This document shows, one piece after another, positions 1 to 64,000 of a stretch of 64,000 nt of DNA (positions are counted from its first letter, which is position 1; each line of letters opens with the position of its first letter). This DNA is from Yinghuangia seranimata (GTDB lineage Bacteria > Actinomycetota > Actinomycetes > Streptomycetales > Streptomycetaceae): positions 62,001 to 126,000 of the forward strand of contig NZ_JASAOI010000017.1 in NCBI RefSeq assembly GCF_029953285.1. Reading direction: 5' to 3'. The notes under the pieces are model-generated. The model saw only the letters and a program-made list of their open reading frames with translations, was not told the DNA's origin and did not search any database. The translations under genes were made by a program, and so were the position numbers.

Positions 1-625
1 TCACGCCGAGCGACCACAGGTCGGACGCCGGCCCGGGCCGCCGCCCCAGCACCCGCTCTGGCGCGAGGTATTCGGGCGAGCCGACGAGCATGCCGGTCGC
101 GGTCAGCGTCGCCGACCCCAGCACGGTCGCGATCCCGAAGTCGGTGAGCACGACCCTGCCGCCTTCCGACAGCAGGATGTTGCTCGGCTTGACGTCGCGG
201 TGCAGCACGTCGGCGATGCGCGCGGCGCGCAAGGCGGCCAGCACTTTCAGGCCGATCTCGGCGGCCTCCGACGGCGACAGCCGCCCCTCGTTCTCGATGA
301 CCTCCTCGAGCGACCGGGCGCGCACCAGCTCCATGACGATCCAGGGCCGCCCGCCGTCCTCGACGACGTCGAAGATCGTCACGACGTTCGGGTGCGTGAC
401 CCGCGCCGCGGCGCGCGCCTCGCGCATGGCGCGCTCGCGCCGCATCTCCTGTTCGCCGGGGTCGAGGTCGTCCGGGACCCGGACCTCCTTGACCGCCACC
501 TCACGGCGCAGCACCTCATCGACGGCGTGCCACACCGTGCCCATTCCCCCGCGGCCCAGCGATTCGCCGAGCCGATACCTGCCGTTGACCACGCGGCCGG
601 CTGTGCCGCCGCTCGCCTCCGTCAC
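1..625 (-). CDS. Ser/Thr protein kinase, N-terminal part (runs off the window)
   Basis: Hanks-type serine/threonine kinase that phosphorylates proteins using ATP. Only the first 208 residues are inside the window. Start is GTG at 625 with an AGGAG-type site a few bases upstream. Visible kinase landmarks: Gly-rich loop LGRGGMGTVW (residues 23-32), ATP-binding Lys46 in VAVK, catalytic HRD (142-144), DFG (162-164) and APE (188-190), so the catalytic half is intact. The HRDVKPSN motif is typical of bacterial PknB-like kinases. It is the third of three tandem same-strand kinases; the other two have membrane segments, so this one probably also has a C-terminal extension beyond the window. Substrate unknown. 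Confidence 0.93.
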   Translation of the reverse strand, partial: MTEASGGTAGRVVNGRYRLGESLGRGGMGTVWHAVDEVLRREVAVKEVRVPDDLDPGEQEMRRERAMREARAAARVTHPNVVTIFDVVEDGGRPWIVMELVRARSLEEVIENEGRLSPSEAAEIGLKVLAALRAARIADVLHRDVKPSNILLSEGGRVVLTDFGIATVLGSATLTATGMLVGSPEYLAPERVLGRRPGPASDLWSLGV

Positions 626-769
626 GGTTCCTCCCCATCGGACCGTGGAGTCGTCGCTCCCCCAGACGACAACGTAAGGAGACACCTGCCCACTCGGGTG
701 CCGCGCAACCGGATCCGGACGTCCCCGTGACGGAACCGGCACACGCGGCGCGCACTCCGGCGCGGATGA
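626..769. other. Intergenic gap upstream of the first kinase
   Basis: A 144-base spacer between two same-strand kinase genes. It should carry the promoter of the truncated kinase, but I see no promoter I can defend. Confidence 0.4.
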
Positions 770-2620
770 TCAACGTGTAGGCGTGAAGCTGGACTTCGCC
801 TGGTCGAAAGCGCCCCGCACGGTTGGCGACTGGGCCTCCGGACCGGACACCCAGAAGTCGTACGTGTGACCGTTCGCCGTGTAGCGCAGGTTGACGGTGC
901 GCCGCTGCACCCCGGAGTCCGACCAGGTGAACTCCCAGACGACGGCCGGGTTTCCCTTGTACGTCGTCCGGGTCAGCTGGATCGGCGTGTAGCCGGGGTA
1001 ACTGCCCGCTCCGGTGCCGGCCTGCGCGGCCAGATCCTTGTACGCGTCGCCGGACGCGTCCGCCGGGTCCATCCGCACGCCGAGCCGCAAAGAGTCGTCG
1101 GACGACCGGAAGAACACCCGGTCGCCCTTCGGGTCACGGGTCCACCCGTCCGGCACCAGCACGCTGAAGCCGGCCTGGTCGTTCGCCTGGTGGTAGCCGG
1201 CGGGGTTGGTGGACGACGGCGGCACCGGCGACGCCGACGGACCGGTCCCGGCCGGCGCGGACGGCGACGCCGCGGCCCCGGACGCGGCCGGCGAGGCCGC
1301 GTCGTGCGAGTCCTTCGAGTCGCCGCCGACCACCTTGAGCAGCACGACGACCACCGCGGCCGCGACCACGAGCGCCGTACCGCCCAGCACCAGGGGCAGC
1401 CGACGACGGCGCCCGCCGCCACCCGACCCGGCCCCGTCCGACCCCGCGGTCGGCGTGACCGCGGGGCCGCCCTGACCGGCTGCCACCGCCGGCCCCCACG
1501 TGGCGGCGTCGCCCAGGTCCGCCCCCGACGAGCCACCCTGGCCGGACGTCTGGGACACCGGGGCGGTGTACCCCACCGCCGCCGAAGCCGAGGTCCGCTC
1601 CGGCCGCGTCACGCGCGGCGCCGGAACGCCGTCGACGGTGACCGCCGCCGCGGCCGGGTCCACGCCGCCCCGCACACGGCCGCCGTCGGTCGCGCCCGCA
1701 GGCACGCCGTCCAAGACCACCGCGCCCGGCGTCCCGGCCTCCACCGCCGTCAGCAGCTTGATCGCCGCCTCCGCCGTCATCCGCTGGTCGGGGTCGGCGG
1801 TCAGCAGTCCGGCCAGCACGGGCTCGAGCGCGCCCGCGTGCCGCGGCGGGTCGTACTGGCCGTCCATCACGGCCTGCAGGGTCGCGAACTCGCCGTTGCG
1901 GCGAAACGGGGAGCGGCCTTCGACCATCTCGTAGAGCGTCGCCCCGGCCGACCACAGGTCGGACGCCGGCCCCGGCCGCACCCCCAGGGCGCGCTCCGGG
2001 GACATGTACTCCAGGGTCCCTATGGTCGTGCCGGTGGCGGTGATGGTCGTCGACCCGACGAGCGTGGCGATGCCGAAGTCGGTGAGCACGGCCCGCCCGT
2101 CGCGCGCCAGCAGCACGTTGGCGGGCTTGACGTCGCGGTGCACCACGTCCGCGGCGTGCACGGCCCGCAGCGCGTCGATGATCTGGCGGGCCACACGCGC
2201 CGCCTCGCGCACCGGCAGGCGGCCCTCGTCGAGGTCCTCGGCGAGCGTCCGGCCGGGCACGAACTCCATGACGATCCACGGCCGTAGGTCGTGCTCGACG
2301 ACGTCGTACACGACCACCACGTTGGGGTGCGCGACCAGCGCCGCCGCCCGGACCTCGCGCATGGCGCGGGCCGAGCGCCGCCCGCGTTCCTCGTCGTCGA
2401 GCTCGTCGGGGACGCGCACTTCCTTGAGCGCCACGATCCGGTCGAGGACCGCGTCGTGGGCCTGCCACACCGTGCCCATGCCGCCGCGGCCGAGCATCTC
2501 GCCGAGCCGGTAGCGGCCGGCCACGACCCGCTCGCCGCCCTGCCCGCCGCCCCGTTCGGCACCCCGCTGGGCACCGTGGGCGCCGCGCTCGGCGCCGCGC
2601 CCACCGTCCGGTTCCGTCAT
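770..2620 (-). CDS. Membrane Ser/Thr protein kinase with extracytoplasmic C-terminal domain
   Basis: PknB-type receptor kinase, 616 residues. The cytoplasmic kinase domain spans about 37-295: Gly loop LGRGGMGTVW (43-52), Lys66, HRD 161-163, DFG 181-183, SPE 207-209. A disordered Gly/Ala/Thr linker follows, then a basic stop-transfer motif and one membrane helix (about 408-432), a Ser/Pro/Ala-rich stretch, and a folded extracellular domain of about 140 residues beginning near 475. That outer domain contains FSVLVPDGWTRD and resembles the C-terminus of the neighbouring kinase at 2717-4792, suggesting a shared ligand-sensing module rather than PASTA repeats. ATG at 2620. Ligand and substrates unknown. 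Confidence 0.93.
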   Translation of the reverse strand: MTEPDGGRGAERGAHGAQRGAERGGGQGGERVVAGRYRLGEMLGRGGMGTVWQAHDAVLDRIVALKEVRVPDELDDEERGRRSARAMREVRAAALVAHPNVVVVYDVVEHDLRPWIVMEFVPGRTLAEDLDEGRLPVREAARVARQIIDALRAVHAADVVHRDVKPANVLLARDGRAVLTDFGIATLVGSTTITATGTTIGTLEYMSPERALGVRPGPASDLWSAGATLYEMVEGRSPFRRNGEFATLQAVMDGQYDPPRHAGALEPVLAGLLTADPDQRMTAEAAIKLLTAVEAGTPGAVVLDGVPAGATDGGRVRGGVDPAAAAVTVDGVPAPRVTRPERTSASAAVGYTAPVSQTSGQGGSSGADLGDAATWGPAVAAGQGGPAVTPTAGSDGAGSGGGGRRRRLPLVLGGTALVVAAAVVVVLLKVVGGDSKDSHDAASPAASGAAASPSAPAGTGPSASPVPPSSTNPAGYHQANDQAGFSVLVPDGWTRDPKGDRVFFRSSDDSLRLGVRMDPADASGDAYKDLAAQAGTGAGSYPGYTPIQLTRTTYKGNPAVVWEFTWSDSGVQRRTVNLRYTANGHTYDFWVSGPEAQSPTVRGAFDQAKSSFTPTR

Positions 2621-2716
2621 GTCCGCCTACCCCGCCCGTTACGCCGCGACCTCCACCATGCGCGCCCCGTCGGCTCCGCACGCCCCCCTTGTGGGGGGCC
2701 AACCTATCCAGGGACG

Positions 2717-4792
2717 TCACCGGACGATCGACAGGTTCTCCTTCGCGTGCTCGAAGTACGCCCCCGCGGTCGGCCACAGCTCTTCGCGGCAGCGCACGGT
2801 CATCCAGTAGCGCACCCCGTCCTCGGTCCGGACGACCAGGTCCTTGCCGTGGAACGCGGCGCCCTCGGGGCCGCGCCACACGTACTCCCATTCGGCGGCG
2901 TCGTGGCCCTTGTAGTCCATGGACGCCAGTTCGACGCGCCGGTAGCTCTCGCTGTCGCGGTAGTCGCGCGAGGCCAGCGTGCCGTGCTCGCGGTGCAGCA
3001 CGGACTCCTCGGGCGGCATGACGATGCCCTTGTCCACGGCGACGGTCACCGAGACGAGCCGGTCGGGGTCGTACACCGACAGGCCGCTGTCGGTGGTGGT
3101 GCAGCTCCAGCCCTCCGGGACCGGCAGCGCGAAGCCGAGCCCCGACCCGGTACGCAGCCGTCTGAGCACCGCGCCGTCGATGAGCGGTCCGAGCAGGAGG
3201 CAGCCGCCGACGACCGCGAGCACCTCGACGAGGTTGGGGTTGATGTCGCGCAGCTGCAGCACCCCGCCGCCGATCACCCCGACCAGCATCGCCGCCGGGA
3301 CCGACCGGGAGAGGCGGCGGTGCGGCAGGAAGAGCCACACCGCGAGGATCGCGGCGAGCAGCGAGATCGTGTACATGCCGGCCCAGCTGCCGTAGTCGGC
3401 GAGCCAGCGGGACACCGCGGCGCTGCAGATCGCGACGACGACCAGGACGGTCGCCCAGTGCCTGATCCACCAGCGCGGCCAGCGCCGGTAGCGGGCCCGG
3501 AAGCCGCCGCCGCGGCGGGCCCGGGCGCGTTCCGCGCGGGTGGGCTTGCCGGTCCGGCTGACCGGCAGGACTTCGGTGGGGTCGGACACGCGTTCGCCCG
3601 CGTGCGTGCTCTGCACGCGCAGGTTGGTCTGGGTCACGCCGGCGGGCGGTGTCGCGCCGTCCGCCTCGGCCTCGACGCTGTGCCCGGCGGGCTCGACCGT
3701 GCCGACGGGCCCCTCGTGCCCGGTGCGCCCGGTCGCGTGGCCGCGCCGCGCGCCGCCCGGCTCCAACGGGGAGTGCCGCACCGCCGGGGCGCCGTCCCGG
3801 ACGCCGCGCAGCGCGCCCGCCGCACCGCTCACACCGTGCGGCGGCCCGTGCCCGGTGCCGTGGACGGCGTGCCGGCGCCCGGTCACCCCCGCGGCGCTGC
3901 CGACGGCCGTCCGGGCCCGGCCGGGAAAGCTCCGCGCGCCGGGCGTGCCGGGCGCGACGGCGGGCGCCGTGTCGGCGGCCTCGATCAGGCGCTCGCGCAG
4001 GAGCGCCGAGTCCGCCCGGGCGGTCGGGTCCTGGACGAGGACGGTACGCAGCGCGGGCATCAGCGGCCCGGCGAGCTCCAGGTCGGGGAACCGCGCGGCG
4101 GCGACCGCGGCCAGCGTCGCCGCGTGCGTGGCGCGGCGGTAGGCGGCCTTGCCCTCGACCGCCTCGTACAGCGTCACGCCGAGCGACCACAGGTCGGAGC
4201 GCGGGCCCGGCATCTGCCCGTCGATCTGCTCGGGGGCCAGGTACTCGGGCGAGCCGACGAGCGCGCCGAGCTGGGTGAGCGTCGCGCTGTCCTCGACGGA
4301 GGCGACGCCGAAGTCGGTGAGCACGACCCGTCCGTTGCGGGCGAGCAGCACGTTGGCGGGCTTGACGTCGCGGTGCAGGACGCCGGCGGCGTGCGCGGCG
4401 TCCAGCGCGGACAGCAGGCGCAGCCCGAGCTCCGCGGTGCGGCCCGCCGGCAGCGGGCCCTCCTTCTCGATCGCCTGTGCGAGCGAGAGGCCGCGGACCA
4501 GCTCCATCACGATCCACGGCCGGCCGTCCTCCTCGACGACGTCGAAGATCGTGACGACGTTGGGGTGGTCGATGCGCGCCGCGGCCCGGGCCTCGCGCAG
4601 CATGCGGGAGCACAGCGTGTCGCGCTCGTCGTCGTCGACGTTCCGGGGAACGCGCAGCTCCTTGACCGCGACCTCGCGGTCCAGCACCTCGTCCAGCGCG
4701 CTCCAGACCGTGCCCATGCCGCCCCGACCCAGCCGCTCCCGCAGCCGGTACCGGCCCGCGAGCAGGCGCCCGTCGGACTCGGGGTCGGTCAT
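2717..4792 (-). CDS. Polytopic membrane Ser/Thr protein kinase
   Basis: Third Hanks-type kinase, 691 residues from the ATG at 4792, chosen because an AGGAGA site precedes it and the MTDPES N-terminus leads directly into the kinase domain; a longer frame extends to 4876. Kinase landmarks: LGRGGMGTVW (21-30), Lys44, HRD 140-142, DFG 160-162. Residues about 275-440 form a low-complexity linker, then four predicted membrane helices (about 445-463, 472-490, 498-514, 521-540). The last 150 residues form a soluble domain with ALPVPEGWSC, similar to the outer domain of the kinase at 770-2620. With four helices this domain would return to the cytoplasm, unlike its single-pass paralogue; that is inference from topology. 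Substrate unknown. Confidence 0.92.
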   Translation of the reverse strand: MTDPESDGRLLAGRYRLRERLGRGGMGTVWSALDEVLDREVAVKELRVPRNVDDDERDTLCSRMLREARAAARIDHPNVVTIFDVVEEDGRPWIVMELVRGLSLAQAIEKEGPLPAGRTAELGLRLLSALDAAHAAGVLHRDVKPANVLLARNGRVVLTDFGVASVEDSATLTQLGALVGSPEYLAPEQIDGQMPGPRSDLWSLGVTLYEAVEGKAAYRRATHAATLAAVAAARFPDLELAGPLMPALRTVLVQDPTARADSALLRERLIEAADTAPAVAPGTPGARSFPGRARTAVGSAAGVTGRRHAVHGTGHGPPHGVSGAAGALRGVRDGAPAVRHSPLEPGGARRGHATGRTGHEGPVGTVEPAGHSVEAEADGATPPAGVTQTNLRVQSTHAGERVSDPTEVLPVSRTGKPTRAERARARRGGGFRARYRRWPRWWIRHWATVLVVVAICSAAVSRWLADYGSWAGMYTISLLAAILAVWLFLPHRRLSRSVPAAMLVGVIGGGVLQLRDINPNLVEVLAVVGGCLLLGPLIDGAVLRRLRTGSGLGFALPVPEGWSCTTTDSGLSVYDPDRLVSVTVAVDKGIVMPPEESVLHREHGTLASRDYRDSESYRRVELASMDYKGHDAAEWEYVWRGPEGAAFHGKDLVVRTEDGVRYWMTVRCREELWPTAGAYFEHAKENLSIVR

Positions 4793-4961
4793 GCGCGTCT
4801 CCTGGTCTTCGGGTTCGCGACCCTTCCAGTCAACCACCCCGAGAGCGCTTCGGCGGTCCGTCCGGCGGGGAACCACCCGCGCCGCCGAGCGGACCGCCGA
4901 CCTGACGATTCGTCACCTTTGGCCGGTTCGCGACCGTCGCGCACCCGGCGCGCGCGCGAGG

Positions 4962-6671
4962 TCACACCAGCGGGACGACCTCCTCCGCGCCCATACGCAC
5001 AGCGTCCGCCGTGCGGTCGTCCGGCTGCTCCTGCGACTCGCGTTCGGCGTCCACCCGTTTGAGGTAGTAGTCGACTTCGCGCGCCACCTGCTCGTCGGTC
5101 CAGCCGAGCACCGGGGCCATCAGCCGGGCGCACTGCTCGGCCGCGCCGACGCCGCGGTCGAACGTCTCGATCGAGATGCGGGTGCGCCGGTCGAGGACGT
5201 CCTCCAGGTGCAGCGCGCCCTCGTGCGTGCACGCGTACACCACCTCGGCGCACAGGTAGTCGTCCGCGCCGGTCAGCGGCCGTCCCAGCGCGGGGTCCTC
5301 CTCGACGAGCGCCAGCACCTCGTCGACGAGCGCCCCGTACCGGTTCAGCAGGTGCTCGACGCGTGCGACGTGCAGGCCCGAGCGGGCCGCGATCGTGGCG
5401 CGGGCGTTCCACAGCGCGTGGTAGCCCTCGGCGCCCGCCAGCGGCACCGTGTCCGTGCAGCTCTGCGCGACCTTGCGGTCGAGCCCGTGCACGGCCGCGT
5501 TCACGGCGTCGGCCGCCATGACGCGGTACGTCGTGTACTTGCCGCCCGCGACCACCACCAGGCCCGGCACCGGGTGCGCCACGGTGTGCTCGCGCGACAG
5601 CTGGCTGGTCGCGTCGGACTCGCCGCGCAGCAGCGGCCGCAGGCCCGCGTACACGCCCTCGACGTCCTCGCGGCTGAGCGGCACCGCGAGCACCGCGTTG
5701 ACGCGCTCCAGCAGGTACTCGATGTCGGTGGCGCTGGCCGCCGGGTGCGCCTTGTCCAGGTCCCAGTCGGTGTCCGTGGTGCCGATGATCCAGTGCCTGC
5801 CCCACGGGATCACGAACAGCACCGACTTCTCGGTGCGCAGGATCAGGCCGGTCGACGAGTGGATGCGGTCCTTCGGCACCACCAGGTGGATGCCCTTGGA
5901 CGCGCGCACGTGGAACTGGCCGCGCTCGCCGACCAGCGCCTGCGTCTCGTCCGTCCACACGCCCGTCGCGTTGACCACCTGGCGGGCGCGGATCTCGTAC
6001 TCGCGGCCCCGTTCGAGGTCGGCGACCTGCACGCCCACGACACGCTCGCCCTCGCGCAGGAAGCCGGTCACCGTCGCGCGGTTGGCGACGTGCGCGCCGT
6101 AGCCGGCGGCGGTGCGCACGAGCGTCATGGTGTGGCGCGCGTCGTCGACCTGCGCGTCGTAGTACTGCACGGCGCCGACCAGCGCGTCCTTGCGCAGCGC
6201 GGGGGCCAGGCGCAGCGCGCGGCGGCGGCTCAGGTGCCGGTGCCCCGGCAGGCCGCGCGCGTAGCCGCTGGACACGCCCATCGTGTCGTACAGCGCCACC
6301 CCCGAGCCGACGTAGACCCGCTCCCACGCGTGGTGCTGCAGCGGGTACAGGAACGGCACCGGCTTCACCAGGTGCGGTGCGAGCCGCTGCACCATCAGCC
6401 CGCGCTCACGCAGCGCCTCGCGCACCAGCGCGAAGTCGAGCATCTCCAGGTAGCGCAGCCCGCCGTGGATCAGCTTGCTGGACCGGCTGGACGTGCCCGA
6501 CGCCCAGTCGCGCGCCTCGACCAGGCCCACGCTCAGACCCCGGGTGACCGCGTCGAGCGCCGTGCCGGCGCCGACCACGCCGCCGCCGACGACGACCACG
6601 TCCAACTCCCGTTCGGCCATCCGGTCCAGTGCGTCCCCGCGCGCCCGCAACCCCAACGCCGTGGTCCTCAA
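4962..6671 (-). CDS. glpD: Aerobic glycerol-3-phosphate dehydrogenase
   Basis: FAD-dependent, membrane-associated enzyme oxidising sn-glycerol-3-phosphate to dihydroxyacetone phosphate and passing electrons to the quinone pool. The N-terminus has the FAD-binding VVVVGGGVVGAG motif (25-36) followed by the family signature SGTSSRSSKLIHGGLRYLE. Further typical blocks are ASKGIHLVVPKDR and VVVAGGKYTTYR. Length 569, normal for actinobacterial GlpD. The start is the TTG at 6671, because Streptomyces homologues share the MRTxxLG N-terminus; an internal ATG at 6620 is possible but has a weak ribosome site. Monocistronic here, divergent from the HAD hydrolase gene. Confidence 0.95.
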   Translation of the reverse strand: MRTTALGLRARGDALDRMAERELDVVVVGGGVVGAGTALDAVTRGLSVGLVEARDWASGTSSRSSKLIHGGLRYLEMLDFALVREALRERGLMVQRLAPHLVKPVPFLYPLQHHAWERVYVGSGVALYDTMGVSSGYARGLPGHRHLSRRRALRLAPALRKDALVGAVQYYDAQVDDARHTMTLVRTAAGYGAHVANRATVTGFLREGERVVGVQVADLERGREYEIRARQVVNATGVWTDETQALVGERGQFHVRASKGIHLVVPKDRIHSSTGLILRTEKSVLFVIPWGRHWIIGTTDTDWDLDKAHPAASATDIEYLLERVNAVLAVPLSREDVEGVYAGLRPLLRGESDATSQLSREHTVAHPVPGLVVVAGGKYTTYRVMAADAVNAAVHGLDRKVAQSCTDTVPLAGAEGYHALWNARATIAARSGLHVARVEHLLNRYGALVDEVLALVEEDPALGRPLTGADDYLCAEVVYACTHEGALHLEDVLDRRTRISIETFDRGVGAAEQCARLMAPVLGWTDEQVAREVDYYLKRVDAERESQEQPDDRTADAVRMGAEEVVPLV

Positions 6672-6878
6672 CGCGTCGTCACCCGCTCCCGTTCGCCGGC
6701 GCCTGTCGGTGCGCCGGCCGCCTGCTTGATCAACAACCCGATCATCACCCGTGCCCGCGTCTGCCGCGCGGAACCGCGCTCCCCGGCCGTGTCTCGCCCG
6801 GATCCTCTATACCCCGCCCGGGTGAACACCGCGTGAGCCGGCGGGTACCGTCGAATCCCAACGAGAGCGAGGCCTCCC

Positions 6879-7724
6879 GTGACCCAGCCGCCGCTGATCG
6901 TCTGCGACCTGGACGGCACCCTCCTGAGGCCCGACGCGACCGCGTCCGGCTACACGCGCGACGTGCTGAACCGCCTCATCGCCGCGGGCATTCCGACGAC
7001 CATCGCAACGGCACGCGGCCTGCCGTCCATCCGGGCGCTCCTGCCGGACGTCGAACTGGCCCTTCCGGTCATCGAGTTGGGCGGCTCGTACGTCTCCGAC
7101 CCGGCGACCGGCAGGCACCTGTCCCACCACACCCTGGACCGAGGCCTCGCCGCGCGCGTCGTGGACCACCTGCTCACCGCCGGCATCGAGCCGTCGCTGA
7201 CCGCGTGGGACGGCGAGACCGACACCGTCGCATACGGCGACCTGACCACCCCCGGGACCCGCTGGTTCTACGAGGAGAAACGCGACCTCGGCGACCCACG
7301 GCTGCGCTACTGCGCCGACTTCCGCGCGCTGACCGCCGAGCAGCGGATCGCGCTGATCCGCGTGTCCGTCCCCGACGCCGACGCCGAGTCGTTCGCCAAG
7401 ACGCTCGACACGCTGTGCCGCGGCCAGGCGTCGATCGTCTCCATGAGCAACGGCTACTGCCCCGGCCAGACCGAGTTCGGCGTGCACAGCCCCACCGCCG
7501 ACAAGGGCGCCGCGGTCCGCGACCTGCGCGAGCGCGTCGGCCACACCGGTGAGCTGCTGGTGTGCGGCGACCACCTCAACGACCTGGCGATGTTCGCGCT
7601 CGCGGACCGCCGCGTGGCGCCGAGCTCGGCGCACCCGGACGTCCTGGCGCTGGCCACGGACGTGACCGGCCCGAACGACGAGGACGGCGTCGCGCGTTTC
7701 CTGGAACGGGAGTTCCTCGCCTGA
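6879..7724 (+). CDS. HAD superfamily hydrolase (Cof/type IIB)
   Basis: Phosphatase of the haloacid dehalogenase superfamily, probably acting on a sugar phosphate or similar small substrate. Motif I is VCDLDGTLL with nucleophile Asp10 and Asp12; motif III Lys lies in DKGAAVRDL; motif IV is VCGDHLNDLAMF. The large insert between motifs fits the Cof-type C2 cap. Length 281 is normal. GTG start at 6879 with a purine-rich GAGCGAGG upstream. It stands alone between glpD and guaB3 and its end is closed by a long hairpin shared with guaB3. The substrate cannot be read from sequence. Confidence 0.88.
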   Translation: MTQPPLIVCDLDGTLLRPDATASGYTRDVLNRLIAAGIPTTIATARGLPSIRALLPDVELALPVIELGGSYVSDPATGRHLSHHTLDRGLAARVVDHLLTAGIEPSLTAWDGETDTVAYGDLTTPGTRWFYEEKRDLGDPRLRYCADFRALTAEQRIALIRVSVPDADAESFAKTLDTLCRGQASIVSMSNGYCPGQTEFGVHSPTADKGAAVRDLRERVGHTGELLVCGDHLNDLAMFALADRRVAPSSAHPDVLALATDVTGPNDEDGVARFLEREFLA

Positions 7725-7765
7725 GCCCCCGGGCTCACCGGCCGACGTGACGAGCCCGGAAAACA

Positions 7766-7803
7766 CCGACGGCCCGGCCCCCTCGCGGGGACCGGGCCGT
7801 CGG
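7766..7803. terminator. Bidirectional hairpin between HAD gene and guaB3
   Basis: A 17-base arm (7766-7782) pairs with 7787-7803 with one mismatch, loop TCGC. It lies between convergent genes and is preceded on the plus strand by AAAA, so the minus-strand transcript from guaB3 would have a short U run after the stem. Confidence 0.8.
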
Positions 7804-7819
7804 AGAACCGCAGAGCGCG

Positions 7820-8935
7820 TCAGTGCGCCGGCGACACCGTCACCTCGACCTGCTGGAACTTCTTCAGGTCCGTGTAGCCCGTCGTCGCCATCGCGCGGCG
7901 CAGCGCGCCGAACAGGTTCATCGAGCCGTCCGACACGTGCGACGGCCCGGTCAGGACCTCCTCCAGCGTGCCGACCGCGCCCAGGTCCATGCGGCGCCCG
8001 CGCGGCAGTTCGGGGTGGTGCGCCTCGGAGCCCCAGTGGTGCCCGTTGCCCGGCGCGTCGGTCGCGCGCGCCAGCGCGCTGCCGATCATCACCGCGTCGG
8101 CGCCGCACGCGACGGCCTTGGCGATGTCGCCGCTGTTGCCGACGCTGCCGTCCGCGATGACGTGCACGTAGCGGCCACCCGACTCGTCGAGGTAGTCGCG
8201 GCGCGCCTCGGCGACGTCGGCCACCGCGGTCGCCATCGGCACCGCGACGCCCAGCACGTTGCGCGTGGTGTGCGCCGAGCCGCCGCCGAAGCCGACCAGC
8301 ACGCCCGCCGCGCCCGTGCGCATCAGGTGCAGCGCGCCCTGGTAGGTCGCGCACCCGCCGACGATCACCGGCACGTCGAGGTCGTAGATGAACTGCTTGA
8401 GGTTCAGCGGCTCGGCCCGGCCCGACACGTGCTCGGCCGACACCGTGGTGCCGCGGATCACGAAGATGTCGACGCCCGCGTCGATGACCGCCTTGTGGTA
8501 CTGCGCGGTGCGCTGCGGCGACAGCGCCGCCGCGGTGACCACGCCCGCCTCGCGGATCTGCTTGATCCGGGCGCCGATCAGCTCCTCCTTGATCGGCTCC
8601 GCGTAGATCTCCTGCATGCGGCGCGTCGCGGTCGGCTCGTCCAGCGTGCCGATCTCCGCGAGCAGCGCCGCCGGGTCCTCGTAGCGGGTCCACAGGCCCT
8701 CGAGGTTGAGCACGCCCAGGCCGCCCATGCGGCCCACCGCGATCGCCGTCTCCGGGGAGACCACGCTGTCCATCGGCGCGGTCAGGAACGGCAGCTCGAA
8801 CCGGTACGCGTCGATCTGCCACGCGATCGAGACCTCTTCGGGGTCCCGGGTGCGCCGGCTCGGGACGATGGCGACGTCGTCGAAGTGGAAGGCACGCCGG
8901 CCGCGCTTGCCTCGTCCGATCTCGACCTCAGTCAC
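7820..8935 (-). CDS. guaB3: GuaB3-type IMP dehydrogenase/GMP reductase family protein
   Basis: TIM-barrel protein of the IMPDH/GMPR superfamily, 371 residues and without the CBS pair seen in GuaB. The N-terminal FHFDDVAIVPSRRTRDPEEV and central IVADGSVGNSGDIAKAVACGADAVMIG-type phosphate-binding blocks identify the actinobacterial GuaB3 group that accompanies guaB. At the loop where GuaB has the catalytic Cys (SICTT), this protein reads SAHTT, with His222 in place of Cys, so classical IMP dehydrogenase chemistry is doubtful. It lies just downstream of guaB on the same strand, behind a hairpin. Its reaction in actinobacteria is not settled; a role in purine interconversion or regulation is inference. 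Confidence 0.9.
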   Translation of the reverse strand: MTEVEIGRGKRGRRAFHFDDVAIVPSRRTRDPEEVSIAWQIDAYRFELPFLTAPMDSVVSPETAIAVGRMGGLGVLNLEGLWTRYEDPAALLAEIGTLDEPTATRRMQEIYAEPIKEELIGARIKQIREAGVVTAAALSPQRTAQYHKAVIDAGVDIFVIRGTTVSAEHVSGRAEPLNLKQFIYDLDVPVIVGGCATYQGALHLMRTGAAGVLVGFGGGSAHTTRNVLGVAVPMATAVADVAEARRDYLDESGGRYVHVIADGSVGNSGDIAKAVACGADAVMIGSALARATDAPGNGHHWGSEAHHPELPRGRRMDLGAVGTLEEVLTGPSHVSDGSMNLFGALRRAMATTGYTDLKKFQQVEVTVSPAH

Positions 8936-9000
8936 GTTGCGCCTCTCCTGCCGTTCTCAAGTGGTTGGGCCGCCGTTCATACGACATGCCCGGGGACAAG

Positions 9001-9045
9001 CGTACGGGGCGGCCCGGAACCTCCGGTTCCCGACCGCCCCGTACG
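9001..9045 (-). terminator. Hairpin after guaB
   Basis: Arms 9001-9021 and 9025-9045 pair over 21 bases with two mismatches around a TCC loop. It sits between the guaB stop and the guaB3 start on the same strand, so guaB3 may be transcribed partly from its own promoter. Confidence 0.65.
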
Positions 9046-9072
9046 GAAAACCCGCCGGATGCCCCCGCCGCG

Positions 9073-10761
<1,689 letters not shown>

Positions 10762-10822
10762 TTACTCGGCTTCAACAGCGCGCGGGCCCGGGTGCTTCCC
10801 GCACCGGCTCGCCCGCGCCCGC

Positions 10823-11047
10823 TCACGCGCGGTCGGAGACCGCTCGGCGCACCGCCGGACCCGCGTCGACCTCGGCGAGCAGCGCGTGGAACAACCGGGT
10901 GACGCGGTCGCCGGACGACCACGTGGCGCGCAGTCGCAACGTCTCCACGAGTTCGTCGTCCCGGCGCAGGAGTCCCAGGTCGGCCAGGGCGCGCGGCGTC
11001 GGGGCGCCCATCCGCACCTGGCGCATACCCGGCACTCGTGCAGTCAC
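10823..11047 (-). CDS. Small protein translationally coupled to the sigma factor
   Basis: A 74-residue soluble protein of unknown function. Its GTG start (11047) overlaps the TGA of the upstream sigma gene in a GTGA arrangement, strongly suggesting translational coupling. About 87% of third codon positions are G or C, as in neighbouring real genes. The sequence is Arg/Leu-rich with a likely helical segment around [14 protein letters not shown] and [14 protein letters not shown]; no membrane helix or cysteines. In mycobacteria the anti-sigma gene rsdA occupies this position after sigD, but this protein is far shorter and shows no recognisable similarity, so an anti-sigma role is only a positional guess. 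Confidence 0.62.
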
Positions 11048-11658
11048 GCGGTCATCTCCTCCTCCGCCAGCGCGCGCAGCCGGGTCAGAGCACGGTGCTG
11101 CGCGACCCGCACCGCGCCCGGCGACATGCCCATCGCGCGCCCGGTCTCCTCGGCGGACAGGCCGACCGCGACCCGCAGCACGAGCAGTTCGCGGAGGTTG
11201 TCGGGGAGCCGGCCGAGCAGGGCGCGCGCGTGTGCGGCGTCACTGCGGCGGACCACCTGGTCCTCGGGCCCCGGATAGTCGTCGATCGCCTCGGGGAGGT
11301 CGCAGGTCGGGACTGCGGCGCGCACCGCGGCGCGCTGCACGTCCACCACCTTGTGCGCCGCGATGCCGAACACGAACGCCTCGAAGGGGCGGCCCTCGTC
11401 GCGGTAGCGCGGCAGCGCCGACAGCACCGCGAGGCACACTTCCTGAGCCGCGTCGTCCGCGGCGTGCTCGGCGCCGGACACCCGCCCGAGCCGGGCCCGG
11501 CAGTACCGGAGCACCAGCGGGCGTACGTAGGCCAGCAGTTCGTCGGTGGCCTGAAGATCCCCTTGGACAGCCCGAACCACCACAGCCCGCAGGCCGTCGT
11601 CGACCCGGCTGTCGGCCCGTTCCGGTCTGTCCGGCATGCGCTCGGCGGTCCCGCCCAT
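11044..11658 (-). CDS. shbA: Sigma-70 family (SigD/ShbA-type) RNA polymerase sigma factor
   Basis: ECF-like sigma factor of 204 residues with region 2 ([17 protein letters not shown] through [14 protein letters not shown]) and region 4 ([46 protein letters not shown], split here by description only as the helix-turn-helix near the C-terminus). It matches Streptomyces ShbA, which drives transcription of the housekeeping sigma gene hrdB, and sits at the same locus as mycobacterial sigD (WhiB gene ... sigD ... guaB2-guaB3). ATG at 11658 was chosen over a frame open to 11889; a second ATG lies at 11637. It is 109 bases downstream of bldM and couples to the next small ORF. Confidence 0.88.
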
Positions 11659-11767
11659 GAGATTCAGTATGCCGGGCCCGCGGCCCTGCGGTTCGCACGA
11701 GGGGCCGGGCACGGCCTGTGCCGGGCCCGCCGTCCGCCGTTCCGCAGGGTCCGCGAACACCGTCGGA

Positions 11768-12379
11768 TCACCGCACGAGGCCCCAGCGGAAGCCCAGCGC
11801 GACCGCGTGCGCCCGGTCCGACGCGCCCAGTTTCTTGAACAGCCGCCGCGCGTGCGTCTTGACCGTGTCCTCGGAAAGGAACAGCTCACGGCCGATCTCC
11901 GCGTTGCTGCGGCCGTGGCTCATGCCCTCGAGCACCTGGATCTCGCGCGCCGTGAGGGTCGGCGCCACACCCATGTCCGCGGACCGCAGCCGGCGCGGCG
12001 CGAGGCGCCACGTCGGGTCCGCGAGAGCCTGCGAGACGGTGGCACGCAGTTCCGCGCGCGACGCGTCCTTGTGCAGGTAGCCGCGCGCCCCGGCGGCGAC
12101 CGCGAGCGCGACCCCGTCGAGGTCCTCGGCCATCGTCAGCATGATCACCCGGGCACCCGGGTCGCCCGCGAGCAGCCGGCGCACCGCCTCCACACCGCCG
12201 AGCCCGGGCATCCGCACGTCCATGAGGACGAGGTCGGAGCGCTCGGCGCCCCAACGGCGCAGCACCTCCTCGCCGCTCGTGGCCGTGGTCACCCGCTCGA
12301 CACCGGGGACCGTCGCCACCGCACGCCGGAGCGTCTCCCGGACCAGCGGGGAATCGTCGCAGACCAGGACGGTCGTCAT
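11768..12379 (-). CDS. bldM: Orphan response regulator BldM
   Basis: NarL/FixJ-type transcription factor required for aerial hyphae and spore formation in Streptomyces. The 202-residue protein has a receiver domain (1-120) with Asp8/Asp9, the phosphorylation-site equivalent Asp54 in LMDVRMPG, Thr82 and Lys104, and a C-terminal LuxR helix-turn-helix (about 133-195, [20 protein letters not shown]). It is nearly identical to S. coelicolor BldM over most of its length. No sensor kinase gene is adjacent, in line with its orphan status. ATG at 12379 follows a GGAGG site; the frame is open to 12421. A sigma-BldN-like promoter lies about 140 bases upstream. Known family behaviour includes homodimers and heterodimers with WhiI. 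Confidence 0.96.
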
Positions 12380-12895
12380 CGCCGGCCTCCGCAGCAGATC
12401 CGCGTCACGTTGAGCCTCCACGCCTGTACGTTCCGTTGCCTATGCGATCGTGATCAGGAGTCTCCACCCGCGCGATGCACCCACGGGGTCCGAACCGCCG
12501 ACCGCCTCACCCATCCCCAACGACCGTCACTCGAAAGGGTTACGGGATTGTTCAGGGGGCCGTCCGGCCACCCGCTACCACAACGAGCCGACCCCTCCTG
12601 AGGGCACGCCGACGCGGTGACCTTTCCGAGCGACACGACCTCACTCTGGCGAGCGCCCGGCGGCCGCCAGGCGCACATCAGCCAACCGCAAGCCAACCGC
12701 TTCGCGGGTCCAGGCCACAGATTTTTTACTGGTTTTCGCGCATAAGACCGATATATGCATGGAACTGATCAACTTGTGGCACTTTCGCACCATCCTTTGA
12801 TCGGATGGATCCGCCACCACTGCGGAGGGATCCGCTAGTGACCGTGAACGCACGGCTACGACCCTGCAACTGCCCCTGAACACGAGGGACGACTC
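12380..12895. promoter_or_regulatory. Divergent bldM-whiD control region
   Basis: 516 bases without a gene between two divergent developmental regulators. It holds the BldN-like bldM promoter and, near 12718-12765, a strikingly AT-rich stretch (ATTTTTTACTGG ... ATATATGCATGG) that probably contains whiD promoter elements. I could not assign a sigma class to that part with confidence. Confidence 0.6.
12517..12544 (-). promoter_or_regulatory. Sigma-BldN-type promoter of bldM
   Basis: On the minus strand the sequence reads CGTAAC (12544-12539), a 16-base spacer, then CGTTGG (12522-12517). The known BldN consensus, as I recall it, is CGTAAC-N16-CGTTGA, so only the last base differs. Transcription would begin near 12510, leaving a leader of about 130 bases before bldM. 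BldN control of bldM is established in S. coelicolor; here it is inferred from the motif. Confidence 0.7.
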
Positions 12896-13207
12896 ATGGC
12901 TGATTTCTCACGGCTGCCCGGCCCCAACGCCGACCTGTGGGACTGGCAGCTCTCGGCCGCCTGCCGCGGTGTCGACAGCGCTCTGTTCTTCCACCCCGAG
13001 GGCGAACGCGGCGCGGCGAGGGTGGCGCGCGAGGCCGCGGCCAAGGAGGTGTGCCAACGCTGCCCGGTCCGCGTGCAGTGCGCCCAGCACGCGCTGGCGG
13101 TACGCGAGCCCTACGGCGTCTGGGGCGGCCTGACCGAGGACGACCGCGTCGAGATGGACGGCCGGCGCCGGATGCTCAACCGCACGGACGTGACCACCGC
13201 GGGCTGA
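12896..13207 (+). CDS. whiD: WhiB-family iron-sulfur transcription factor WhiD
   Basis: Small Fe-S cluster regulator needed for spore maturation in Streptomyces. The 103-residue protein has the four cluster cysteines Cys23, Cys53, Cys56 and Cys62 (CxxC at 53-56) and the beta-turn motif YGVWGG (73-78) followed by a basic segment, all diagnostic for Wbl proteins. The first 80 residues are almost identical to S. coelicolor WhiD; the C-terminal tail differs. ATG at 12896 is preceded by GAGGGA. WhiB-like proteins bind region 4 of the principal sigma factor; that is family knowledge. The gene is closed by a very strong hairpin and diverges from bldM. Confidence 0.96.
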   Translation: MADFSRLPGPNADLWDWQLSAACRGVDSALFFHPEGERGAARVAREAAAKEVCQRCPVRVQCAQHALAVREPYGVWGGLTEDDRVEMDGRRRMLNRTDVTTAG

Positions 13208-13219
13208 CCCGCGACAACG

Positions 13220-13260
13220 ACGGCGACCCCGTCCCGAACGGCTCGGGACGGGGTCGCCGT
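13220..13260. terminator. Strong bidirectional terminator after whiD
   Basis: A perfect 18-base inverted repeat (13220-13237 with 13243-13260) around a five-base loop, followed on the plus strand by CTTCCC. It separates the convergent whiD and SDR genes. Confidence 0.85.
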
Positions 13261-13310
13261 CTTCCCGGGGCGGCCGGGCGACACGTGTCGCCCCTGGCCG
13301 CGCGCCGGAC

Positions 13311-14120
13311 TCACATGCCGAACGCGGACAGGTCCAGCTCCCACATCTTCGGCCAGTCCTTGCCGCGCAGCAGCGCGTCCGTCCCGCCGTCCGAGAACAC
13401 CACCGAGCCCACGAAGAACGTCGACTCGGGGCCGAGCAGGAACGCGGTGAGCGCGGCGATCTCCTCGGGGCGGCCGCCGCGGCCGATCGGCAGCGGGAAC
13501 ATCTTCATGCCCTCGGCGGTCAGCGGGTCGACCTTGCCGGCCGCCGTCATCGGCGTCTCGATCAGGCCCGGGGCGATCGCGTTGAGGCGGATGCCCGCGC
13601 CGATCCACTCCTCGCCGACACCCTTGGTGCGCACGTAGTACGCGAGCGCGGCCTTGGCCGCCGGGTAGGAGCCAAGCGGGTCCTTGTCCGCCGCCTCGCG
13701 CGCCGCCGCCTCGTCGCCGGCCAGGCACAGCTCGGCCAGCTCGACCGGCCAGTTCGGCTGGCACGTCGTCGAGTTCGAGCTCACCAGGACCGCGGACGGG
13801 TTGGTGCCGTTGGCCAGCAGCGGGCGGACGCCCTCCAGCACCTCGACGGCGCCGAAGTAGTTCACGGACACCATCAGCGAGCCGGGCCGGCCGGTGGCCG
13901 CCGCGAGGCCCGCGAACGGAACGAAGCCGTCGAGCGCGCCGCCGGACAGCTCCGTGACGCGGGCGACCGCCTCCGCGCGGCCGTCCGCGGTCGACAGGTC
14001 CACGTTCACGTCGCTGTCGCGCAGGTCCACGCCGATGACCCGGTGGCCGTCCGCCTCCAGCCGGGCCTTGGTCGCCGCGCCGAGGCCGGACGCCGCACCG
14101 GTGATCGCGTACGTACCCAT
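13311..14120 (-). CDS. Short-chain dehydrogenase/reductase (3-alpha-hydroxysteroid dehydrogenase-like)
   Basis: Cytosolic NAD(P)-dependent oxidoreductase of 269 residues. The Rossmann glycine motif is TGAASGLG (7-14), Asp36-type acidic residue in GVDLRDSD suggests NAD preference, the catalytic Ser lies in LVSSNST and the Tyr/Lys pair in YPAAKAA. A segment of about 30 residues is inserted between Ser and Tyr, and the early VNVDLSTADGR and VNYFGAVEVLEG blocks recall Comamonas 3-alpha-hydroxysteroid dehydrogenase/carbonyl reductase. Start ATG 14120 has GGGAG upstream. The true substrate is unknown. It stands between whiD and groEL1, isolated by hairpins on both sides. Confidence 0.85.
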   Translation of the reverse strand: MGTYAITGAASGLGAATKARLEADGHRVIGVDLRDSDVNVDLSTADGRAEAVARVTELSGGALDGFVPFAGLAAATGRPGSLMVSVNYFGAVEVLEGVRPLLANGTNPSAVLVSSNSTTCQPNWPVELAELCLAGDEAAAREAADKDPLGSYPAAKAALAYYVRTKGVGEEWIGAGIRLNAIAPGLIETPMTAAGKVDPLTAEGMKMFPLPIGRGGRPEEIAALTAFLLGPESTFFVGSVVFSDGGTDALLRGKDWPKMWELDLSAFGM

Positions 14121-14204
14121 CGTTCTCCCTTGCGTCGGGCAGCTCTGACGGACTGTCAGATTGCGTGCACGGCGCACTCTTCCAGATGAGCCGGGCACAC
14201 AAAA

Positions 14205-14249
14205 GGCCGAGTGCCCGGCGACACGCAGGGTGTCGCCGGGCACTCGGCC
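14205..14249 (-). terminator. Intrinsic terminator of groES-groEL1
   Basis: A perfect 20-base stem (14205-14224 with 14230-14249), loop of five, followed on the minus-strand transcript by UUUU. Textbook Rho-independent signal for the groEL1 transcript. Confidence 0.9.
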
Positions 14250-14292
14250 CAGCGTTTGCCGTCAGGCGGCGTCAGGCCGCGTCAGGCGTACG

Positions 14293-15987
<1,695 letters not shown>

Positions 15988-16093
15988 CTAGCCTTGGCGC
16001 TCAACGACACCGCCCCGGGCGCCCCAGTCGGGGTGCCCGGGGCGGGTCGATGAATCAGCGGCCCCTAGCGCAGTGCCTGCTGGGGCCGCGATG

Positions 16094-16402
16094 TCACTTC
16101 TCGATGATCGCGAGAACGTCGCGCGCCGAGAGGACGAGGTACTCCTCGCCGTTGTACTTCACCTCGGTGCCGCCGTACTTGCTGTAGAGGACTACGTCGC
16201 CGACCTTCACGTCGAGCGGCAGGCGCTGCCCGTCCTCGAACCGGCCCGGACCGACGGCCAGGACGACGCCCTCCTGGGGCTTCTCCTTCGCCGTGTCCGG
16301 AATGACCAGGCCCGAGGCCGTGGTCTGCTCGGCCTCGAGCGTCTGGACCACAATGCGGTCCTCAAGCGGCTTGATGGCAACCTTGGTGCTGGCGGTCGTC
16401 AC
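16094..16402 (-). CDS. groES: 10-kDa co-chaperonin GroES
   Basis: Heptameric lid of the chaperonin cage, 102 residues. Recognised by [11 protein letters not shown] near the N-terminus, the mobile loop around [28 protein letters not shown] and the closing [15 protein letters not shown] block. ATG at 16402. First gene of the heat-shock operon with groEL1, expressed from a vegetative promoter overlapped by two CIRCE sites, so HrcA repression is expected. Confidence 0.97.
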
Positions 16403-16495
16403 GATCCGACCTCCCCCTTCGGAGATCTCACGGGGTAATTGTCAGGTGGCGACCAGGTAAGCCCGTCGTCGCGGGTGCCGGACCTGCCCGTCGCG

Positions 16496-16522
16496 TTGGC
16501 ACACTCATAGGGAGAGTGCCAA
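16496..16522 (-). promoter_or_regulatory. CIRCE operator 1 (HrcA site), at the transcription start of groES
   Basis: Inverted repeat TTGGCACAC-N9-GAGTGCCAA, one base from perfect symmetry and in the standard 9-9-9 CIRCE layout. It lies just downstream of the -10 box, covering the expected transcription start. Confidence 0.88.
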
Positions 16523-16528
16523 TCACAG

Positions 16529-16557
16529 ACCCTAGGCCGCGCTTAGCACTCAGTCAA
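16529..16557 (-). promoter_or_regulatory. Vegetative promoter of groES-groEL1
   Basis: On the minus strand TTGACT (16557-16552), 17-base spacer, TAGGGT (16534-16529). The spacing is ideal for the HrdB-type principal sigma factor. The -35 box lies inside the spacer of the upstream CIRCE site, and the start point would fall at the downstream one. Confidence 0.85.
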
Positions 16558-16569
16558 CTAGAGTGCCAA
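16543..16569 (-). promoter_or_regulatory. CIRCE operator 2 (HrcA site), overlapping the -35 box
   Basis: Inverted repeat TTAGCACTC-N9-GAGTGCCAA with one mismatch. It encloses the TTGACT -35 element, so bound HrcA would directly block RNA polymerase. Confidence 0.88.
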
Positions 16570-16619
16570 CGCCTCGCCCGCCGTGTTGCCCCGCGAGGCA
16601 GCCTGGGCCCGGTTCCGCA

Positions 16620-17012
16620 TCACCCGCCCTGGGCTGCCCCTGGACCGTGACCTCGGGAAATCAACCGCTCTACCTGAGCGATCGCAACAGCCGCGTCGTC
16701 CGTTCTGAGGATCTCCGTATGCGGGGCCCCCGGCGCGGCGTCGTCCCTGCTGTAGACCAGGTAGCCGCCCTCACGAGTCGGCGCGATTCCCACGGACAGC
16801 AGATCGTCCTCACCCAGATACCAGCGAGGTCCGGTGCCGAAGCGGACTTCATAGTGGCTCGTGAACGGGTAGAAGCGGCGCAGCGAACTGTCCCGTGCAG
16901 CGCGGATCAGCGCGAGCTCGAGGGCCGGATACCCGGCTTGTCGGGACTGTCCGTCACGTGCCGCCGAGGCTTCCTCTTGAAAGTCCCAGGCCGATCCCGA
17001 GGGGTCCGTCAT
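16620..17012 (-). CDS. DUF6193-like conserved hypothetical protein
   Basis: A 130-residue soluble protein. The central part (LIRAARDSSLRRFYPFTSHYEV) and the ending EILRTDDAAVAIAQVERLI resemble the DUF6193 family of small actinobacterial proteins, in which a compact C-terminal domain follows RxLYPFxSH. Function unknown. Start ATG 17012 is a choice; another in-frame ATG lies at 17036 and neither has a convincing ribosome site. The gene lies directly upstream of the groES promoter on the same strand and diverges from the methyltransferase gene. Domain assignment is from memory of the family pattern. Confidence 0.6.
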   Translation of the reverse strand: MTDPSGSAWDFQEEASAARDGQSRQAGYPALELALIRAARDSSLRRFYPFTSHYEVRFGTGPRWYLGEDDLLSVGIAPTREGGYLVYSRDDAAPGAPHTEILRTDDAAVAIAQVERLISRGHGPGAAQGG

Positions 17013-17096
17013 CCAGTGATGATGCCGCGACCACATGTGCGGGCGAAAGCTGCGCGGAGGTCTGAGCGCTGCTGATCCGTTGGGAGAATGGGGGGT

Positions 17097-18281
17097 GTGG
17101 ATCTCGACGCCTTTTCTCGACTGCTCGCGCCCGAGGGGCAGGGGCTGCTTGCCGTGCTCGCCGATTACCGGGTGGAGGAGGAGATCGGGTGGGCCACGCG
17201 GTTGCGGCGGGAGCATGAGGCGGGGTTGGTCGCGGCGGCGTTGACGCAGGCTCGGTTGCGGCAGCGGGCGCGGGTGAAGTTCGGGGCGGACGCTGGGCGG
17301 ATGTACTTCACGGCGAACGGGGTGGAGCAGTCGACGCGGGCCGAGGTGGCCGCGCACCGGGCGGAGCGGATCGCGGGGGCCGGGGTGCGGACGGCGGCCG
17401 ACCTGTGTTGCGGGATCGGCGGGGACGCGTTGGCGCTCGCGCGGGCCGGGGTGCGGGTGACGGCGGTGGACATGGATCCGCTCACGTGTGCGGTGGCGGA
17501 GGCGAATGCGGCAGCCCTCGGCGTCGCGGATCTGGTCGAGGTGCGGTGCGGGGATGTCGCTCACGCGGACGTGTCCGGCGTGGACGCGGCGTTCCTGGAT
17601 CCGGGGCGGCGGACGGCGCGGGGGCGGGTGTTCGATCCGGAGGCGTATTCGCCGCCGCTGTCGTTCCTGGACGTGCTGGCCGCGAAGGTGCCGTGCGGCG
17701 CCGCGAAGGTCGCGCCGGGCATCCCGCACGAGGCCGTGCCCAAGGGCATGGCCGCCGAGTGGGTGTCGTACGGCGGGGACGTCAAGGAGGCCGTGCTGTG
17801 GTGGGGCCCGTTCGCTGAACGGCCGTTGCAGGCCACGTTGTTGCCGGGTGGCGCGGTGCTGGCCGCGGACCGGGCCCGGCAGGCGCCCGACGGTCCGGTC
17901 GGGCGCTACCTGTACGAGCCGGACGGCGCCGTCATCCGCGCGCACCTGGTCGCCGAGGTGGCGGAGGAGGTCGGCGGCCGACTCGTCGATCCGACGATCG
18001 CCTACATCACGGCGGACACGCTGACCCCGACCGCGTTCGCGACGGCGTACGAGCTGACCGACGTCCTGCCGTTCAATCTGAAGCGCCTCAAGGCGATCGT
18101 GCGCGAGCGCGGCATCGGTGCGCTCACGGTGAAGAAGCGCGGGTCGGCGGTGGAGCCGGAGGAGGTGCGCCGCAAGGTGAAGCCGAGCGGCCCCGCGTCC
18201 GCGACGGTGTTCCTGACGCGGGTGGCGGGCGCCCCCACGATGCTGCTGGGGCACCCGCTGAAGGCGGCTCAGCCGATGTAG
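17097..18281 (+). CDS. Class I SAM-dependent methyltransferase with THUMP-like C-terminus
   Basis: Predicted S-adenosylmethionine-dependent methyltransferase, probably acting on nucleic acid. SAM-binding motif I is AADLCCGIGGDALALA, the acidic motif II is VDMDP, and AFLDPGRR takes the place of the motif IV (D/N)PP(Y/F)-type catalytic loop. The C-terminal 80 residues (LPFNLKRLKAIVRERGIG ... VKKRG) match the THUMP-like domain found behind such methyltransferases in actinobacteria. GTG at 17097 is preferred because GGGAG then has proper spacing; an ATG three codons earlier (17088) is too close. The 3' end overlaps the convergent deacetylase gene by 13 bases. RNA target unknown. Confidence 0.85.
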   Translation: MDLDAFSRLLAPEGQGLLAVLADYRVEEEIGWATRLRREHEAGLVAAALTQARLRQRARVKFGADAGRMYFTANGVEQSTRAEVAAHRAERIAGAGVRTAADLCCGIGGDALALARAGVRVTAVDMDPLTCAVAEANAAALGVADLVEVRCGDVAHADVSGVDAAFLDPGRRTARGRVFDPEAYSPPLSFLDVLAAKVPCGAAKVAPGIPHEAVPKGMAAEWVSYGGDVKEAVLWWGPFAERPLQATLLPGGAVLAADRARQAPDGPVGRYLYEPDGAVIRAHLVAEVAEEVGGRLVDPTIAYITADTLTPTAFATAYELTDVLPFNLKRLKAIVRERGIGALTVKKRGSAVEPEEVRRKVKPSGPASATVFLTRVAGAPTMLLGHPLKAAQPM

Positions 18282-19159
18282 TCGTCCAGACGCGCGATGG
18301 TGAAGCCCTGGTCCTGGATCTTGCGGAACAGGTTGACCATCATCTGGGTCATCGTCGTGCCCTTGAGCTCGGACGGGCCGCGGAAGTGGGCGAGGATGAT
18401 GTCGCCGGGCTTGAGCTGCTTGCCCTCGGCGTACTGCATGTCGTTGATCTGCATCGACTCCTTCCACAGCACCACCGCCCCCATGCCGCACTGCCCCGTG
18501 GCGGTGAGGGTGGCCGGGTTGTAGTTGCCGAACGGCGGCCGGAACAGCCGCGGGCGCGTGCCGTACGCGGTCGCGATGCGGTCGGAGTCGTCGCAGATCT
18601 CGCGCTTCTGGGCGGCCGCGTCGAGGGTCTTCAGGTTGGGGTGGTCGACGGTGTGGTTCTGGATCGAGTTCCCCATCGCCTGCAACTGCCGGAAGTAGTC
18701 CGGGTTCTGCTTGATGTAGGTGTCGTTGAGGAACATCGTGACCGGGATGTTCATGTCCCGCATCAGGTCGAGGAACTTCGGGTCCTTCTCCGCGCCGTCG
18801 TCCAGCGTCACGAACACGACCTTCTGGTCGGTGGGGATCTGCTTGACGACGGGCGGCGCGGCCGGGTTCGCCTTTATGGGCTTCACGGCAGGTGCCGCGG
18901 GCGGGACCGCGAACGGCTTGAGCCCCCACTTCTCGGCGCGGGCCGCGGCGTCCGGCACCGCGGCGGGGGCCGCCTGCGTGGTGGTCCCGTTGCCGTTCTT
19001 CGCCGCCGGCCCGGGCGCCCCGGGATCCGCGGAGTGCGCCGACCCGCCGCCCTGGAACGGCGCCGAGTCCCCCGACCCGCTGCCGCAGGCCGTGAGGAGC
19101 AGTGCGAGCGCGGCGCCCGCGACCGCCGTCCGAACCCGAACCCTTGTGCGTGCAGCCAC
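18269..19159 (-). CDS. Lipoprotein polysaccharide deacetylase (NodB/CE4)
   Basis: Exported metal-dependent deacetylase, likely acting on cell-wall or extracellular N-acetylated glycans. From the GTG at 19159 the N-terminus is a signal peptide ending in the lipobox LTAC, so the mature protein should be a membrane-anchored lipoprotein. A Pro/Ala-rich linker precedes the NodB domain, whose motifs are all present: TLDDG (with Asp-Asp), HTVDHPNL for metal-binding His residues, RPPFGNYN and ILAHF. Length 296. The frame is open to 19306, but the longer version would bury the signal peptide. Convergent and slightly overlapping with the methyltransferase gene. Confidence 0.9.
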   Translation of the reverse strand: MAARTRVRVRTAVAGAALALLLTACGSGSGDSAPFQGGGSAHSADPGAPGPAAKNGNGTTTQAAPAAVPDAAARAEKWGLKPFAVPPAAPAVKPIKANPAAPPVVKQIPTDQKVVFVTLDDGAEKDPKFLDLMRDMNIPVTMFLNDTYIKQNPDYFRQLQAMGNSIQNHTVDHPNLKTLDAAAQKREICDDSDRIATAYGTRPRLFRPPFGNYNPATLTATGQCGMGAVVLWKESMQINDMQYAEGKQLKPGDIILAHFRGPSELKGTTMTQMMVNLFRKIQDQGFTIARLDDYIG

Positions 19160-19492
19160 CGTTCCCCGAGCCTCTCGGTCAACCCCGCGCGCCGTCCACG
19201 CCGGGCGTACGCCGGTCCACGCTACGCGACCCGCATACACCACCGTGCGCGCCACGAACACGGGAATGTCGATACGGGTGTAAACAGCACCGCGGTCGGG
19301 GCACACTCATGTCCTGAAGGCATGGCGCGTGCGGCGGCGCGACGCCATGAGTGCGGCCCTCCCGTCCCCGGCTTGTGAATCAGGCCTCCTCGCCGGGGGC
19401 GGGACGGAGTTCCGCCCCTAGCCAACGCCCTTGCCATGCAAGGGCGTTCGCTTTTCCCCCGACCGGCGGCCGCGATCGTCACGCGACGAGGA
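19160..19492. other. Intergenic region between deacetylase and tsaD operon
   Basis: 333 bases without a convincing gene. It contains the 5' side of the deacetylase gene and a hairpin near 19424-19448. I looked for a riboswitch-like leader and saw none that I could recognise. Confidence 0.5.
19424..19448 (-). terminator. Hairpin at the end of the rimI-tsaD operon
   Basis: Perfect 11-base stem (19424-19434 with 19438-19448) and a CAT loop, shortly after the stop of the last operon gene. The T run (CGCTTTT) is on the plus-strand side, so termination efficiency for the minus-strand transcript is uncertain. Confidence 0.55.
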
Positions 19493-19765
19493 TCAGCGCA
19501 GCACCTGCTCGAACTCCCACGCGTGCGGCGGCCGCGCGATCAGGTCGAACGGGGGGTCGGGCAGCCCGATCGGCTCTCCGCCTTCACCCCAAAGGCTGAT
19601 GACGACGACGCGGTGGTCGGCGCTCTGGAACACCTCGACGCGGCGCAGCCCGTCCGCCCCGTCCAACGACGGCACCGCGACGTCGTACACCCAGTCCACC
19701 AGCGCGTCGGCCCGCCCCGGGTTCGCCTTCGCCTCCCACATGGCGGCGGTCACGCGCGCGGTCAT
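19493..19765 (-). CDS. Conserved hypothetical protein coupled to tsaD
   Basis: A 90-residue soluble protein, unrecognised by name. Its ATG overlaps the tsaD stop (ATGA), so it is translated as part of the rimI-tsaD operon. The sequence [18 protein letters not shown] ... [20 protein letters not shown] looks like a small alpha/beta ferredoxin-like fold of the dimeric ABM (antibiotic biosynthesis monooxygenase) type, but the motif support is weak. No membrane segment or signal peptide. Function in relation to t6A synthesis is not known. Confidence 0.75.
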
Positions 19766-20802
19766 GCCTGAGTCACCGTGACCGGCATCGACGAGTCGGC
19801 CGGGATGTCGAGCATCGACGGCGCCCGGTCGCGCCACACCATCTCGGCGCCGAGCGCCGCGACCATCGCGCCGTTGTCCGTGCACAGCTTCGGCCGCGGC
19901 ACACGCAGCGAGACGCCGGCCGCCTCGCAGCGCTCCGCGGCCAGCGCGCGCAGCCGCGAGTTCGCCGCGACCCCGCCGCCCAGCAGCAGGTGCTCGACGC
20001 CGTTCTCGCGGCACGCCCGGATCGCCTTGCGGGTCAGCACGTCGACGACGGCCTCCTGGAACGACGCGGCGACGTCGGCGACCGGCACCGGGTGCCCGGC
20101 CCGCTCCCGCGCCTCCACCCACCGCGCCACGGCCGTCTTGAGGCCGGAGAAGGAGAAGTCGTACGCCGCGTCGCGCGGCCCGGTCAGCCCGCGTGGGAAC
20201 GCGATCGCGTCGGCGTCCCCGTCCCGCGCCGCGCGGTCGATGATCGGCCCGCCGGGGAAGCCGAGGCCGAGCACGCGCGCGACCTTGTCGAACGCCTCGC
20301 CCGCGGCGTCGTCGATGGTCGAGCCCAACGGGCGTACGTCGGAGGTCACATCCGGCACCAGCAGCAGCGACGAGTGCCCGCCCGACACCAGCAGCGCCAT
20401 GCACGGCTCCGGCAGCCGGCCGTGCTCGAGCTGGTCGACGCACACGTGCGCGGCGAGGTGGTTGACGCCGTAGACCGGCTTGTCGAGCGCCATCGCGTAG
20501 CCCTTGGCGGCCGCGACGCCGACGAGCAGCGCGCCCGCGAGGCCGGGGCCCGAGGTGACGGCGATGGCGTCGATGTCGGCCATCGTCACGCCGGCGTCCT
20601 TGAGCGCGCGGTGCACGGTCGGCACCATCGCCTCCAGGTGCGCGCGGCTGGCCACTTCGGGCACGACGCCGCCGAACCGGGCGTGCTCGTCCACGCTGGA
20701 GGCGACCGCGTCCGCGAGCAGCGTCGTGCCGCGCACGATGCCGACGCCCGTTTCGTCGCACGAGGTCTCGATGCCGAGGACCAGGGGTTCGTCAGCGGCC
20801 AC
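19762..20802 (-). CDS. tsaD: tRNA N6-threonylcarbamoyladenosine transferase TsaD
   Basis: Catalytic subunit that transfers the threonylcarbamoyl group to A37 of ANN-decoding tRNAs, working with TsaB and TsaE. ASKHA-fold protein with N-terminal [24 protein letters not shown], the metal-binding HLAAH motif in [10 protein letters not shown], and [12 protein letters not shown] at 20802 is chosen: a strong AGGAAGGAG lies nine bases upstream and homologues begin at ADEPLVLG; a longer frame starts at 20829. Length 346. It overlaps the end of rimI by 11 bases and is followed by a coupled 90-residue ORF. Confidence 0.96.
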
Positions 20803-21289
20803 CGTCGGTGGCTCCTTCCTGCGTTTCATCCGAACGAGTGAGGTCGCAGCGCATCACGAGCGCGTCGACGTTGGCGGGCTGGTAGTAGCCCCGGCGCACG
20901 CCCAGCGGCTCGAAGCCGAAGCGCTCGTACAGCCGTTGCGCGCGGGTGTTGTCGACCCTGACCTCCAGCAGGACGTGGTGGCAGCCGCGCCGCCGGGCCG
21001 CGTCCAGCAGGTCGCGCAGCAGGGTCGCGCCGAGCCCGGTGCCCCACTGGTCGCGCCGTACGCCGATCGTCTGAACGTCCGCCTCGCCGCCGATCGCGGC
21101 GAGCCCCGCGTATCCGGCCAGGCCGCCGCCCGCGTCCTCGGCGACCACATAGTGCCGCGTCTCGGGATCGGCCAGCTCGGACCAGAACATGCCCGCCGAC
21201 CAGGCGTCTTCCGGGAACAGGTCGTGCTCGAGGTCGAGCAGCGGTCCGATGTCCCACCACCGCAGCGGGCGCAAGGTGCAGGCGCTCAT
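20792..21289 (-). CDS. rimI: Ribosomal-protein-alanine N-acetyltransferase RimI
   Basis: GNAT acetyltransferase, in E. coli the enzyme for the N-terminus of ribosomal protein S18. Motif A for acetyl-CoA binding is [17 protein letters not shown], and the C-terminal block is [27 protein letters not shown], the RimI signature. Length 165. ATG at 21289 has a weak ribosome site. Overlaps tsaD; the rimI-tsaD pairing is conserved across actinobacteria. Substrate identity in this organism is inferred from the family. Confidence 0.92.
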
Positions 21290-21624
21290 GCCCGCGAGTC
21301 TACGGCGGTGCCCCACGGGCCTCGGCCGCACCAGAAGCACGGCCCGTGCCCGGCGGGGCCGCCCGGGCGGCCGCTCCGGAGGGACGGCCGCAACGGCGCG
21401 GTCCGTCGAAACGGTTCCCGTCGGGCCCGCTCGCCGCTAGTCTTCGCGCGTAGAACGCACGCCCGGCGCCACGCGTGCTACGCGCGAAGATCACGCACCG
21501 ACTTGTCCGGTTTCCCCGTCGATGTTCCGCCGTGCACGCCTTCTCCGTCGCCCGCGCGACGAACCGCGTTCACCGGCGGTCCCGAGGATTTCGCCCACGC
21601 CCCGCCGACCTCAGGAGGACCCGG
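21290..21624. other. Divergent spacer between rimI and the nuclease gene
   Basis: 335 bases with promoters presumably for both directions. The main visible structure is the inverted repeat at 21442-21489. Confidence 0.5.
21442..21489. repeat. 12-bp perfect inverted repeat in the rimI/nuclease spacer
   Basis: CTTCGCGCGTAG (21442-21453) and its exact reverse complement (21478-21489), 24 bases apart; inner bases CACGC/GCGTG could extend the stem. It could be an operator pair or RNA hairpin; there is no T run. Confidence 0.6.
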
Positions 21625-24180
21625 GTGACACCCCGTCAGCCCAGCAGCACCGGCCCGGACCACGCGTCCGGACCGGCCGACCAGGAAGCGCCCCGGCCGC
21701 GCCGGCGGCGCGTGTCAGGGCCCGTGGCGACGGCCGTCGCCGGGGCCCTCGCCGCGGCCCCGGCGGTCTTCGTCCCGGCGTCCGCCGCGGCCGCGCCGTC
21801 CGCCGACGCGGTGATCGCCGAGGTGTACGGCGGTGGCGGCAACTCCGGCGCCACGCTGACCTCCGACTTCGTCGAGCTGGCCAACCGCGGCGCGGCCGCC
21901 GTCGCGCTCGACGGCTGGAGCGTGCAGTACCTGCCCGCCGCGCCGTCGCCCACGAGCAAGTGGCAGGCCACCCCGCTCACCGGCGCGCTCGCGCCCGGCG
22001 CGCGCTACCTGGTCGGCGAGGGCAAGGGCGCCGGCGGCACGGTCGCACTGCCCACGCCCGACGCGTCCGGCGGCATCAACATGTCCGGCACGGCCGGCAC
22101 CGTCGCGCTCGTCCAGGGCGCCACTCCGCTCACCTGCCTGACCGCCGCGGACTGCCTCGCCGACCCGCGCGTGCGCGACCTGGTCGGCTACGGCACCGCC
22201 GTGGTCCGCGAGGGCACCGGCGCCCCGGCCGCGAGCAACACCACGTCGGTGGCCCGCGGTTCGTCGCTCGCCGACACCGACGACAACAGCGCCGACTTCA
22301 CCGCGGGCGCCCCGACGCCGCTCAACTCACGCGGCGAGGGCCCGACCGACCCGGGCCCCGGGCCCGGCCCCGACCCGACCCCTTCGGCGCGCATCCACGA
22401 CATCCAGGGCCCCGGCCGCCTGTCGCCGCTCAAGGGCACGCAGGTCTCCGCCGTCCCCGGAGTCGTCACCGCGGTGCGCGACTTCGGCTCGGCGCGCGGC
22501 TTCTGGATCCAGGACCCCACCCCGGACAACGACCCGCGCACGTCCGAGGGCGTGTTCGTGTTCACCGGCTCGGCGTCGCCGAAGGCCGCGGTGGGCGACG
22601 CGGTCGCCGTCACCGGCAAGGTCGAGGAGTACTACCCGGGCGCGGCCGACAGCAACGGCCAGTCGCTGACCGAGGTCACGGGCGCCACGTGGACGGTCAA
22701 GTCGTCCGGCAACGCGCTGCCCGCCCCGGTCGTGCTCGACGCGGCCACGGTGCCCGACGCGTACACCGCCGACGGCGACCTGGAGGCGCGCCCGCTCCAG
22801 CCGGACGCCTACGCGCTCGACCTGTACGAGGCGCTGGAAGGCGAGCGCGTGCAGGTCGCCGACACCCGCGTGGTGGGCGCGACCAACACCCACAACGAAC
22901 TGTGGGTGACCGTCGAGCCGACGCAGAACGCGACCGCCGCGGGCGGCACGCTGTACGGCTCGTACGACGCGCAGAACGGCGGCCGCCTCAAGGTCACGTC
23001 GCTGATCCCGTTCGCCGAGCGGCCGTTCCCGGCGGCGAACGTCGGCGACACGCTGTCCGGTGTGACCGCGGGCCCGCTGACGTACGACCAGTTCGGCGGC
23101 TACACGGTGGCCGCGACGACGCTCGGCACGCTCACCTCGGGCGGCCGCGCCGCCGAGGTGACGCGCGGCCAGAAGACCACCGAGCTGGCGATCGCGACGT
23201 ACAACGTCGAGAACCTGTCGCCGAAGGACCCGCAGGCGAAGTTCGACCGCCTCGCGCACGGCGTGGTCGACAACCTCGCGCGGCCCGACATCGTGGCCCT
23301 GGAGGAGATCCAGGACAACAGCGGCCCCACGAACGACGGCACGACCGCCGCCGACCAGACGCTCCAGCAGCTGGTCGACGCGATCGTGGCGGCGGGCGGC
23401 CCGCGCTACGAGTGGCGCTCGATCGACCCGCAGGACGGCAAGGACGGCGGCCAGCCGGGCGGCAACATCCGCACCGCGTTCCTGTTCGACCCGGCACGCG
23501 TGCAGTTCGTCGACCGCGCCGGCGGCGACGCGACCACGCCGGTGGGCGTCCGCAAGTCGTGGCTCGGGCAGACCCAGCTGACCCTGTCGCCGGGCCGCAT
23601 CGCGCCCGCGGACGAGGCGTGGACGAGCAGCCGCAAGCCGCTCGCGGCCGAGTTCCGGTTCCGCGGCCGCACCGTGTTCGTGGTCGCCAACCACTTCAAC
23701 TCCAAGGGCGGCGACCAGGGGCTGGACGCGCGCGTCCAGCCGCCGCAGCGCTCGTCCGAGGTGCAGCGGCTCAAGCAGGCCGCGCTGGTGCACCAGTTCG
23801 TCGGCGACGTCCTCAAGTCCGACCCGCGTGCCAACGTCGTCGTGCTGGGCGACCTGAACGACTTCGGGTTCTCGCCGGCGCTCAAGACGCTCACCGACGA
23901 CGGTTCGCTGCGCGACCTGGTGACGACGCTGCCCGCGAACGAGCAGTACGGGTACGTCTACAACGGCAACAGCCAGGTCCTGGACCACATCCTGACCAGC
24001 CCGCGGGTGACCCGTTTCGAGTACGACATCGTGCACGTGAACGCGGAGTTCGCGGACCAGGCGAGCGACCACGACCCGCAGGTGCTGCGGGTCCGCCCGA
24101 GCACCGGCAGCGACCTCCTCGACTGGATCGACCAGCACGTGTTCGAGGGGTGGCTGGACGGCACCCCGCCGCGTCCCTGA
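21625..24180 (+). CDS. Secreted lamin-tail/endonuclease-exonuclease-phosphatase family nuclease
   Basis: Large exported protein, 851 residues, predicted extracellular DNase or phosphodiesterase. From the GTG at 21625 (AGGAGG six bases upstream) it has a long twin-basic N-region (RRRR) and signal peptide ending near AAAAAP. Then come a lamin-tail domain (about 61-240, VIAEVYGGGGNSG), an OB-fold-like domain (about 256-505, IQGPGRLSPLKG), and the EEP catalytic domain (about 520-840) with every expected motif: ATYNVENL, ALEEIQDN, VANHFNSKGG, VLGDLNDFG and SDHDPQ. Similar to ExeM/NucH-type secreted nucleases. It lies opposite to, and inside, the tsa cluster. Nutrient scavenging or eDNA turnover is inference. 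Confidence 0.9.
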   Translation: MTPRQPSSTGPDHASGPADQEAPRPRRRRVSGPVATAVAGALAAAPAVFVPASAAAAPSADAVIAEVYGGGGNSGATLTSDFVELANRGAAAVALDGWSVQYLPAAPSPTSKWQATPLTGALAPGARYLVGEGKGAGGTVALPTPDASGGINMSGTAGTVALVQGATPLTCLTAADCLADPRVRDLVGYGTAVVREGTGAPAASNTTSVARGSSLADTDDNSADFTAGAPTPLNSRGEGPTDPGPGPGPDPTPSARIHDIQGPGRLSPLKGTQVSAVPGVVTAVRDFGSARGFWIQDPTPDNDPRTSEGVFVFTGSASPKAAVGDAVAVTGKVEEYYPGAADSNGQSLTEVTGATWTVKSSGNALPAPVVLDAATVPDAYTADGDLEARPLQPDAYALDLYEALEGERVQVADTRVVGATNTHNELWVTVEPTQNATAAGGTLYGSYDAQNGGRLKVTSLIPFAERPFPAANVGDTLSGVTAGPLTYDQFGGYTVAATTLGTLTSGGRAAEVTRGQKTTELAIATYNVENLSPKDPQAKFDRLAHGVVDNLARPDIVALEEIQDNSGPTNDGTTAADQTLQQLVDAIVAAGGPRYEWRSIDPQDGKDGGQPGGNIRTAFLFDPARVQFVDRAGGDATTPVGVRKSWLGQTQLTLSPGRIAPADEAWTSSRKPLAAEFRFRGRTVFVVANHFNSKGGDQGLDARVQPPQRSSEVQRLKQAALVHQFVGDVLKSDPRANVVVLGDLNDFGFSPALKTLTDDGSLRDLVTTLPANEQYGYVYNGNSQVLDHILTSPRVTRFEYDIVHVNAEFADQASDHDPQVLRVRPSTGSDLLDWIDQHVFEGWLDGTPPRP

Positions 24181-24200
24181 GCGGCGGTGTGAGACCCGTC

Positions 24201-24236
24201 CCGCGTCGGCCGCCAGGCGCACGGCGGCCGGCGCGG
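24201..24236. terminator. Hairpin between nuclease gene and tsaB
   Basis: CCGCGTCGGCCGCC (24201-24214) pairs with GGCGGCCGGCGCGG (24223-24236), one G-T pair, eight-base loop, between convergent genes. Confidence 0.7.
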
Positions 24237-24294
24237 GGCGTCAGCCCGGCAGTTCACGCAGCGGCACACCGGCGCAGGACACCGGTGCGGTACG

Positions 24295-24957
24295 TCAGTT
24301 CGGGGTGACCGGCTTGTAGTTCGCCGGCACCTTGGCGTCCGGCCGGCGCAGGTACAGCGGCTCCGGGGGGAGGAACTCGCCGCCGTTCTTCAGGCGTTCG
24401 ACGGCGAGCTCGGCCAGCGCCGCCGCGTCGACGTGCTCGGGGCCGGCCACCGAGGCGAAGGACTCCGCGTACAGCGCGGCGCCCGCGCCGAAGGCCGGCA
24501 GCCCCGCGACGCCGTCCGCGATGTCTGCGGCGCGGTCGACCCCGGGGCCTTCCAGGCGGGTTCGGGCGTCGGCGTAGCGCGCCCAGTAGACCTCTTTGCG
24601 GCGCGCGTCGGTCGCGGCGACGAACGGGCCCTGGTCCGCGGTGCGGCCGGTGGCGTACGCGAGGGCGTCCAGCGTGCACACGCCGTGCACGGGGATGCCG
24701 AGCGCGTCGCCGAGCGCGCGGGCGGTCATCAGGCCGACGCGCAGGCCGGTGTAGGGCCCCGGGCCGACGCCGACCGCGATGTCGGACAGCTCGGCACGGT
24801 CGCGGCCCGCGTCGGCGAGCGCCGTCACGATCCCCGGTACCAGGAGCTCGCCGTGGCGGCGCGCGTCAATTTGTGTGCAACCGGAGACAACCCGGGATCC
24901 GTCGTGTAGAGCGACGGTCACGGCGGGGGTGGCGGTATCGAAGGCGAGCAGCAGCAC
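24295..24957 (-). CDS. tsaB: tRNA threonylcarbamoyladenosine biosynthesis protein TsaB
   Basis: Non-catalytic ASKHA partner that dimerises with TsaD and is needed for t6A formation. Recognised by LLAFDTATPAVTVALHDG at the N-terminus, the DARRHGELLVPGI segment and the family signature VGVGPGPYTGLRVGLMTARALG. Length 220 with ATG at 24957. In mycobacteria and many actinobacteria tsaB adjoins rimI and tsaD; here the plus-strand nuclease gene has separated them. Confidence 0.95.
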   Translation of the reverse strand: MLLLAFDTATPAVTVALHDGSRVVSGCTQIDARRHGELLVPGIVTALADAGRDRAELSDIAVGVGPGPYTGLRVGLMTARALGDALGIPVHGVCTLDALAYATGRTADQGPFVAATDARRKEVYWARYADARTRLEGPGVDRAADIADGVAGLPAFGAGAALYAESFASVAGPEHVDAAALAELAVERLKNGGEFLPPEPLYLRRPDAKVPANYKPVTPN

Positions 24958-25147
24958 CGGGCCAGGCTATCCCGATCGCGCGGTGCGGCCGCCCGCGTCC
25001 GAAGCATTGATCTTGATGGGTGACACTGGATGGACCTTGCCGGATAGGGGCAAAGCGGACTACCCGTCCGCCCGCTCTCATCCGGTTTGTCCTGTAGGGG
25101 ACCCACGGTGACCACCGTGGCCTGCGAGAACACGAGGAGCACAACCG
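24958..25147. other. Divergent tsaB/esterase spacer
   Basis: 190 bases between divergent genes, holding the GAGGAGC ribosome site of the esterase. No promoter was assigned. Confidence 0.4.
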
Positions 25148-26299
25148 ATGGGTCCTGCCGGCACGCCGTTCATGTGGCTGACGGTGCTTCTCCTCGTGGC
25201 CGCACTGGTGTCCACGGTCCTGCTGTGGCCGAAGCTGGCCGGGCGCACGCCGCTGCACTTCGCGGGGCGCACCGGACTCGTGGTCACCGGGCAGCTCTTC
25301 GCGGCGCTCGCCGCGCTGATCATCGTCAACAAGACGCTCGGCCCGTTCTACGTGACCTGGGCCGACCTCTTCGGCCAGGACGTCGGCCAGGTCTCCCCCG
25401 GCACGGCCTCGGGCCCCAACTCGGGCGGCCCCGGACCCGGCGGCGGCAAGACGGCGCCGGGCGGCGGCGGGCACAGCGGCGTGCCGCACAACGGCACACA
25501 GCAGTTCGAGTCGTACTCGGGCCGCTTCGTGAAGACCGACTTCGCCGGCCCCAAGTCGGGCGTGACCGGCGAGGTCGACGTCTACACGCCGCCGCAGTAC
25601 GACGACCCGGCCAACAAGGACCGTGAGTTCCCCGTCGTGATGCTGCTCCACGGGATACCGGGCACCAACTCCGGCTGGGTCGGGGACAAGGCGATGAACG
25701 TCCAGAAGCAGGTCGAGCCGCTGGTCGCGAGCGGCAAGATCCAGCCGTTCATCCTCGTGGTGGCCGACATCGGCAACAACAGCAACAACACCCAGTGCAG
25801 CGACGTGCCCGGCAAGGGCAACCGCGGCACGTGGCTGGCCGACGACGTCCGCACGATGGTCATCGGCAACTTCCGCGCCGCGTCCGACCCCAAGCAGTGG
25901 GCCACACTCGGCTACTCGACCGGCGGCACATGCGCGATCAAGCTCGCGGTGCAGCACCCGCAGGCGTTCCACTACGGCATGAGCATGGCCGCCGACGACT
26001 ACAAGGGCGACGGCTCGGCCTTCAAGGGCGACAACGACCTGCGCAACAAGAACAGCGCGCTGTGGCTGCTCCAGCACCAGAAGCCGGCGCCCGACGTGTC
26101 GCTGTGGCTGATGACCAGCAAGGAGGACGAGGTCGGGCAGACGCGGTTCAGCGACGAGCTCATCCAGGCGGCCAAGGAGGCCGGCGTGCAGGCCGAGGCC
26201 TTCACCGTGCCGCGCGGCGGCCACGTCACGGCGACCTGGCGGCAGCTCGTGGAGCCCGCGTTCGTCTGGCTGAACGGGAAGATGCAGCAGGGCCGCTGA
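25148..26299 (+). CDS. Membrane-anchored esterase (esterase D/antigen 85-like alpha/beta hydrolase)
   Basis: 383 residues. Two N-terminal membrane helices (about 9-26 and 42-62) leave the catalytic domain probably outside the cell. After a Gly/Pro-rich linker the domain has VYTPPQYDD and VVMLLHGIPGTNSGW (oxyanion region), nucleophile Ser257 in LGYSTGG, acid Asp327 in SKEDE and His359 in RGGH, i.e. a complete PF00756-type triad. The family includes esterase D and the mycobacterial antigen 85 acyltransferases. ATG at 25148 follows GAGGAGC. The substrate is unknown; a cell-envelope acyl ester is inferred from topology and from the neighbouring YkuD-like and PBP genes. Confidence 0.87.
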   Translation: MGPAGTPFMWLTVLLLVAALVSTVLLWPKLAGRTPLHFAGRTGLVVTGQLFAALAALIIVNKTLGPFYVTWADLFGQDVGQVSPGTASGPNSGGPGPGGGKTAPGGGGHSGVPHNGTQQFESYSGRFVKTDFAGPKSGVTGEVDVYTPPQYDDPANKDREFPVVMLLHGIPGTNSGWVGDKAMNVQKQVEPLVASGKIQPFILVVADIGNNSNNTQCSDVPGKGNRGTWLADDVRTMVIGNFRAASDPKQWATLGYSTGGTCAIKLAVQHPQAFHYGMSMAADDYKGDGSAFKGDNDLRNKNSALWLLQHQKPAPDVSLWLMTSKEDEVGQTRFSDELIQAAKEAGVQAEAFTVPRGGHVTATWRQLVEPAFVWLNGKMQQGR

Positions 26300-26410
26300 G
26301 CCCGACACGCACGGCACGGCCGCCCGTACTGGCACGATGTGTCCTGACGGGCCGGCTCGGGGGACGACGGCGGGTCCGCGCGGAAGAGGCGGCAGGAGAG
26401 GCACACGGTC

Positions 26411-27076
26411 ATGGCGAATCCGGGGACGACGGTCGCGGGCATCACCATCGCGGCGCTGATCGGCGTGGGCGCGTTGGCGTGGCAGGCGGCCGACACCGCG
26501 CCCAAGGACCGCAGGGCGGGGATAACCGCGTCCGAGTCGCCGTCGCCGTCCGGCAGCGGCGGCCCCGCGCCGACGGCCCCGGCAACGCCGCCTCCGCCGT
26601 CCGTGCCCGCGAACTCGGGCACCGGCCTGCGTGTCGTCTACTCGGTCGGCCAGAACCACGTGTGGCTCGTCGACGCCAACAACGGCGTGCCGCGCGAGTA
26701 CGCGGTGGCGCCCGGCACCGTGCTGACCCCGGTCGGGCAGTACCGCGTGCAGCGGAAGGCCCCCGGCCCGCAGACCGGCGGCGACGGCCTCAAGATCGTC
26801 AACACCGTCGTGTTCGGCACGTCGAACGGCATGACGCTCGGGTTCAGCGGCACCGACACGCCGCTGGCCGACATACTCGCGGCCAACGCGCCGGCGACCC
26901 CGTCCGGGTCGCCCTCGGGCACGGCGACCGGCGGGACCCGCAAGCCGACCGGCACGGCGACCAAGTCGCCGACGAGCACCAAGGCGAAGAACGCGGGCGT
27001 GCGCGAGGCCGTCGACACGAGCAAGGCGATGTACGAGTTCGTCGACATCGGCACGCTGGTCGTCGTCGTCCCGTAG
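26411..27076 (+). CDS. Exported YkuD-like protein lacking the catalytic Cys
   Basis: 221 residues with an N-terminal signal anchor (TTVAGITIAALIGVGALAWQ) and a Pro/Ser/Ala linker. The folded part (LRVVYSVGQNHVWLVDANN ... VLTPVGQYRVQRK ... VFGTSNGMTLGFSG ... AMYEFVDIGTLVVVVP) follows the strand order of L,D-transpeptidase (YkuD) domains, including the closing TLVVVVP strand. However the protein contains no cysteine at all, and the SHGCxR active-site block is absent, so peptidoglycan cross-linking by the usual chemistry is impossible. A binding or scaffold role at the cell wall is inference. It lies between the esterase and PBP genes, same strand. ATG at 26411. Confidence 0.78.
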   Translation: MANPGTTVAGITIAALIGVGALAWQAADTAPKDRRAGITASESPSPSGSGGPAPTAPATPPPPSVPANSGTGLRVVYSVGQNHVWLVDANNGVPREYAVAPGTVLTPVGQYRVQRKAPGPQTGGDGLKIVNTVVFGTSNGMTLGFSGTDTPLADILAANAPATPSGSPSGTATGGTRKPTGTATKSPTSTKAKNAGVREAVDTSKAMYEFVDIGTLVVVVP

Positions 27077-27334
27077 GACCCGCCGGCGGACCCCTGGGCG
27101 GACCCGGGGCGGACCCCCCGCGCGCGTGAAGATCGTCACGTCCGCGCGCCGGAACCGTCCCGCGCGCACTTCACCTGATCAGCGCAGGAGCACCCGACGG
27201 CGGGTTCCCCGCGCTCCCGGCATCGCCGCCATAACATCACCTTTACGGACTTGTCCGCTTAGCATCGCCTGCAGACTCGGGACGATACGCAGGTAAATGT
27301 CGGTAAAACGACGGCAGCGGAAAGCGGTGACTCA
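27077..27334. promoter_or_regulatory. Leader region of the PBP gene
   Basis: 258 bases. It contains a locally AT-richer stretch (ATAACATCACCTTTACGG near 27231-27248) likely to hold the promoter, and GGAAAG before the GTG start. No named operator was recognised. Confidence 0.4.
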
Positions 27335-29722
27335 GTGGCAGACCAGACCCCGGCCCCCGGCGGACCGGCGTTCGGGCCGCCGTCCGCCCCCGCCGTCTCG
27401 GTCCCGCGTCGCCGCCCCGTCATCGACTACCCGCGCGCCGGCAGGGGCCCGCTCCGCCGCTGGGTGCCGTCGTTCAAGCACCTGGTCACGCTGAGCCTGT
27501 TCCTGCTCGGCCTGCTGTTCATGGGCGTCGGCGTCGTGTACGCGATGACCCCGATCCCGTCGCAGGCCAACGCCGACGCCACCAAGCAGAGCAACATCTA
27601 CCAGTGGAGCGACGGCACCGAGATCGTCCGCACCGGCTCCACCAACCGGCAGAACGTGCCGCTGTCGTCGGTGCCCCTCGAGGTCCAGCGCGCCTTCCTC
27701 GCCGCCGAGAACCGCAGCTTCTACTCCGACTCCGGCATCTCCGTCACCGGCACCCTGCGCGGCCTGTTCAACTCGGTCACCAGCGGCGGCTCGTCGCTGC
27801 AGGGCGGCTCGACGATCACCCAGCAGTACGTCAAGAACCTGTACCTGACGCAGGAGCAGACGGTCTCGCGGAAGCTCAAGGAAGCGATCATCGCGACCAA
27901 GATGGACCGCACGGAGTCGAAGGACGACATCCTCGAGGGCTACCTCAACACCGTCTACTTCGGCCGCGGCGCGTACGGCATCGAGGCCGCCGCGCAGGCC
28001 TACTACGGCGTCCCCGCGACGCAGCTGAACGCCGAGCAGGGCGCCTACCTCGCCGCGCTCATCAACGCGCCCGGCGCGTACGACGTCAAGAACACCACCG
28101 AGCGCGCCCGCGAACGCGCCGTCGCGCGCTGGAACTACGTGCTCGACGGCATGGTGAAGTCCAAGTGGCTGACCCCCGAGCGGCGCGCCGCGATGGCCTT
28201 CCCCGAGCCGGTCGACCCCAAGACCGCGCCCGGCCTGCAGGGCATGAACGGCTACCTCGTCGAGACCGCCAAGCAGTACCTGCTCGACCACGACGTGCTC
28301 ACCGAGCAGGAACTGGCGGCCGGCGGCTACACGATCAAGACGACGTTCGACAAGGACAAGACGCAGGCGATGTACGACAGCGTGCAGAAGACGCTGTCGG
28401 ACAACCTCGACACCGCGAACAACAGCAAGGACGTCGGCGTGCGCGTCGGCGGCGCGTCCGTCGACGTGGCCACCGGCAAGATCGTCGCCATCTACGGCGG
28501 CCCCGACTACGTCAAGCAGTACGTCAACAGCGCGACCCGGCGCGACATCCAGGTCGGCTCGACGTTCAAGCCGTTCGTGCTCGCCTCCGGCCTGCGCGAC
28601 GGCGCGCAGGACGGCAAGTCGCGCGTCTCCGTGACCCCGCAGAGCCGCTACAACGGCGACGACGACGTGACGATCACCTACCCGAACGGCAAGCCCGTCC
28701 TGAACGGCGGCAAGCCGTGGCAGCCCGGCAACGAGGACGGCCGCAGCTACGGCGACATCACCCTCAAGCAGGCCATGCAGGTGTCGTCCAACACCGTCTA
28801 CTCGCAGCTCGGCGTCGACGTCGGCATGGACCGCGTCGTCGAGGACACCGTCCGCGCGGGGATCCCGAAGGACACCCCCGGGCTCGGCACGAACCCGGCC
28901 ACGACGCTCGGCACCGCGACGCCCAGCGCGCTCGACATGGCCGGCGCGTACGCCACCTTCGCCCGGCAGGGCACCCGCGTCGAGCCGTACTCGGTCGAGA
29001 AGCTGACGCACAACGGCGACGACGTCGACCTGCCGTCGCACGACGGCGAGAGCGCGTTCGACCCCGACGTCGCCAACAACGTCACCGGCGTGCTCGAAGG
29101 CGTCGTCGACAACGGCACCGGACGCCGCGCCCAGGCGCTCGGCCGCCCCGCGGCCGGCAAGACCGGCACCACCGACGACAACAAGTCCGCGTGGTTCGCC
29201 GGGTACACGCCGCAGCTGTCGACGACGATCGGCATGTTCCGGCAGAACCCGACGACCAACGCGTTCGAGTCGATGAGCGGCACGGCCGGGCAGTCCCGCG
29301 TCGACGGCGGCAACCTGCCGACGCGCATGTGGACCACGTACATGAAGACCGCCCTGCAGGGCGAGCCGACGGTCGACTTCGCGACCCCGTCCGACTCCGA
29401 CAACGGCGACCTGCCGACCGAGACGCCGACGACCGCGCCGCCGACCACCACCGCTCCCCCGACCACGGCGCCGCCGACGACCGACGCCCCGACGACGGCC
29501 CCGCCGACCACGGACGACCCGACCACGCCCCCGACCAGCACGCCGCCCACGACCCGGACGCCGACGAAGCGGCCGCCGACGACCGCACCTCCGACGACGG
29601 GGGCGCCCAGCACCTCCGGCGGCACGTCTGACGGAACATCGGGCGACACGTCGGGCGGAACGTCCAGCCAGACGGAACGCAAGGCCGCACGGGAGTCCGA
29701 GCGCGCGCTCGTGCCGCGCTAG
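27335..29722 (+). CDS. Class A penicillin-binding protein (transglycosylase/transpeptidase)
   Basis: Bifunctional peptidoglycan synthase of 795 residues. A membrane anchor (about 46-70) follows a cytoplasmic N-terminus. The glycosyltransferase 51 domain has catalytic Glu125 in AAENRSFY, QGGSTITQQYVKN and EGYLNTVYFGRGAYGIE. The transpeptidase domain has Ser409-Thr-Phe-Lys412 (SxxK), SSN at 484-486 and KTG at 609-611, so both activities look intact. From about 705 the tail is almost only Thr and Pro repeats followed by Ser/Gly, typical of an extended wall-spanning segment. GTG at 27335. Its 3' end faces tsaE with a 14-base gap. No PASTA domains. Confidence 0.94.
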   Translation: MADQTPAPGGPAFGPPSAPAVSVPRRRPVIDYPRAGRGPLRRWVPSFKHLVTLSLFLLGLLFMGVGVVYAMTPIPSQANADATKQSNIYQWSDGTEIVRTGSTNRQNVPLSSVPLEVQRAFLAAENRSFYSDSGISVTGTLRGLFNSVTSGGSSLQGGSTITQQYVKNLYLTQEQTVSRKLKEAIIATKMDRTESKDDILEGYLNTVYFGRGAYGIEAAAQAYYGVPATQLNAEQGAYLAALINAPGAYDVKNTTERARERAVARWNYVLDGMVKSKWLTPERRAAMAFPEPVDPKTAPGLQGMNGYLVETAKQYLLDHDVLTEQELAAGGYTIKTTFDKDKTQAMYDSVQKTLSDNLDTANNSKDVGVRVGGASVDVATGKIVAIYGGPDYVKQYVNSATRRDIQVGSTFKPFVLASGLRDGAQDGKSRVSVTPQSRYNGDDDVTITYPNGKPVLNGGKPWQPGNEDGRSYGDITLKQAMQVSSNTVYSQLGVDVGMDRVVEDTVRAGIPKDTPGLGTNPATTLGTATPSALDMAGAYATFARQGTRVEPYSVEKLTHNGDDVDLPSHDGESAFDPDVANNVTGVLEGVVDNGTGRRAQALGRPAAGKTGTTDDNKSAWFAGYTPQLSTTIGMFRQNPTTNAFESMSGTAGQSRVDGGNLPTRMWTTYMKTALQGEPTVDFATPSDSDNGDLPTETPTTAPPTTTAPPTTAPPTTDAPTTAPPTTDDPTTPPTSTPPTTRTPTKRPPTTAPPTTGAPSTSGGTSDGTSGDTSGGTSSQTERKAARESERALVPR

Positions 29723-29736
29723 CGGACCGGCGCGGT

Positions 29737-30285
29737 TCAGTCCTCGGCGAGCGCCTTCGCGACGTCGACACCCGACCAGCGCGCGCCGACGCCGATCAGC
29801 GTCACCGTGCGCACGTCGTCGGCGCCGTCCGGCGCGTCGTCCGCTTCCGCGCGCGAGATCAGCACCTGCAGGCGGTCCTCGGCGAGCTCCTCGACCTTGC
29901 CCTCGCCCCACTCGACGACCGTCACCGATTCGTCCAGCGACGCGTCAAGGTCCAGGTCGTCGACCTCGCTGACCACGTCCGAGCCGCCGCCGAGCCGGTA
30001 CGCGTCCACGTGGACCAGCGCCGGGCCGCCCACCAGCGACGGATGCACCCGCGCGATCACGAACGTCGGCGAGGTCACCGCGCCGCGTACCCCCAGCCCC
30101 GCGCCCAGGCCCTGCGTCAGCGTCGTCTTGCCCGCCCCCAAGCCGCCGGACAGCAGCACCAAATCGCCGCCGCGCAGCAGCCCCGCGAGCCGCCGACCGA
30201 GGTCGCGCATCCCCTCGCCGGTCGCGACCGACACCCGCGTGGCGTCCGCCGACGCCACCGTTTCCTGACCCTGCACGCGCAACAT
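29737..30285 (-). CDS. tsaE: tRNA t6A biosynthesis ATPase TsaE
   Basis: P-loop ATPase that activates the TsaB-TsaD complex. Walker A is SGGLGAGKTTL with Lys53 and Thr54, followed by the family blocks VTSPTFVIARVH and HVDAYRL and VVEWGE. Length 182 from the ATG at 30285; the frame is open to 30336 but homologues begin near here. Normally adjacent to tsaB; the PBP/esterase block separates them here. Its order with alr and the alpha/beta hydrolase upstream matches other Streptomyces-type genomes. Confidence 0.94.
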   Translation of the reverse strand: MLRVQGQETVASADATRVSVATGEGMRDLGRRLAGLLRGGDLVLLSGGLGAGKTTLTQGLGAGLGVRGAVTSPTFVIARVHPSLVGGPALVHVDAYRLGGGSDVVSEVDDLDLDASLDESVTVVEWGEGKVEELAEDRLQVLISRAEADDAPDGADDVRTVTLIGVGARWSGVDVAKALAED

Positions 30286-30330
30286 CCCCACACGCCTGAA
30301 CGACAGTCGAACTTCCGGACCCGAACCTAC

Positions 30331-30437
30331 GCCCAACGAGCTTCACCCGGACGCGTCACGGCCCGCCCTTTACAGACCCGATCCCCGGCCCACCGGGCGT
30401 CACCCGGAGGTGTCACGGCCGGTCCCCTGCGGACCCG
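30331..30437. repeat. Imperfect 50-bp direct duplication across the hydrolase stop codon
   Basis: Copy A 30331-30380 and copy B 30388-30437 are identical at 39 of 50 positions with a period of 57 bases (19 codons). Copy B includes the last codons of the alpha/beta hydrolase, copy A lies beyond its stop, as if a stop arose in a duplicated tail. Confidence 0.7.
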
Positions 30438-31623
30438 GGCCCGGCGGGCCCTTCGGCCCGCCCTGGCTCGGCGGACGCGCCTGCGAACCGGCGGAACCCG
30501 AGGATCCGCTTCGCCGCGACCCACCGCCGGTACCGTTTCGCCGGGCGCATGCGCGCGCGGCGCGCGCGAGAAGCCCGCGCAGCGCCGCGTTCACCACCTC
30601 CGGATGCTCCAGCGGCGTCAGATGCCCCGACTCGGGCACGACCACCAGCTCCGAGTCCGGAACCACCTCGTGGATCGCCTCGCTGTGCGACGCCGGCGCC
30701 ATCAGGTCGCCCTCGCCGCCGACTACCAGCGTCGGCACCCTGCCCAGCACCGGGAGCGCCGCGAGCTTGTCGTGCGTCTCGAACGCAGGGAAGAACTCGG
30801 CGATCACGTCGATCGGCGTCGCCGAGATCATCCGGTCGGTGAACCGCACGATCGCCGGGTCCACCTCCGAGTCGAACGCGTACCGCTCGGTGAACACGTA
30901 GACCAGGTCGCGCGCCGCGCGCCGGCCCGCCTCCACGAGGCCCGCCCGTTTGCCCAGCGTGCGCAGCACCCCCGGCGCGACCCGGTGCACCAGACGCGCA
31001 CCCGCCGCCGGGATGCCCAGCGTCACCGTCGCCCACTTGCCCGACGAGGTGTTCATCAGCGCGACGCCGACCACCCGCGTCCCGAACAGCTCCGGGTGCT
31101 GGTCGGCCAACGCCATGATCGTCATGCCGCCCATCGAGTGCCCGACGAGCACCATGGGACCGTCCGGCACCAGCTCCTGCAGCACCGCGTACAGGTCCGT
31201 GCCCAGCTGGTCGATCGTCGACGTCTCCGGCGCGCCGCGGCCCGACCGGCCGTGGCTGCGCTGGTCGAACAGCACCAGCCGGTACTCGCCCATGAGCTCG
31301 GCCCGCTGGAAGTGCCAGCAGTCCATGTTGAGCGTGTAGCCGTGGCACAGCACCACCGTGAGCGGCGCGTCCGGGACGCCGTCGACCTCCGCGTACAGCT
31401 CGACGCCGTCCGGGGCGGACACCACGTGCGTTTCGCCGCGCAGCGTGCCGTACTCGGCCATAGCGTCCAGCTCGGCCTCGGCCCGGCGGCGCACCCGGCC
31501 CACCGTCATCCGCTCGATCGCCACACCCGCGGCGGCACCCACCGCCAGGACGCCGACCGCCGCACCGAAGATCCCGGCCCGGCGGCCGACCGCGCTCGCG
31601 GCGCTCGCCGCGGCGTCCGTCAT
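30400..31623 (-). CDS. Alpha/beta hydrolase
   Basis: 407-residue serine hydrolase with an N-terminal hydrophobic segment (about 17-36) that may anchor it in the membrane. Catalytic triad: Ser163 in VGHSMGG, Asp306 in GGEGDLM, His334 in ESGHLTPLEHPE; the oxyanion HG is in VLCHGYTLN. The ATG overlaps the alr stop (ATGA), so the two are translationally coupled. This gene sits between alr and tsaE in many Streptomyces-type genomes. The C-terminal 35 residues are low-complexity Gly/Pro/Ser/Arg. Substrate unknown; lipase or epoxide-hydrolase-like acyl hydrolase are both possible. Confidence 0.9.
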   Translation of the reverse strand: MTDAAASAASAVGRRAGIFGAAVGVLAVGAAAGVAIERMTVGRVRRRAEAELDAMAEYGTLRGETHVVSAPDGVELYAEVDGVPDAPLTVVLCHGYTLNMDCWHFQRAELMGEYRLVLFDQRSHGRSGRGAPETSTIDQLGTDLYAVLQELVPDGPMVLVGHSMGGMTIMALADQHPELFGTRVVGVALMNTSSGKWATVTLGIPAAGARLVHRVAPGVLRTLGKRAGLVEAGRRAARDLVYVFTERYAFDSEVDPAIVRFTDRMISATPIDVIAEFFPAFETHDKLAALPVLGRVPTLVVGGEGDLMAPASHSEAIHEVVPDSELVVVPESGHLTPLEHPEVVNAALRGLLARAARACARRNGTGGGSRRSGSSGSAGSQARPPSQGGPKGPPGPGPQGTGRDTSG

Positions 31624-32744
31624 CGGGCCCCCAGGTACACCCGCGGCACGCGCGACCCGATCCGCGTGACGATCTCGTAAGCGATCGTGCCGGCCGCCCG
31701 CGCCCAGTCCTCCGCCGTCGGCTCGCCCCGGTCGCCCGGGCCGAACAGCACCACCTCGTCGCCGGGCAGCGGCGTGTCGTCGCCGAGGTCCACCACGACC
31801 TGGTCCATCGCCACGCGGCCCACGACCGTGCGGCGGTGGCCTCCGACGAGCACCGGGCCCGCGTTGCCGGCGTGCCGCGGAACGCCGTCCGCGTAGCCGA
31901 CGGGCACCAGGCCGAGGTTCGTGTCGCGCTCGGTGTACCAGGTGTGGCCGTAGCTGACGCCGTGGCCCGCCGGGACCTGCTTCACACCGGCCAACGACGC
32001 CACCAGCGTCATCACCGGGCGCAGGCCCAGCTCGGCGGGCGTCGCCAGATCCGGGATCGGGGAGACGCCGTACGTCGCGAGACCGCAGCGCACCAGGTCG
32101 AAGTGCGACTCGGGCAGGAGAAGTGTGGCCGGCGAGTTCGCCATGTGCCGTACCTCGGGCGTGACGCCCCACTGCTCGGCGAGGGCCACGGCCTCGTGGA
32201 AGGCGGCCAGCTGGATCCGCACCGACGGATGTTCGGGCTCGTCGGCACACGCGAAGTGCGACCACAGCCCGACGACCTGCACCAGCCCGTCGGCCTGCGC
32301 CTTGAGCGCGGCCTCGACGAGGGCCTCCCAGTCGTGCGGCTGGCAGCCGTTGCGGCCGAGGCCGGTGTCGGCCTTGAGGTGGATCCGCGCGGTCCGGCCC
32401 GTGCGGCGGGCCGACGCCTCGACCTCGCGCAGGGCCCACGACGCGCTCACCGAGACGTCGACGTCGGCCTCGATCACCTCGTCGAACGGGTCGCCCGGTA
32501 CCCAGAGCCAGGTGAGGATGCGTCCGACGAGGCCTGCGTCACGCAGTTCCAACGCCTCACCGGGCAGCGCCGCGCCGAGCCATGAAGCCCCTGCTTCCTG
32601 CGCGGCCTTGGCGCAGGCCACCGCCCCGTGCCCGTACGCGTCGGCCTTCACCACGGCCATGACCTGGGCCTTGCCGACCCTTGCCTGGACCGAGGAGATG
32701 TTGTGCCGAACCGCGTCGAGGTCGATCCGGGCTTCGGCTCGCAT
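31620..32744 (-). CDS. alr: Alanine racemase
   Basis: PLP enzyme making D-alanine for peptidoglycan. N-terminal EARIDLDAVRHN, PLP-binding Lys33 in VMAVVKADAYGHG, and the catalytic Tyr side in GHGVSYGHTW are present; the C-terminal beta domain ends with VTRIGSRVPRVYLG. Length 374 from the ATG at 32744, preceded by GAGGGGAT; the frame is open to 32864 but that extension is Pro/Arg-rich and unlike homologues. Coupled to the downstream hydrolase. Confidence 0.96.
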   Translation of the reverse strand: MRAEARIDLDAVRHNISSVQARVGKAQVMAVVKADAYGHGAVACAKAAQEAGASWLGAALPGEALELRDAGLVGRILTWLWVPGDPFDEVIEADVDVSVSASWALREVEASARRTGRTARIHLKADTGLGRNGCQPHDWEALVEAALKAQADGLVQVVGLWSHFACADEPEHPSVRIQLAAFHEAVALAEQWGVTPEVRHMANSPATLLLPESHFDLVRCGLATYGVSPIPDLATPAELGLRPVMTLVASLAGVKQVPAGHGVSYGHTWYTERDTNLGLVPVGYADGVPRHAGNAGPVLVGGHRRTVVGRVAMDQVVVDLGDDTPLPGDEVVLFGPGDRGEPTAEDWARAAGTIAYEIVTRIGSRVPRVYLGAR

Positions 32745-33051
32745 AGGGCGGTGGATCCCCTCGTTAGGCAGGCGTCGCGGTCGTCCGGGACCCGAGGGTG
32801 CGGGCGACGGGCGCACAATCGGGGTTCCCAGTGTGGCAGGCCTGTTGGCATCACGCTGTCGCACGTACGTCCGACCGGCCGGGCTTCGGTCACTGGGGGC
32901 CTGGGTTCGGGGGGCTGTTGGGGGGACGGGCTCTTGTCGGGGGTGGTTTGGGGATGGGCCGAACGGTTCAATTTCGGGTGCTCGGCTGCACGATTCCTGA
33001 CCTGGTTTGTGGTGTTGGCCTGACGCCCCTCCCGCTTTGGGATTTTCGCTT

Positions 33052-33142
33052 GGACGGCCCGCGCGTCAAGGCGCGGTGGGGTCTTCTTCGTGCTGTTGGC
33101 CTGTCCCGGGGTTCGGGGGGCGCCTTGACCCGCGGGCCGTCC
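33052..33142. repeat. 23-bp inverted repeat with 45-bp spacer
   Basis: Left arm 33052-33074 begins GGACGGCCCGCG; the right arm 33120-33142 is its reverse complement at 22 of 23 positions. Such a long, nearly perfect arm pair in non-coding DNA would form a large hairpin or a protein-binding pair. Confidence 0.8.
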
Positions 33143-33240
33143 GCGCTGACTACCTCGGCGACTGGCGGGAGGGGCGCGGGGTGTGGACGCGCTTTCCTTC
33201 GTTTTCCCTGCCGGGCTGCGGTTTGCGTGTGGTGCGGGTT

Positions 33241-33390
33241 TTGTTGCTGGGGTTCGTTGCGCTGCCGGGCTGCGGTCGTTCTGTGGGTGCGGTGCGGGGT
33301 TTGTTGCTGGGGTTCGTTGCGCTGCCGGGCTGCGGTCGTTCTGTGGGTGCGGTGCGGGGTTTGTTGCTGGGGTTCGTTGCGCTGCCGGGC
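33241..33390. repeat. Exact 60-bp tandem repeat array
   Basis: Two identical 60-base units (33241-33300 and 33301-33360) and an identical 30-base partial third (33361-33390); a decayed partial copy lies just before (about 33209-33240). Unit starts TTGTTGCTGGGGTTCGTTGC. The period is a multiple of three, but no frame through it looks coding. Confidence 0.92.
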
Positions 33391-33520
33391 TTCGTTCCAG
33401 CGTGGGGCCGCGCTTGTCCGACTCGGTCGGGGGCACGGCCTCGACCCCCCATCACTTTGCCGTCACGTATGCGAATCACCAGAACTCCCTCATTGGGGGG
33501 GTGTTCGCGTCACACTTGCG

Positions 33521-34990
33521 TCACTCGCGGTTCGTGGTCTCTCGCCAGGCTTCGCCCAGTGCGGCTGTCACGTCGGAGGCGGCGCAGGGGGTTCCGTCGT
33601 CGGAGGCGAGGCGGCCGGCGAGGCCGTGGAGGTAGGCGCCGGCGATCGCGGCCCGGGTCGGCGGGAGGCCGGTCGCGAGGAGGGCTCCCGTCAGGCCGGT
33701 CAGGACGTCGCCGCTGCCGGCCGTGGCCAGGAACGGGGTTCCCGTCGGGTTCACCCACACCTCGCCCGACGGGTCGGCGATCACCGTCGTGCTGCCCTTG
33801 AGCAGGACCGTCGCGCCGTAGCCCGAGGCCAGGCGGGTCGCGTGGGCGATCCGCGCGGCCTCGACCTCGTCGCGGGTCGCCTCCTCGCCGAGGCCCTGGA
33901 GCAGGCGCACGGCCTCGCCCGCGTGCGGGGTCAGCAGCGCTGCCGGGACGCCGTCGAGGGCCTTCGGGCCTTGTTCCGCCAGCAGGGTGAGGCCGTCCGC
34001 GTCGACGAGCACCGGGACGGCGGCGGCGAGGGCGTCGGCCAGGCGCTGCCGCGATTCGTCCGTGGTGTCCAGGCCCGGGCCGACCGCGTACGCCTGCACA
34101 CGCCCTGCGCCCACCATCACCTCCGGGTGGGCCGCGACGACGGCCTGGCCCACGGGGTCCGGTCCGACGTACCGCAGAGCGCCGATGCCGCCCCGCAGCG
34201 CGGCCCCTGCCGCGAGCACCGCCGCGCCCGGGTAGCGCGTTGATCCGGCGGCCAGGCCGAGCACGCCGCGCCGGTACTTGTCGGTCTCCCGTTCGGGGGT
34301 CGGCAACAGTCGGGCGATGTCGGAGTGTTGGGCGGCCCGGAGAACCGGCTCCGGCGTGTCGAGTCCGATGTCGACGAGTTCGACGACGCCCGCGTGTGTC
34401 GCGCCGGGGTCGACGAGCAGGCCGGGCTTGTGGGTGCCGAACGTGACGGTGACGTCGGCCCGTACGGCGGGTCCGGCGACCGCGCCGGTGTCCGCGTCGA
34501 CGCCGCTCGGCAGGTCGACCGCGACGACGAGCGCGCGTGCCCGGTGGGCGGCTCCTGCGAGCACGTCTGCGGGTGCCCGGAGTGCGCCTCGGCCGCCGAT
34601 TCCGACGATGCCGTCGAGCACCAGGTCGGCCGTGTCGATCAAGGCCAGGATGCCCGTCAGGCCCTCCGCCTCGGCGGCCCGGTGGTCACGTCCACCTGCC
34701 GCCCGCAAGGCCGCCAGGCCGGCCGTGTGAGCCCGTTCCGGGCTGAGCAGGACGGCGTCGACCCGCGCGCCGCGCCGGGCCAGGCGTTCGCCTGCGTAGA
34801 GGGCGTCACCTCCGTTGTCGCCGCTGCCTACCAGCAGGACGACGCGGCTGCCGTAGACCCGGCCCAGCAGTCCGGCACAGCTCGCGGCGAGCCCCGCCGC
34901 GGCCCGCTGCATGAGCGTCCCGTCCGGCAGCTTCGCCATGAGCGCGCCCTCCGCCGCACGCACCTGCTCGACGCTGTGGGCCTGTCGCAT
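33521..34990 (-). CDS. nnr: Bifunctional NAD(P)H-hydrate epimerase/ADP-dependent dehydratase
   Basis: Metabolite-repair enzyme that restores damaged NADHX/NADPHX. The N-terminal half is the YjeF_N epimerase (VGSGDNGGDALYAGERLA, VDLPSGVDADTG) and the C-terminal half the ribokinase-like dehydratase (VDADGLTLL, LTPHAGE, LLKGSTTVIADP, and GTPFLATAGSGDVLTG with the catalytic Asp). Length 489, a natural two-domain fusion usual in bacteria. ATG at 34990. The gene lies between acpS and alr, on the same strand, a conserved actinobacterial order. Confidence 0.95.
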   Translation of the reverse strand: MRQAHSVEQVRAAEGALMAKLPDGTLMQRAAAGLAASCAGLLGRVYGSRVVLLVGSGDNGGDALYAGERLARRGARVDAVLLSPERAHTAGLAALRAAGGRDHRAAEAEGLTGILALIDTADLVLDGIVGIGGRGALRAPADVLAGAAHRARALVVAVDLPSGVDADTGAVAGPAVRADVTVTFGTHKPGLLVDPGATHAGVVELVDIGLDTPEPVLRAAQHSDIARLLPTPERETDKYRRGVLGLAAGSTRYPGAAVLAAGAALRGGIGALRYVGPDPVGQAVVAAHPEVMVGAGRVQAYAVGPGLDTTDESRQRLADALAAAVPVLVDADGLTLLAEQGPKALDGVPAALLTPHAGEAVRLLQGLGEEATRDEVEAARIAHATRLASGYGATVLLKGSTTVIADPSGEVWVNPTGTPFLATAGSGDVLTGLTGALLATGLPPTRAAIAGAYLHGLAGRLASDDGTPCAASDVTAALGEAWRETTNRE

Positions 34991-35068
34991 CCGCCGCTCC
35001 TTTGCGTCGCTTCCCGTTTGCGTCGCTTCCCGCCGCTCGGCTTTGCGCGCGGGAGGACCCGCCGCTTG

Positions 35069-35437
35069 TCACGCCTCGGCGATCACTACCGCGGAAGCGA
35101 TCCCCGCGTCGTGACTCAACGACACATGCCAGGTCGTGACCCCGAGTTCGGCCGCGCGCGCGGCGACGGTGCCGCGGACGGTGAGTATCGGTCGGCCCGA
35201 GTCCTCGGTGCTGATCTCGGCGTCCTGCCACTGGAGGCCTGGGGGCGCTCCGAGCGCCTTGGCGAGGGCTTCCTTGGCCGCGAACCTGGCGGCGAGCGAC
35301 GCGCCGCCGCGTTCCTGGCCCGGCCGCACGTACCGCTCGGCCTCGGTGAACAGCCGGTCGGCGAGCCCCGGCGTCCGTTCGAGCGACTGCTCGAAGCGCC
35401 CGATGTCCGCCACGTCGATACCCACGCCCACGATCAC
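35069..35437 (-). CDS. acpS: Holo-[acyl-carrier-protein] synthase
   Basis: Transfers the 4'-phosphopantetheine arm from CoA to acyl carrier proteins for fatty acid and polyketide synthesis. The short 122-residue form has the two family motifs: [12 protein letters not shown] with metal-binding Asp8, and [14 protein letters not shown] with the metal-binding Glu. GTG at 35437 is chosen because homologues begin at (M/V)IVGVGIDV; an upstream in-frame ATG lies at 35449. Followed by nnr after 78 bases. Confidence 0.95.
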
Positions 35438-35531
35438 GTGCGCCAGCATCCCACGCCTGGTCGGCGCGGATGACCGCACGGGGATGGGGAGTTCCCCCTC
35501 ATGTTGGTTACCTGCGACGCCGACAACGGTG

Positions 35532-35560
35532 AAGGGCGGGCCTCTTCGAGGCCCGCCCTT
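35532..35560 (-). terminator. Terminator after the EamA transporter gene
   Basis: Perfect 13-base stem (35532-35544 with 35548-35560) with a TTC loop, between the EamA stop and acpS. Confidence 0.8.
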
Positions 35561-35587
35561 GTGTGTCCGCTTGGTTTTCGTTCGGCG

Positions 35588-36562
35588 TCAGCGCGTTGCG
35601 CCTGCCGGGATCCGCTCTTCGGTGAGTTCCGCCGTCGCCGGGGCGGACTCGGCGACCGTCCGCTCGGCCTCCTTGCCCTTGCCGCGGGCCGGCGCCTGGC
35701 CGACCAGCAGGGCGCCCAGGGCCAGCAGCAGGCCGACGATCTGCATCGCGGTCAGGGTCTGGTCGAGGACGATGATGCCGCCCGCGGTGGCGACCAGCGG
35801 GTTGACCAGGCCGAGGAAGGACGCCGGGCCGGCGCCGAGCTGCTCGATGCCGCGGAACCACAGGACGTACGCCAGGCCGGTGCCGAACAGTCCCAGGTAG
35901 GCGAAGCCGGCCCAGTTGGCGCCGGTCAGCGCCGGCGGCGCGCCCTCGGTGACGGCGGCCAGCGGGGCGAGGAACAGTCCGCCCGCGACGAGCTGCCACG
36001 CGGTCAGGTCCAGCATGGTGACGCCCTCGGGGCGGCCCCACTTGCGGGTGAGCACGGTGCCGAGCGCCATGATCACGATCGCCGTCACCATCGCCAGGAG
36101 GCCCAGGCCGTTCAGGGTGGCTCCGCCGGTGAGGACCAGCAGGCCGACGCCGACGACTCCGACGCCGCCCGCGACCAGTGTGCGTCCCGTGGGCCGCACG
36201 CCCAGGACCAGGGCGGAGAAGCCCGCGACCAGCAGGGGCTGGATGGCGCCGATCGTCGCGGCGACGCCTCCGGGCAGGTGGTAGGCGCCGATGAAGATCA
36301 GCGGGAAGAAGAAGCCGATGTTCAGCATCCCGAGGATCGCGGCCCTGCCCCACCACCGGCCCTTCGGGAGCTTGCGGCCGAGCAAGAGGAGCAGCACGCC
36401 GGCCGGCAGCGCGCGCATCGCCGCGAGGAGCATCGGGCGTCCGTCGGGCAGCAGCTCGGTGGTCACCAGGTACGTCGTGCCCCACGCCGCGGGAGCGAGG
36501 GCGGCCGCCGCCGCGACACCGATCCGACCGGCGGAAGCCTTGCCCGCGAGAACCCCACCCAT
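35588..36562 (-). CDS. EamA/DMT-family transporter
   Basis: Polytopic membrane protein of 324 residues with about ten predicted helices in two EamA repeats (for example LGMLNIGFFFPLIFIGAYHLPGG, split over helices 3-4, and GLFGTGLAYVLWF in the second half). The drug/metabolite transporter superfamily exports amino acids, metabolites or toxic compounds; the substrate is not readable. ATG at 36562 follows GAGGTGG. It is divergent from a MarR regulator gene and two similar 18-base palindromes sit in the 138-base gap, so it is probably repressed by that MarR protein and induced by a ligand it exports. Confidence 0.9.
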   Translation of the reverse strand: MGGVLAGKASAGRIGVAAAAALAPAAWGTTYLVTTELLPDGRPMLLAAMRALPAGVLLLLLGRKLPKGRWWGRAAILGMLNIGFFFPLIFIGAYHLPGGVAATIGAIQPLLVAGFSALVLGVRPTGRTLVAGGVGVVGVGLLVLTGGATLNGLGLLAMVTAIVIMALGTVLTRKWGRPEGVTMLDLTAWQLVAGGLFLAPLAAVTEGAPPALTGANWAGFAYLGLFGTGLAYVLWFRGIEQLGAGPASFLGLVNPLVATAGGIIVLDQTLTAMQIVGLLLALGALLVGQAPARGKGKEAERTVAESAPATAELTEERIPAGATR

Positions 36563-36583
36563 GACGACCACCTCAGCGTTGAG

Positions 36584-36601
36584 TATCTGAACGTTGAGAT
36601 A
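36584..36601. promoter_or_regulatory. MarR-type operator 1
   Basis: TATCTGAACGTTGAGATA, an 18-base palindrome with one mismatched pair, 22 bases before the EamA start codon. Confidence 0.75.
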
Positions 36602-36632
36602 ATTATGCGGCACGGGGAAGGCGAACGTCAAG

Positions 36633-36650
36633 TATGTGAACGTTGAGATA
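36633..36650. promoter_or_regulatory. MarR-type operator 2
   Basis: TATGTGAACGTTGAGATA, a second copy of the same palindrome (two mismatched pairs), 49 bases from the first and nearer to the marR start. The shared half-site is GTTGAGATA. Confidence 0.72.
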
Positions 36651-36700
36651 GTGAAGGTGATAGAAAGACTCCCGACGGTCCCGGGAGAGGTGACGGAGAC

Positions 36701-37228
36701 ATGACGGACAGCGACATGACGCACAGCGAGGAGCGTGACGCCGTGGACGACATCGTCGACCAGTGGGCTCGCGAACGCCCTGAACTCGACCTGCGCCCGA
36801 TGGCACTGGTCGGCCGCTACAACCGCTTCCACGCGTACGTCGAATCGGCGCTGCGCGAGTACTTCGCGAAGGCCGGGCTCGACTTCTCCGAGTTCGACGT
36901 CCTCGCGACCCTGCGCCGCTCCGGCGCGCCCTACGAGCTCAAACCCGTCGAGCTGCTCAAGTCGGCGATGGTCACGTCCGGCGCGATCACCAACCGCGTC
37001 GACAAGCTGTCCGCCAAGGGCCTCGTCGAGCGCCGCCCGTGCGAGACCGACCGCCGCGCCGTGCTCATCCGGCTCACCGACGCCGGCAAGGAGCTCATCG
37101 ACAACATCGTCGCCGGCCACGTCGAGAACGAGGCCCGGCTCGTCGACGTCCTCACCCGCGACGAACAGGAGCAGCTCAACGGCCTGCTGCGCAAACTGCT
37201 CATCGCCCGCGAGCCGGCCGCGCGCTGA
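36701..37228 (+). CDS. MarR-family transcriptional regulator
   Basis: 175-residue winged-helix repressor. The DNA-binding region is typical: SEFDVLATLRRSG, LKPVELLKSAMVTSGAITNRVDKLSAKGLVER (recognition helix) and the wing CETDRRAVLIRLTDAGKEL. Likely dimeric, releasing DNA on binding a small hydrophobic or phenolic ligand (family behaviour). Start ATG 36701 has GGAG before it. Divergent from the EamA exporter with twin palindromes in between, the standard layout for autoregulation plus exporter control. Confidence 0.93.
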   Translation: MTDSDMTHSEERDAVDDIVDQWARERPELDLRPMALVGRYNRFHAYVESALREYFAKAGLDFSEFDVLATLRRSGAPYELKPVELLKSAMVTSGAITNRVDKLSAKGLVERRPCETDRRAVLIRLTDAGKELIDNIVAGHVENEARLVDVLTRDEQEQLNGLLRKLLIAREPAAR

Positions 37229-37231
37229 AAA

Positions 37232-37271
37232 GCACCGGGCCGGGCCCGTTTTCGCGAGCCCGGCCCGGTGC
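37232..37271. terminator. Bidirectional terminator between marR and GNAT genes
   Basis: Perfect 14-base stem (37232-37245 with 37258-37271) around a 12-base T-rich loop; preceded on the plus strand by GAAAA. Confidence 0.82.
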
Positions 37272-37289
37272 GACCACGTCCTGCGCGGC

Positions 37290-37862
37290 TCAGTCCAGCG
37301 CCCACCGCAGCACATGCTGCGGCCCGGCGTCTCCGCCCAGGTACAGCCGCCCGGTGTCGGCGAACCCGCACGCCAGGTAGGCCGCCGTCGCGCCCGTGTT
37401 GCGCACGTTCACCGTGAGCGCGAGCGCCCGCGCCCCCGGCAGCGCCTTGCGCGCCGCCTCGGGCAGTGCCCGGATCGCCGCTCCGCCTATGCCGCGTCCC
37501 TGCCACGCCACGCCCACGTAGAACGCGCGCAGCAGCACCACCGGCACCGGGCCGCTCGGCGACGCGTGGCCCGCGTCCACCGCCGCCAGTTCGTCGGGGT
37601 AGCCCTGGACGTCCAGCACGCCGAACCCGGCAGCATCGCCGTCGCACACGATCGCGAACGGGCTGCGGTACGGGTCCTGGTCGGCCACCGGCAGCGTGTC
37701 CCGCGCCCGCCCGGAGAACTCCTCCTGGTCGGCCCGCGGCGCGAGCGCGAGCACCGCGTCGCGGAGCCGCGCCACACGCGGCTCCGCGAGGTGCCCGGTC
37801 GCCTGGTCCGGCACCGAGATGTCGACCAGCTCGACGAGCGGGGTCGTCCGGGACTGCGTCAC
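37290..37862 (-). CDS. GNAT-family N-acetyltransferase
   Basis: 190-residue acetyltransferase with acetyl-CoA motif A in FYVGVAWQGRGIGGAAIRALPE and the motif B region NVRNTGATAAYLACGFADTG. Its GTG start (37862) overlaps the glmS stop as GTGA, so it is co-translated with glmS. The acceptor is unknown; many GNAT proteins acetylate amines or protein N-termini. Because it is coupled to glmS, a link to amino-sugar metabolism is possible but is inference. The 24-residue upstream extension of the frame overlaps glmS and was dropped. Confidence 0.85.
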   Translation of the reverse strand: MTQSRTTPLVELVDISVPDQATGHLAEPRVARLRDAVLALAPRADQEEFSGRARDTLPVADQDPYRSPFAIVCDGDAAGFGVLDVQGYPDELAAVDAGHASPSGPVPVVLLRAFYVGVAWQGRGIGGAAIRALPEAARKALPGARALALTVNVRNTGATAAYLACGFADTGRLYLGGDAGPQHVLRWALD

Positions 37863-39709
37863 TCGACGGTGACCGACTTCGCCAGGTTGCGCGGCTGGTC
37901 CACCTCGTGGCCCTTGGCGGTCGCCAGCTCGCACGCGAACACCTGCAGCGGCACGGTCGCCACCAGCGGCTGCAGCAGCACCGGCGTCACCGGGATGCGG
38001 ATGAGGTGGTCGGCGTACGGAACGACCGCCTCGTCACCCTCCTCCGCGATCACGATGGTCTTCGCGCCGCGCGCCCGGATCTCCTGGATGTTCGACACGA
38101 TCTTGTCGTGCAGCACGCTGCGCCCGCGCGGCGACGGCACCACCACGACGACCGGCAGCCCGTCCTCGATCAGCGCGATCGGCCCGTGCTTCAGCTCGCC
38201 CGCCGCGAAGCCCTCGGCGTGCATGTACGCCAGCTCCTTGAGCTTGAGCGCACCCTCCAGCGCCACCGGGAATCCGACGTGCCGACCCAGGAACAGCACC
38301 GACGTGGCGTCCTTGAGCGACCGCGCCAGCTCGCGCACCGGCTCCATCGTGTCGAGCACCTTGTCGACCTGCTCCGGCATCGCCGCGAGCTGCTCGATCA
38401 CCTCGGTGATCTCGTCGCCCCACTTGGTGCCGCGGGTCTGCCCCAGGTACAGCGCCACCAGGTAGCACGCCACCAGCTGGGTCAGGAACGCCTTGGTCGA
38501 CGCCACCGCGACCTCGGGGCCCGCGTGCGTGTAAAGCACGGCGTCGGCCTCGCGCGGCATCGTCGAGCCGTTGGTGTTGCAGATCGCCAGCACCTTGGCG
38601 CCCTGCTCGCGCGCGTGGCGCTGCGCCATCAGGGTGTCCATCGTCTCGCCGGACTGCGAGATCGTTATCACCAGCGTCTGCCGGTCCAGGATCGGGTCGC
38701 GGTAGCGGAACTCGCTCGCCAGCTCGACCTCGCAGGGCACGCGCGTCCAGTGCTCGATCGCGTACTTGGCGATCATCGCGGCGTGGAACGACGTACCGCA
38801 CGCGATGATGACGACCTTGTCGACCTCGCGCAGCACCTGGTCCGGGATCCGCACCTCGTCCAGCGTCAGCCGGCCGTCCGCGCCGATCCGGCCCAGCAGC
38901 GTGTCGGCGACCGCCTTCGGCTGCTCGGCGATCTCCTTGAGCATGAAGTAGTCGTAGCCGTCCTTCTCGGCGGCCGACGCGTCCCAGTCGACGTGGTACT
39001 CGCGGAACGTCCCCGGGCCGCCCGCGAAGTCGGTGATCGTCACACCTTCGCGGCGCAGCTCCACGACCTGGTCCTGGCCCAGCTCGACGGCCTCGCGGGT
39101 GTGGGCGATGAACGCCGCGACGTCGGACGCCAGGAAGTTCTCGCCCTCGCCGCGCCCCACCACCAGCGGCGAGTTGCGGCGCGCGCCCACGACGACGTCC
39201 GGCGCGTCCGCGTGCACCGCGACGAGCGTGAACGCGCCCTCCAGGCGGCGGCACACGCGGCGCATCGCCTCGGCCAGGTCGCGGCCCGACGGCTCGAACT
39301 GCTCGGCCAGCAGGTGGGTGACCACCTCGGTGTCCGTCTCGGACAGCAGCGTGTGGCCGCGCTCGGCCAGCTCCGCGCGCAGCGCGGCGAAGTTCTCGAT
39401 GATGCCGTTGTGCACCACCGCGACCTTGCCCGCGTTGTCCAGGTGCGGGTGCGCGTTCGCGTCGGTCGGCGCGCCGTGCGTCGCCCACCGGGTGTGGCCC
39501 AGGCCGGTCTTGCCGACCGGGAGCGGCGTGTCCTGCAGCGCCTTCTCCAGGTTCTGCAGCTTGCCCGCGCGCTTGTCGCTGACCAGAACGCCGTCGGTGA
39601 GCACTGCCACGCCCGCCGAGTCGTAGCCGCGGTACTCCAGGCGCCGCAGTCCCTCTATGACGACGTCGAGCGCCGACTTCTCACCTACGTAACCGACAAT
39701 CCCGCACAC
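37859..39709 (-). CDS. glmS: Glutamine-fructose-6-phosphate aminotransferase
   Basis: Makes glucosamine-6-phosphate from fructose-6-phosphate and glutamine, the entry step to UDP-GlcNAc. The start is GTG at 39709 so that Cys2 becomes the N-terminal nucleophile after removal of Met (CGIVGYVG); GGAAGGGAAA precedes it. N-terminal Ntn amidotransferase: LEYRGYDSAG, GHTRWATHG. C-terminal: two SIS domains (VIIACGTSFHAA, ITISQSGETMDT) and closing PRNLAKSVTVE. Length 616. Coupled to a GNAT gene. No glmS ribozyme is visible upstream. Confidence 0.97.
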   Translation of the reverse strand: MCGIVGYVGEKSALDVVIEGLRRLEYRGYDSAGVAVLTDGVLVSDKRAGKLQNLEKALQDTPLPVGKTGLGHTRWATHGAPTDANAHPHLDNAGKVAVVHNGIIENFAALRAELAERGHTLLSETDTEVVTHLLAEQFEPSGRDLAEAMRRVCRRLEGAFTLVAVHADAPDVVVGARRNSPLVVGRGEGENFLASDVAAFIAHTREAVELGQDQVVELRREGVTITDFAGGPGTFREYHVDWDASAAEKDGYDYFMLKEIAEQPKAVADTLLGRIGADGRLTLDEVRIPDQVLREVDKVVIIACGTSFHAAMIAKYAIEHWTRVPCEVELASEFRYRDPILDRQTLVITISQSGETMDTLMAQRHAREQGAKVLAICNTNGSTMPREADAVLYTHAGPEVAVASTKAFLTQLVACYLVALYLGQTRGTKWGDEITEVIEQLAAMPEQVDKVLDTMEPVRELARSLKDATSVLFLGRHVGFPVALEGALKLKELAYMHAEGFAAGELKHGPIALIEDGLPVVVVVPSPRGRSVLHDKIVSNIQEIRARGAKTIVIAEEGDEAVVPYADHLIRIPVTPVLLQPLVATVPLQVFACELATAKGHEVDQPRNLAKSVTVE

Positions 39710-39887
39710 AGATTGTTTCCCTTCCGTGGGATCTGCCCCACGTCGCCGCACTTGGGGCCCAGACTACGGGTTCCCTTCTCACGCCCGCCCACCCGTCGCC
39801 CCCCACCGCCCATACTCGAGGTCGCTTCGCTCCCGCCCCCTCTGACCCGGCGGCACCCGCGTGAACCGGGCGGGGACAATATGTGCC

Positions 39888-40856
39888 GTGCACACAATCG
39901 CCACACCCGGCACGGCACGCGACCTGTCTCCGTACGTCGAACTCGACCGCGAGGCGTGGAGCCGACTTCGGGCGAACACACCGCTCCCGCTCACCGCGGA
40001 CGAGCTCGAACGGCTGCGCGGCCTCGGCGATGTCGTCGACCTCGACGAGGTCAGCGACGTCTACCTGCCGCTCTCCCGCCTCCTCAACCTCTACGTCGGC
40101 GCCACGCGCGGCCTCAACTCCGCCCTCACCACGTTCCTCGGGAACGACGAGCGCCGCACCACCCCGTTCGTCATAGGGGTCGCCGGCAGCGTCGCCGTCG
40201 GCAAGAGCACCACCGCGCGCATCCTCCGCGAACTCCTCGCCCGCTGGCCGGACCACCCCCACGTGGCCCTGCTCACCACAGACGGCTTCCTCTACCCGAA
40301 CGCCGAGCTCGAACGGCGCGGCATCATGCACCGCAAGGGCTTCCCCGAGTCGTACGACCAGCGCGCCCTCGTCCGCTTCGTCGCCGACGTCAAAGCCGGC
40401 AAGCCCGAGGTCACCGCCCCCGTCTACTCGCACCTGAGCTACGACATCGTCCCCGACGAACGGCTCGTGGTCCGCCAGCCCGACATCCTCATCGTCGAGG
40501 GCCTCAACGTCCTCCAGCCCGCCCGGGTCGGCGCCGACGGCCGCCCGCGCCTCGCCGTCTCCGACTTCTTCGACTTCAGCGTGTACGTCGACGCCCGCAC
40601 CGACGACATCCGCCGCTGGTACCTCGACCGCTTCCTGAAGCTCCGCCAGACCGCCTTCCGCGACCCGGCCTCGTACTTCCGCCGCTACGCCGCCATGACC
40701 GAGGAAGAGGCGGTCGCGTACGCCCAGGGCGTCTGGCGCGACATCAACGAGCTCAACCTCCTCCAGAACGTCCTGCCGACCCGCGGCCGCGCGACCCTCG
40801 TGCTGCGCAAGGGTGCCGACCACTCGGTGAGCCGGCTGCGCCTGCGCAAGCTCTGA
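39888..40856 (+). CDS. coaA: Pantothenate kinase, type I
   Basis: ATP-dependent kinase for the first step of coenzyme A synthesis. P-loop [14 protein letters not shown] (about 97-110), then [31 protein letters not shown] and IVEGLNVLQ, all type I PanK signatures. About 322 residues from the GTG at 39888; a GTG at 39861 in the same frame would add nine residues and cannot be excluded. Divergent from glmS, convergent with glmM. Confidence 0.95.
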
Positions 40857-40890
40857 CGCCGCCGCGCCGCCACGGCTCCGGAAACGCAAA

Positions 40891-40922
40891 GGCCCCGTAC
40901 CGCGTGCACGCGGTACGGGGCC
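40891..40922. terminator. Bidirectional terminator between coaA and glmM
   Basis: Perfect 14-base stem with TGCA loop. AAA precedes it on the plus strand, giving U residues after the stem for the minus-strand glmM transcript. Confidence 0.87.
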
Positions 40923-40943
40923 CTCCGCTTCTCGGGCGTCGGC

Positions 40944-42296
40944 TCAGACCGCCAGCTCGATGCGCACGACCTCGGCCAGCACTCCGGCTTCGTGCACCGC
41001 CTGCTCGTGCGTCTGCGCCTCGACCATGACCCGCACCAGCGGCTCGGTCCCGGACGGACGCAGCAGCACCCGGCCGCCGCCGCCCAGCCGCGCCTCGGCC
41101 TCGGCCACCGCCGCCGCCAGACCCTCCGACGCCTGCACCCGCGTACGGTCCACACCGGCCACGTTCACCAGCACCTGCGGCAGCCGCGTCATCACACCGG
41201 CCAGCTCGTGCAGCGGCCGCCCGGTCTGCGCCACCCGCGACAGCAGCAGCAGCGCCGTCAGCGTGCCGTCGCCGGTCGTCGCGTGGTCGAGCATGACCAC
41301 GTGCCCGGACTGCTCGCCGCCCAGCGAGAACCCGCTCGCCTGCATGGCCTCCAGCACGTACCGGTCGCCGACCGCGGTCTCCACGATCTTCACGCCGGCC
41401 GCCTGCATCGCCAGCTTCAGGCCCAGGTTCGACATGACCGTCGCCACCAGGGTGTCCTCGACCAGCCGGCCCGCGTCACGCATGGCCAGGGCCAGCACCG
41501 CGAGGATCTGGTCGCCGTCGACCTCGTTGCCCAGCGCGTCCACCGCCAGGCAGCGGTCCGCGTCGCCGTCGTGCGCGATACCCGCGTCCGCGCCGTGCTC
41601 GACGACGGCCGCCTTCAGGTCGTCCAGGTGCGTCGAGCCGCAGCCCTCGTTGATGTTGAGGCCGTCCGGCTCGCAGTGGATCGTGATGACCTCGGCACCG
41701 GCCTGGCGCAGCGCGTCCGGCGCGACCCGCGACGACGCGCCGTTTGCGCAGTCGAGCACGATCTTCAGGCCGTCCAGGCGGTGCGGCAGCGCCGACAGCA
41801 GGTGGTCGACGTACCGCGCGTGGCCCTCGGGGTGGTCCTGCACCCGGCCCACCGCCACGCCCGTCGGCCGCTCCCACTCGGTACCGAGCAGCGCCTCGAT
41901 CCGGTCCTCGACCTCGTCGGGCAGCTTGTGCCCGCCGCGCGCGAAGAACTTGATGCCGTTGTCCGGCATCGCGTTGTGGCTCGCGGACAGCATCACGCCC
42001 AGGTCGGCGCCCAGCATGCCGGTCAGGTACGCGACCGCCGGCGTCGGCAGGACTCCCGCCCGGTACACGTCGACCCCGGCGCCCGCGAGACCCGCGACCA
42101 CCGCGGCCTCCAGGAACTCGCCCGACGCCCTGGGGTCGCGCCCGACCACCGCGAACGGCCGGCGGCCGTGTCCCGCGGTACGCCCCTGCGACCCGAGGAC
42201 CCGGGCCGCGGACACCGCGAGATCCAGGGCCAGCTCGGCCGTCAGCCGGCCGTTGGCCAGACCGCGTACCCCGTCCGTACCGAAGAGTCGTCCCAC
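40944..42296 (-). CDS. glmM: Phosphoglucosamine mutase
   Basis: Converts glucosamine-6-phosphate to glucosamine-1-phosphate, the step after GlmS. 450 residues from the GTG at 42296, preceded by GGGAGG; homologues begin (M)[11 protein letters not shown]. The phosphoserine is Ser106 in [14 protein letters not shown], the Mg site is DGDADR, the sugar-binding loop GGEQSGH and the phosphate-binding [11 protein letters not shown]. Downstream of rplM-rpsI on the same strand but behind a strong terminator, so probably with its own promoter. The longer frame up to 42431 crosses that terminator. Confidence 0.97.
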
Positions 42297-42412
42297 CTTC
42301 GGACCTCCCACGTGGAAAGCATCGAGAACATGGCGAACTTCAACCAGCCACGCGTCAGGGCACGCACCGGCAGGCGGGGCGTGCGTCGCGGACGCGCGAA
42401 GCATCAGGAAAA

Positions 42413-42455
42413 GCATCGGACCCCGGGGCACAGACTGTGCCCCGGGGTCCGATGC
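42413..42455 (-). terminator. Terminator of the rplM-rpsI operon
   Basis: Perfect 19-base stem (42413-42431 with 42437-42455), AGACT loop, followed on the minus-strand transcript by UUUUCC. Confidence 0.9.
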
Positions 42456-42479
42456 AAAATGCAGGCAGCGCGCCGGGAT

Positions 42480-42965
42480 TTAGCGCTTGCTGTACTGCGG
42501 AGCCTTACGGGCCTTCTTCAGACCCGGCTTCTTGCGCTCGGTGGCGCGCGCGTCACGGGTCAGGAAGCCGGCCTTCTTCAGCGCCGGGCGGTTCAGCTCG
42601 ACGTCCGCCTCGTTCAGCGCACGGGCGACGCCCAGGCGCAGCGCACCGGCCTGGCCGGACACGCCGCCGCCGGAGATGCGGGCGATGACGTCGTACTTCT
42701 CGTCCAGCTCAAGGATCTTGAACGGCTCGTTGACGAGCTGCTGGTGAACCTTGTTCGGGAAGTAGTTCTCGAGCGTACGCCCGTTGATCTTCCACTTGCC
42801 GGTGCCCGGAACGATCCGGACACGGGCGATGGCCTCCTTGCGGCGGCCGGTGGCGGCACCCGGCTGCGGGTCGCTGAAGCGACCGGCCAGGGACTCCGAC
42901 GTGTAGCTCTCGAGGGCGACCTCTTCGGTCTCCTCGATGGGGGCCTCGGCGATGGTCTCGGCCAC
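42480..42965 (-). CDS. rpsI: 30S ribosomal protein S9 (uS9)
   Basis: Small-subunit head protein whose C-terminal KR tail reaches the P-site tRNA. The core begins at [15 protein letters not shown], with [19 protein letters not shown] and the ending [12 protein letters not shown]. About 38 acidic residues ([16 protein letters not shown]...) are added at the N-terminus, as in other actinobacteria. Second gene of rplM-rpsI. Confidence 0.97.
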
Positions 42966-43003
42966 GATTCTCCTTATTTGCTCGTCAGGCGATGTGGCCG
43001 TGA

Positions 43004-43447
43004 CTACTGCGCGACCTGGGTGATCTCGAACGGCACGGGCTGCTGCGCCGCGTGCGGGTGCTCCGGACCCGCGTACACCTTGAGCTTCGACAGCATCTGC
43101 CGGCCCAGGGTGTTCTTGGGGAGCATGCCCTTGACGGCCTTCTCGACGGCCTTCTCCGGGTTCTTGGAGAGCAGGTCGTCGTAGCGGACCGCGCGGAGAC
43201 CGCCCGGGTGACCCGAGTGGCGGTACGCCATCTTCTGGGTCCGCTTGTTGCCGGACAGGTGCACCTTGTCCGCGTTGATGATGATGACGAAGTCACCGGT
43301 GTCGACGTGCGGCGCGTACACCGGCTTGTGCTTGCCCCGGAGCAGGGCAGCGGCCTGGGTGGACAGACGGCCGAGCACGACATCGGTCGCGTCGATGACG
43401 TGCCACTGACGCTGGACGTCGCCGGGCTTAGGGCTGTACGTGCGCAC
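43004..43447 (-). CDS. rplM: 50S ribosomal protein L13 (uL13)
   Basis: Early-assembly large-subunit protein, 147 residues. Signatures: [38 protein letters not shown] and [21 protein letters not shown]. First gene of the rplM-rpsI operon, 38 bases before rpsI. ATG at 43447. Confidence 0.97.
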
Positions 43448-43787
43448 GGTCGATAGCCTTCGCTTCTTCGTGAGTGTGTGCTGACGGGATGGCGCTTAGG
43501 GCTTGGCCCGGCAACTTCCGCGCGGTGCTGGAATCACACAGTGCGAGGTGCTGCCAGGGGCCCCTCTTGCGGCGCCCGGCGTACCGACTTCACTCAAGCA
43601 AGCCAATACGCACAACGAACCGGCAGAATACCGGGTTTTCGGGGTGCCGGTCAAAACGAGCATCGGGGGGCTGTGCTCCCCGAGCCCCCTCCCCTTCTGC
43701 CCTATCGTATCCGCCCTGGCGAGCGAAACCGACCACGCCAGTATGCTGCGCGCGAAGAGTGGGGGCGCAGACCTTGGGGAGGCTGCC
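43448..43787. promoter_or_regulatory. Divergent region between rplM and membrane protein gene
   Basis: 340 bases without a gene. On the minus strand TTGGCT-N17-TACGCC (near 43577-43605) is a possible rplM promoter but the -10 match is poor. On the plus side the GGGGAGG ribosome site of the membrane protein is clear. Confidence 0.4.
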
Positions 43788-44978
43788 GTGAGTGGTGACA
43801 ACAACGGGTACGGCGGCGCGTACGGACAGCCCGGCGGCCCCGGGCAACACGGCGCTCCGGGCGGCCCCGACGAGCCCACGCAGTCGCCGTGGACCGTGCG
43901 GCCGGGCCAGCCCAACTACTCGGGCTCGGGCCAAGACCCTTACGCGGCAACGCAGTCCGCGCCGTACGGCGGCCAACAGCAGCCGCAGGGCGGCCAGTAC
44001 CAGCAGGCCCAGTACCCGCAGCAAGGCCAGTACGCGCAGCAGCAACAGCAGCCGTACGCCCCGTTCGCGCAGCCCACGCAGAGTTACCCCGGGCCCGCGT
44101 CCGCGCCGGACAACGGCGAACCGGACTGGAGCGCGCTCGCCGACCGGGAGGGCCGCCGCGGCCGCCGCCGCAAGACGGTCGTGTGGACGACGTCGATCGT
44201 CGTCGGCCTCGGCCTCGTGGGCGGCCTGGTCGCCGCGTCCATCGCCATGTCCGGCGACGACAAGAAGCCGGCCGCCAAGCAGTCCGCGGCGCCCTCGCCG
44301 TCCGCCGCGCTCCCGTCGGCCCCCAAGCCCACGTTCAAGCCGGCCCCGAGCGTCCCGCCGGCACCGGGCTCCGCGAAGGTGCTCGCCGACCCTGCCCTGG
44401 ACACCGACCCGTTCACGCCCGAGGCGCTGTTCGGCGCGACGCAGTTCACGACGGACGGCCGCAGCTACTCCGTCGTCGGCACCAAGCTCGACAACAGCTG
44501 CCCCGACGCCGCCAACACCGACCTGGGCAAGGTCCTGCGCGCGCACAGCTGCGTCCAGGTGCTCCGCGCCACAGTGACCGGCCCCAACGGCACCGCGGCG
44601 ACCGTCGCCCTCGGCTCCTTCGGCGCCGTCGACGACGCCAAGGGCGCCGCCAAGGACGGCGACAACAACACCGCGGCGGTGAGCGGCCTGCCCGGCGGCG
44701 CCGTCAAGGTGCTGTGTCCGGAACCGACCCCCGGCAAGCCCGGCGTGCTGTGCCTGCGCACCACGAACTCCTATGGCCGGTACGGGATCTTCGTGGTCGC
44801 CGGCTACCCGGGCACGGAGAACAAGCTCACCCCGCCCGACCCCAAGGTCGACCAGATCGCCCAGGACATCGACGCGTACGTGCGCGGCCTGCTCACCGCG
44901 CGCGGCGAGAAGACCTCGCAGGCCATCTACGACAAGGCCAAGGCGGACGCCGAGAAGCAGCTGCAGGGCACGCCCTGA
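43788..44978 (+). CDS. Single-pass membrane protein with Gln/Pro/Tyr-rich cytoplasmic tail
   Basis: Unrecognised 396-residue protein. Start GTG 43788 has GGGGAGG six bases upstream. The first 130 residues are Gly/Pro/Gln/Tyr-rich and disordered, then a basic patch (REGRRGRRRK), one membrane helix (about 128-150) and an extracytoplasmic part with a Ser/Pro/Ala linker and a folded domain of about 200 residues containing four cysteines (for example DNSCPDA, AHSCVQV, VLCPEP, VLCLRT), which may form two disulfides. Such proteins with Gln-rich tails are common in Streptomyces next to truA. Function unknown; a surface or signalling role is inferred from topology. Confidence 0.85.
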   Translation: MSGDNNGYGGAYGQPGGPGQHGAPGGPDEPTQSPWTVRPGQPNYSGSGQDPYAATQSAPYGGQQQPQGGQYQQAQYPQQGQYAQQQQQPYAPFAQPTQSYPGPASAPDNGEPDWSALADREGRRGRRRKTVVWTTSIVVGLGLVGGLVAASIAMSGDDKKPAAKQSAAPSPSAALPSAPKPTFKPAPSVPPAPGSAKVLADPALDTDPFTPEALFGATQFTTDGRSYSVVGTKLDNSCPDAANTDLGKVLRAHSCVQVLRATVTGPNGTAATVALGSFGAVDDAKGAAKDGDNNTAAVSGLPGGAVKVLCPEPTPGKPGVLCLRTTNSYGRYGIFVVAGYPGTENKLTPPDPKVDQIAQDIDAYVRGLLTARGEKTSQAIYDKAKADAEKQLQGTP

Positions 44979-45029
44979 CCGGCACCCGCTAGACGCCTAC
45001 CGGCCAGCCGTACACCCGCGCGGCCCGGC

Positions 45030-45905
45030 TCACACCACGTCGAGCCGGTGCCGCTTGGCCTTGGCCGCCCGCTCGGCGAGCCGCTCGTCCGACGGATAGG
45101 CGACCTCTTCGAGCACCAGCCCGTGCGCCGGCGCCACGTGCACAGACGAGTCGCGCACCCCGCGCGCCAGTATCTCCGCAGGCCAGCGCACCTCACGGCG
45201 CCCCGAACCGACCGCCAGCATCGCGCCGACCAGCGAGCGCACCATGTTGTGGCAGAACGCGTCCGCCCGCACCGACGCCACCAGCAGCGGCAGGTAGCCG
45301 GGGCCCGCGTCCGCCTCACCGGGCGTCTCACGCACCCAGTGGAACTCCTTCAGGCAGCGCACCGTGCTCGCGCCCTCGCGCCGCTTGCAGTACGCCGCGA
45401 AGTCGTGGTCGCCGAGCAGCAGGCCGGCCGCCTCGTTCATGCGCGCCACGTCCAGCGGCTGGTCGTACCAGACCACGTGCGCGCGCCGCAGCGGGTCGAC
45501 ACCGCCGGGAGCGTCGCTGACGCGGTACGCGTAACGCCGCCACTCGGCCGCGAAGCGCGCGTCGAAGCCCTCCGGGGCCACCGACACCGCGCGGACCCGC
45601 ACATCGCGCGGCAGCGTCCCCGACAGCCGCCGCACCAGCTGGTGGCCGTCCATCGTCCACGTGTCCGCGGGGATGTCCACATGCGCCACCTGGCCGCGCG
45701 CGTGCACGCCCGCGTCCGTCCGCCCCGCCACCGTCAGCTGCGCCGGCTCGGGCAGCCTCAGGACCGTCGTGAGCGCCTGTTCCAGGACGCCCTGCACGGT
45801 CCGCAGCCCCGGCTGGCGCGCCCAGCCCGAGAACTCGGCCCCGTCGTAGGCCAGATCGAGGCGCAGCCGCACCGGATCCGTGGTCACGTTCGTCGTCATC
45901 CCCAT
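45030..45905 (-). CDS. truA: tRNA pseudouridine synthase A
   Basis: Forms pseudouridine at positions 38-40 of tRNA anticodon arms. The catalytic Asp lies in [16 protein letters not shown]; other blocks are [30 protein letters not shown] and [16 protein letters not shown]. Start ATG 45905 is chosen; an ATG two codons later (45899) is equally possible and the ribosome site does not decide. About 291 residues. Last gene of the alpha operon transcript, after rplQ and a hairpin. Confidence 0.95.
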
Positions 45906-45939
45906 CACATCGCCGCCCACCGCACCCCCGACAACGCCA

Positions 45940-45977
45940 CGGGCCCGCCCCCGCCCCGAAGGGTGGGAACGGGCCCG
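45940..45977 (-). terminator. Hairpin between rplQ and truA
   Basis: Arms 45940-45956 and 45961-45977 form a 17-pair stem with G-T pairs and one mismatch, CGAA loop. It may attenuate transcription into truA. Confidence 0.6.
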
Positions 45978-45996
45978 CATGCTGTCAGAGAGACGC

Positions 45997-46521
45997 TCAG
46001 GCGTCCTTCTCCGTCTCGGCGGCCTCGGGGGCCTCCTCAGCGGCCTCGGCGGCGGGGGCCTCGGTCTCCTCGACCTTGGTCTCCTCGGCCTTCTTGGCCT
46101 CCTGCTCCTTGACGGAGCGCTTGGTCGCGGCCTCGGCCTCGCCCACCGCGGTCTGCGCCACGGTCAGCGCCTCGACCAGCTCGATGACGGCCATCGGCGC
46201 GTTGTCGCCCTTGCGGTTCCCGATCTTGGTGATGCGGGTGTAGCCGCCGGGACGGTTCGCGTAACGCGGGCCGATCTCCTCGAACAGCGTGTGCACGACG
46301 CTCTTGTCGCGGACGACCGTGAGCACCTGACGACGCGCGTGCAGGTCGCCGCGCTTCGCCTTCGTGATCAGCTTCTCCGCGACCGGACGCAGGCGGCGCG
46401 CCTTCGCCTCGGTCGTGGTGATGCGGCCGTGCTCGAACAGCGCGGTCGCCAGGCCCGAGAGGAGCAGACGCTCGTGGGCCGGACCGCCGCCGAGACGGGC
46501 TCCCTTTGCGGGACGGGGCAT
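45997..46521 (-). CDS. rplQ: 50S ribosomal protein L17 (bL17)
   Basis: Large-subunit protein near the exit tunnel. [28 protein letters not shown]-type N-terminus (here read as two blocks, [16 protein letters not shown] and [20 protein letters not shown]) and [17 protein letters not shown]. Length 174 versus about 127 in E. coli, owing to a Glu/Ala-rich actinobacterial tail. Downstream of rpoA. Confidence 0.97.
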
Positions 46522-46688
46522 TGCTTTCTCCTTGGTATCCCTGCACCGGCCGTATCAGGTACCGGTGTCAGTCCGCCCGGGCCGGACGGCCCGGGCGCGA
46601 GCCCCCGGCGGGTGCGCAGGGGGCGGTCCGCACCGGCGGGCCCGAGGGCCCGCCGACACGACGTTCTTGTGAGTCCCTAAGCGGGGGC

Positions 46689-47705
46689 TCAGTACTGCTC
46701 GGTCTCCGCGAAACCGTGGTCGTCCTCGTCGCCGAAGCTGTCGGCCGCGGCGGTCGGGTCGAATCCGGGCGGGCTGTCCTTGAGCGCCAGGCCCATGCCG
46801 GCCAGCTTCGCCTTGACCTCGTCGATGGACTTCGCACCGAAGTTGCGGATGTCCAGCAGGTCCGCCTCGCTGCGCGCCACGAGCTCACCCACGGTGTGGA
46901 TGCCCTCGCGCTTGAGGCAGTTGTACGAGCGGACGGTGAGCTCGAGCTCCTCGATCGGCAGCGCCAGGTCGGCCGCCAGGGCGGCGTCCGTCGGCGACGG
47001 GCCCATGTCGATGCCCTCGGCGTCGACGTTGAGCTCGCGGGCCAGGCCGAACAGCTCGACCAGGGTCTTGCCGGCCGACGCCATCGCGTCACGCGGACGC
47101 ATCGACGGCTTGGTCTCGACGTCCACGATCAGCTTGTCGAAGTCCGTGCGCTGCTCGACACGGGTCGCCTCGACCTTGTACGTGACCTTCATGACGGGCG
47201 AGTAGATCGAGTCGACCGGGATCCGGCCGATCTCCTGCCCCGCCTGCTTGTTCTGCACCGCGGAGACGTAGCCGCGACCGCGCTCGACGGTCAGCTCCAT
47301 CTCCAGCTTGCCCTTGGCGTTCAGCGTCGCGAGGACCAGGTCGGGGTTGTGCACCTCGACACCGGCGGGCGGCGCGATGTCGCCGGCGGTGACCACACCC
47401 GGGCCCTGCTTGCGCAGGTACATCACGACCGGCTCGTCGTGCTCCGAGGAGACGACCAGCTGCTTGATGTTGAGGATGAGGTCGGTGACGTCCTCCTTGA
47501 CGCCCGGCACGGTGGTGAACTCGTGCAGGACGCCGTCGATGCGGATGCTGGTGACAGCGGCACCCGGGATCGACGAGAGAAGCGTGCGACGGAGCGAGTT
47601 GCCGAGGGTGTAGCCGAAGCCGGGCTCCAGCGGCTCGATGACGAACCGGGACCGGAACTCGTCGACGACGTCCTCGGTCAGCGTGGGACGCTGCGCGATA
47701 AGCAT
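46689..47705 (-). CDS. rpoA: DNA-directed RNA polymerase alpha subunit
   Basis: Assembly platform and activator contact of RNA polymerase. N-terminal domain: [31 protein letters not shown]-type assembly region ([14 protein letters not shown]). C-terminal domain after residue 245: [20 protein letters not shown] and [17 protein letters not shown], the DNA- and activator-binding alphaCTD. Length 338. Follows rpsD across a hairpin and precedes rplQ. Confidence 0.98.
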
Positions 47706-47764
47706 GGTTTTCCTCCATGTCTTCGGTGCCCGCTATATGACACCGACGGCTATGGCAAGGGTAC

Positions 47765-47792
47765 GGGCGGAACGGTCGAAACCGTTCCGCCC
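47765..47792 (-). terminator. UUCG-capped hairpin between rpsD and rpoA
   Basis: Perfect 12-base stem (47765-47776 with 47781-47792). On the minus-strand RNA the loop is the stable UUCG tetraloop. A T run lies only on the plus-strand side, so it is more likely an attenuator or RNA-processing/stability element within the operon than a full terminator. Confidence 0.6.
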
Positions 47793-47830
47793 GAGCCCTT
47801 TTTCCCGGCTTGCGCCGGGATGTCGGCCTA

Positions 47831-48457
47831 CTACTTGGAGTAGAGCTCGACGATGAGCTGCTCCTGGACCTGCGTGTCGATGACCTGACGCGCGGGCAGG
47901 GAGTGCACGAGGATGCGCATCTTGCTCGGGATGACCTCAAGCCACGCCGGAACAGGACGCTCGCCGGCCTCGGCACGGGCGACCACGAACGGGGTCAGCT
48001 CGAGCGAGTCCTTGCGGACCTCGACGATGTCGTTCTCGCTGACGCGAGCCGACGGGATGTCCGTCTTGGTGCCGTTGACCAGGATGTGGCCGTGGCGGAC
48101 CAGCTGACGGGCGTGGTCACGCGACTTGGCGAAGCCCGCGCGGTAGACCACGTTGTCCAGACGGGACTCGAGGATGCGAAGCAGGTTCTCGCCGGTCTTG
48201 CCCTGCTTGCGGTTCGCCTCCTCGTAGTAGCCGCGGAACTGCTTCTCGAGGACGCCGTAGATGCGCGCGCACTTCTGCTTCTCGCGCATCTGCAGCAGGT
48301 ACTCGCTGTCCTTGGTGCGGCCGCGGCCGTGCTCACCCGGCGGGTACGGACGGATCTCGATCGGGCACTTCGGGCCCTCACACTTGCTGCCCTTGAGGAA
48401 CAGCTTCATCTTCTCGCGACGGCAGCGCTTGCAGTCAGCGCCGGTGTAACGCGCCAT
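47831..48457 (-). CDS. rpsD: 30S ribosomal protein S4 (uS4), zinc form
   Basis: Primary 16S rRNA-binding protein. Zn ribbon cysteines Cys9, Cys12, Cys26 and Cys31 at the N-terminus mark the C+ paralogue; S4 domain in RLDNVVYRAGFAKSRDHARQ (RNA-binding). Length 208. Between rpsK and rpoA. Confidence 0.97.
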   Translation of the reverse strand: MARYTGADCKRCRREKMKLFLKGSKCEGPKCPIEIRPYPPGEHGRGRTKDSEYLLQMREKQKCARIYGVLEKQFRGYYEEANRKQGKTGENLLRILESRLDNVVYRAGFAKSRDHARQLVRHGHILVNGTKTDIPSARVSENDIVEVRKDSLELTPFVVARAEAGERPVPAWLEVIPSKMRILVHSLPARQVIDTQVQEQLIVELYSK

Positions 48458-48485
48458 GGTTCTAGTACTCCTACTCAGCTACAGG

Positions 48486-48887
48486 TCAGACGCGGCGGCG
48501 CTTGGGCGGGCGGCAGCCGTTGTGCGGCACGGGGGTGACGTCCTGGATGGAACCCACCTCGAGGCCGGTGGCCTGGAGCGAGCGGATGGCGGTCTCACGA
48601 CCGGAACCCGGGCCCTTGACGAAGACATCGACCTTGCGCATGCCGTGCTCCTGGGCACGACGGGCGGCCGACTCGGCGGCCATCTGCGCGGCGAACGGGG
48701 TCGACTTGCGCGAGCCCTTGAAGCCCACGTGGCCCGCGGAGGCCCACGAGATCACGTTGCCGTTGGGGTCCGTGATCGACACGATCGTGTTGTTGAACGT
48801 GCTCTTGATGTGGGCGTGCCCGTGAGCGACGTTCTTCTTTTCCTTGCGGCGCACCTTCTTGGCGCCGGTGCGGCTCTTGGGAGGCAT
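48486..48887 (-). CDS. rpsK: 30S ribosomal protein S11 (uS11)
   Basis: Platform protein of the small subunit, 133 residues. [39 protein letters not shown] and [17 protein letters not shown] are diagnostic. 28 bases before rpsD. Confidence 0.98.
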
Positions 48888-48956
48888 CTGCTGGAAACTC
48901 CTGAGGTCGTCGGTCCGCTGACGTAATGCGGGCCGTCATGATCCGGCCTAAGCGGA

Positions 48957-49337
48957 CTACTTCTTGCCCGGCTTCTTCTTGCCGGCGATGGCGCGACGCG
49001 GGCCCTTGCGGGTACGCGCGTTGGTGTGGGTGCGCTGACCGCGGACCGGGAGGCCGCGGCGGTGACGCAGGCCCTCGTAGCAGCCGATCTCGACCTTGCG
49101 GCGGATGTCGGCCTGGACCTCACGGCGGAGGTCACCCTCGACGCGGTAGTTCGCGTCGATCCAGTCGCGCAGCTTGACGAGGTCGTCCTCGGTCAGGTCG
49201 CGCACGCGCGTGTCCGGGTTGACGCCGGTGTTGCTCAGGGTCTCCAGCGCGCGGGTGCGACCGACGCCGAAGATGTAGGTGAGTGCGACCTCGACCCGCT
49301 TTTCGCGGGGCAGGTCTACGCCGACGAGGCGTGCCAT
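48957..49337 (-). CDS. rpsM: 30S ribosomal protein S13 (uS13)
   Basis: Head protein contacting L5 and t[33 protein letters not shown] and [19 protein letters not shown] are the signatures. 126 residues from the ATG at 49337; the frame extends to 49376 without support. Confidence 0.97.
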
Positions 49338-49540
49338 GTACAGGCTCCTGTAGTTGTCGGAGGTCTTGCGCAACACCGGTCCGGAAGGCCGATAGCAACG
49401 GTCCTTCGGTCCCCGGCCTCCTGCCGGGGGTGGCGTCCCGCGCCTGGTAACTGCGGGGGTCGGGTGCTGCGTCTCTTACGTGGTGCGTCGCGCGACGATC
49501 TCGTGCCGCGTGCGCGGTGCTCTGCTCGGGGACCCGGAGG

Positions 49541-49654
49541 TCAGCCCTGGCGCTGCTTGTGACGCAGGTTCTCGCAGATCACCATGACCCGGCCGTGACG
49601 GCGGATCACCTTGCACTTGTCACAGATCTTCTTGACGCTCGGCTTGACCTTCAT
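49541..49654 (-). CDS. rpmJ: 50S ribosomal protein L36 (bL36)
   Basis: Very small zinc-binding large-subunit protein, 37 residues ([20 protein letters not shown] ... [10 protein letters not shown]). Zn ligands Cys11, Cys14, Cys27 and His32 are intact, so this is the zinc (C+) form. Sits between infA and rpsM, the conserved order. Confidence 0.97.
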
Positions 49655-49754
49655 GGATTCTCCGGTACGTGCTGACGAGGGCGCCGTCAGGCACCCTCAT
49701 CGCCGAGGCGGTTGTCGGGCTCGCTCCCGCACCCAGCAGGGCGCGTCGGCTCGC

Positions 49755-49976
49755 CTACTTGTAGCGGTAGACGATGCGGCCACGGGTCAGGTCGTACGGG
49801 CTCAGCTCGACGACAACCCGGTCGTCCGGGAGGATCCGGATGTAGTGCATCCGCATCTTCCCGCTGATGTGCGCGAGGACCTTGTGCCCGTTCTGCAGTT
49901 CTACGCGAAACATTGCGTTGGGCAGAGACTCGATGACGGTGCCCTCGATCTCAATGGCCCCTTGCTTCTTGGGCAT
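49755..49976 (-). CDS. infA: Translation initiation factor IF-1
   Basis: OB-fold factor that binds the ribosomal A site, 73 residues. [34 protein letters not shown] and [18 protein letters not shown] are diagnostic. Heads the infA-rpmJ-rpsM-rpsK-rpsD-rpoA-rplQ cluster; the 178-base gap upstream likely has its promoter. Confidence 0.98.
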
Positions 49977-50154
49977 GTCCTCCGCGCTTCATCTACTCGG
50001 GATCATCTACCGTCGGCTCTGACTGCTCCGCGGACACCCTCGGACCACCCACTCGGTGAGCGTCTGCCTGAGGCGTGCCAAAAAGCGGCTACAGATAAGC
50101 CGACGAGTCAGTCTAAGGCACGCACCCGTGTGATGGGAAACCGGGCCCGGGACC

Positions 50155-50493
50155 CTAGACCAAAAGCAGCGTGACGCACAACGCGACGAGCAGGAGCAGC
50201 ATTCCCGCGCAGCCGCCTCGCCTGGCCGGGGCCGCGCCGCCGTCGGAGGACGTGCCGTCCACGGGGAGCCCGCCTCCCGCGGGCCGCGGCTGCTCGCTGT
50301 CGTGCGATGTGTCGCGCCGCGTCGGCAGGCCGTGCAGCACCGCGTCCAGCTCCCCGGCGGTCGTCGCCGCCCGGACCCGGCGCAACCGCGCCTGGTAGTC
50401 CGTCAACGACAGCCGGCCGGCCGCCATGTGCTCGCGCAGGACCGCCGTCACCCGCTCGCGGTCCGCGTCCCCCACCGCCCCGTCAGCACCCAT
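50155..50493 (-). CDS. DUF1707 (SHOCT-like) small membrane protein
   Basis: 112-residue protein with an N-terminal DUF1707 domain (about 8-58: DADRERVTAVLREHMAAGRL and TDYQARLRRVRAATTAGELDAVL), a disordered Gly/Ser linker, and a C-terminal hydrophobic end (MLLLLVALCVTLLLV) that would make it tail-anchored. DUF1707 proteins are common in actinobacteria and of unknown role. Its ATG is 12 bases after the map stop, so it is probably the last gene of secY-adk-map. Confidence 0.8.
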   Translation of the reverse strand: MGADGAVGDADRERVTAVLREHMAAGRLSLTDYQARLRRVRAATTAGELDAVLHGLPTRRDTSHDSEQPRPAGGGLPVDGTSSDGGAAPARRGGCAGMLLLLVALCVTLLLV

Positions 50494-50504
50494 GGCACCG
50501 AAGG

Positions 50505-51296
50505 CTACTTCGGCAGGCTGGTCAGGACGACCGGGCCGTCCTCCGTCACCGCGATGGAGTGCTCCCAGTGCGACGCGTAACCGCCCGCGCTGGTCTTGAC
50601 CGTCCACTCGTCCGGCATGGTGAACGTCGCCGGCTTGCCCAGCGTCACCATCGGCTCGATCGCCAGGCACACGCCCGGCAGCAGCTCGGGACCCTGGCCC
50701 GGACGGCCGTAGTTGAGGATGTGCGGGTCCTGGTGCATCTCGGTGCCGATGCCGTGGCCGCCGTAGTCCTCGACGATGCCGTACTGGCCGCCGCCGAGCG
50801 GCGTGTTCGCGCGGATCGCCTTCTCCACCGCGTGGCTGATGTCGGTGAGCCGGCCGCCGGGCTTCGCCGCGGCGATGCCCGCCCACATCGACTCCTCGCA
50901 CACCCGGCTGAGCTCCGCCAGCTCGTCCTCGACCGTGCCGACCGCGACGGTGATCGCCGAGTCGCCGTGCCAGCCGTCGAGGATCGCGCCGCAGTCGATC
51001 GAGATGAGGTCGCCCTCGCGCAGCGGCGCGTCGTCCGGGATGCCGTGCACCACCACGTCGTTCACGGACGCGCAGATCGACGCCGGGAAGCCGTGGTAGC
51101 CCTTGAACGACGGGATCGCCCCGGCCCCGCGGATCGAGGCCTCGGCGAGCGCGTCCAGCTCACGCGTCGTGATGCCCGGCACCGCGGCCGCCCGCAGCTT
51201 CTGCAGCGTCTCCGCCACCACCGCGCCCGCCAGCCGCATCTTCTCGATCTGCTGCGGGGTCTTCCGCTCGATCTTGGAACGCCGCCTCTTGATCAC
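50505..51296 (-). CDS. map: Methionine aminopeptidase, type I
   Basis: Removes the N-terminal Met from nascent proteins. Metal-binding residues are in SIDCGAILDGWHGDSA (two Asp), GGHGIGTEMHQDP (His), AIEPMVTLG (Glu) and HWEHSIAV (Glu). Length 263. In the secY-adk-map arrangement conserved in Gram-positives, 171 bases after adk with a hairpin between. Confidence 0.97.
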   Translation of the reverse strand: MIKRRRSKIERKTPQQIEKMRLAGAVVAETLQKLRAAAVPGITTRELDALAEASIRGAGAIPSFKGYHGFPASICASVNDVVVHGIPDDAPLREGDLISIDCGAILDGWHGDSAITVAVGTVEDELAELSRVCEESMWAGIAAAKPGGRLTDISHAVEKAIRANTPLGGGQYGIVEDYGGHGIGTEMHQDPHILNYGRPGQGPELLPGVCLAIEPMVTLGKPATFTMPDEWTVKTSAGGYASHWEHSIAVTEDGPVVLTSLPK

Positions 51297-51399
51297 TGGG
51301 CCGCTGTCCTTCCGCGCCGCCTAGGGCGCTCTCGTGCCGCCGGCGATGCCGCCGGGCCGGAATGTGCCGAGGTCCTCTACCCGCTCCGAAACGCGAACA

Positions 51400-51427
51400 T
51401 GGGCGACCCGGATTCCCGGATCGCCCA
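51400..51427 (-). terminator. Weak hairpin between adk and map
   Basis: TGGGCGACCCGG (51400-51411) pairs with CCGGATCGCCCA with one mismatch. No U run; possibly attenuation or RNA processing. Confidence 0.45.
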
Positions 51428-51467
51428 CGCCCCGCGGCCGCGGACGGCCGCTCGGTCCCGCGTGTGC

Positions 51468-52124
51468 TCAGTCCTGCTTGTACGGCTTGAGCGCGGTCAT
51501 CGCGCGCTCGGTCACGTCACTCACCCGACCGGTGGCTTCGATGACCACGAGGATCCCCTGCTCGGAGTAGTAGCCGATCAACGGCTCGGTCTGCTCCTTG
51601 TAGACGTCCAGACGGTGCTTCACCGTCTCCTCGCGGTCGTCGTCGCGCTGGTAGAGCTCGCTGCCGCACTCGTCGCAGATACCGTCGACGGCCGGCGGGT
51701 CGAACACGATGTGGCACACGTGCCCGTGCGCACGGCACTGCCGGCGCCCGGACAGCCGCTGGATGATCTCCTTGGACGGCACCTCGAGCTCGAGGACCGC
51801 GTCAAGCTGCGTACCGTGCTCGGCCAGTATCTCGTCGAGCACCTTCGCCTGCGCCGTGTTGCGCGGGAAGCCGTCCAGCAGGAAGCCGTCCGCGGTGTCC
51901 GGCTGACCGAGCCGGTCCCGGACCATGCCTATGGTCACTTCGTCGGGGACGAGGTTGCCCGCGTCCATGTACTTCTTGGCTTCGAGGCCGAGGGGAGTGC
52001 CCTGGCCGACGTTGCTCCGGAAGAGGTCGCCCGTCGAGATCGCGGGGATCGACAGGTTGGCGGCGATGAACTGGGCCTGGGTTCCCTTGCCCGCGCCCGG
52101 GGGGCCCACAAGAACGATACGCAT
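51468..52124 (-). CDS. adk: Adenylate kinase
   Basis: Balances ATP, ADP and AMP. P-loop [10 protein letters not shown] (7-16), AMP-binding STGDLFR and DGFPRN, LID region at about 125-165. The LID contains Cys and His residues ([10 protein letters not shown] ... GICDECG), suggesting a zinc-stabilised LID as in many Gram-positive long-form kinases. Length 218. Its start immediately follows the secY stop. Confidence 0.97.
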
Positions 52125-53447
52125 TTAGCGGAGGAAGCCTTCGTAGTTGCGCTGCTGGAGCTGGCTCTCGATCTGCTTCACAGTTTCCAGACCCACTCCC
52201 ACAATGATCAGGATGCTCGTACCACCGAACGGGAAGCTGTTGGTGGAGTCGAAGAGCACGAGCGCGATCATGGGTACGAGCGCGATCATGCCCAGGTAGA
52301 GCGATCCGGGCCACGTGATCCGGGTAAGGATGTAGTTCAGGTACTCCGCAGTCGGTCTGCCGGCGCGGATGCCCGGGATGAACCCACCATACTTCTTCAT
52401 GTTGTCCGCAACTTCCTCGGGGTTGAACGTGATCGCCACGTAGAAGAAGGCGAAGAACACGATCAGCAGGAAGTACGTGACCATGTAAATCGGGTGGTCA
52501 CCCTTGACGAAGTTGTTCCTGATCCACAGCGCCCACCCCGACTTGCTGCCGCTGAACTGAGCGATCAGGGCCGGGATGTAGAGCAGCGAAGAGGCGAAGA
52601 TCACGGGGATGATGCCCGCCTGGTTGACCTTCAGCGGGATGTAGGTCGAGGTTCCGCCGTACGCGCGCCGCCCGATCATCCGCTTGGCGTACTGAACCGG
52701 GATGCGGCGCTGCGCCTGCTCGACGAACACCACCAGGCCGACCATGAGCAGACCCACCGCGATGACGGTGAAGAACGCCACCCAGCCGCCGCCGAGGGTG
52801 CCGGTCTGCTTGATGTTCCAGAGGGCGGAGGGGAAGCCGGCCGCGACCGACACGAACATCAGGACGGACATGCCGTTGCCGATGCCGCGGTCGGTGACCA
52901 GCTCGCCGAGCCACATGATCGTCGAGGTGCCGGCCGTCATCACGCACACCATCACGACGATGCGGAACAGGCTCTGGTCCGGGACGATCTGGGACGGTAC
53001 GCACTCACCGCCGCCGGCGCTGCTAAACAGCGCGCCGCTGCGGGCGGTCGCGACCAGCGCGGTCGACTGGAGGATCGCCAGGGCGATCGTCAGGTACCGG
53101 GTGTACTGGGTGATCTTGGCCGTGCCGGCCTGGCCCTCCTTCTTGAGGGCCTCGAGCCGCGGGATCACCACGGTGAGCAGCTGGAGGATGATGCTCGCCG
53201 TGATGTACGGCATGATCCCCAGCGCGAAGATCGTGAGTTGCAGCAGCGCGCCGCCGCTGAACATGTTCACCAGGCCGAAGAGGCCGCCCTGGTCCGCCGC
53301 GTCGACGCACTTGCGGACCATCTGGAAGGAGACGCCTGGGACCGGGATGTGCGACCCGATCCGGAACAGGACGATGATCCCCAACGTGAAGAGGAGCTTC
53401 TTCCGCAGGTCGGGCGTGCGGAACGCCCGGGCGAACGCGGTGAGCAC
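52125..53447 (-). CDS. secY: Preprotein translocase subunit SecY
   Basis: Channel subunit of the Sec export complex, ten membrane helices, 440 residues. Conserved elements: FTLGIIVLFRIGSHIPVPG (helix 1), plug region SGGALLQLTIFALGIMPYI, and the cytoplasmic loops near KRMIGRRAYGG and GGFIPGIRAGRPT needed for SecA and ribosome contact. GTG at 53447 with AGGAGG four bases upstream. Separated from rplO by a hairpin, so it may have its own promoter in the 214-base gap. Confidence 0.98.
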   Translation of the reverse strand: MLTAFARAFRTPDLRKKLLFTLGIIVLFRIGSHIPVPGVSFQMVRKCVDAADQGGLFGLVNMFSGGALLQLTIFALGIMPYITASIILQLLTVVIPRLEALKKEGQAGTAKITQYTRYLTIALAILQSTALVATARSGALFSSAGGGECVPSQIVPDQSLFRIVVMVCVMTAGTSTIMWLGELVTDRGIGNGMSVLMFVSVAAGFPSALWNIKQTGTLGGGWVAFFTVIAVGLLMVGLVVFVEQAQRRIPVQYAKRMIGRRAYGGTSTYIPLKVNQAGIIPVIFASSLLYIPALIAQFSGSKSGWALWIRNNFVKGDHPIYMVTYFLLIVFFAFFYVAITFNPEEVADNMKKYGGFIPGIRAGRPTAEYLNYILTRITWPGSLYLGMIALVPMIALVLFDSTNSFPFGGTSILIIVGVGLETVKQIESQLQQRNYEGFLR

Positions 53448-53606
53448 ACTGCCTCCTGCGCCTCACCCGTCTGGGGCGAGTCGTTTGATGATCGGTCCCG
53501 TGGTGTACGGGCGGGTTCCCTATGGAACCTCACGGACAATAACAGCGTCAGGCCGCGGAAGTGTCGCACGGACTGTGGGATTTGCGCGCCCACGGCCGGA
53601 GACGAC

Positions 53607-53644
53607 GCAGGGGCGCCACCACCTTACCGGCGTGGCGCCCCTGC
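53607..53644 (-). terminator. Hairpin after rplO (end of spc operon)
   Basis: Perfect 13-base stem (53607-53619 with 53632-53644), 12-base loop, between rplO and secY. No U run follows on the minus strand. Confidence 0.6.
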
Positions 53645-53661
53645 AAAGAAGCCGTTGGCTC

Positions 53662-54114
53662 TCAGACCTCGTCGGTCGAGCCGCCGGCCGCCGCGATCTT
53701 CTCCTTCGCGGAGCCGGAGAAGGCGTTGGCCTTCACGCGGACCGCGACGGTGATCTCGCCCGTACCGAGCACCTTGACCAGCTGGCCCTTGCGGACCGCG
53801 CCCTTGGCCACGAGGTCGTCGACGGTCACGTCGCCACCCTCGGGGAACAGGGCACTGATCTTGTCCAGGTTCACGACCTGGTACTCGGTGCGGAACGGGT
53901 TCTTGAAGCCCTTGAGCTTCGGCAGCCGCATGTGGAGGGGCATCTGCCCACCCTCGAAGCGGGCCGGAACCTGGTAGCGGGCCTTGGTGCCCTTGGTGCC
54001 GCGACCGGCGGTCTTGCCCTTGGAGCCCTCACCACGACCCACGCGGGTCTTGGCGGTCTTGGCGCCGGGGGCGGGCCGCAGGTGGTGCACCTTCAGCGGG
54101 TTCTCAGCACCCAT
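53662..54114 (-). CDS. rplO: 50S ribosomal protein L15 (uL15)
   Basis: Late-assembly large-subunit protein, 150 residues. Gly/Lys-rich N-terminus ([19 protein letters not shown]) and [16 protein letters not shown] core. ATG at 54114; two bases before it ends the rpmD stop, so tightly linked. Last ribosomal gene of the spc operon. Confidence 0.97.
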
Positions 54115-54115
54115 G

Positions 54116-54298
54116 TCAGTCCACCTCCTCAACGGTGACGAGGTGCGACACCGTGAAAATCATGCCGCGGATCTCCGGGCGGTCCTCCTTGACGACCACG
54201 TCGTGGACGCGCTTGAGGCCGAGCGAACGGAGAGTGTCGCGCTGGTTCTGCTTGCTCCCGATCTTCGACCGGGTCTGCGTGACCTTGAGACGCGCCAT
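54116..54298 (-). CDS. rpmD: 50S ribosomal protein L30 (uL30)
   Basis: 60-residue large-subunit protein, [20 protein letters not shown] followed by [20 protein letters not shown]. Its ATG overlaps the rpsE stop as ATGA. Confidence 0.97.
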
Positions 54299-54903
54299 CA
54301 CGCACCCACTCCCGCGCGGGCACGCAGCAGGGCGGCCGGGGCCACGTCCTCCAGCGGAAGCCCGCGGCGAGCCGCGATCTCCTCGGGACGCTGGAGACCC
54401 TTGAGGGCCGCCACCGTCGCGTGAACGATGTTGATCGCGTTGTCCGAGCCGAGCGACTTGCTCAGCACGTCGTGGATGCCGGCGCACTCGAGCACGGCGC
54501 GCACGGGGCCACCGGCGATGACACCGGTACCCGGCGAAGCCGGCTTGAGCAGCACGACACCGGCCGCAGCCTCACCCTGGATCGGGTGCGGGATGGTGCC
54601 CTGGATACGGGGGACCTTGAAGAAGTGCTTCTTGGCCTCCTCCACACCCTTGGCGATGGCGGCCGGCACCTCCTTGGCCTTGCCGTAACCGACACCCACG
54701 GTGCCGTCACCGTCGCCCACCACGACGAGCGCGGTGAAGCTGAAGCGGCGGCCACCCTTGACTACCTTGGCCACACGGTTGATCGCGACGACGCGCTCGA
54801 CGTAGGCGGTCTTCTCGACGGCGGCGCCGCCATCGCGCCGATCCCGCCGGTCCCGACGCTCGCCGCCGCCGGCGCCGCCACCGCGGCGCTGGGGTCCAGC
54901 CAT
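54298..54903 (-). CDS. rpsE: 30S ribosomal protein S5 (uS5)
   Basis: Fidelity-related small-subunit protein, 201 residues (about 35 longer than E. coli through a Gly/Arg-rich N-terminus and an Ala/Arg tail). Core: [35 protein letters not shown] and [22 protein letters not shown] at 54903 after TGAGGA. Confidence 0.97.
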
Positions 54904-54949
54904 CAGAAAATCCTCATCTGTCGTACGAAGCCTGTCCGGACCAGCGGGC

Positions 54950-55333
54950 TCAGAAAGCCAGCCCGTTCTCGCGCGCGGCATCGGCGAGCGCGGCGATACG
55001 GCCGTGGTACTTGTTGCCACCACGGTCGAACACCACGGTCTCGACGCCCGCAGCCTTGGCCCGCTCAGCGACGAGCTCGCCGACCTTGCGCGCCTGTGCG
55101 GTCTTGTCGCCCTCGCCGCCACGGATGGACGTGTCCATCGTCGAGGCGGACGCCAGGGTGACACCGGCCAGGTCGTCGATGACCTGCGCCACGATGTGAC
55201 GCGTGGAGCGGGTCACGACCAGACGAGGCCGCTGGGGGGTACCGGAAACACGCTTCCGGACCCGGATGTGCCGACGCTTCCGGGAGGTGGCCTTCTTGGC
55301 CACGCCCTTGCCGGCCTTCACACCGACGGCCAT
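54950..55333 (-). CDS. rplR: 50S ribosomal protein L18 (uL18)
   Basis: 5S rRNA-binding protein, 127 residues. [20 protein letters not shown] and the closing [17 protein letters not shown] are typical. Starts two bases after the rplF stop. Confidence 0.97.
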
Positions 55334-55335
55334 GC

Positions 55336-55872
55336 CTACTTACCAGCCTTTCCGACCTTGCGGCGGATGACCTCACCCGCGTACTTCACGCCCTTGGCCT
55401 TGTACGGGTCGGGCTTGCGAAGCTTGCGGATGTTCGCGGCGACCTCGCCGACCTTCTGCTTGTCGATGCCCTCGACCGAGAACTTGGTCGGGCTCTCGAC
55501 GACGAAGGAGATGCCCTCGGGGGCGTCCACGACGATCGGGTGGCTGTAGCCGAGCGCGAACTCCAGCGAGGAGCCCTTCGCCGCGACACGGTAGCCGACA
55601 CCGCTGATCTCGAGCTTCTTCACGTATCCCTGGGTCACACCGGTGATCATGTTCGCCACCAGGGTCCGGGACAGCCCGTGCAGGGCCTTCGAGAGGCGCT
55701 CGTCGTTGGGACGGGACACCGCGAGGGTGCCGTCCTCGAGAGCGATCTCGATCGGAGCGGCGAGATTGTGCGACAGGGTGCCCTTGGGGCCCTTCACGAC
55801 GACCTCGCGGCCATTGATGGTGACGTCCACACCGGTGGGAACCGGGATGGGCAGCCGTCCAATACGCGACAT
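55336..55872 (-). CDS. rplF: 50S ribosomal protein L6 (uL6)
   Basis: 178-residue protein near the GTPase centre. [20 protein letters not shown] and the C-terminal signature [15 protein letters not shown] are diagnostic. Confidence 0.98.
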
Positions 55873-55892
55873 TGCCTATCCTCCTTTCCCGG

Positions 55893-56291
55893 TTACCAGA
55901 CGAAGGCGAGGACTTCCCCGCCCACGCCCTTCTTGGCGGCCTGACGGTCGGTCAGGAGACCCTGCGACGTCGAGATGATCGCGACGCCGAGCCCTCCCAG
56001 CACCTTCGGCAGGTTCGTGGACTTCGCGTACACCCGCAGACCGGGCTTCGAAACGCGGCGGATGCCGGCGACCGAGCGCTCGCGGTTCGGGCCGTACTTC
56101 AGGTCGATGACGAGGCTCTTGCCGACCTCGGCGTCCTCGACGCGCCAGCCCTGGATGTAACCCTCCTGCTGGAGGATCTCCGCGATGTGCGACTTGATCT
56201 TGCTGTACGGCATCACGACGTCGTCGTGGTATGCCGAGTTGGCATTCCGCAGACGCGTGAGCATGTCTGCGATGGGGTCGGTCATGGTCAT
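55893..56291 (-). CDS. rpsH: 30S ribosomal protein S8 (uS8)
   Basis: 132-residue 16S-binding protein and, in E. coli, repressor of spc translation. [35 protein letters not shown] and [20 protein letters not shown] are present. ATG at 56291 or two codons later (56285). Confidence 0.97.
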
Positions 56292-56345
56292 GACGGCCTC
56301 AGGGCCTTTCTCGCCGCGGTTTCCCGAAATGCGATCTCTCCCGGG

Positions 56346-56372
56346 GCCGCCCCTCCGGAACGGAGGGGCGGC
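56346..56372 (-). other. Perfect hairpin in the rpsZ-rpsH gap
   Basis: 12-base stem (56346-56357 with 56361-56372) with a three-base GAA loop, in an unusually long (184-base) gap inside the spc operon. A second weaker stem (GACCTCCC/GGGGAGGT) lies near 56452-56473. Confidence 0.6.
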
Positions 56373-56475
56373 TCACAGGACGACTGCGGTACGGGACCTA
56401 CAGCGTTTGATACGGCCACCCCGCTGGGAGCGGGATGGTGTGCCGGTCTCGCGACCTCCCGGTGAGGGGAGGTGC

Positions 56476-56661
56476 TTACCAGCTGCTCTTGGTGACGCCG
56501 GGCAGCTCGCCGGCGTGCGCCATCACGCGAAGGCACACACGGCACAGACCGAACTTGCGGTACACCGAGTGCGGGCGACCGCACCGCTGGCAGCGCGTGT
56601 AACCGCGCACCGCGAACTTCGGCTTGCGAGCGGCCTTGGCAATCAGGGCCTTCTTCGCCAC
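56476..56661 (-). CDS. rpsZ: 30S ribosomal protein S14 type Z (uS14)
   Basis: 61-residue zinc form of S14 with CxxC pairs Cys24/Cys27 and Cys40/Cys43 ([21 protein letters not shown]). Actinobacteria often carry a zinc-free copy elsewhere. One base after it begins the rplE stop region, so it is tightly linked to rplE. Confidence 0.97.
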
Positions 56662-56662
56662 G

Positions 56663-57232
56663 TCAGTTCTCCTTGAACGGGAATCCGAGGAGACGCAGCA
56701 GCGCGCGGCCCTCGTCGTTGTTCGTGGCCGTGGTCACCACAGTGATGTCCATGCCGCGAACCCGGTCGATCTTGTCCTGGTCGATCTCGTGGAACATCGA
56801 CTGCTCGGTGAGACCGAAGGTGTAGTTGCCGTTGCCGTCGAACTGCTTCGGCGAGAGCCCGCGGAAGTCGCGGATACGCGGAAGCGCGATCGACACCAGG
56901 CGGTCCAGGAACTCCCACATGCGGTCGCCGCGCAGCGTGACGTGCGCGCCGATCGGCTGACCCTCACGCAGCTTGAACTGCGCGATGGACTTGCGGGCCT
57001 TCGTGACCTGCGGCTTCTGGCCGGTGATGGCCATCAGGTCCTTGATCGCACCGTCGATGAGCTTGGAGTCGCGGGCGGCGTCGCCCACACCCATGTTCAC
57101 GACGACCTTGACGACGCCGGGGATCTGCATGACGTTCTCGTACGAGAACTCCTCACGCATCTTGCCCGCGATCTCGTCCCGGTAGCGCTGCTTCAGACGC
57201 GGAAGCGCCTTTGCCTCAGTGGTGACAGTCAT
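56663..57232 (-). CDS. rplE: 50S ribosomal protein L5 (uL5)
   Basis: 5S rRNA-binding central protuberance protein, 189 residues. [32 protein letters not shown] and [20 protein letters not shown] are diagnostic. Its ATG overlaps the rplX stop by one base. Confidence 0.98.
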
Positions 57233-57567
57233 CAGATGTCCTCACCGGTCCGCTTGGCGATCCGGATCTTGTTGCCCTCGTCGTCGAATCGGTAGCCGAC
57301 GCGCGTGGGGACCTTCTTGCCGTCCTTCTCCACGACCAGCTGAACGTTGCTGACGTGAATCGGGGCTTCCTGCGTGATGATGCCGCCGGTCTTGGCACCC
57401 TTGGCGGACTGGCCGACCTTGGTGTGCTTCTTGATCCGGTTGACACCCTCGACGAGGACTCGCTCGAGCTGCGGGTAGGCCGCGATGACCTTGCCCTGCT
57501 TGCCGCGGTCCTTACCGGTGATGACCTGAACCAGGTCACCCTTCTTGATCTTCATGCTCTTCGCCAT
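57232..57567 (-). CDS. rplX: 50S ribosomal protein L24 (uL24)
   Basis: Assembly-initiator protein with a KOW motif ([20 protein letters not shown]), 111 residues. ATG at 57567, alternative Met5 at 57555. Four bases after the rplN stop. Confidence 0.97.
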
Positions 57568-57571
57568 GGTG

Positions 57572-57940
57572 TTACAGCACCTCCGGCGCGAGCGAGATGA
57601 TCTTCATGAACTTCTTCTCGCGCAGCTCACGGCCGACCGGGCCGAAAATGCGGGTGCCACGGGGCTCACCGTCGTTCTTGAGGATGACGGCGGCGTTCTC
57701 GTCGAAACGGATGTAGGAACCGTCGACGCGGCGACGCTCCTTAACAGTCCGCACGACGACAGCCTTGACCACGTCGCCCTTCTTCACGTTGCCACCAGGG
57801 ATCGCGTCCTTGACGGTGGCCACAATGACGTCCCCGATGCCCGCGTAGCGCCGGCCGGACCCGCCGAGCACACGGATGCAAAGGATCTCCTTGGCACCCG
57901 TGTTGTCGGCGACTCGCAGTCGCGACTCCTGCTGGATCAC
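57572..57940 (-). CDS. rplN: 50S ribosomal protein L14 (uL14)
   Basis: 122 residues, [19 protein letters not shown] and the signature [23 protein letters not shown] start at 57940. First gene of the spc operon, 62 bases after rpsQ, so the S10 and spc operons appear continuous. Confidence 0.98.
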
Positions 57941-58002
57941 GTCTAACTCCTGATCATCACGTCGCGGTGCAGGCCCACCTCAGTGGGCCTGCCCGGCGCT
58001 CG

Positions 58003-58284
58003 CTACTTGGCCTTTTCGAGGATCTCGACGATGCGCCACCGCTTGCTGGCGGACAGCGGCCGGGTCTCCATGAGGAGGACGCGGTCGCCGACGCCGCAGG
58101 CGTTCTGCTCGTCGTGAGCCTTCAGCTTGCTCGTGCGGCGGATGACCTTGCCGTAGAGCGGGTGCTTCACGCGGTCCTCGACAGCGACGACGACGGTCTT
58201 GTCCATCTTGTCGCTGACGACGAGGCCCTCACGGGTCTTGCGGAATCCCCGGGTCGTCTCAGTCATCTCAGTCTTCTCGCTCAC
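58003..58284 (-). CDS. rpsQ: 30S ribosomal protein S17 (uS17)
   Basis: 93-residue primary rRNA-binding protein with [33 protein letters not shown] and SKRWRIVEI. Its ATG overlaps the rpmC stop (ATGA). Confidence 0.97.
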
Positions 58285-58517
58285 GCCGCGCCTCCGGTCT
58301 CCTCCACGCTGACGATCCCGAGCTCGCGCTCGCGCATCAGCGTGTAGATGCGGGCGATGTCCTTGCGGACCGCCTTGAGCCGCCCGTGGTTCTCGAGCTG
58401 CCCGGTCGCCGCCTGGAAACGGAGGTTGAACAGCTCCTCCTTGGCCTCACGCAGCTTGGCGACGAGCTCCTCGTCCGCCAGGTCGCGCAGCTCGGACGCC
58501 TTGGTCCCGGCCGCCAT
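58281..58517 (-). CDS. rpmC: 50S ribosomal protein L29 (uL29)
   Basis: Tunnel-exit protein, about 78 residues, two helices with [20 protein letters not shown] and [23 protein letters not shown] at 58517 overlaps the rplP stop; a GTG sits one codon earlier. Confidence 0.96.
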
Positions 58518-58936
58518 CACGCCTCACCTGCCTCGCGCCGGACAATCCGGCACTTCATCGGCAGCTTGTGCGTGGCGCGCAGAAGCGCCTCGCGAGCCAC
58601 CTTCTCGTTCGGGTACGACAGTTCGAACATCACCCGACCGGGCTTGACGTTCGCGACCCACCACTCGGGCGAGCCCTTACCGGAACCCATGCGGGTCTCG
58701 GCCGGCTTCTTGGTCAGCGGACGGTCCGGGTAAATGTTGATCCACACCTTGCCGCCACGGCGGATGTGCCGCGTGATGGCGATACGGGCGGACTCGATCT
58801 GCCGGTTGGTCACGTACGCCTGGCCCAGGGCCTGGATGCCGTACTCGCCGAACGCGAGCTCGGTACCGCCCTTGGCGCGACCACCACGCTTGGGGTGGTG
58901 CTGCTTGCGGTGCTTGACCCTACGGGGGATCAGCAT
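58517..58936 (-). CDS. rplP: 50S ribosomal protein L16 (uL16)
   Basis: 139-residue protein at the A-site tRNA elbow. [39 protein letters not shown] and the [10 protein letters not shown] end are diagnostic. Confidence 0.98.
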
Positions 58937-58941
58937 CGGGG

Positions 58942-59778
58942 TCAGGCCTCCGTTCCGGATTCAGCGGGCGCGGGAGCCGGCGAGTCAGCGGACTCGGCGG
59001 CAGGCGCCTCGTTCTGCGGGCGACCGCCGCGGGCACCGCCGCGACCGCCGCGCTCGCCACCACGGCCACCGCCACGGGGGCGGTCGCCGCCGGGGCCACG
59101 CGACGGGCGGTTGCCCGCACGCGCCGCGGCGTTCTCGGCACGGACCTCGGCGATGTTCTTCACGTCGCCCTTGTAGATCCACACCTTGACGCCGATGCGG
59201 CCGAACGTCGTGCGGGCCTCGAAGAAGCCGTACTCGACGTTGGCGCGGAGCGTGTGCAGCGGCACACGACCCTCGCGGTAGAACTCGGAGCGCGACATCT
59301 CCGCGCCGCCGAGACGGCCACCGCACTGGATCTTGATGCCCTTGGCACCCGACTTCATCGCGGTCTGCATCGCCTTGCGCATCGCGCGGCGGAAGGAGAC
59401 ACGCGACGACAGCTGCTCGGCCACGCCCTGCGCGACGAGCTGCGCGTCGACCTCGGGGTTCTTGACCTCGAGGATGTTCAGCTGGACCTGCTTGCCGGTC
59501 AGCTTCTCGAGGTTGCCGCGGATCTTGTCGGCCTCCGCGCCGCGGCGGCCGATGACGATGCCCGGCCGGGCGGTGTGGATGTCGACGCGGACGCGGTCAC
59601 GGGTGCGCTCGATCTCCACCTTGGAGATGCCGGCCCGCTCCATGCCCGTCGTCATCATCCGGCGGATGGCGACGTCTTCCTTGACGTAGTCCTTGTACAG
59701 CTTGTCGGCGTACCAGCGCGACTTGAAGTCCGTGGTGATACCGAGGCGGAACCCGTGCGGGTTAACCTTCTGGCCCAC
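58942..59778 (-). CDS. rpsC: 30S ribosomal protein S3 (uS3)
   Basis: mRNA-entry protein with a KH domain ([20 protein letters not shown]). [20 protein letters not shown] at the N-terminus. 278 residues; the last 60 form an Arg/Gly- then Ala/Glu-rich actinobacterial tail. GTG start overlaps the rplV stop by one base. Confidence 0.97.
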
Positions 59779-60122
59779 TAGCGGGTCCTCTCCTTCTCGG
59801 CGACAACCACGGTGATGTGGCTGGTGCGCTTGCGGATGCGGTACGCGCGGCCCTGGGCACGCGGCCGGAACCGCTTGAGGGTCGGCCCCTCGTCCACGTA
59901 GGCCTCGGACACGTACAGGTTGTTCGTGTCGAGGTTGTGGTTGTGCCCGGCGTTGGCGATGGCGCTGTCCAGCACCTTGCCGACCGGCTCGCTCGCGGCC
60001 TGCTGCGCGAAGCGCAGGATCGCCTGCGCCTCGGCGGCGTCGACGCCACGGATCAGGTCGACAACCCGGCGAGCCTTCATGGGCGTGACGCGGATGTACC
60101 GCGCCTGGGCCCTGGCTTCCAT
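59778..60122 (-). CDS. rplV: 50S ribosomal protein L22 (uL22)
   Basis: Tunnel protein whose beta-hairpin tip is a macrolide contact. [19 protein letters not shown] and [20 protein letters not shown] are diagnostic. 114 residues from the ATG at 60122, which follows AGGGGA; six more codons are open upstream. Confidence 0.97.
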
Positions 60123-60169
60123 TGAAGTCCCCTTGTTCATCTCAGTTCGGTTTCCTTGTAGCTCGCCGG

Positions 60170-60451
60170 TCAGCGACGACGCGACTTGCGGTCGTCCTTC
60201 TCGTGGCCACGGAAGGTCCGGGTCGGGGCGAACTCGCCGAGCTTGTGGCCGACCATCGCCTCGGTGACGAACACCGGGACGTGCTTACGGCCGTCGTGCA
60301 CCGCGATGGTGTGTCCCAGCATCGCCGGAACGATCATCGAACGGCGGGACCAGGTCTTGATGACGTTCTTGGTTCCCTTTTCGTTCTGCACGTCCACCTT
60401 CTTGATGAGGTGGCCGTCGACGAAGGGTCCCTTCTTCAGACTGCGCGGCAT
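60170..60451 (-). CDS. rpsS: 30S ribosomal protein S19 (uS19)
   Basis: 93-residue head protein, [20 protein letters not shown] and the signature [20 protein letters not shown]. Starts 11 bases after the rplB stop. Confidence 0.98.
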
Positions 60452-60462
60452 CAGACCTGCTC

Positions 60463-61299
60463 CTAGCGCTTCTTGTTCGTCTTGCGGCGGCGGATGATCA
60501 GCTTGTCGCTGGCCTTCTTGGGCCGGCGGGTGCGACCTTCCTTCTGGCCCCACGGCGACACCGGGTGGCGACCACCGGAGGTCTTGCCCTCACCACCACC
60601 GTGCGGGTGGTCGATCGGGTTCATCGCCACACCACGAACGGTCGGGCGCTTGCCCTTCCAACGCATGCGGCCGGCCTTGCCCCAGTTGATGTTCGACTGC
60701 TCGGCGTTGCCGACCTCGCCGATGGTGGCGCGGCAGCGGACGTCGACCAGGCGGATCTCACCCGACGGCATACGGAGGGTCGCGAACGCGCCTTCCTTCG
60801 CCAGCAGCTGGATGCTCGCGCCCGCGGAGCGGGCCAGCTTGGCGCCGCCGCCCGGACGGAGCTCGATCGCGTGAACGACCGTACCGACCGGGATGTTGCG
60901 GAGCTGCAGGTTGTTGCCGGGCTTGATGTCGGCCGCGGGGCCGTTCTCAATCCGGTCGCCCTGGCGCAGCTTGTTCGGGGCCAGGATGTAGCGCTTCTCG
61001 CCGTCCGCGTAGTGCAGAAGAGCGATGCGCGCGGTGCGGTTGGGGTCGTACTCGATGTGAGCGACCTTGGCCGGCACGCCGTCCTTGTCGTTACGACGGA
61101 AGTCGATGACGCGGTACGCGCGCTTGTGACCGCCACCCTGGTGGCGGGTCGTCACGCGACCGTGGTTGTTACGACCACCCTTGCTGTGCAGCGGGCGGAC
61201 CAGCGACTTCTCCGGCGTGGACCGCGTGATCTCGACGAAGTCGGCGACGCTGGCGCCACGACGGCCCGGAGTCGTCGGCTTGTACTTGCGGATGCCCAT
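60463..61299 (-). CDS. rplB: 50S ribosomal protein L2 (uL2)
   Basis: Large-subunit protein near the peptidyl-transferase centre, 278 residues. [20 protein letters not shown], and the functional His region [19 protein letters not shown] are diagnostic. Confidence 0.98.
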
Positions 61300-61333
61300 G
61301 GCTTCTCTTAGTCCTCGTCCGTATCAGCGGCCG

Positions 61334-61660
61334 TCAGCCGACGGGTCCACCGAAGATGTCGATCCGCTCGCCCTCAGCCAGGGTGACGATCGCTCGCTTC
61401 GTGTCCTTGCGCTTGCCGAAACCGGTCTTGGAGCGCTTGCGCTTCCCCTGCCGGTTGATGGTGTTCACGTCCTTGACCTTGACCCCGAAGACCGCCGCGA
61501 CGGCCTGCTTGATCTGGGTCTTGTTCGCGTCCGGGTGGACGAGGAACGTGTACTTGTTCTCGTCGAGAAGGCCGTAGGACTTCTCCGAGATCACGGGCTT
61601 CAGCAGCACGTCACGCGGGTCGGTGTAGGTCTTGCTGGTGACCTGGGTCGTCTCGCTCAC
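61334..61660 (-). CDS. rplW: 50S ribosomal protein L23 (uL23)
   Basis: Tunnel-exit docking protein for SRP and trigger factor, 108 residues. [20 protein letters not shown] and [19 protein letters not shown] identify it. GTG at 61660 overlaps the rplD stop (GTGA), which decides the start. Confidence 0.97.
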
Positions 61661-62340
61661 GCCTCGTCGCTCCCTTCGAGCTCGCTCGAGGTGGCAACGG
61701 CGGTCGCGGTCTTGCCCTTGGGCGAGCCGGCGATGAACCGCTCCAGAGCGGCCTTGGTGAAGACCACGTCGTCGGAGACGAGCACGTCGTAGGTGTTCAG
61801 CTGCCCGGGGTCGAGCACGTGCACCTGCGGGAGGTTGCGCGCGCTGAGCCAAGCGGCGGTGTCGTCCTTCTCGACGACCAGGAGCACGTGCTTGCGCTCG
61901 CTGATCTTGCCGATCAGGGTGCGGGCGGCCTTCGTCGACGGGTCGCCGTCGACCAGGGCGGACACGCAGTGGATGCGCGAGTGGGTGGCCCGGTCGGTGA
62001 GGGCACCGCGGAGCGCGGCGGCCTTCATCTTCTTCGGGGTCCGCTGCGAGTAGTCACGCGGCACGGGGCCGTGGACGACGCCACCACCGGCGAACTGCGG
62101 CGCGCGGGTCGAGCCCTGACGGGCGCGGCCGGTGCCCTTCTGGCGGTACGGCTTCTTGCCGCCACCACGGACCTCGCCACGGGTCTTCGTCTTGTGCGTG
62201 CCCTGGCGGGCGGCGGCCAGCTGGGCCACGACGACCTGGTGGATCGTCGGGATGCTGACCTGGACGCCGAAGATCTCCTCGGGGAGGTCGACGGTCCCGG
62301 TCTTCTCGCCGGCCGGCGAGAGAACGTCAATGCTGGTCAT
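61657..62340 (-). CDS. rplD: 50S ribosomal protein L4 (uL4)
   Basis: 227-residue tunnel protein. The extended loop contains [39 protein letters not shown] near the end. ATG at 62340, four bases after the rplC stop region; an upstream extension of the frame overlaps rplC and was rejected. Confidence 0.97.
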
Positions 62341-62344
62341 GAAT

Positions 62345-62989
62345 TCACGCCCCCTTGGCCGCGGTGCGGACCAGGACGAGGCCGCCGTTCGGACCGGGGA
62401 TCGCACCCTTGATCAGGATGAGGCCCTTGTCGGCGTCGACAGCGTGGACGGTCAGGTTCTGAGTGGACACGCGCACGTTGCCCATGCGGCCCGCCATGCG
62501 CACACCCTTGAACACGCGGCCCGGGGTGGCGCAGCCACCGATGGAGCCGGGCGAGCGGTGCTTGCGCTGCGTACCGTGCGAGGCGCCGAGGCCCTTGAAG
62601 CCGTGACGCTTCATGACACCCGCGGTGCCCTTGCCCTTGCTGGTGCCCGCGACGTCGACCTTCTGGCCGGCCTCGAACACGTCCGCGGTGATCTCCTGGG
62701 CCAGCGAGTACTCGGCGGCGTCGGAGGTGCGGAGCTCCACCAGGTGGCGGCGGGGCGTCACGTCGGCCTTGGCGAAGTGCCCGGCCAGCGGCTTGTTGAC
62801 CTTGCGCGGGTCGATCTGTCCGTACGCGATCTGGACGGCCTCGTAGCCGTCGGTCTCGGAGGTACGGATCTGGGTCACGACGCACGGCCCGGCCTGGACG
62901 ACGGTCACCGGAACGACGCGGTTGTTCTCGTCCCAGACCTGGGTCATGCCGAGCTTGGTGCCCAGAATGCCCTTCATCTGCTTCGTCAT
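62345..62989 (-). CDS. rplC: 50S ribosomal protein L3 (uL3)
   Basis: 214-residue early-assembly protein. [20 protein letters not shown] and the signature [20 protein letters not shown] are diagnostic. ATG at 62989, 13 bases after the rpsJ stop. Confidence 0.98.
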
Positions 62990-63002
62990 CGTCGGTGCGT
63001 CC

Positions 63003-63311
63003 TCAGAGCTTGATCTCGATGTCGACGCCCGCCGGCAGGTCGAGACGCATGAGCGAGTCAACCGTCTTCGGCGTGGGGTCGAGGATGTCGATGAGCCGCT
63101 TGTGAGTGCGCATCTCGAAGTGCTCGCGCGAGTCCTTGTACTTGTGCGGCGAGCGGATGACGCAGTACACGTTCTTCTCGGTCGGCAGCGGCACCGGGCC
63201 CGCGACCTGCGCACCCGTCCGGGTCACCGTCTCGACGATCTTGCGCGCCGAGCTGTCGATGACCTCGTGGTCGTAGGCCTTGAGCCGGATGCGGATCTTC
63301 TGTCCCGCCAT
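63003..63311 (-). CDS. rpsJ: 30S ribosomal protein S10 (uS10)
   Basis: Head protein, also NusE in antitermination, 102 residues. [40 protein letters not shown] and [19 protein letters not shown] are diagnostic. First gene of the S10-spc ribosomal block. Confidence 0.98.
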
Positions 63312-63769
63312 GGCTGCTTCGAATTCCTTCTCTCGTACCGCTGCGGATCACCCCCGCTGACGCGGGACTGAAGTCTTACGACCGACCCCCGCGGTCGGGC
63401 GTGTCGCCCTGCTACTCACAAGGCACCCTTGAAAACCCCCTAGGAGGGGCTCTGGGCGCCGAATAGCGGATCGCACTGTCCTTGTCGCTGCGGCAAGCGA
63501 CCGGACATCGATGCGACCACCAGGCTGTCCACGCGCACTAACTGCGGTGGGCGGCGGGGGAGGCAAATCCTCTGCTGCCTGAGCCAGGATTTTGCGCACC
63601 TACAGGTGCACACAAAAATCCCTTGGCCGAACAGGCAACTCGACCAGTATGCAGTACCAGGTACTGCCTTGGCCAATCGAGGTTTAACACCCCGCCATAC
63701 GGGGGTGGAATCTCAACCTGAACAAGGCCCCGCCCGCCGACCCGAGTGGGTCGGCGGGCGGGACGTTGA
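63312..63769 (-). promoter_or_regulatory. tuf-rpsJ intergenic region with structured S10 leader
   Basis: 458 bases without a gene. On the minus strand TTGGCC-N19-CATACT (near 63675-63645) is a possible promoter with over-long spacing. The same stretch carries a perfect palindrome GCAGTACC-A-GGTACTGC (63651-63667). Downstream, RNA stems AAATCCT/AGGATTT (63565-63592) and GCACC/GGTGC (63596-63609) suggest a folded leader before rpsJ. The tuf terminator occupies 63729-63762. Confidence 0.5.
63729..63762 (-). terminator. Terminator of tuf
   Basis: Perfect 15-base GC-rich stem (63729-63743 with 63748-63762) with GAGT loop, eight bases beyond the tuf stop codon. Confidence 0.88.
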
Positions 63770-64000
63770 TCACTTGAGGATCTTGACGACCTGGCCGGCG
63801 CCAACGGTGCGGCCGCCCTCGCGGATAGCGAAGCGCAGGCCCTCCTCCATGGCGATCGGCTGGATCAGGGCGACGTTCATGCCGGTGTTGTCACCCGGCA
63901 TGACCATCTCGGTGCCCTCGGGGAGGGTCACCACGCCGGTCACGTCCGTCGTCCGGAAGTAGAACTGCGGACGGTAGTTGTTGAAGAACGGCGTGTGGCG
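63770..64000 (-). CDS. tuf: Translation elongation factor Tu, C-terminal part
   Basis: Only the last 76 residues are inside the window. Reading [38 protein letters not shown] and [20 protein letters not shown], this is domain 3 of EF-Tu, the GTPase that delivers aminoacyl-tRNA to the ribosome. Stop TGA at 63772-63770. Placed directly upstream of the S10 operon as in most bacteria, but ended by its own terminator. Confidence 0.97.

Follow-up and report, generated by a model that had tools for sequence, protein, structure and literature searches.

Gene content of the locus

The window analysed here is a stretch of 64,000 nucleotides from Yinghuangia seranimata (contig NZ_JASAOI010000017.1, positions 62,001 to 126,000). 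The genes and features in it that concern us are listed below, with positions counted from the first letter of the window.

24295..24957, minus strand: tsaB, the conserved left neighbour
25148..26299, plus strand: esterase of family PF00756, 383 aa, predicted to be membrane-anchored; a lineage-specific neighbour
26326..26342, plus strand: promoter-like block GTACTGGCACGATGTGT, which by alignment accompanies the YkuD-like gene even in a congener that lacks the esterase
26411..27076, plus strand: very probable pseudo-L,D-transpeptidase, 221 aa, with a hydrophobic N-terminal anchor, an S/P/T-rich linker and a predicted YkuD-fold domain without the catalytic Cys and His
26783..26785, plus strand: codon of Asp125, an alignment column conserved in the cysteine-free group
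26846..26848, plus strand: codon of Ser146, in a column that is His in 37/37 homologues from outside the order (GFH replaced by GFS)
26996..26998, plus strand: codon of Gly196, in an alignment column that is Cys in 37/37 outside homologues
27002..27004, plus strand: codon of the groove arginine Arg198, which lies two residues past the lost Cys
27335..29722, plus strand: class A penicillin-binding protein (PBP), seen adjoining the YkuD-like gene only in genera g1 and g4
29737..30336, minus strand: tsaE, conserved on the right side and convergent with the gene of the pseudo-transpeptidase

The upstream gene of the plus-strand series encodes an esterase, matching the Pfam putative-esterase domain PF00756 at E 9.6e-16 and 58.7 bits (cut-off 22), and its hydropathy profile displays two hydrophobic stretches at the N-terminus. 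A nucleophile motif of the GxSxG type is present as GYSTGG at Ser257, and a Ser/Asp/His set can be completed by eye with an acid near Asp327 and with His359 in a GGH. Comparison with PDB sequences yielded 15 matches at E<=1e-3, all of them esterases or proteins of the CE1/isoamylase-N type and including ferulic-acid esterases; antigen 85 by name was not among these 15. An earlier note on this DNA had called the protein an antigen-85-like hydrolase with an intact triad: the triad can indeed be read by eye, and the likeness to antigen 85 holds at the level of the Pfam family only, membership in PF00756 being what we take to be its basis. The dN/dS of the esterase, from one pair, is 0.29. The PBP downstream is bifunctional, its transglycosylase and transpeptidase domains both being present (PF00912, E 3.7e-59; PF00905, E 8.5e-30).

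The YkuD-like protein has a predicted L,D-transpeptidase fold

The coordinates given previously for the esterase and the YkuD-like gene were correct, and translation of 26411-27076 gives 221 aa without any cysteine, beginning with an N-terminus that is hydrophobic by hydropathy and continues into a linker rich in Ser, Pro and Thr. The match of this protein to the YkuD domain PF03734 reaches 17.1 bits and so remains below the curated cut-off of 23.4; the same domain matched 6 of 30 relatives at E<=1, the best at 0.0047, and two copies from within the order pass the cut-off once neighbouring frame segments are added (24.3 bits in G440 and 29.2 bits in G437). A search of PHROGs returned nothing at E<=0.1, NCBIfam gave a single match at chance level (E 0.092), and no relative turned up when genome contigs were searched with the protein alone. 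Since a profile of the family, run against PDB sequences at E<=1, likewise gave no true relative (the matches were an antibody, a capsid protein and ribosomal L9), the YkuD family was found by fold comparison only.

An AlphaFold model built with 30 aligned relatives has a mean pLDDT of 78.5, with means over blocks of ten residues of 91-97 for residues 61-160, of 71, 60 and 56 for residues 161-190, and of 87-98 for residues 191-221. The predicted YkuD fold spans residues ~60-221, and the top PDB matches of the model in Foldseek are the L,D-transpeptidases 1zat (E 2.9e-6) and 2hkl. VIA-align placed the model closest to 5bmq (Z 15.7, rmsd 2.2 over 121 aligned residues), followed by 4lpq (Z 15.2) and with Z 14.5 to Bacillus subtilis YkuD (1y7m). 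The 50 entries that it listed extend down to Z 11.3; L,D-transpeptidase, Ldt or YkuD stands in the title of 45 of them, and the remaining five are 1zat, 4xxt, Bd1075 (7o21), Csd6 (4xzz) and Pgp2 (6xj7). The proposal that 26411-27076 encodes a YkuD-like fold was therefore borne out by structure prediction and by both fold comparisons. Where the catalytic loop would lie, the alignment places an S/T/P-rich insert, which has its greatest length in the window's genus and is shorter in genus g4; the low-confidence residues ~161-190 fall within this insert. The groove loop is remodelled, a point that counts against the reading of the protein proposed below.

Catalytic residues are lost and a groove arginine is kept

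We read the catalytic and groove columns in 150 distinct domain sequences, 113 from within the order and 37 from outside it, after dropping matches below 40 bits, a filter that also removes an eCIS-type YkuD of the window's own genome (L002); loci L156-L215 were likewise left out of the column counts. The order is Streptomycetales and the family Streptomycetaceae, the names of the coded genomes being inferred from 80 named loci, which are the best 80 of 315 relatives and are all titled Streptomyces apart from one Microtetraspora glauca and one [Kitasatospora] papulosa. The loci read at residue level were mostly the best-scoring ones, to which low-scoring genomes and 20 weak or extra copies were then added. 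At residue level the in-order set comprises 113 distinct sequences, the 80 named ones and 20 more, a part of all matching genomes.

The column of the catalytic histidine is His in 37/37 sequences from outside the order and in the 113 in-order sequences is Ser (93), Asp (8), Ala (5), Glu (4) or Gly (3), and the column of the catalytic cysteine is Cys in 37/37 outside sequences and Gly (94), Ala (18) or Asp (1) within the order. The catalytic histidine and the catalytic cysteine of the GC[IV]R motif are each found in 0/113 in-order sequences, the window protein having Ser146 and Gly196 at these places. By comparison, the Arg198 column is Arg in 113/113 in-order and 36/37 outside sequences, and this is the arginine that excerpts of PMC10653827 describe as exposed in the substrate groove of many L,D-transpeptidases, at the position of Ala145 of DpaA, that is, Cys143+2. 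The Asp125 column is Asp in 112/113 in-order sequences against 5/37 outside, and Asp125 is, as far as these alignments indicate, a constraint gained in the catalytically dead group. All four residues, D125, S146, G196 and R198, are present in 80/80 of the named loci (best 80 of 315 relatives).

The description of the protein as having no cysteine anywhere is true for the window and does not extend to the whole family: 3/113 in-order sequences have a cysteine elsewhere in the stretch, and 9/80 named loci (best 80 of 315) hold one, in every case at residue 20, within the anchor. When the 20 further weak or extra in-order copies were read by eye, 0/20 had a cysteine at the old Cys motif and 19/20 kept Arg198, the exception being L326 (in G070), which is without the arginine and has a cysteine at the old His column (GFC). 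The Asp125 loop is absent from three divergent extra copies, L327-L329. Judged from sequence, the conservation of Arg198 and Asp125 amounts to strong rules, not absolutes, with divergent extra copies or weak matches as the exceptions.

These columns bear on two other readings of the protein. One is that it is a YkuD-fold enzyme using another catalytic residue, such as Ser146 or Asp125, as might be supposed from a YafK protein that hydrolyses beta-lactams via a serine, with no requirement for cysteine (PMC13400389, in excerpts), and from the presence of Asp125 in 112/113 sequences and of Ser146 throughout the named loci. However, the Ser146 column varies as given above (S93, D8, A5, E4, G3), a few extra copies lack the Asp125 loop and there is no conserved histidine at the old site, and we consider this reading improbable; serine chemistry in particular is not favoured, because Ser146 varies across the order. 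The other is that the domain is a purely structural or partner-binding module, for instance for a divisome or hyphal-tip protein, in which the groove is irrelevant. The kind of residue in the catalytic columns does drift (S, D, A, E, G and G, A, D), in contrast to the strand cores SG.G.RVVYS...VWLV and to the C-terminal strand, which hardly vary among the 113 in-order sequences, and Arg198 is lost in one extra copy; yet the groove arginine persists in 113/113 sequences and 80/80 named loci despite the loss of its catalytic neighbours, which leaves this second reading rather unlikely in our view.

The window's genome contains 10 other YkuD matches above the Pfam cut-off, and these proteins could, to judge by their domains, supply the chemistry that the cysteine-free protein lacks; the catalytic residues were read in one of them, L002, which has the motif SHGCVHL.

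The gene is near-universal in the sampled genomes of the order

Counting the window's own genome, a homologue of the cysteine-free protein was found in 3/3 genomes of the genus, in 150/150 genomes and 17/17 genera of the family sample, and in 196/197 genomes and 7/7 genera of the order sample, in which 180 of the 197 genomes belong to one genus and the single miss is a genome that is 81% complete. Because all 150 genomes of the same family carry a homologue, the observation goes beyond chance. Matches thin out at higher ranks, to 89/296 genomes of the class sample (28 of these 89 being in-order) and 27/296 genomes of the phylum sample (9 of these 27 being in-order). Second cysteine-free copies also occur, namely L124 beside purine genes and L126 beside genes without an obvious role in the wall, and the neighbourhoods of these two paralogues, with gene limits set by a rough GC3 rule and names given by eye, offered no functional hint.

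The neighbourhood is conserved without the esterase and the PBP

The earlier note had proposed that the esterase and the YkuD-like protein, followed by the PBP, may form an envelope-modifying unit, with the YkuD-like protein as the peptidoglycan binder that positions either the esterase or the PBP. The layout of the window is in line with this, the three genes lying on the same strand with gaps of 111 bp (esterase to YkuD-like gene) and 258 bp (YkuD-like gene to PBP) and all having predicted envelope domains. The genes of the window were compared with stretches of ~20 kb surrounding 28 copies of the YkuD-like gene in 26 in-order genomes, which gives n=27 with the window included. In 26/26 fetched genomes a copy lies beside tsaB with tsaE on its other side, the distance to tsaE being 8 kb in one genome and within ~3 kb in the others and the gene orientation being reversed in one genome; the remaining two of the 28 copies are second copies located elsewhere. 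In contrast to these constant neighbours, the esterase adjoins the YkuD-like gene in 2/27 genomes, the window and G001 only, and the PBP in 6/27, namely the window, G001 and G002 of g1, and G005, G020 and G030 of g4.

An esterase relative exists somewhere in 22/26 genomes at E<=1e-10, at no more than 39% identity outside the window's genus, and no match at this threshold was found in G009, G013, G016 and G437 (4/26), all of which keep the YkuD-like gene. The third congener, G002, has no adjacent esterase, and its best genome-wide esterase-like match is 29% identical. The named loci agree: in flanks of up to 4 kb around these 80 (the best 80 of 315), tsaB was found in 80/80 and tsaE in 79/80, and an esterase or PBP in none; the gene and its locus are the same there.

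The sequence upstream of the gene separates it further from the esterase. A block GTACTGGCACGATGTG precedes the YkuD-like gene, the same in G002 and nearly the same in the window and G001 by alignment, and the direct neighbour of the gene is tsaB in G002, with the esterase intervening in the window and G001. Since the block is alike in G002 without the esterase and in the window and G001 with it, this is most simply read as the esterase having come to lie ahead of a YkuD-like gene that was already independent. A CTGCTAC block lies ~52 bp upstream of the gene in 67/80 named loci (best 80 of 315). Sigma-factor motifs of seven types, searched as simple regular expressions for their consensus sequences, were found in 0/80 of the named loci, and the upstream regions thus give no clue to a regulon and share the CTGCTAC block only.

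The three-gene unit thus did not survive the comparison of genomes and was rejected on synteny, on co-occurrence and on the retention of the upstream block without the esterase. In g1 and g4 the PBP was the neighbour each time the surroundings were compared, in six genomes, and a loose functional link with the PBP may exist in these two genera; for the unit as proposed we see very little prospect, given the 2/27 and 6/27 counts, the clean flanks of the named loci and a congener that keeps the YkuD-like gene with no esterase beside it. The esterase is a recent, lineage-specific neighbour and not a partner, and both it and the PBP are, on our reading, later neighbours that stand outside the machinery of the YkuD-like protein. 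The position of the gene between tsaB and tsaE may itself be a matter of simple inheritance.

In Streptomyces coelicolor, tsaE is SCO4747 and tsaB is SCO4750 according to excerpts of PMC4932002, and from the position between them we infer that the copy of this species is SCO4748 or SCO4749. SCO4749 is named in excerpts of PMC3765725 among the genes affected by the loss of RNase III. Excerpts of PMC6767563 give sco0736, sco3194 and sco4934 as L,D-transpeptidases of the sigma-E regulon of S. coelicolor, and a word search of this paper gave no match to 'sco47'.

Probable descent from a cysteine-bearing form, and selection

The tree has 78 rows, made up of all 37 outside sequences and of 41 picked for spread from the 113 in-order ones; it is unrooted and was built on as few as 98 columns, the catalytic segment having been removed beforehand. 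The dead in-order rows form one branch with support 98/91, in agreement in 98% of bootstrap trees. The catalytic residues were probably lost once, near the base of Streptomycetales, as this branching and the residue columns suggest; since the tree is unrooted, a single loss in the order also rests on the cysteine form being general for the YkuD fold. In the deepest in-order row, L098 of family f71, Glu and Asp occupy the two catalytic sites and are followed by a retained VRQ, as would fit a loss before family f71 split off. In G647, a genome from outside the order, a cysteine-bearing homologue (L143) lies between rimI and an abh-alr pair on a related locus, which supports descent from a cysteine-bearing form; this shared synteny was seen in 1/12 fetched outside loci, with tsaB and tsaE unmatched there.

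The dN/dS values of the pseudo-enzyme in six close pairs are 0.49, 0.22, 0.32, 0.33, 0.32 and 0.24, and the pseudo-L,D-transpeptidase is kept under purifying selection, these values being well below 1. That the gene might be a decaying relic without function could be supposed from its lost catalytic residues, from the low-complexity insert in the window's genus and from an extra copy in G592 that is split over two frames. Against this stand the dN/dS range of 0.22-0.49, the absence of stop codons inside the matches listed from the family and order searches and one more search, and retention in 196/197 genomes; decay is hardly credible, and for the tsaB-linked gene it was rejected on order-wide retention and dN/dS.

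Proposed function

We hold with high confidence that the protein contains a conserved, catalytically dead domain of the L,D-transpeptidase type. The fuller reading, to which we lean with moderate confidence, is that 26411-27076 encodes a membrane-anchored pseudo-L,D-transpeptidase which lost catalysis once, faces the wall and, docking non-catalytically through Arg198, serves as an anchor, sensor or regulator. The domain would face the cell wall from its membrane anchor, Arg198, still in place, would let the old groove dock either stem peptides or a cross-linking enzyme as partner, and the protein would act without chemistry on peptidoglycan cross-linking at the membrane surface. The fold together with one residue, Arg198, makes a non-catalytic binding role reasonable to infer, and binding stem peptides, or else an enzyme of the wall, would be its most likely task; the binding step as such, with a stem peptide or a partner in the groove, we put forward tentatively from the alignments and the model, as a possibility slightly short of even. 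More speculative still, though worth stating, is that a dead L,D-transpeptidase, order-wide since its fixation in the common ancestor, might regulate the cross-linking of the streptomycete wall by reading or shielding stem peptides or by restraining active cross-linkers, with Arg198 and Asp125 as its working residues.

Since almost all genomes sampled from this order, one of antibiotic producers, contain it, the pseudo-transpeptidase probably belongs to the core envelope biology of streptomycetes. The protein is also a warning that a YkuD-like match in such a genome should not be taken for an active cross-linker before its cysteine has been checked. A description of a conserved cysteine-free YkuD family in streptomycetes, or of any conserved dead L,D-transpeptidase, was not found in the open-licence literature, and a word search of a 2025 review of L,D-transpeptidases (PMC12729407) gave no match to 'Streptomyces' or 'pseudoenzyme'.

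Comparison with known systems

The window protein shares its predicted fold with the YkuD-type L,D-transpeptidases of PF03734, represented by 5bmq from Stackebrandtia nassauensis, 4lpq from Xylanimonas and 1y7m, and has the arginine at Cys+2 and the C-terminal strand in common with its cysteine-bearing relatives; it differs from the YkuD-type enzymes in lacking the catalytic Cys and His, in having the catalytic loop shortened or replaced and in scoring below the Pfam cut-off. Its closest cysteine-bearing relatives by profile, with E down to 1e-34, are the 37 actinobacterial homologues read here, which have in common with it the start P..SG.G.R.VY...VWLV; unlike it, they keep the catalytic pair in the motifs GFH.IP and GC[IV]RQ, are patchy in the class and, in the two tested (G647 and G659), pass the Pfam cut-off.

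A pseudoenzyme that descends from a wall enzyme can act as a regulator. The fold of DipM, a protein of the LytM type, is unrelated to the YkuD fold. As a precedent for how such a protein might work, Caulobacter DipM is nevertheless instructive, being described in excerpts of PMC6373972 as an inactive wall-hydrolase homologue that is important in wall remodelling. The DpaA/LdtF and YafK-type proteins, such as E. coli DpaA and Legionella Lpg1514, resemble the window protein as YkuD folds with altered chemistry, but, in the excerpts of PMC10653827 and PMC13400389, they keep the cysteine that the window protein has lost, and DpaA has an alanine where the window protein retains its arginine.

A nuclease gene and a loop insert at the pseudo-transpeptidase locus

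Besides the pseudo-transpeptidase gene itself (26411-27076, + strand), which encodes a cysteine-free protein of the YkuD fold, the locus harbors two further features:

21475-24180, + strand: large protein of the exonuclease/endonuclease family (PF03372) that also carries a lamin tail domain (PF00932)
26858-26989: S/T/P-rich low-complexity insert, residues 150-193 of the pseudo-transpeptidase (alignment A1)

The nuclease gene lies between rimI and tsaB and, among the loci compared, had a counterpart only in the sister genome G001; two lineage-specific genes were therefore gained at this locus. Within the pseudo-transpeptidase, the alignment with its relatives (A1) placed the insert of this genus at the former site of the catalytic loop; the insert was shorter in genus g4, and in the remaining genera the loop at this site was much shorter.

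Upstream of the gene, a CTGCTAC block was found at ~52 bp in 67 of the 80 named loci (L246-L325, the best 80 of 315 relatives), and it is perhaps the -10 region of the promoter. Seven simple sigma-factor patterns were compared with the regions upstream of these 80 loci, and none fitted.

Additional copies and other L,D-transpeptidases

Among the matches listed, many genomes of genus g9 carried a second cysteine-free match that was not at tsaB (L124, L126), adjoined in one example by purine genes; of the three matches in genome G123, two formed a tandem pair. Four extra copies in genus g6 (L326-L329, in G070, G120, G090 and G096, respectively) were strongly diverged: L326 bears GFC at the old catalytic His column and lacks the groove arginine, Arg198, and the other three lack the Asp125 loop, possibly reflecting a second round of change.

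In several genera, alr was adjoined by an intact L,D-transpeptidase (L118, L119, L128, L129, L133, L134) of a different subfamily (motif GS[HY]GCVN), a few kb from the pseudo-transpeptidase.

Elsewhere in the same genome, a fusion protein was encoded at:

L002, contig C41, 1318-2259, minus strand: eCIS_core-YkuD fusion protein

The domain search matched eCIS_core (PF13699, 6.8e-30) and YkuD (1.6e-11), the latter carrying SHGCVHL, and its inferred function is that of a peptidoglycan-acting cargo carried by an extracellular contractile injection system.
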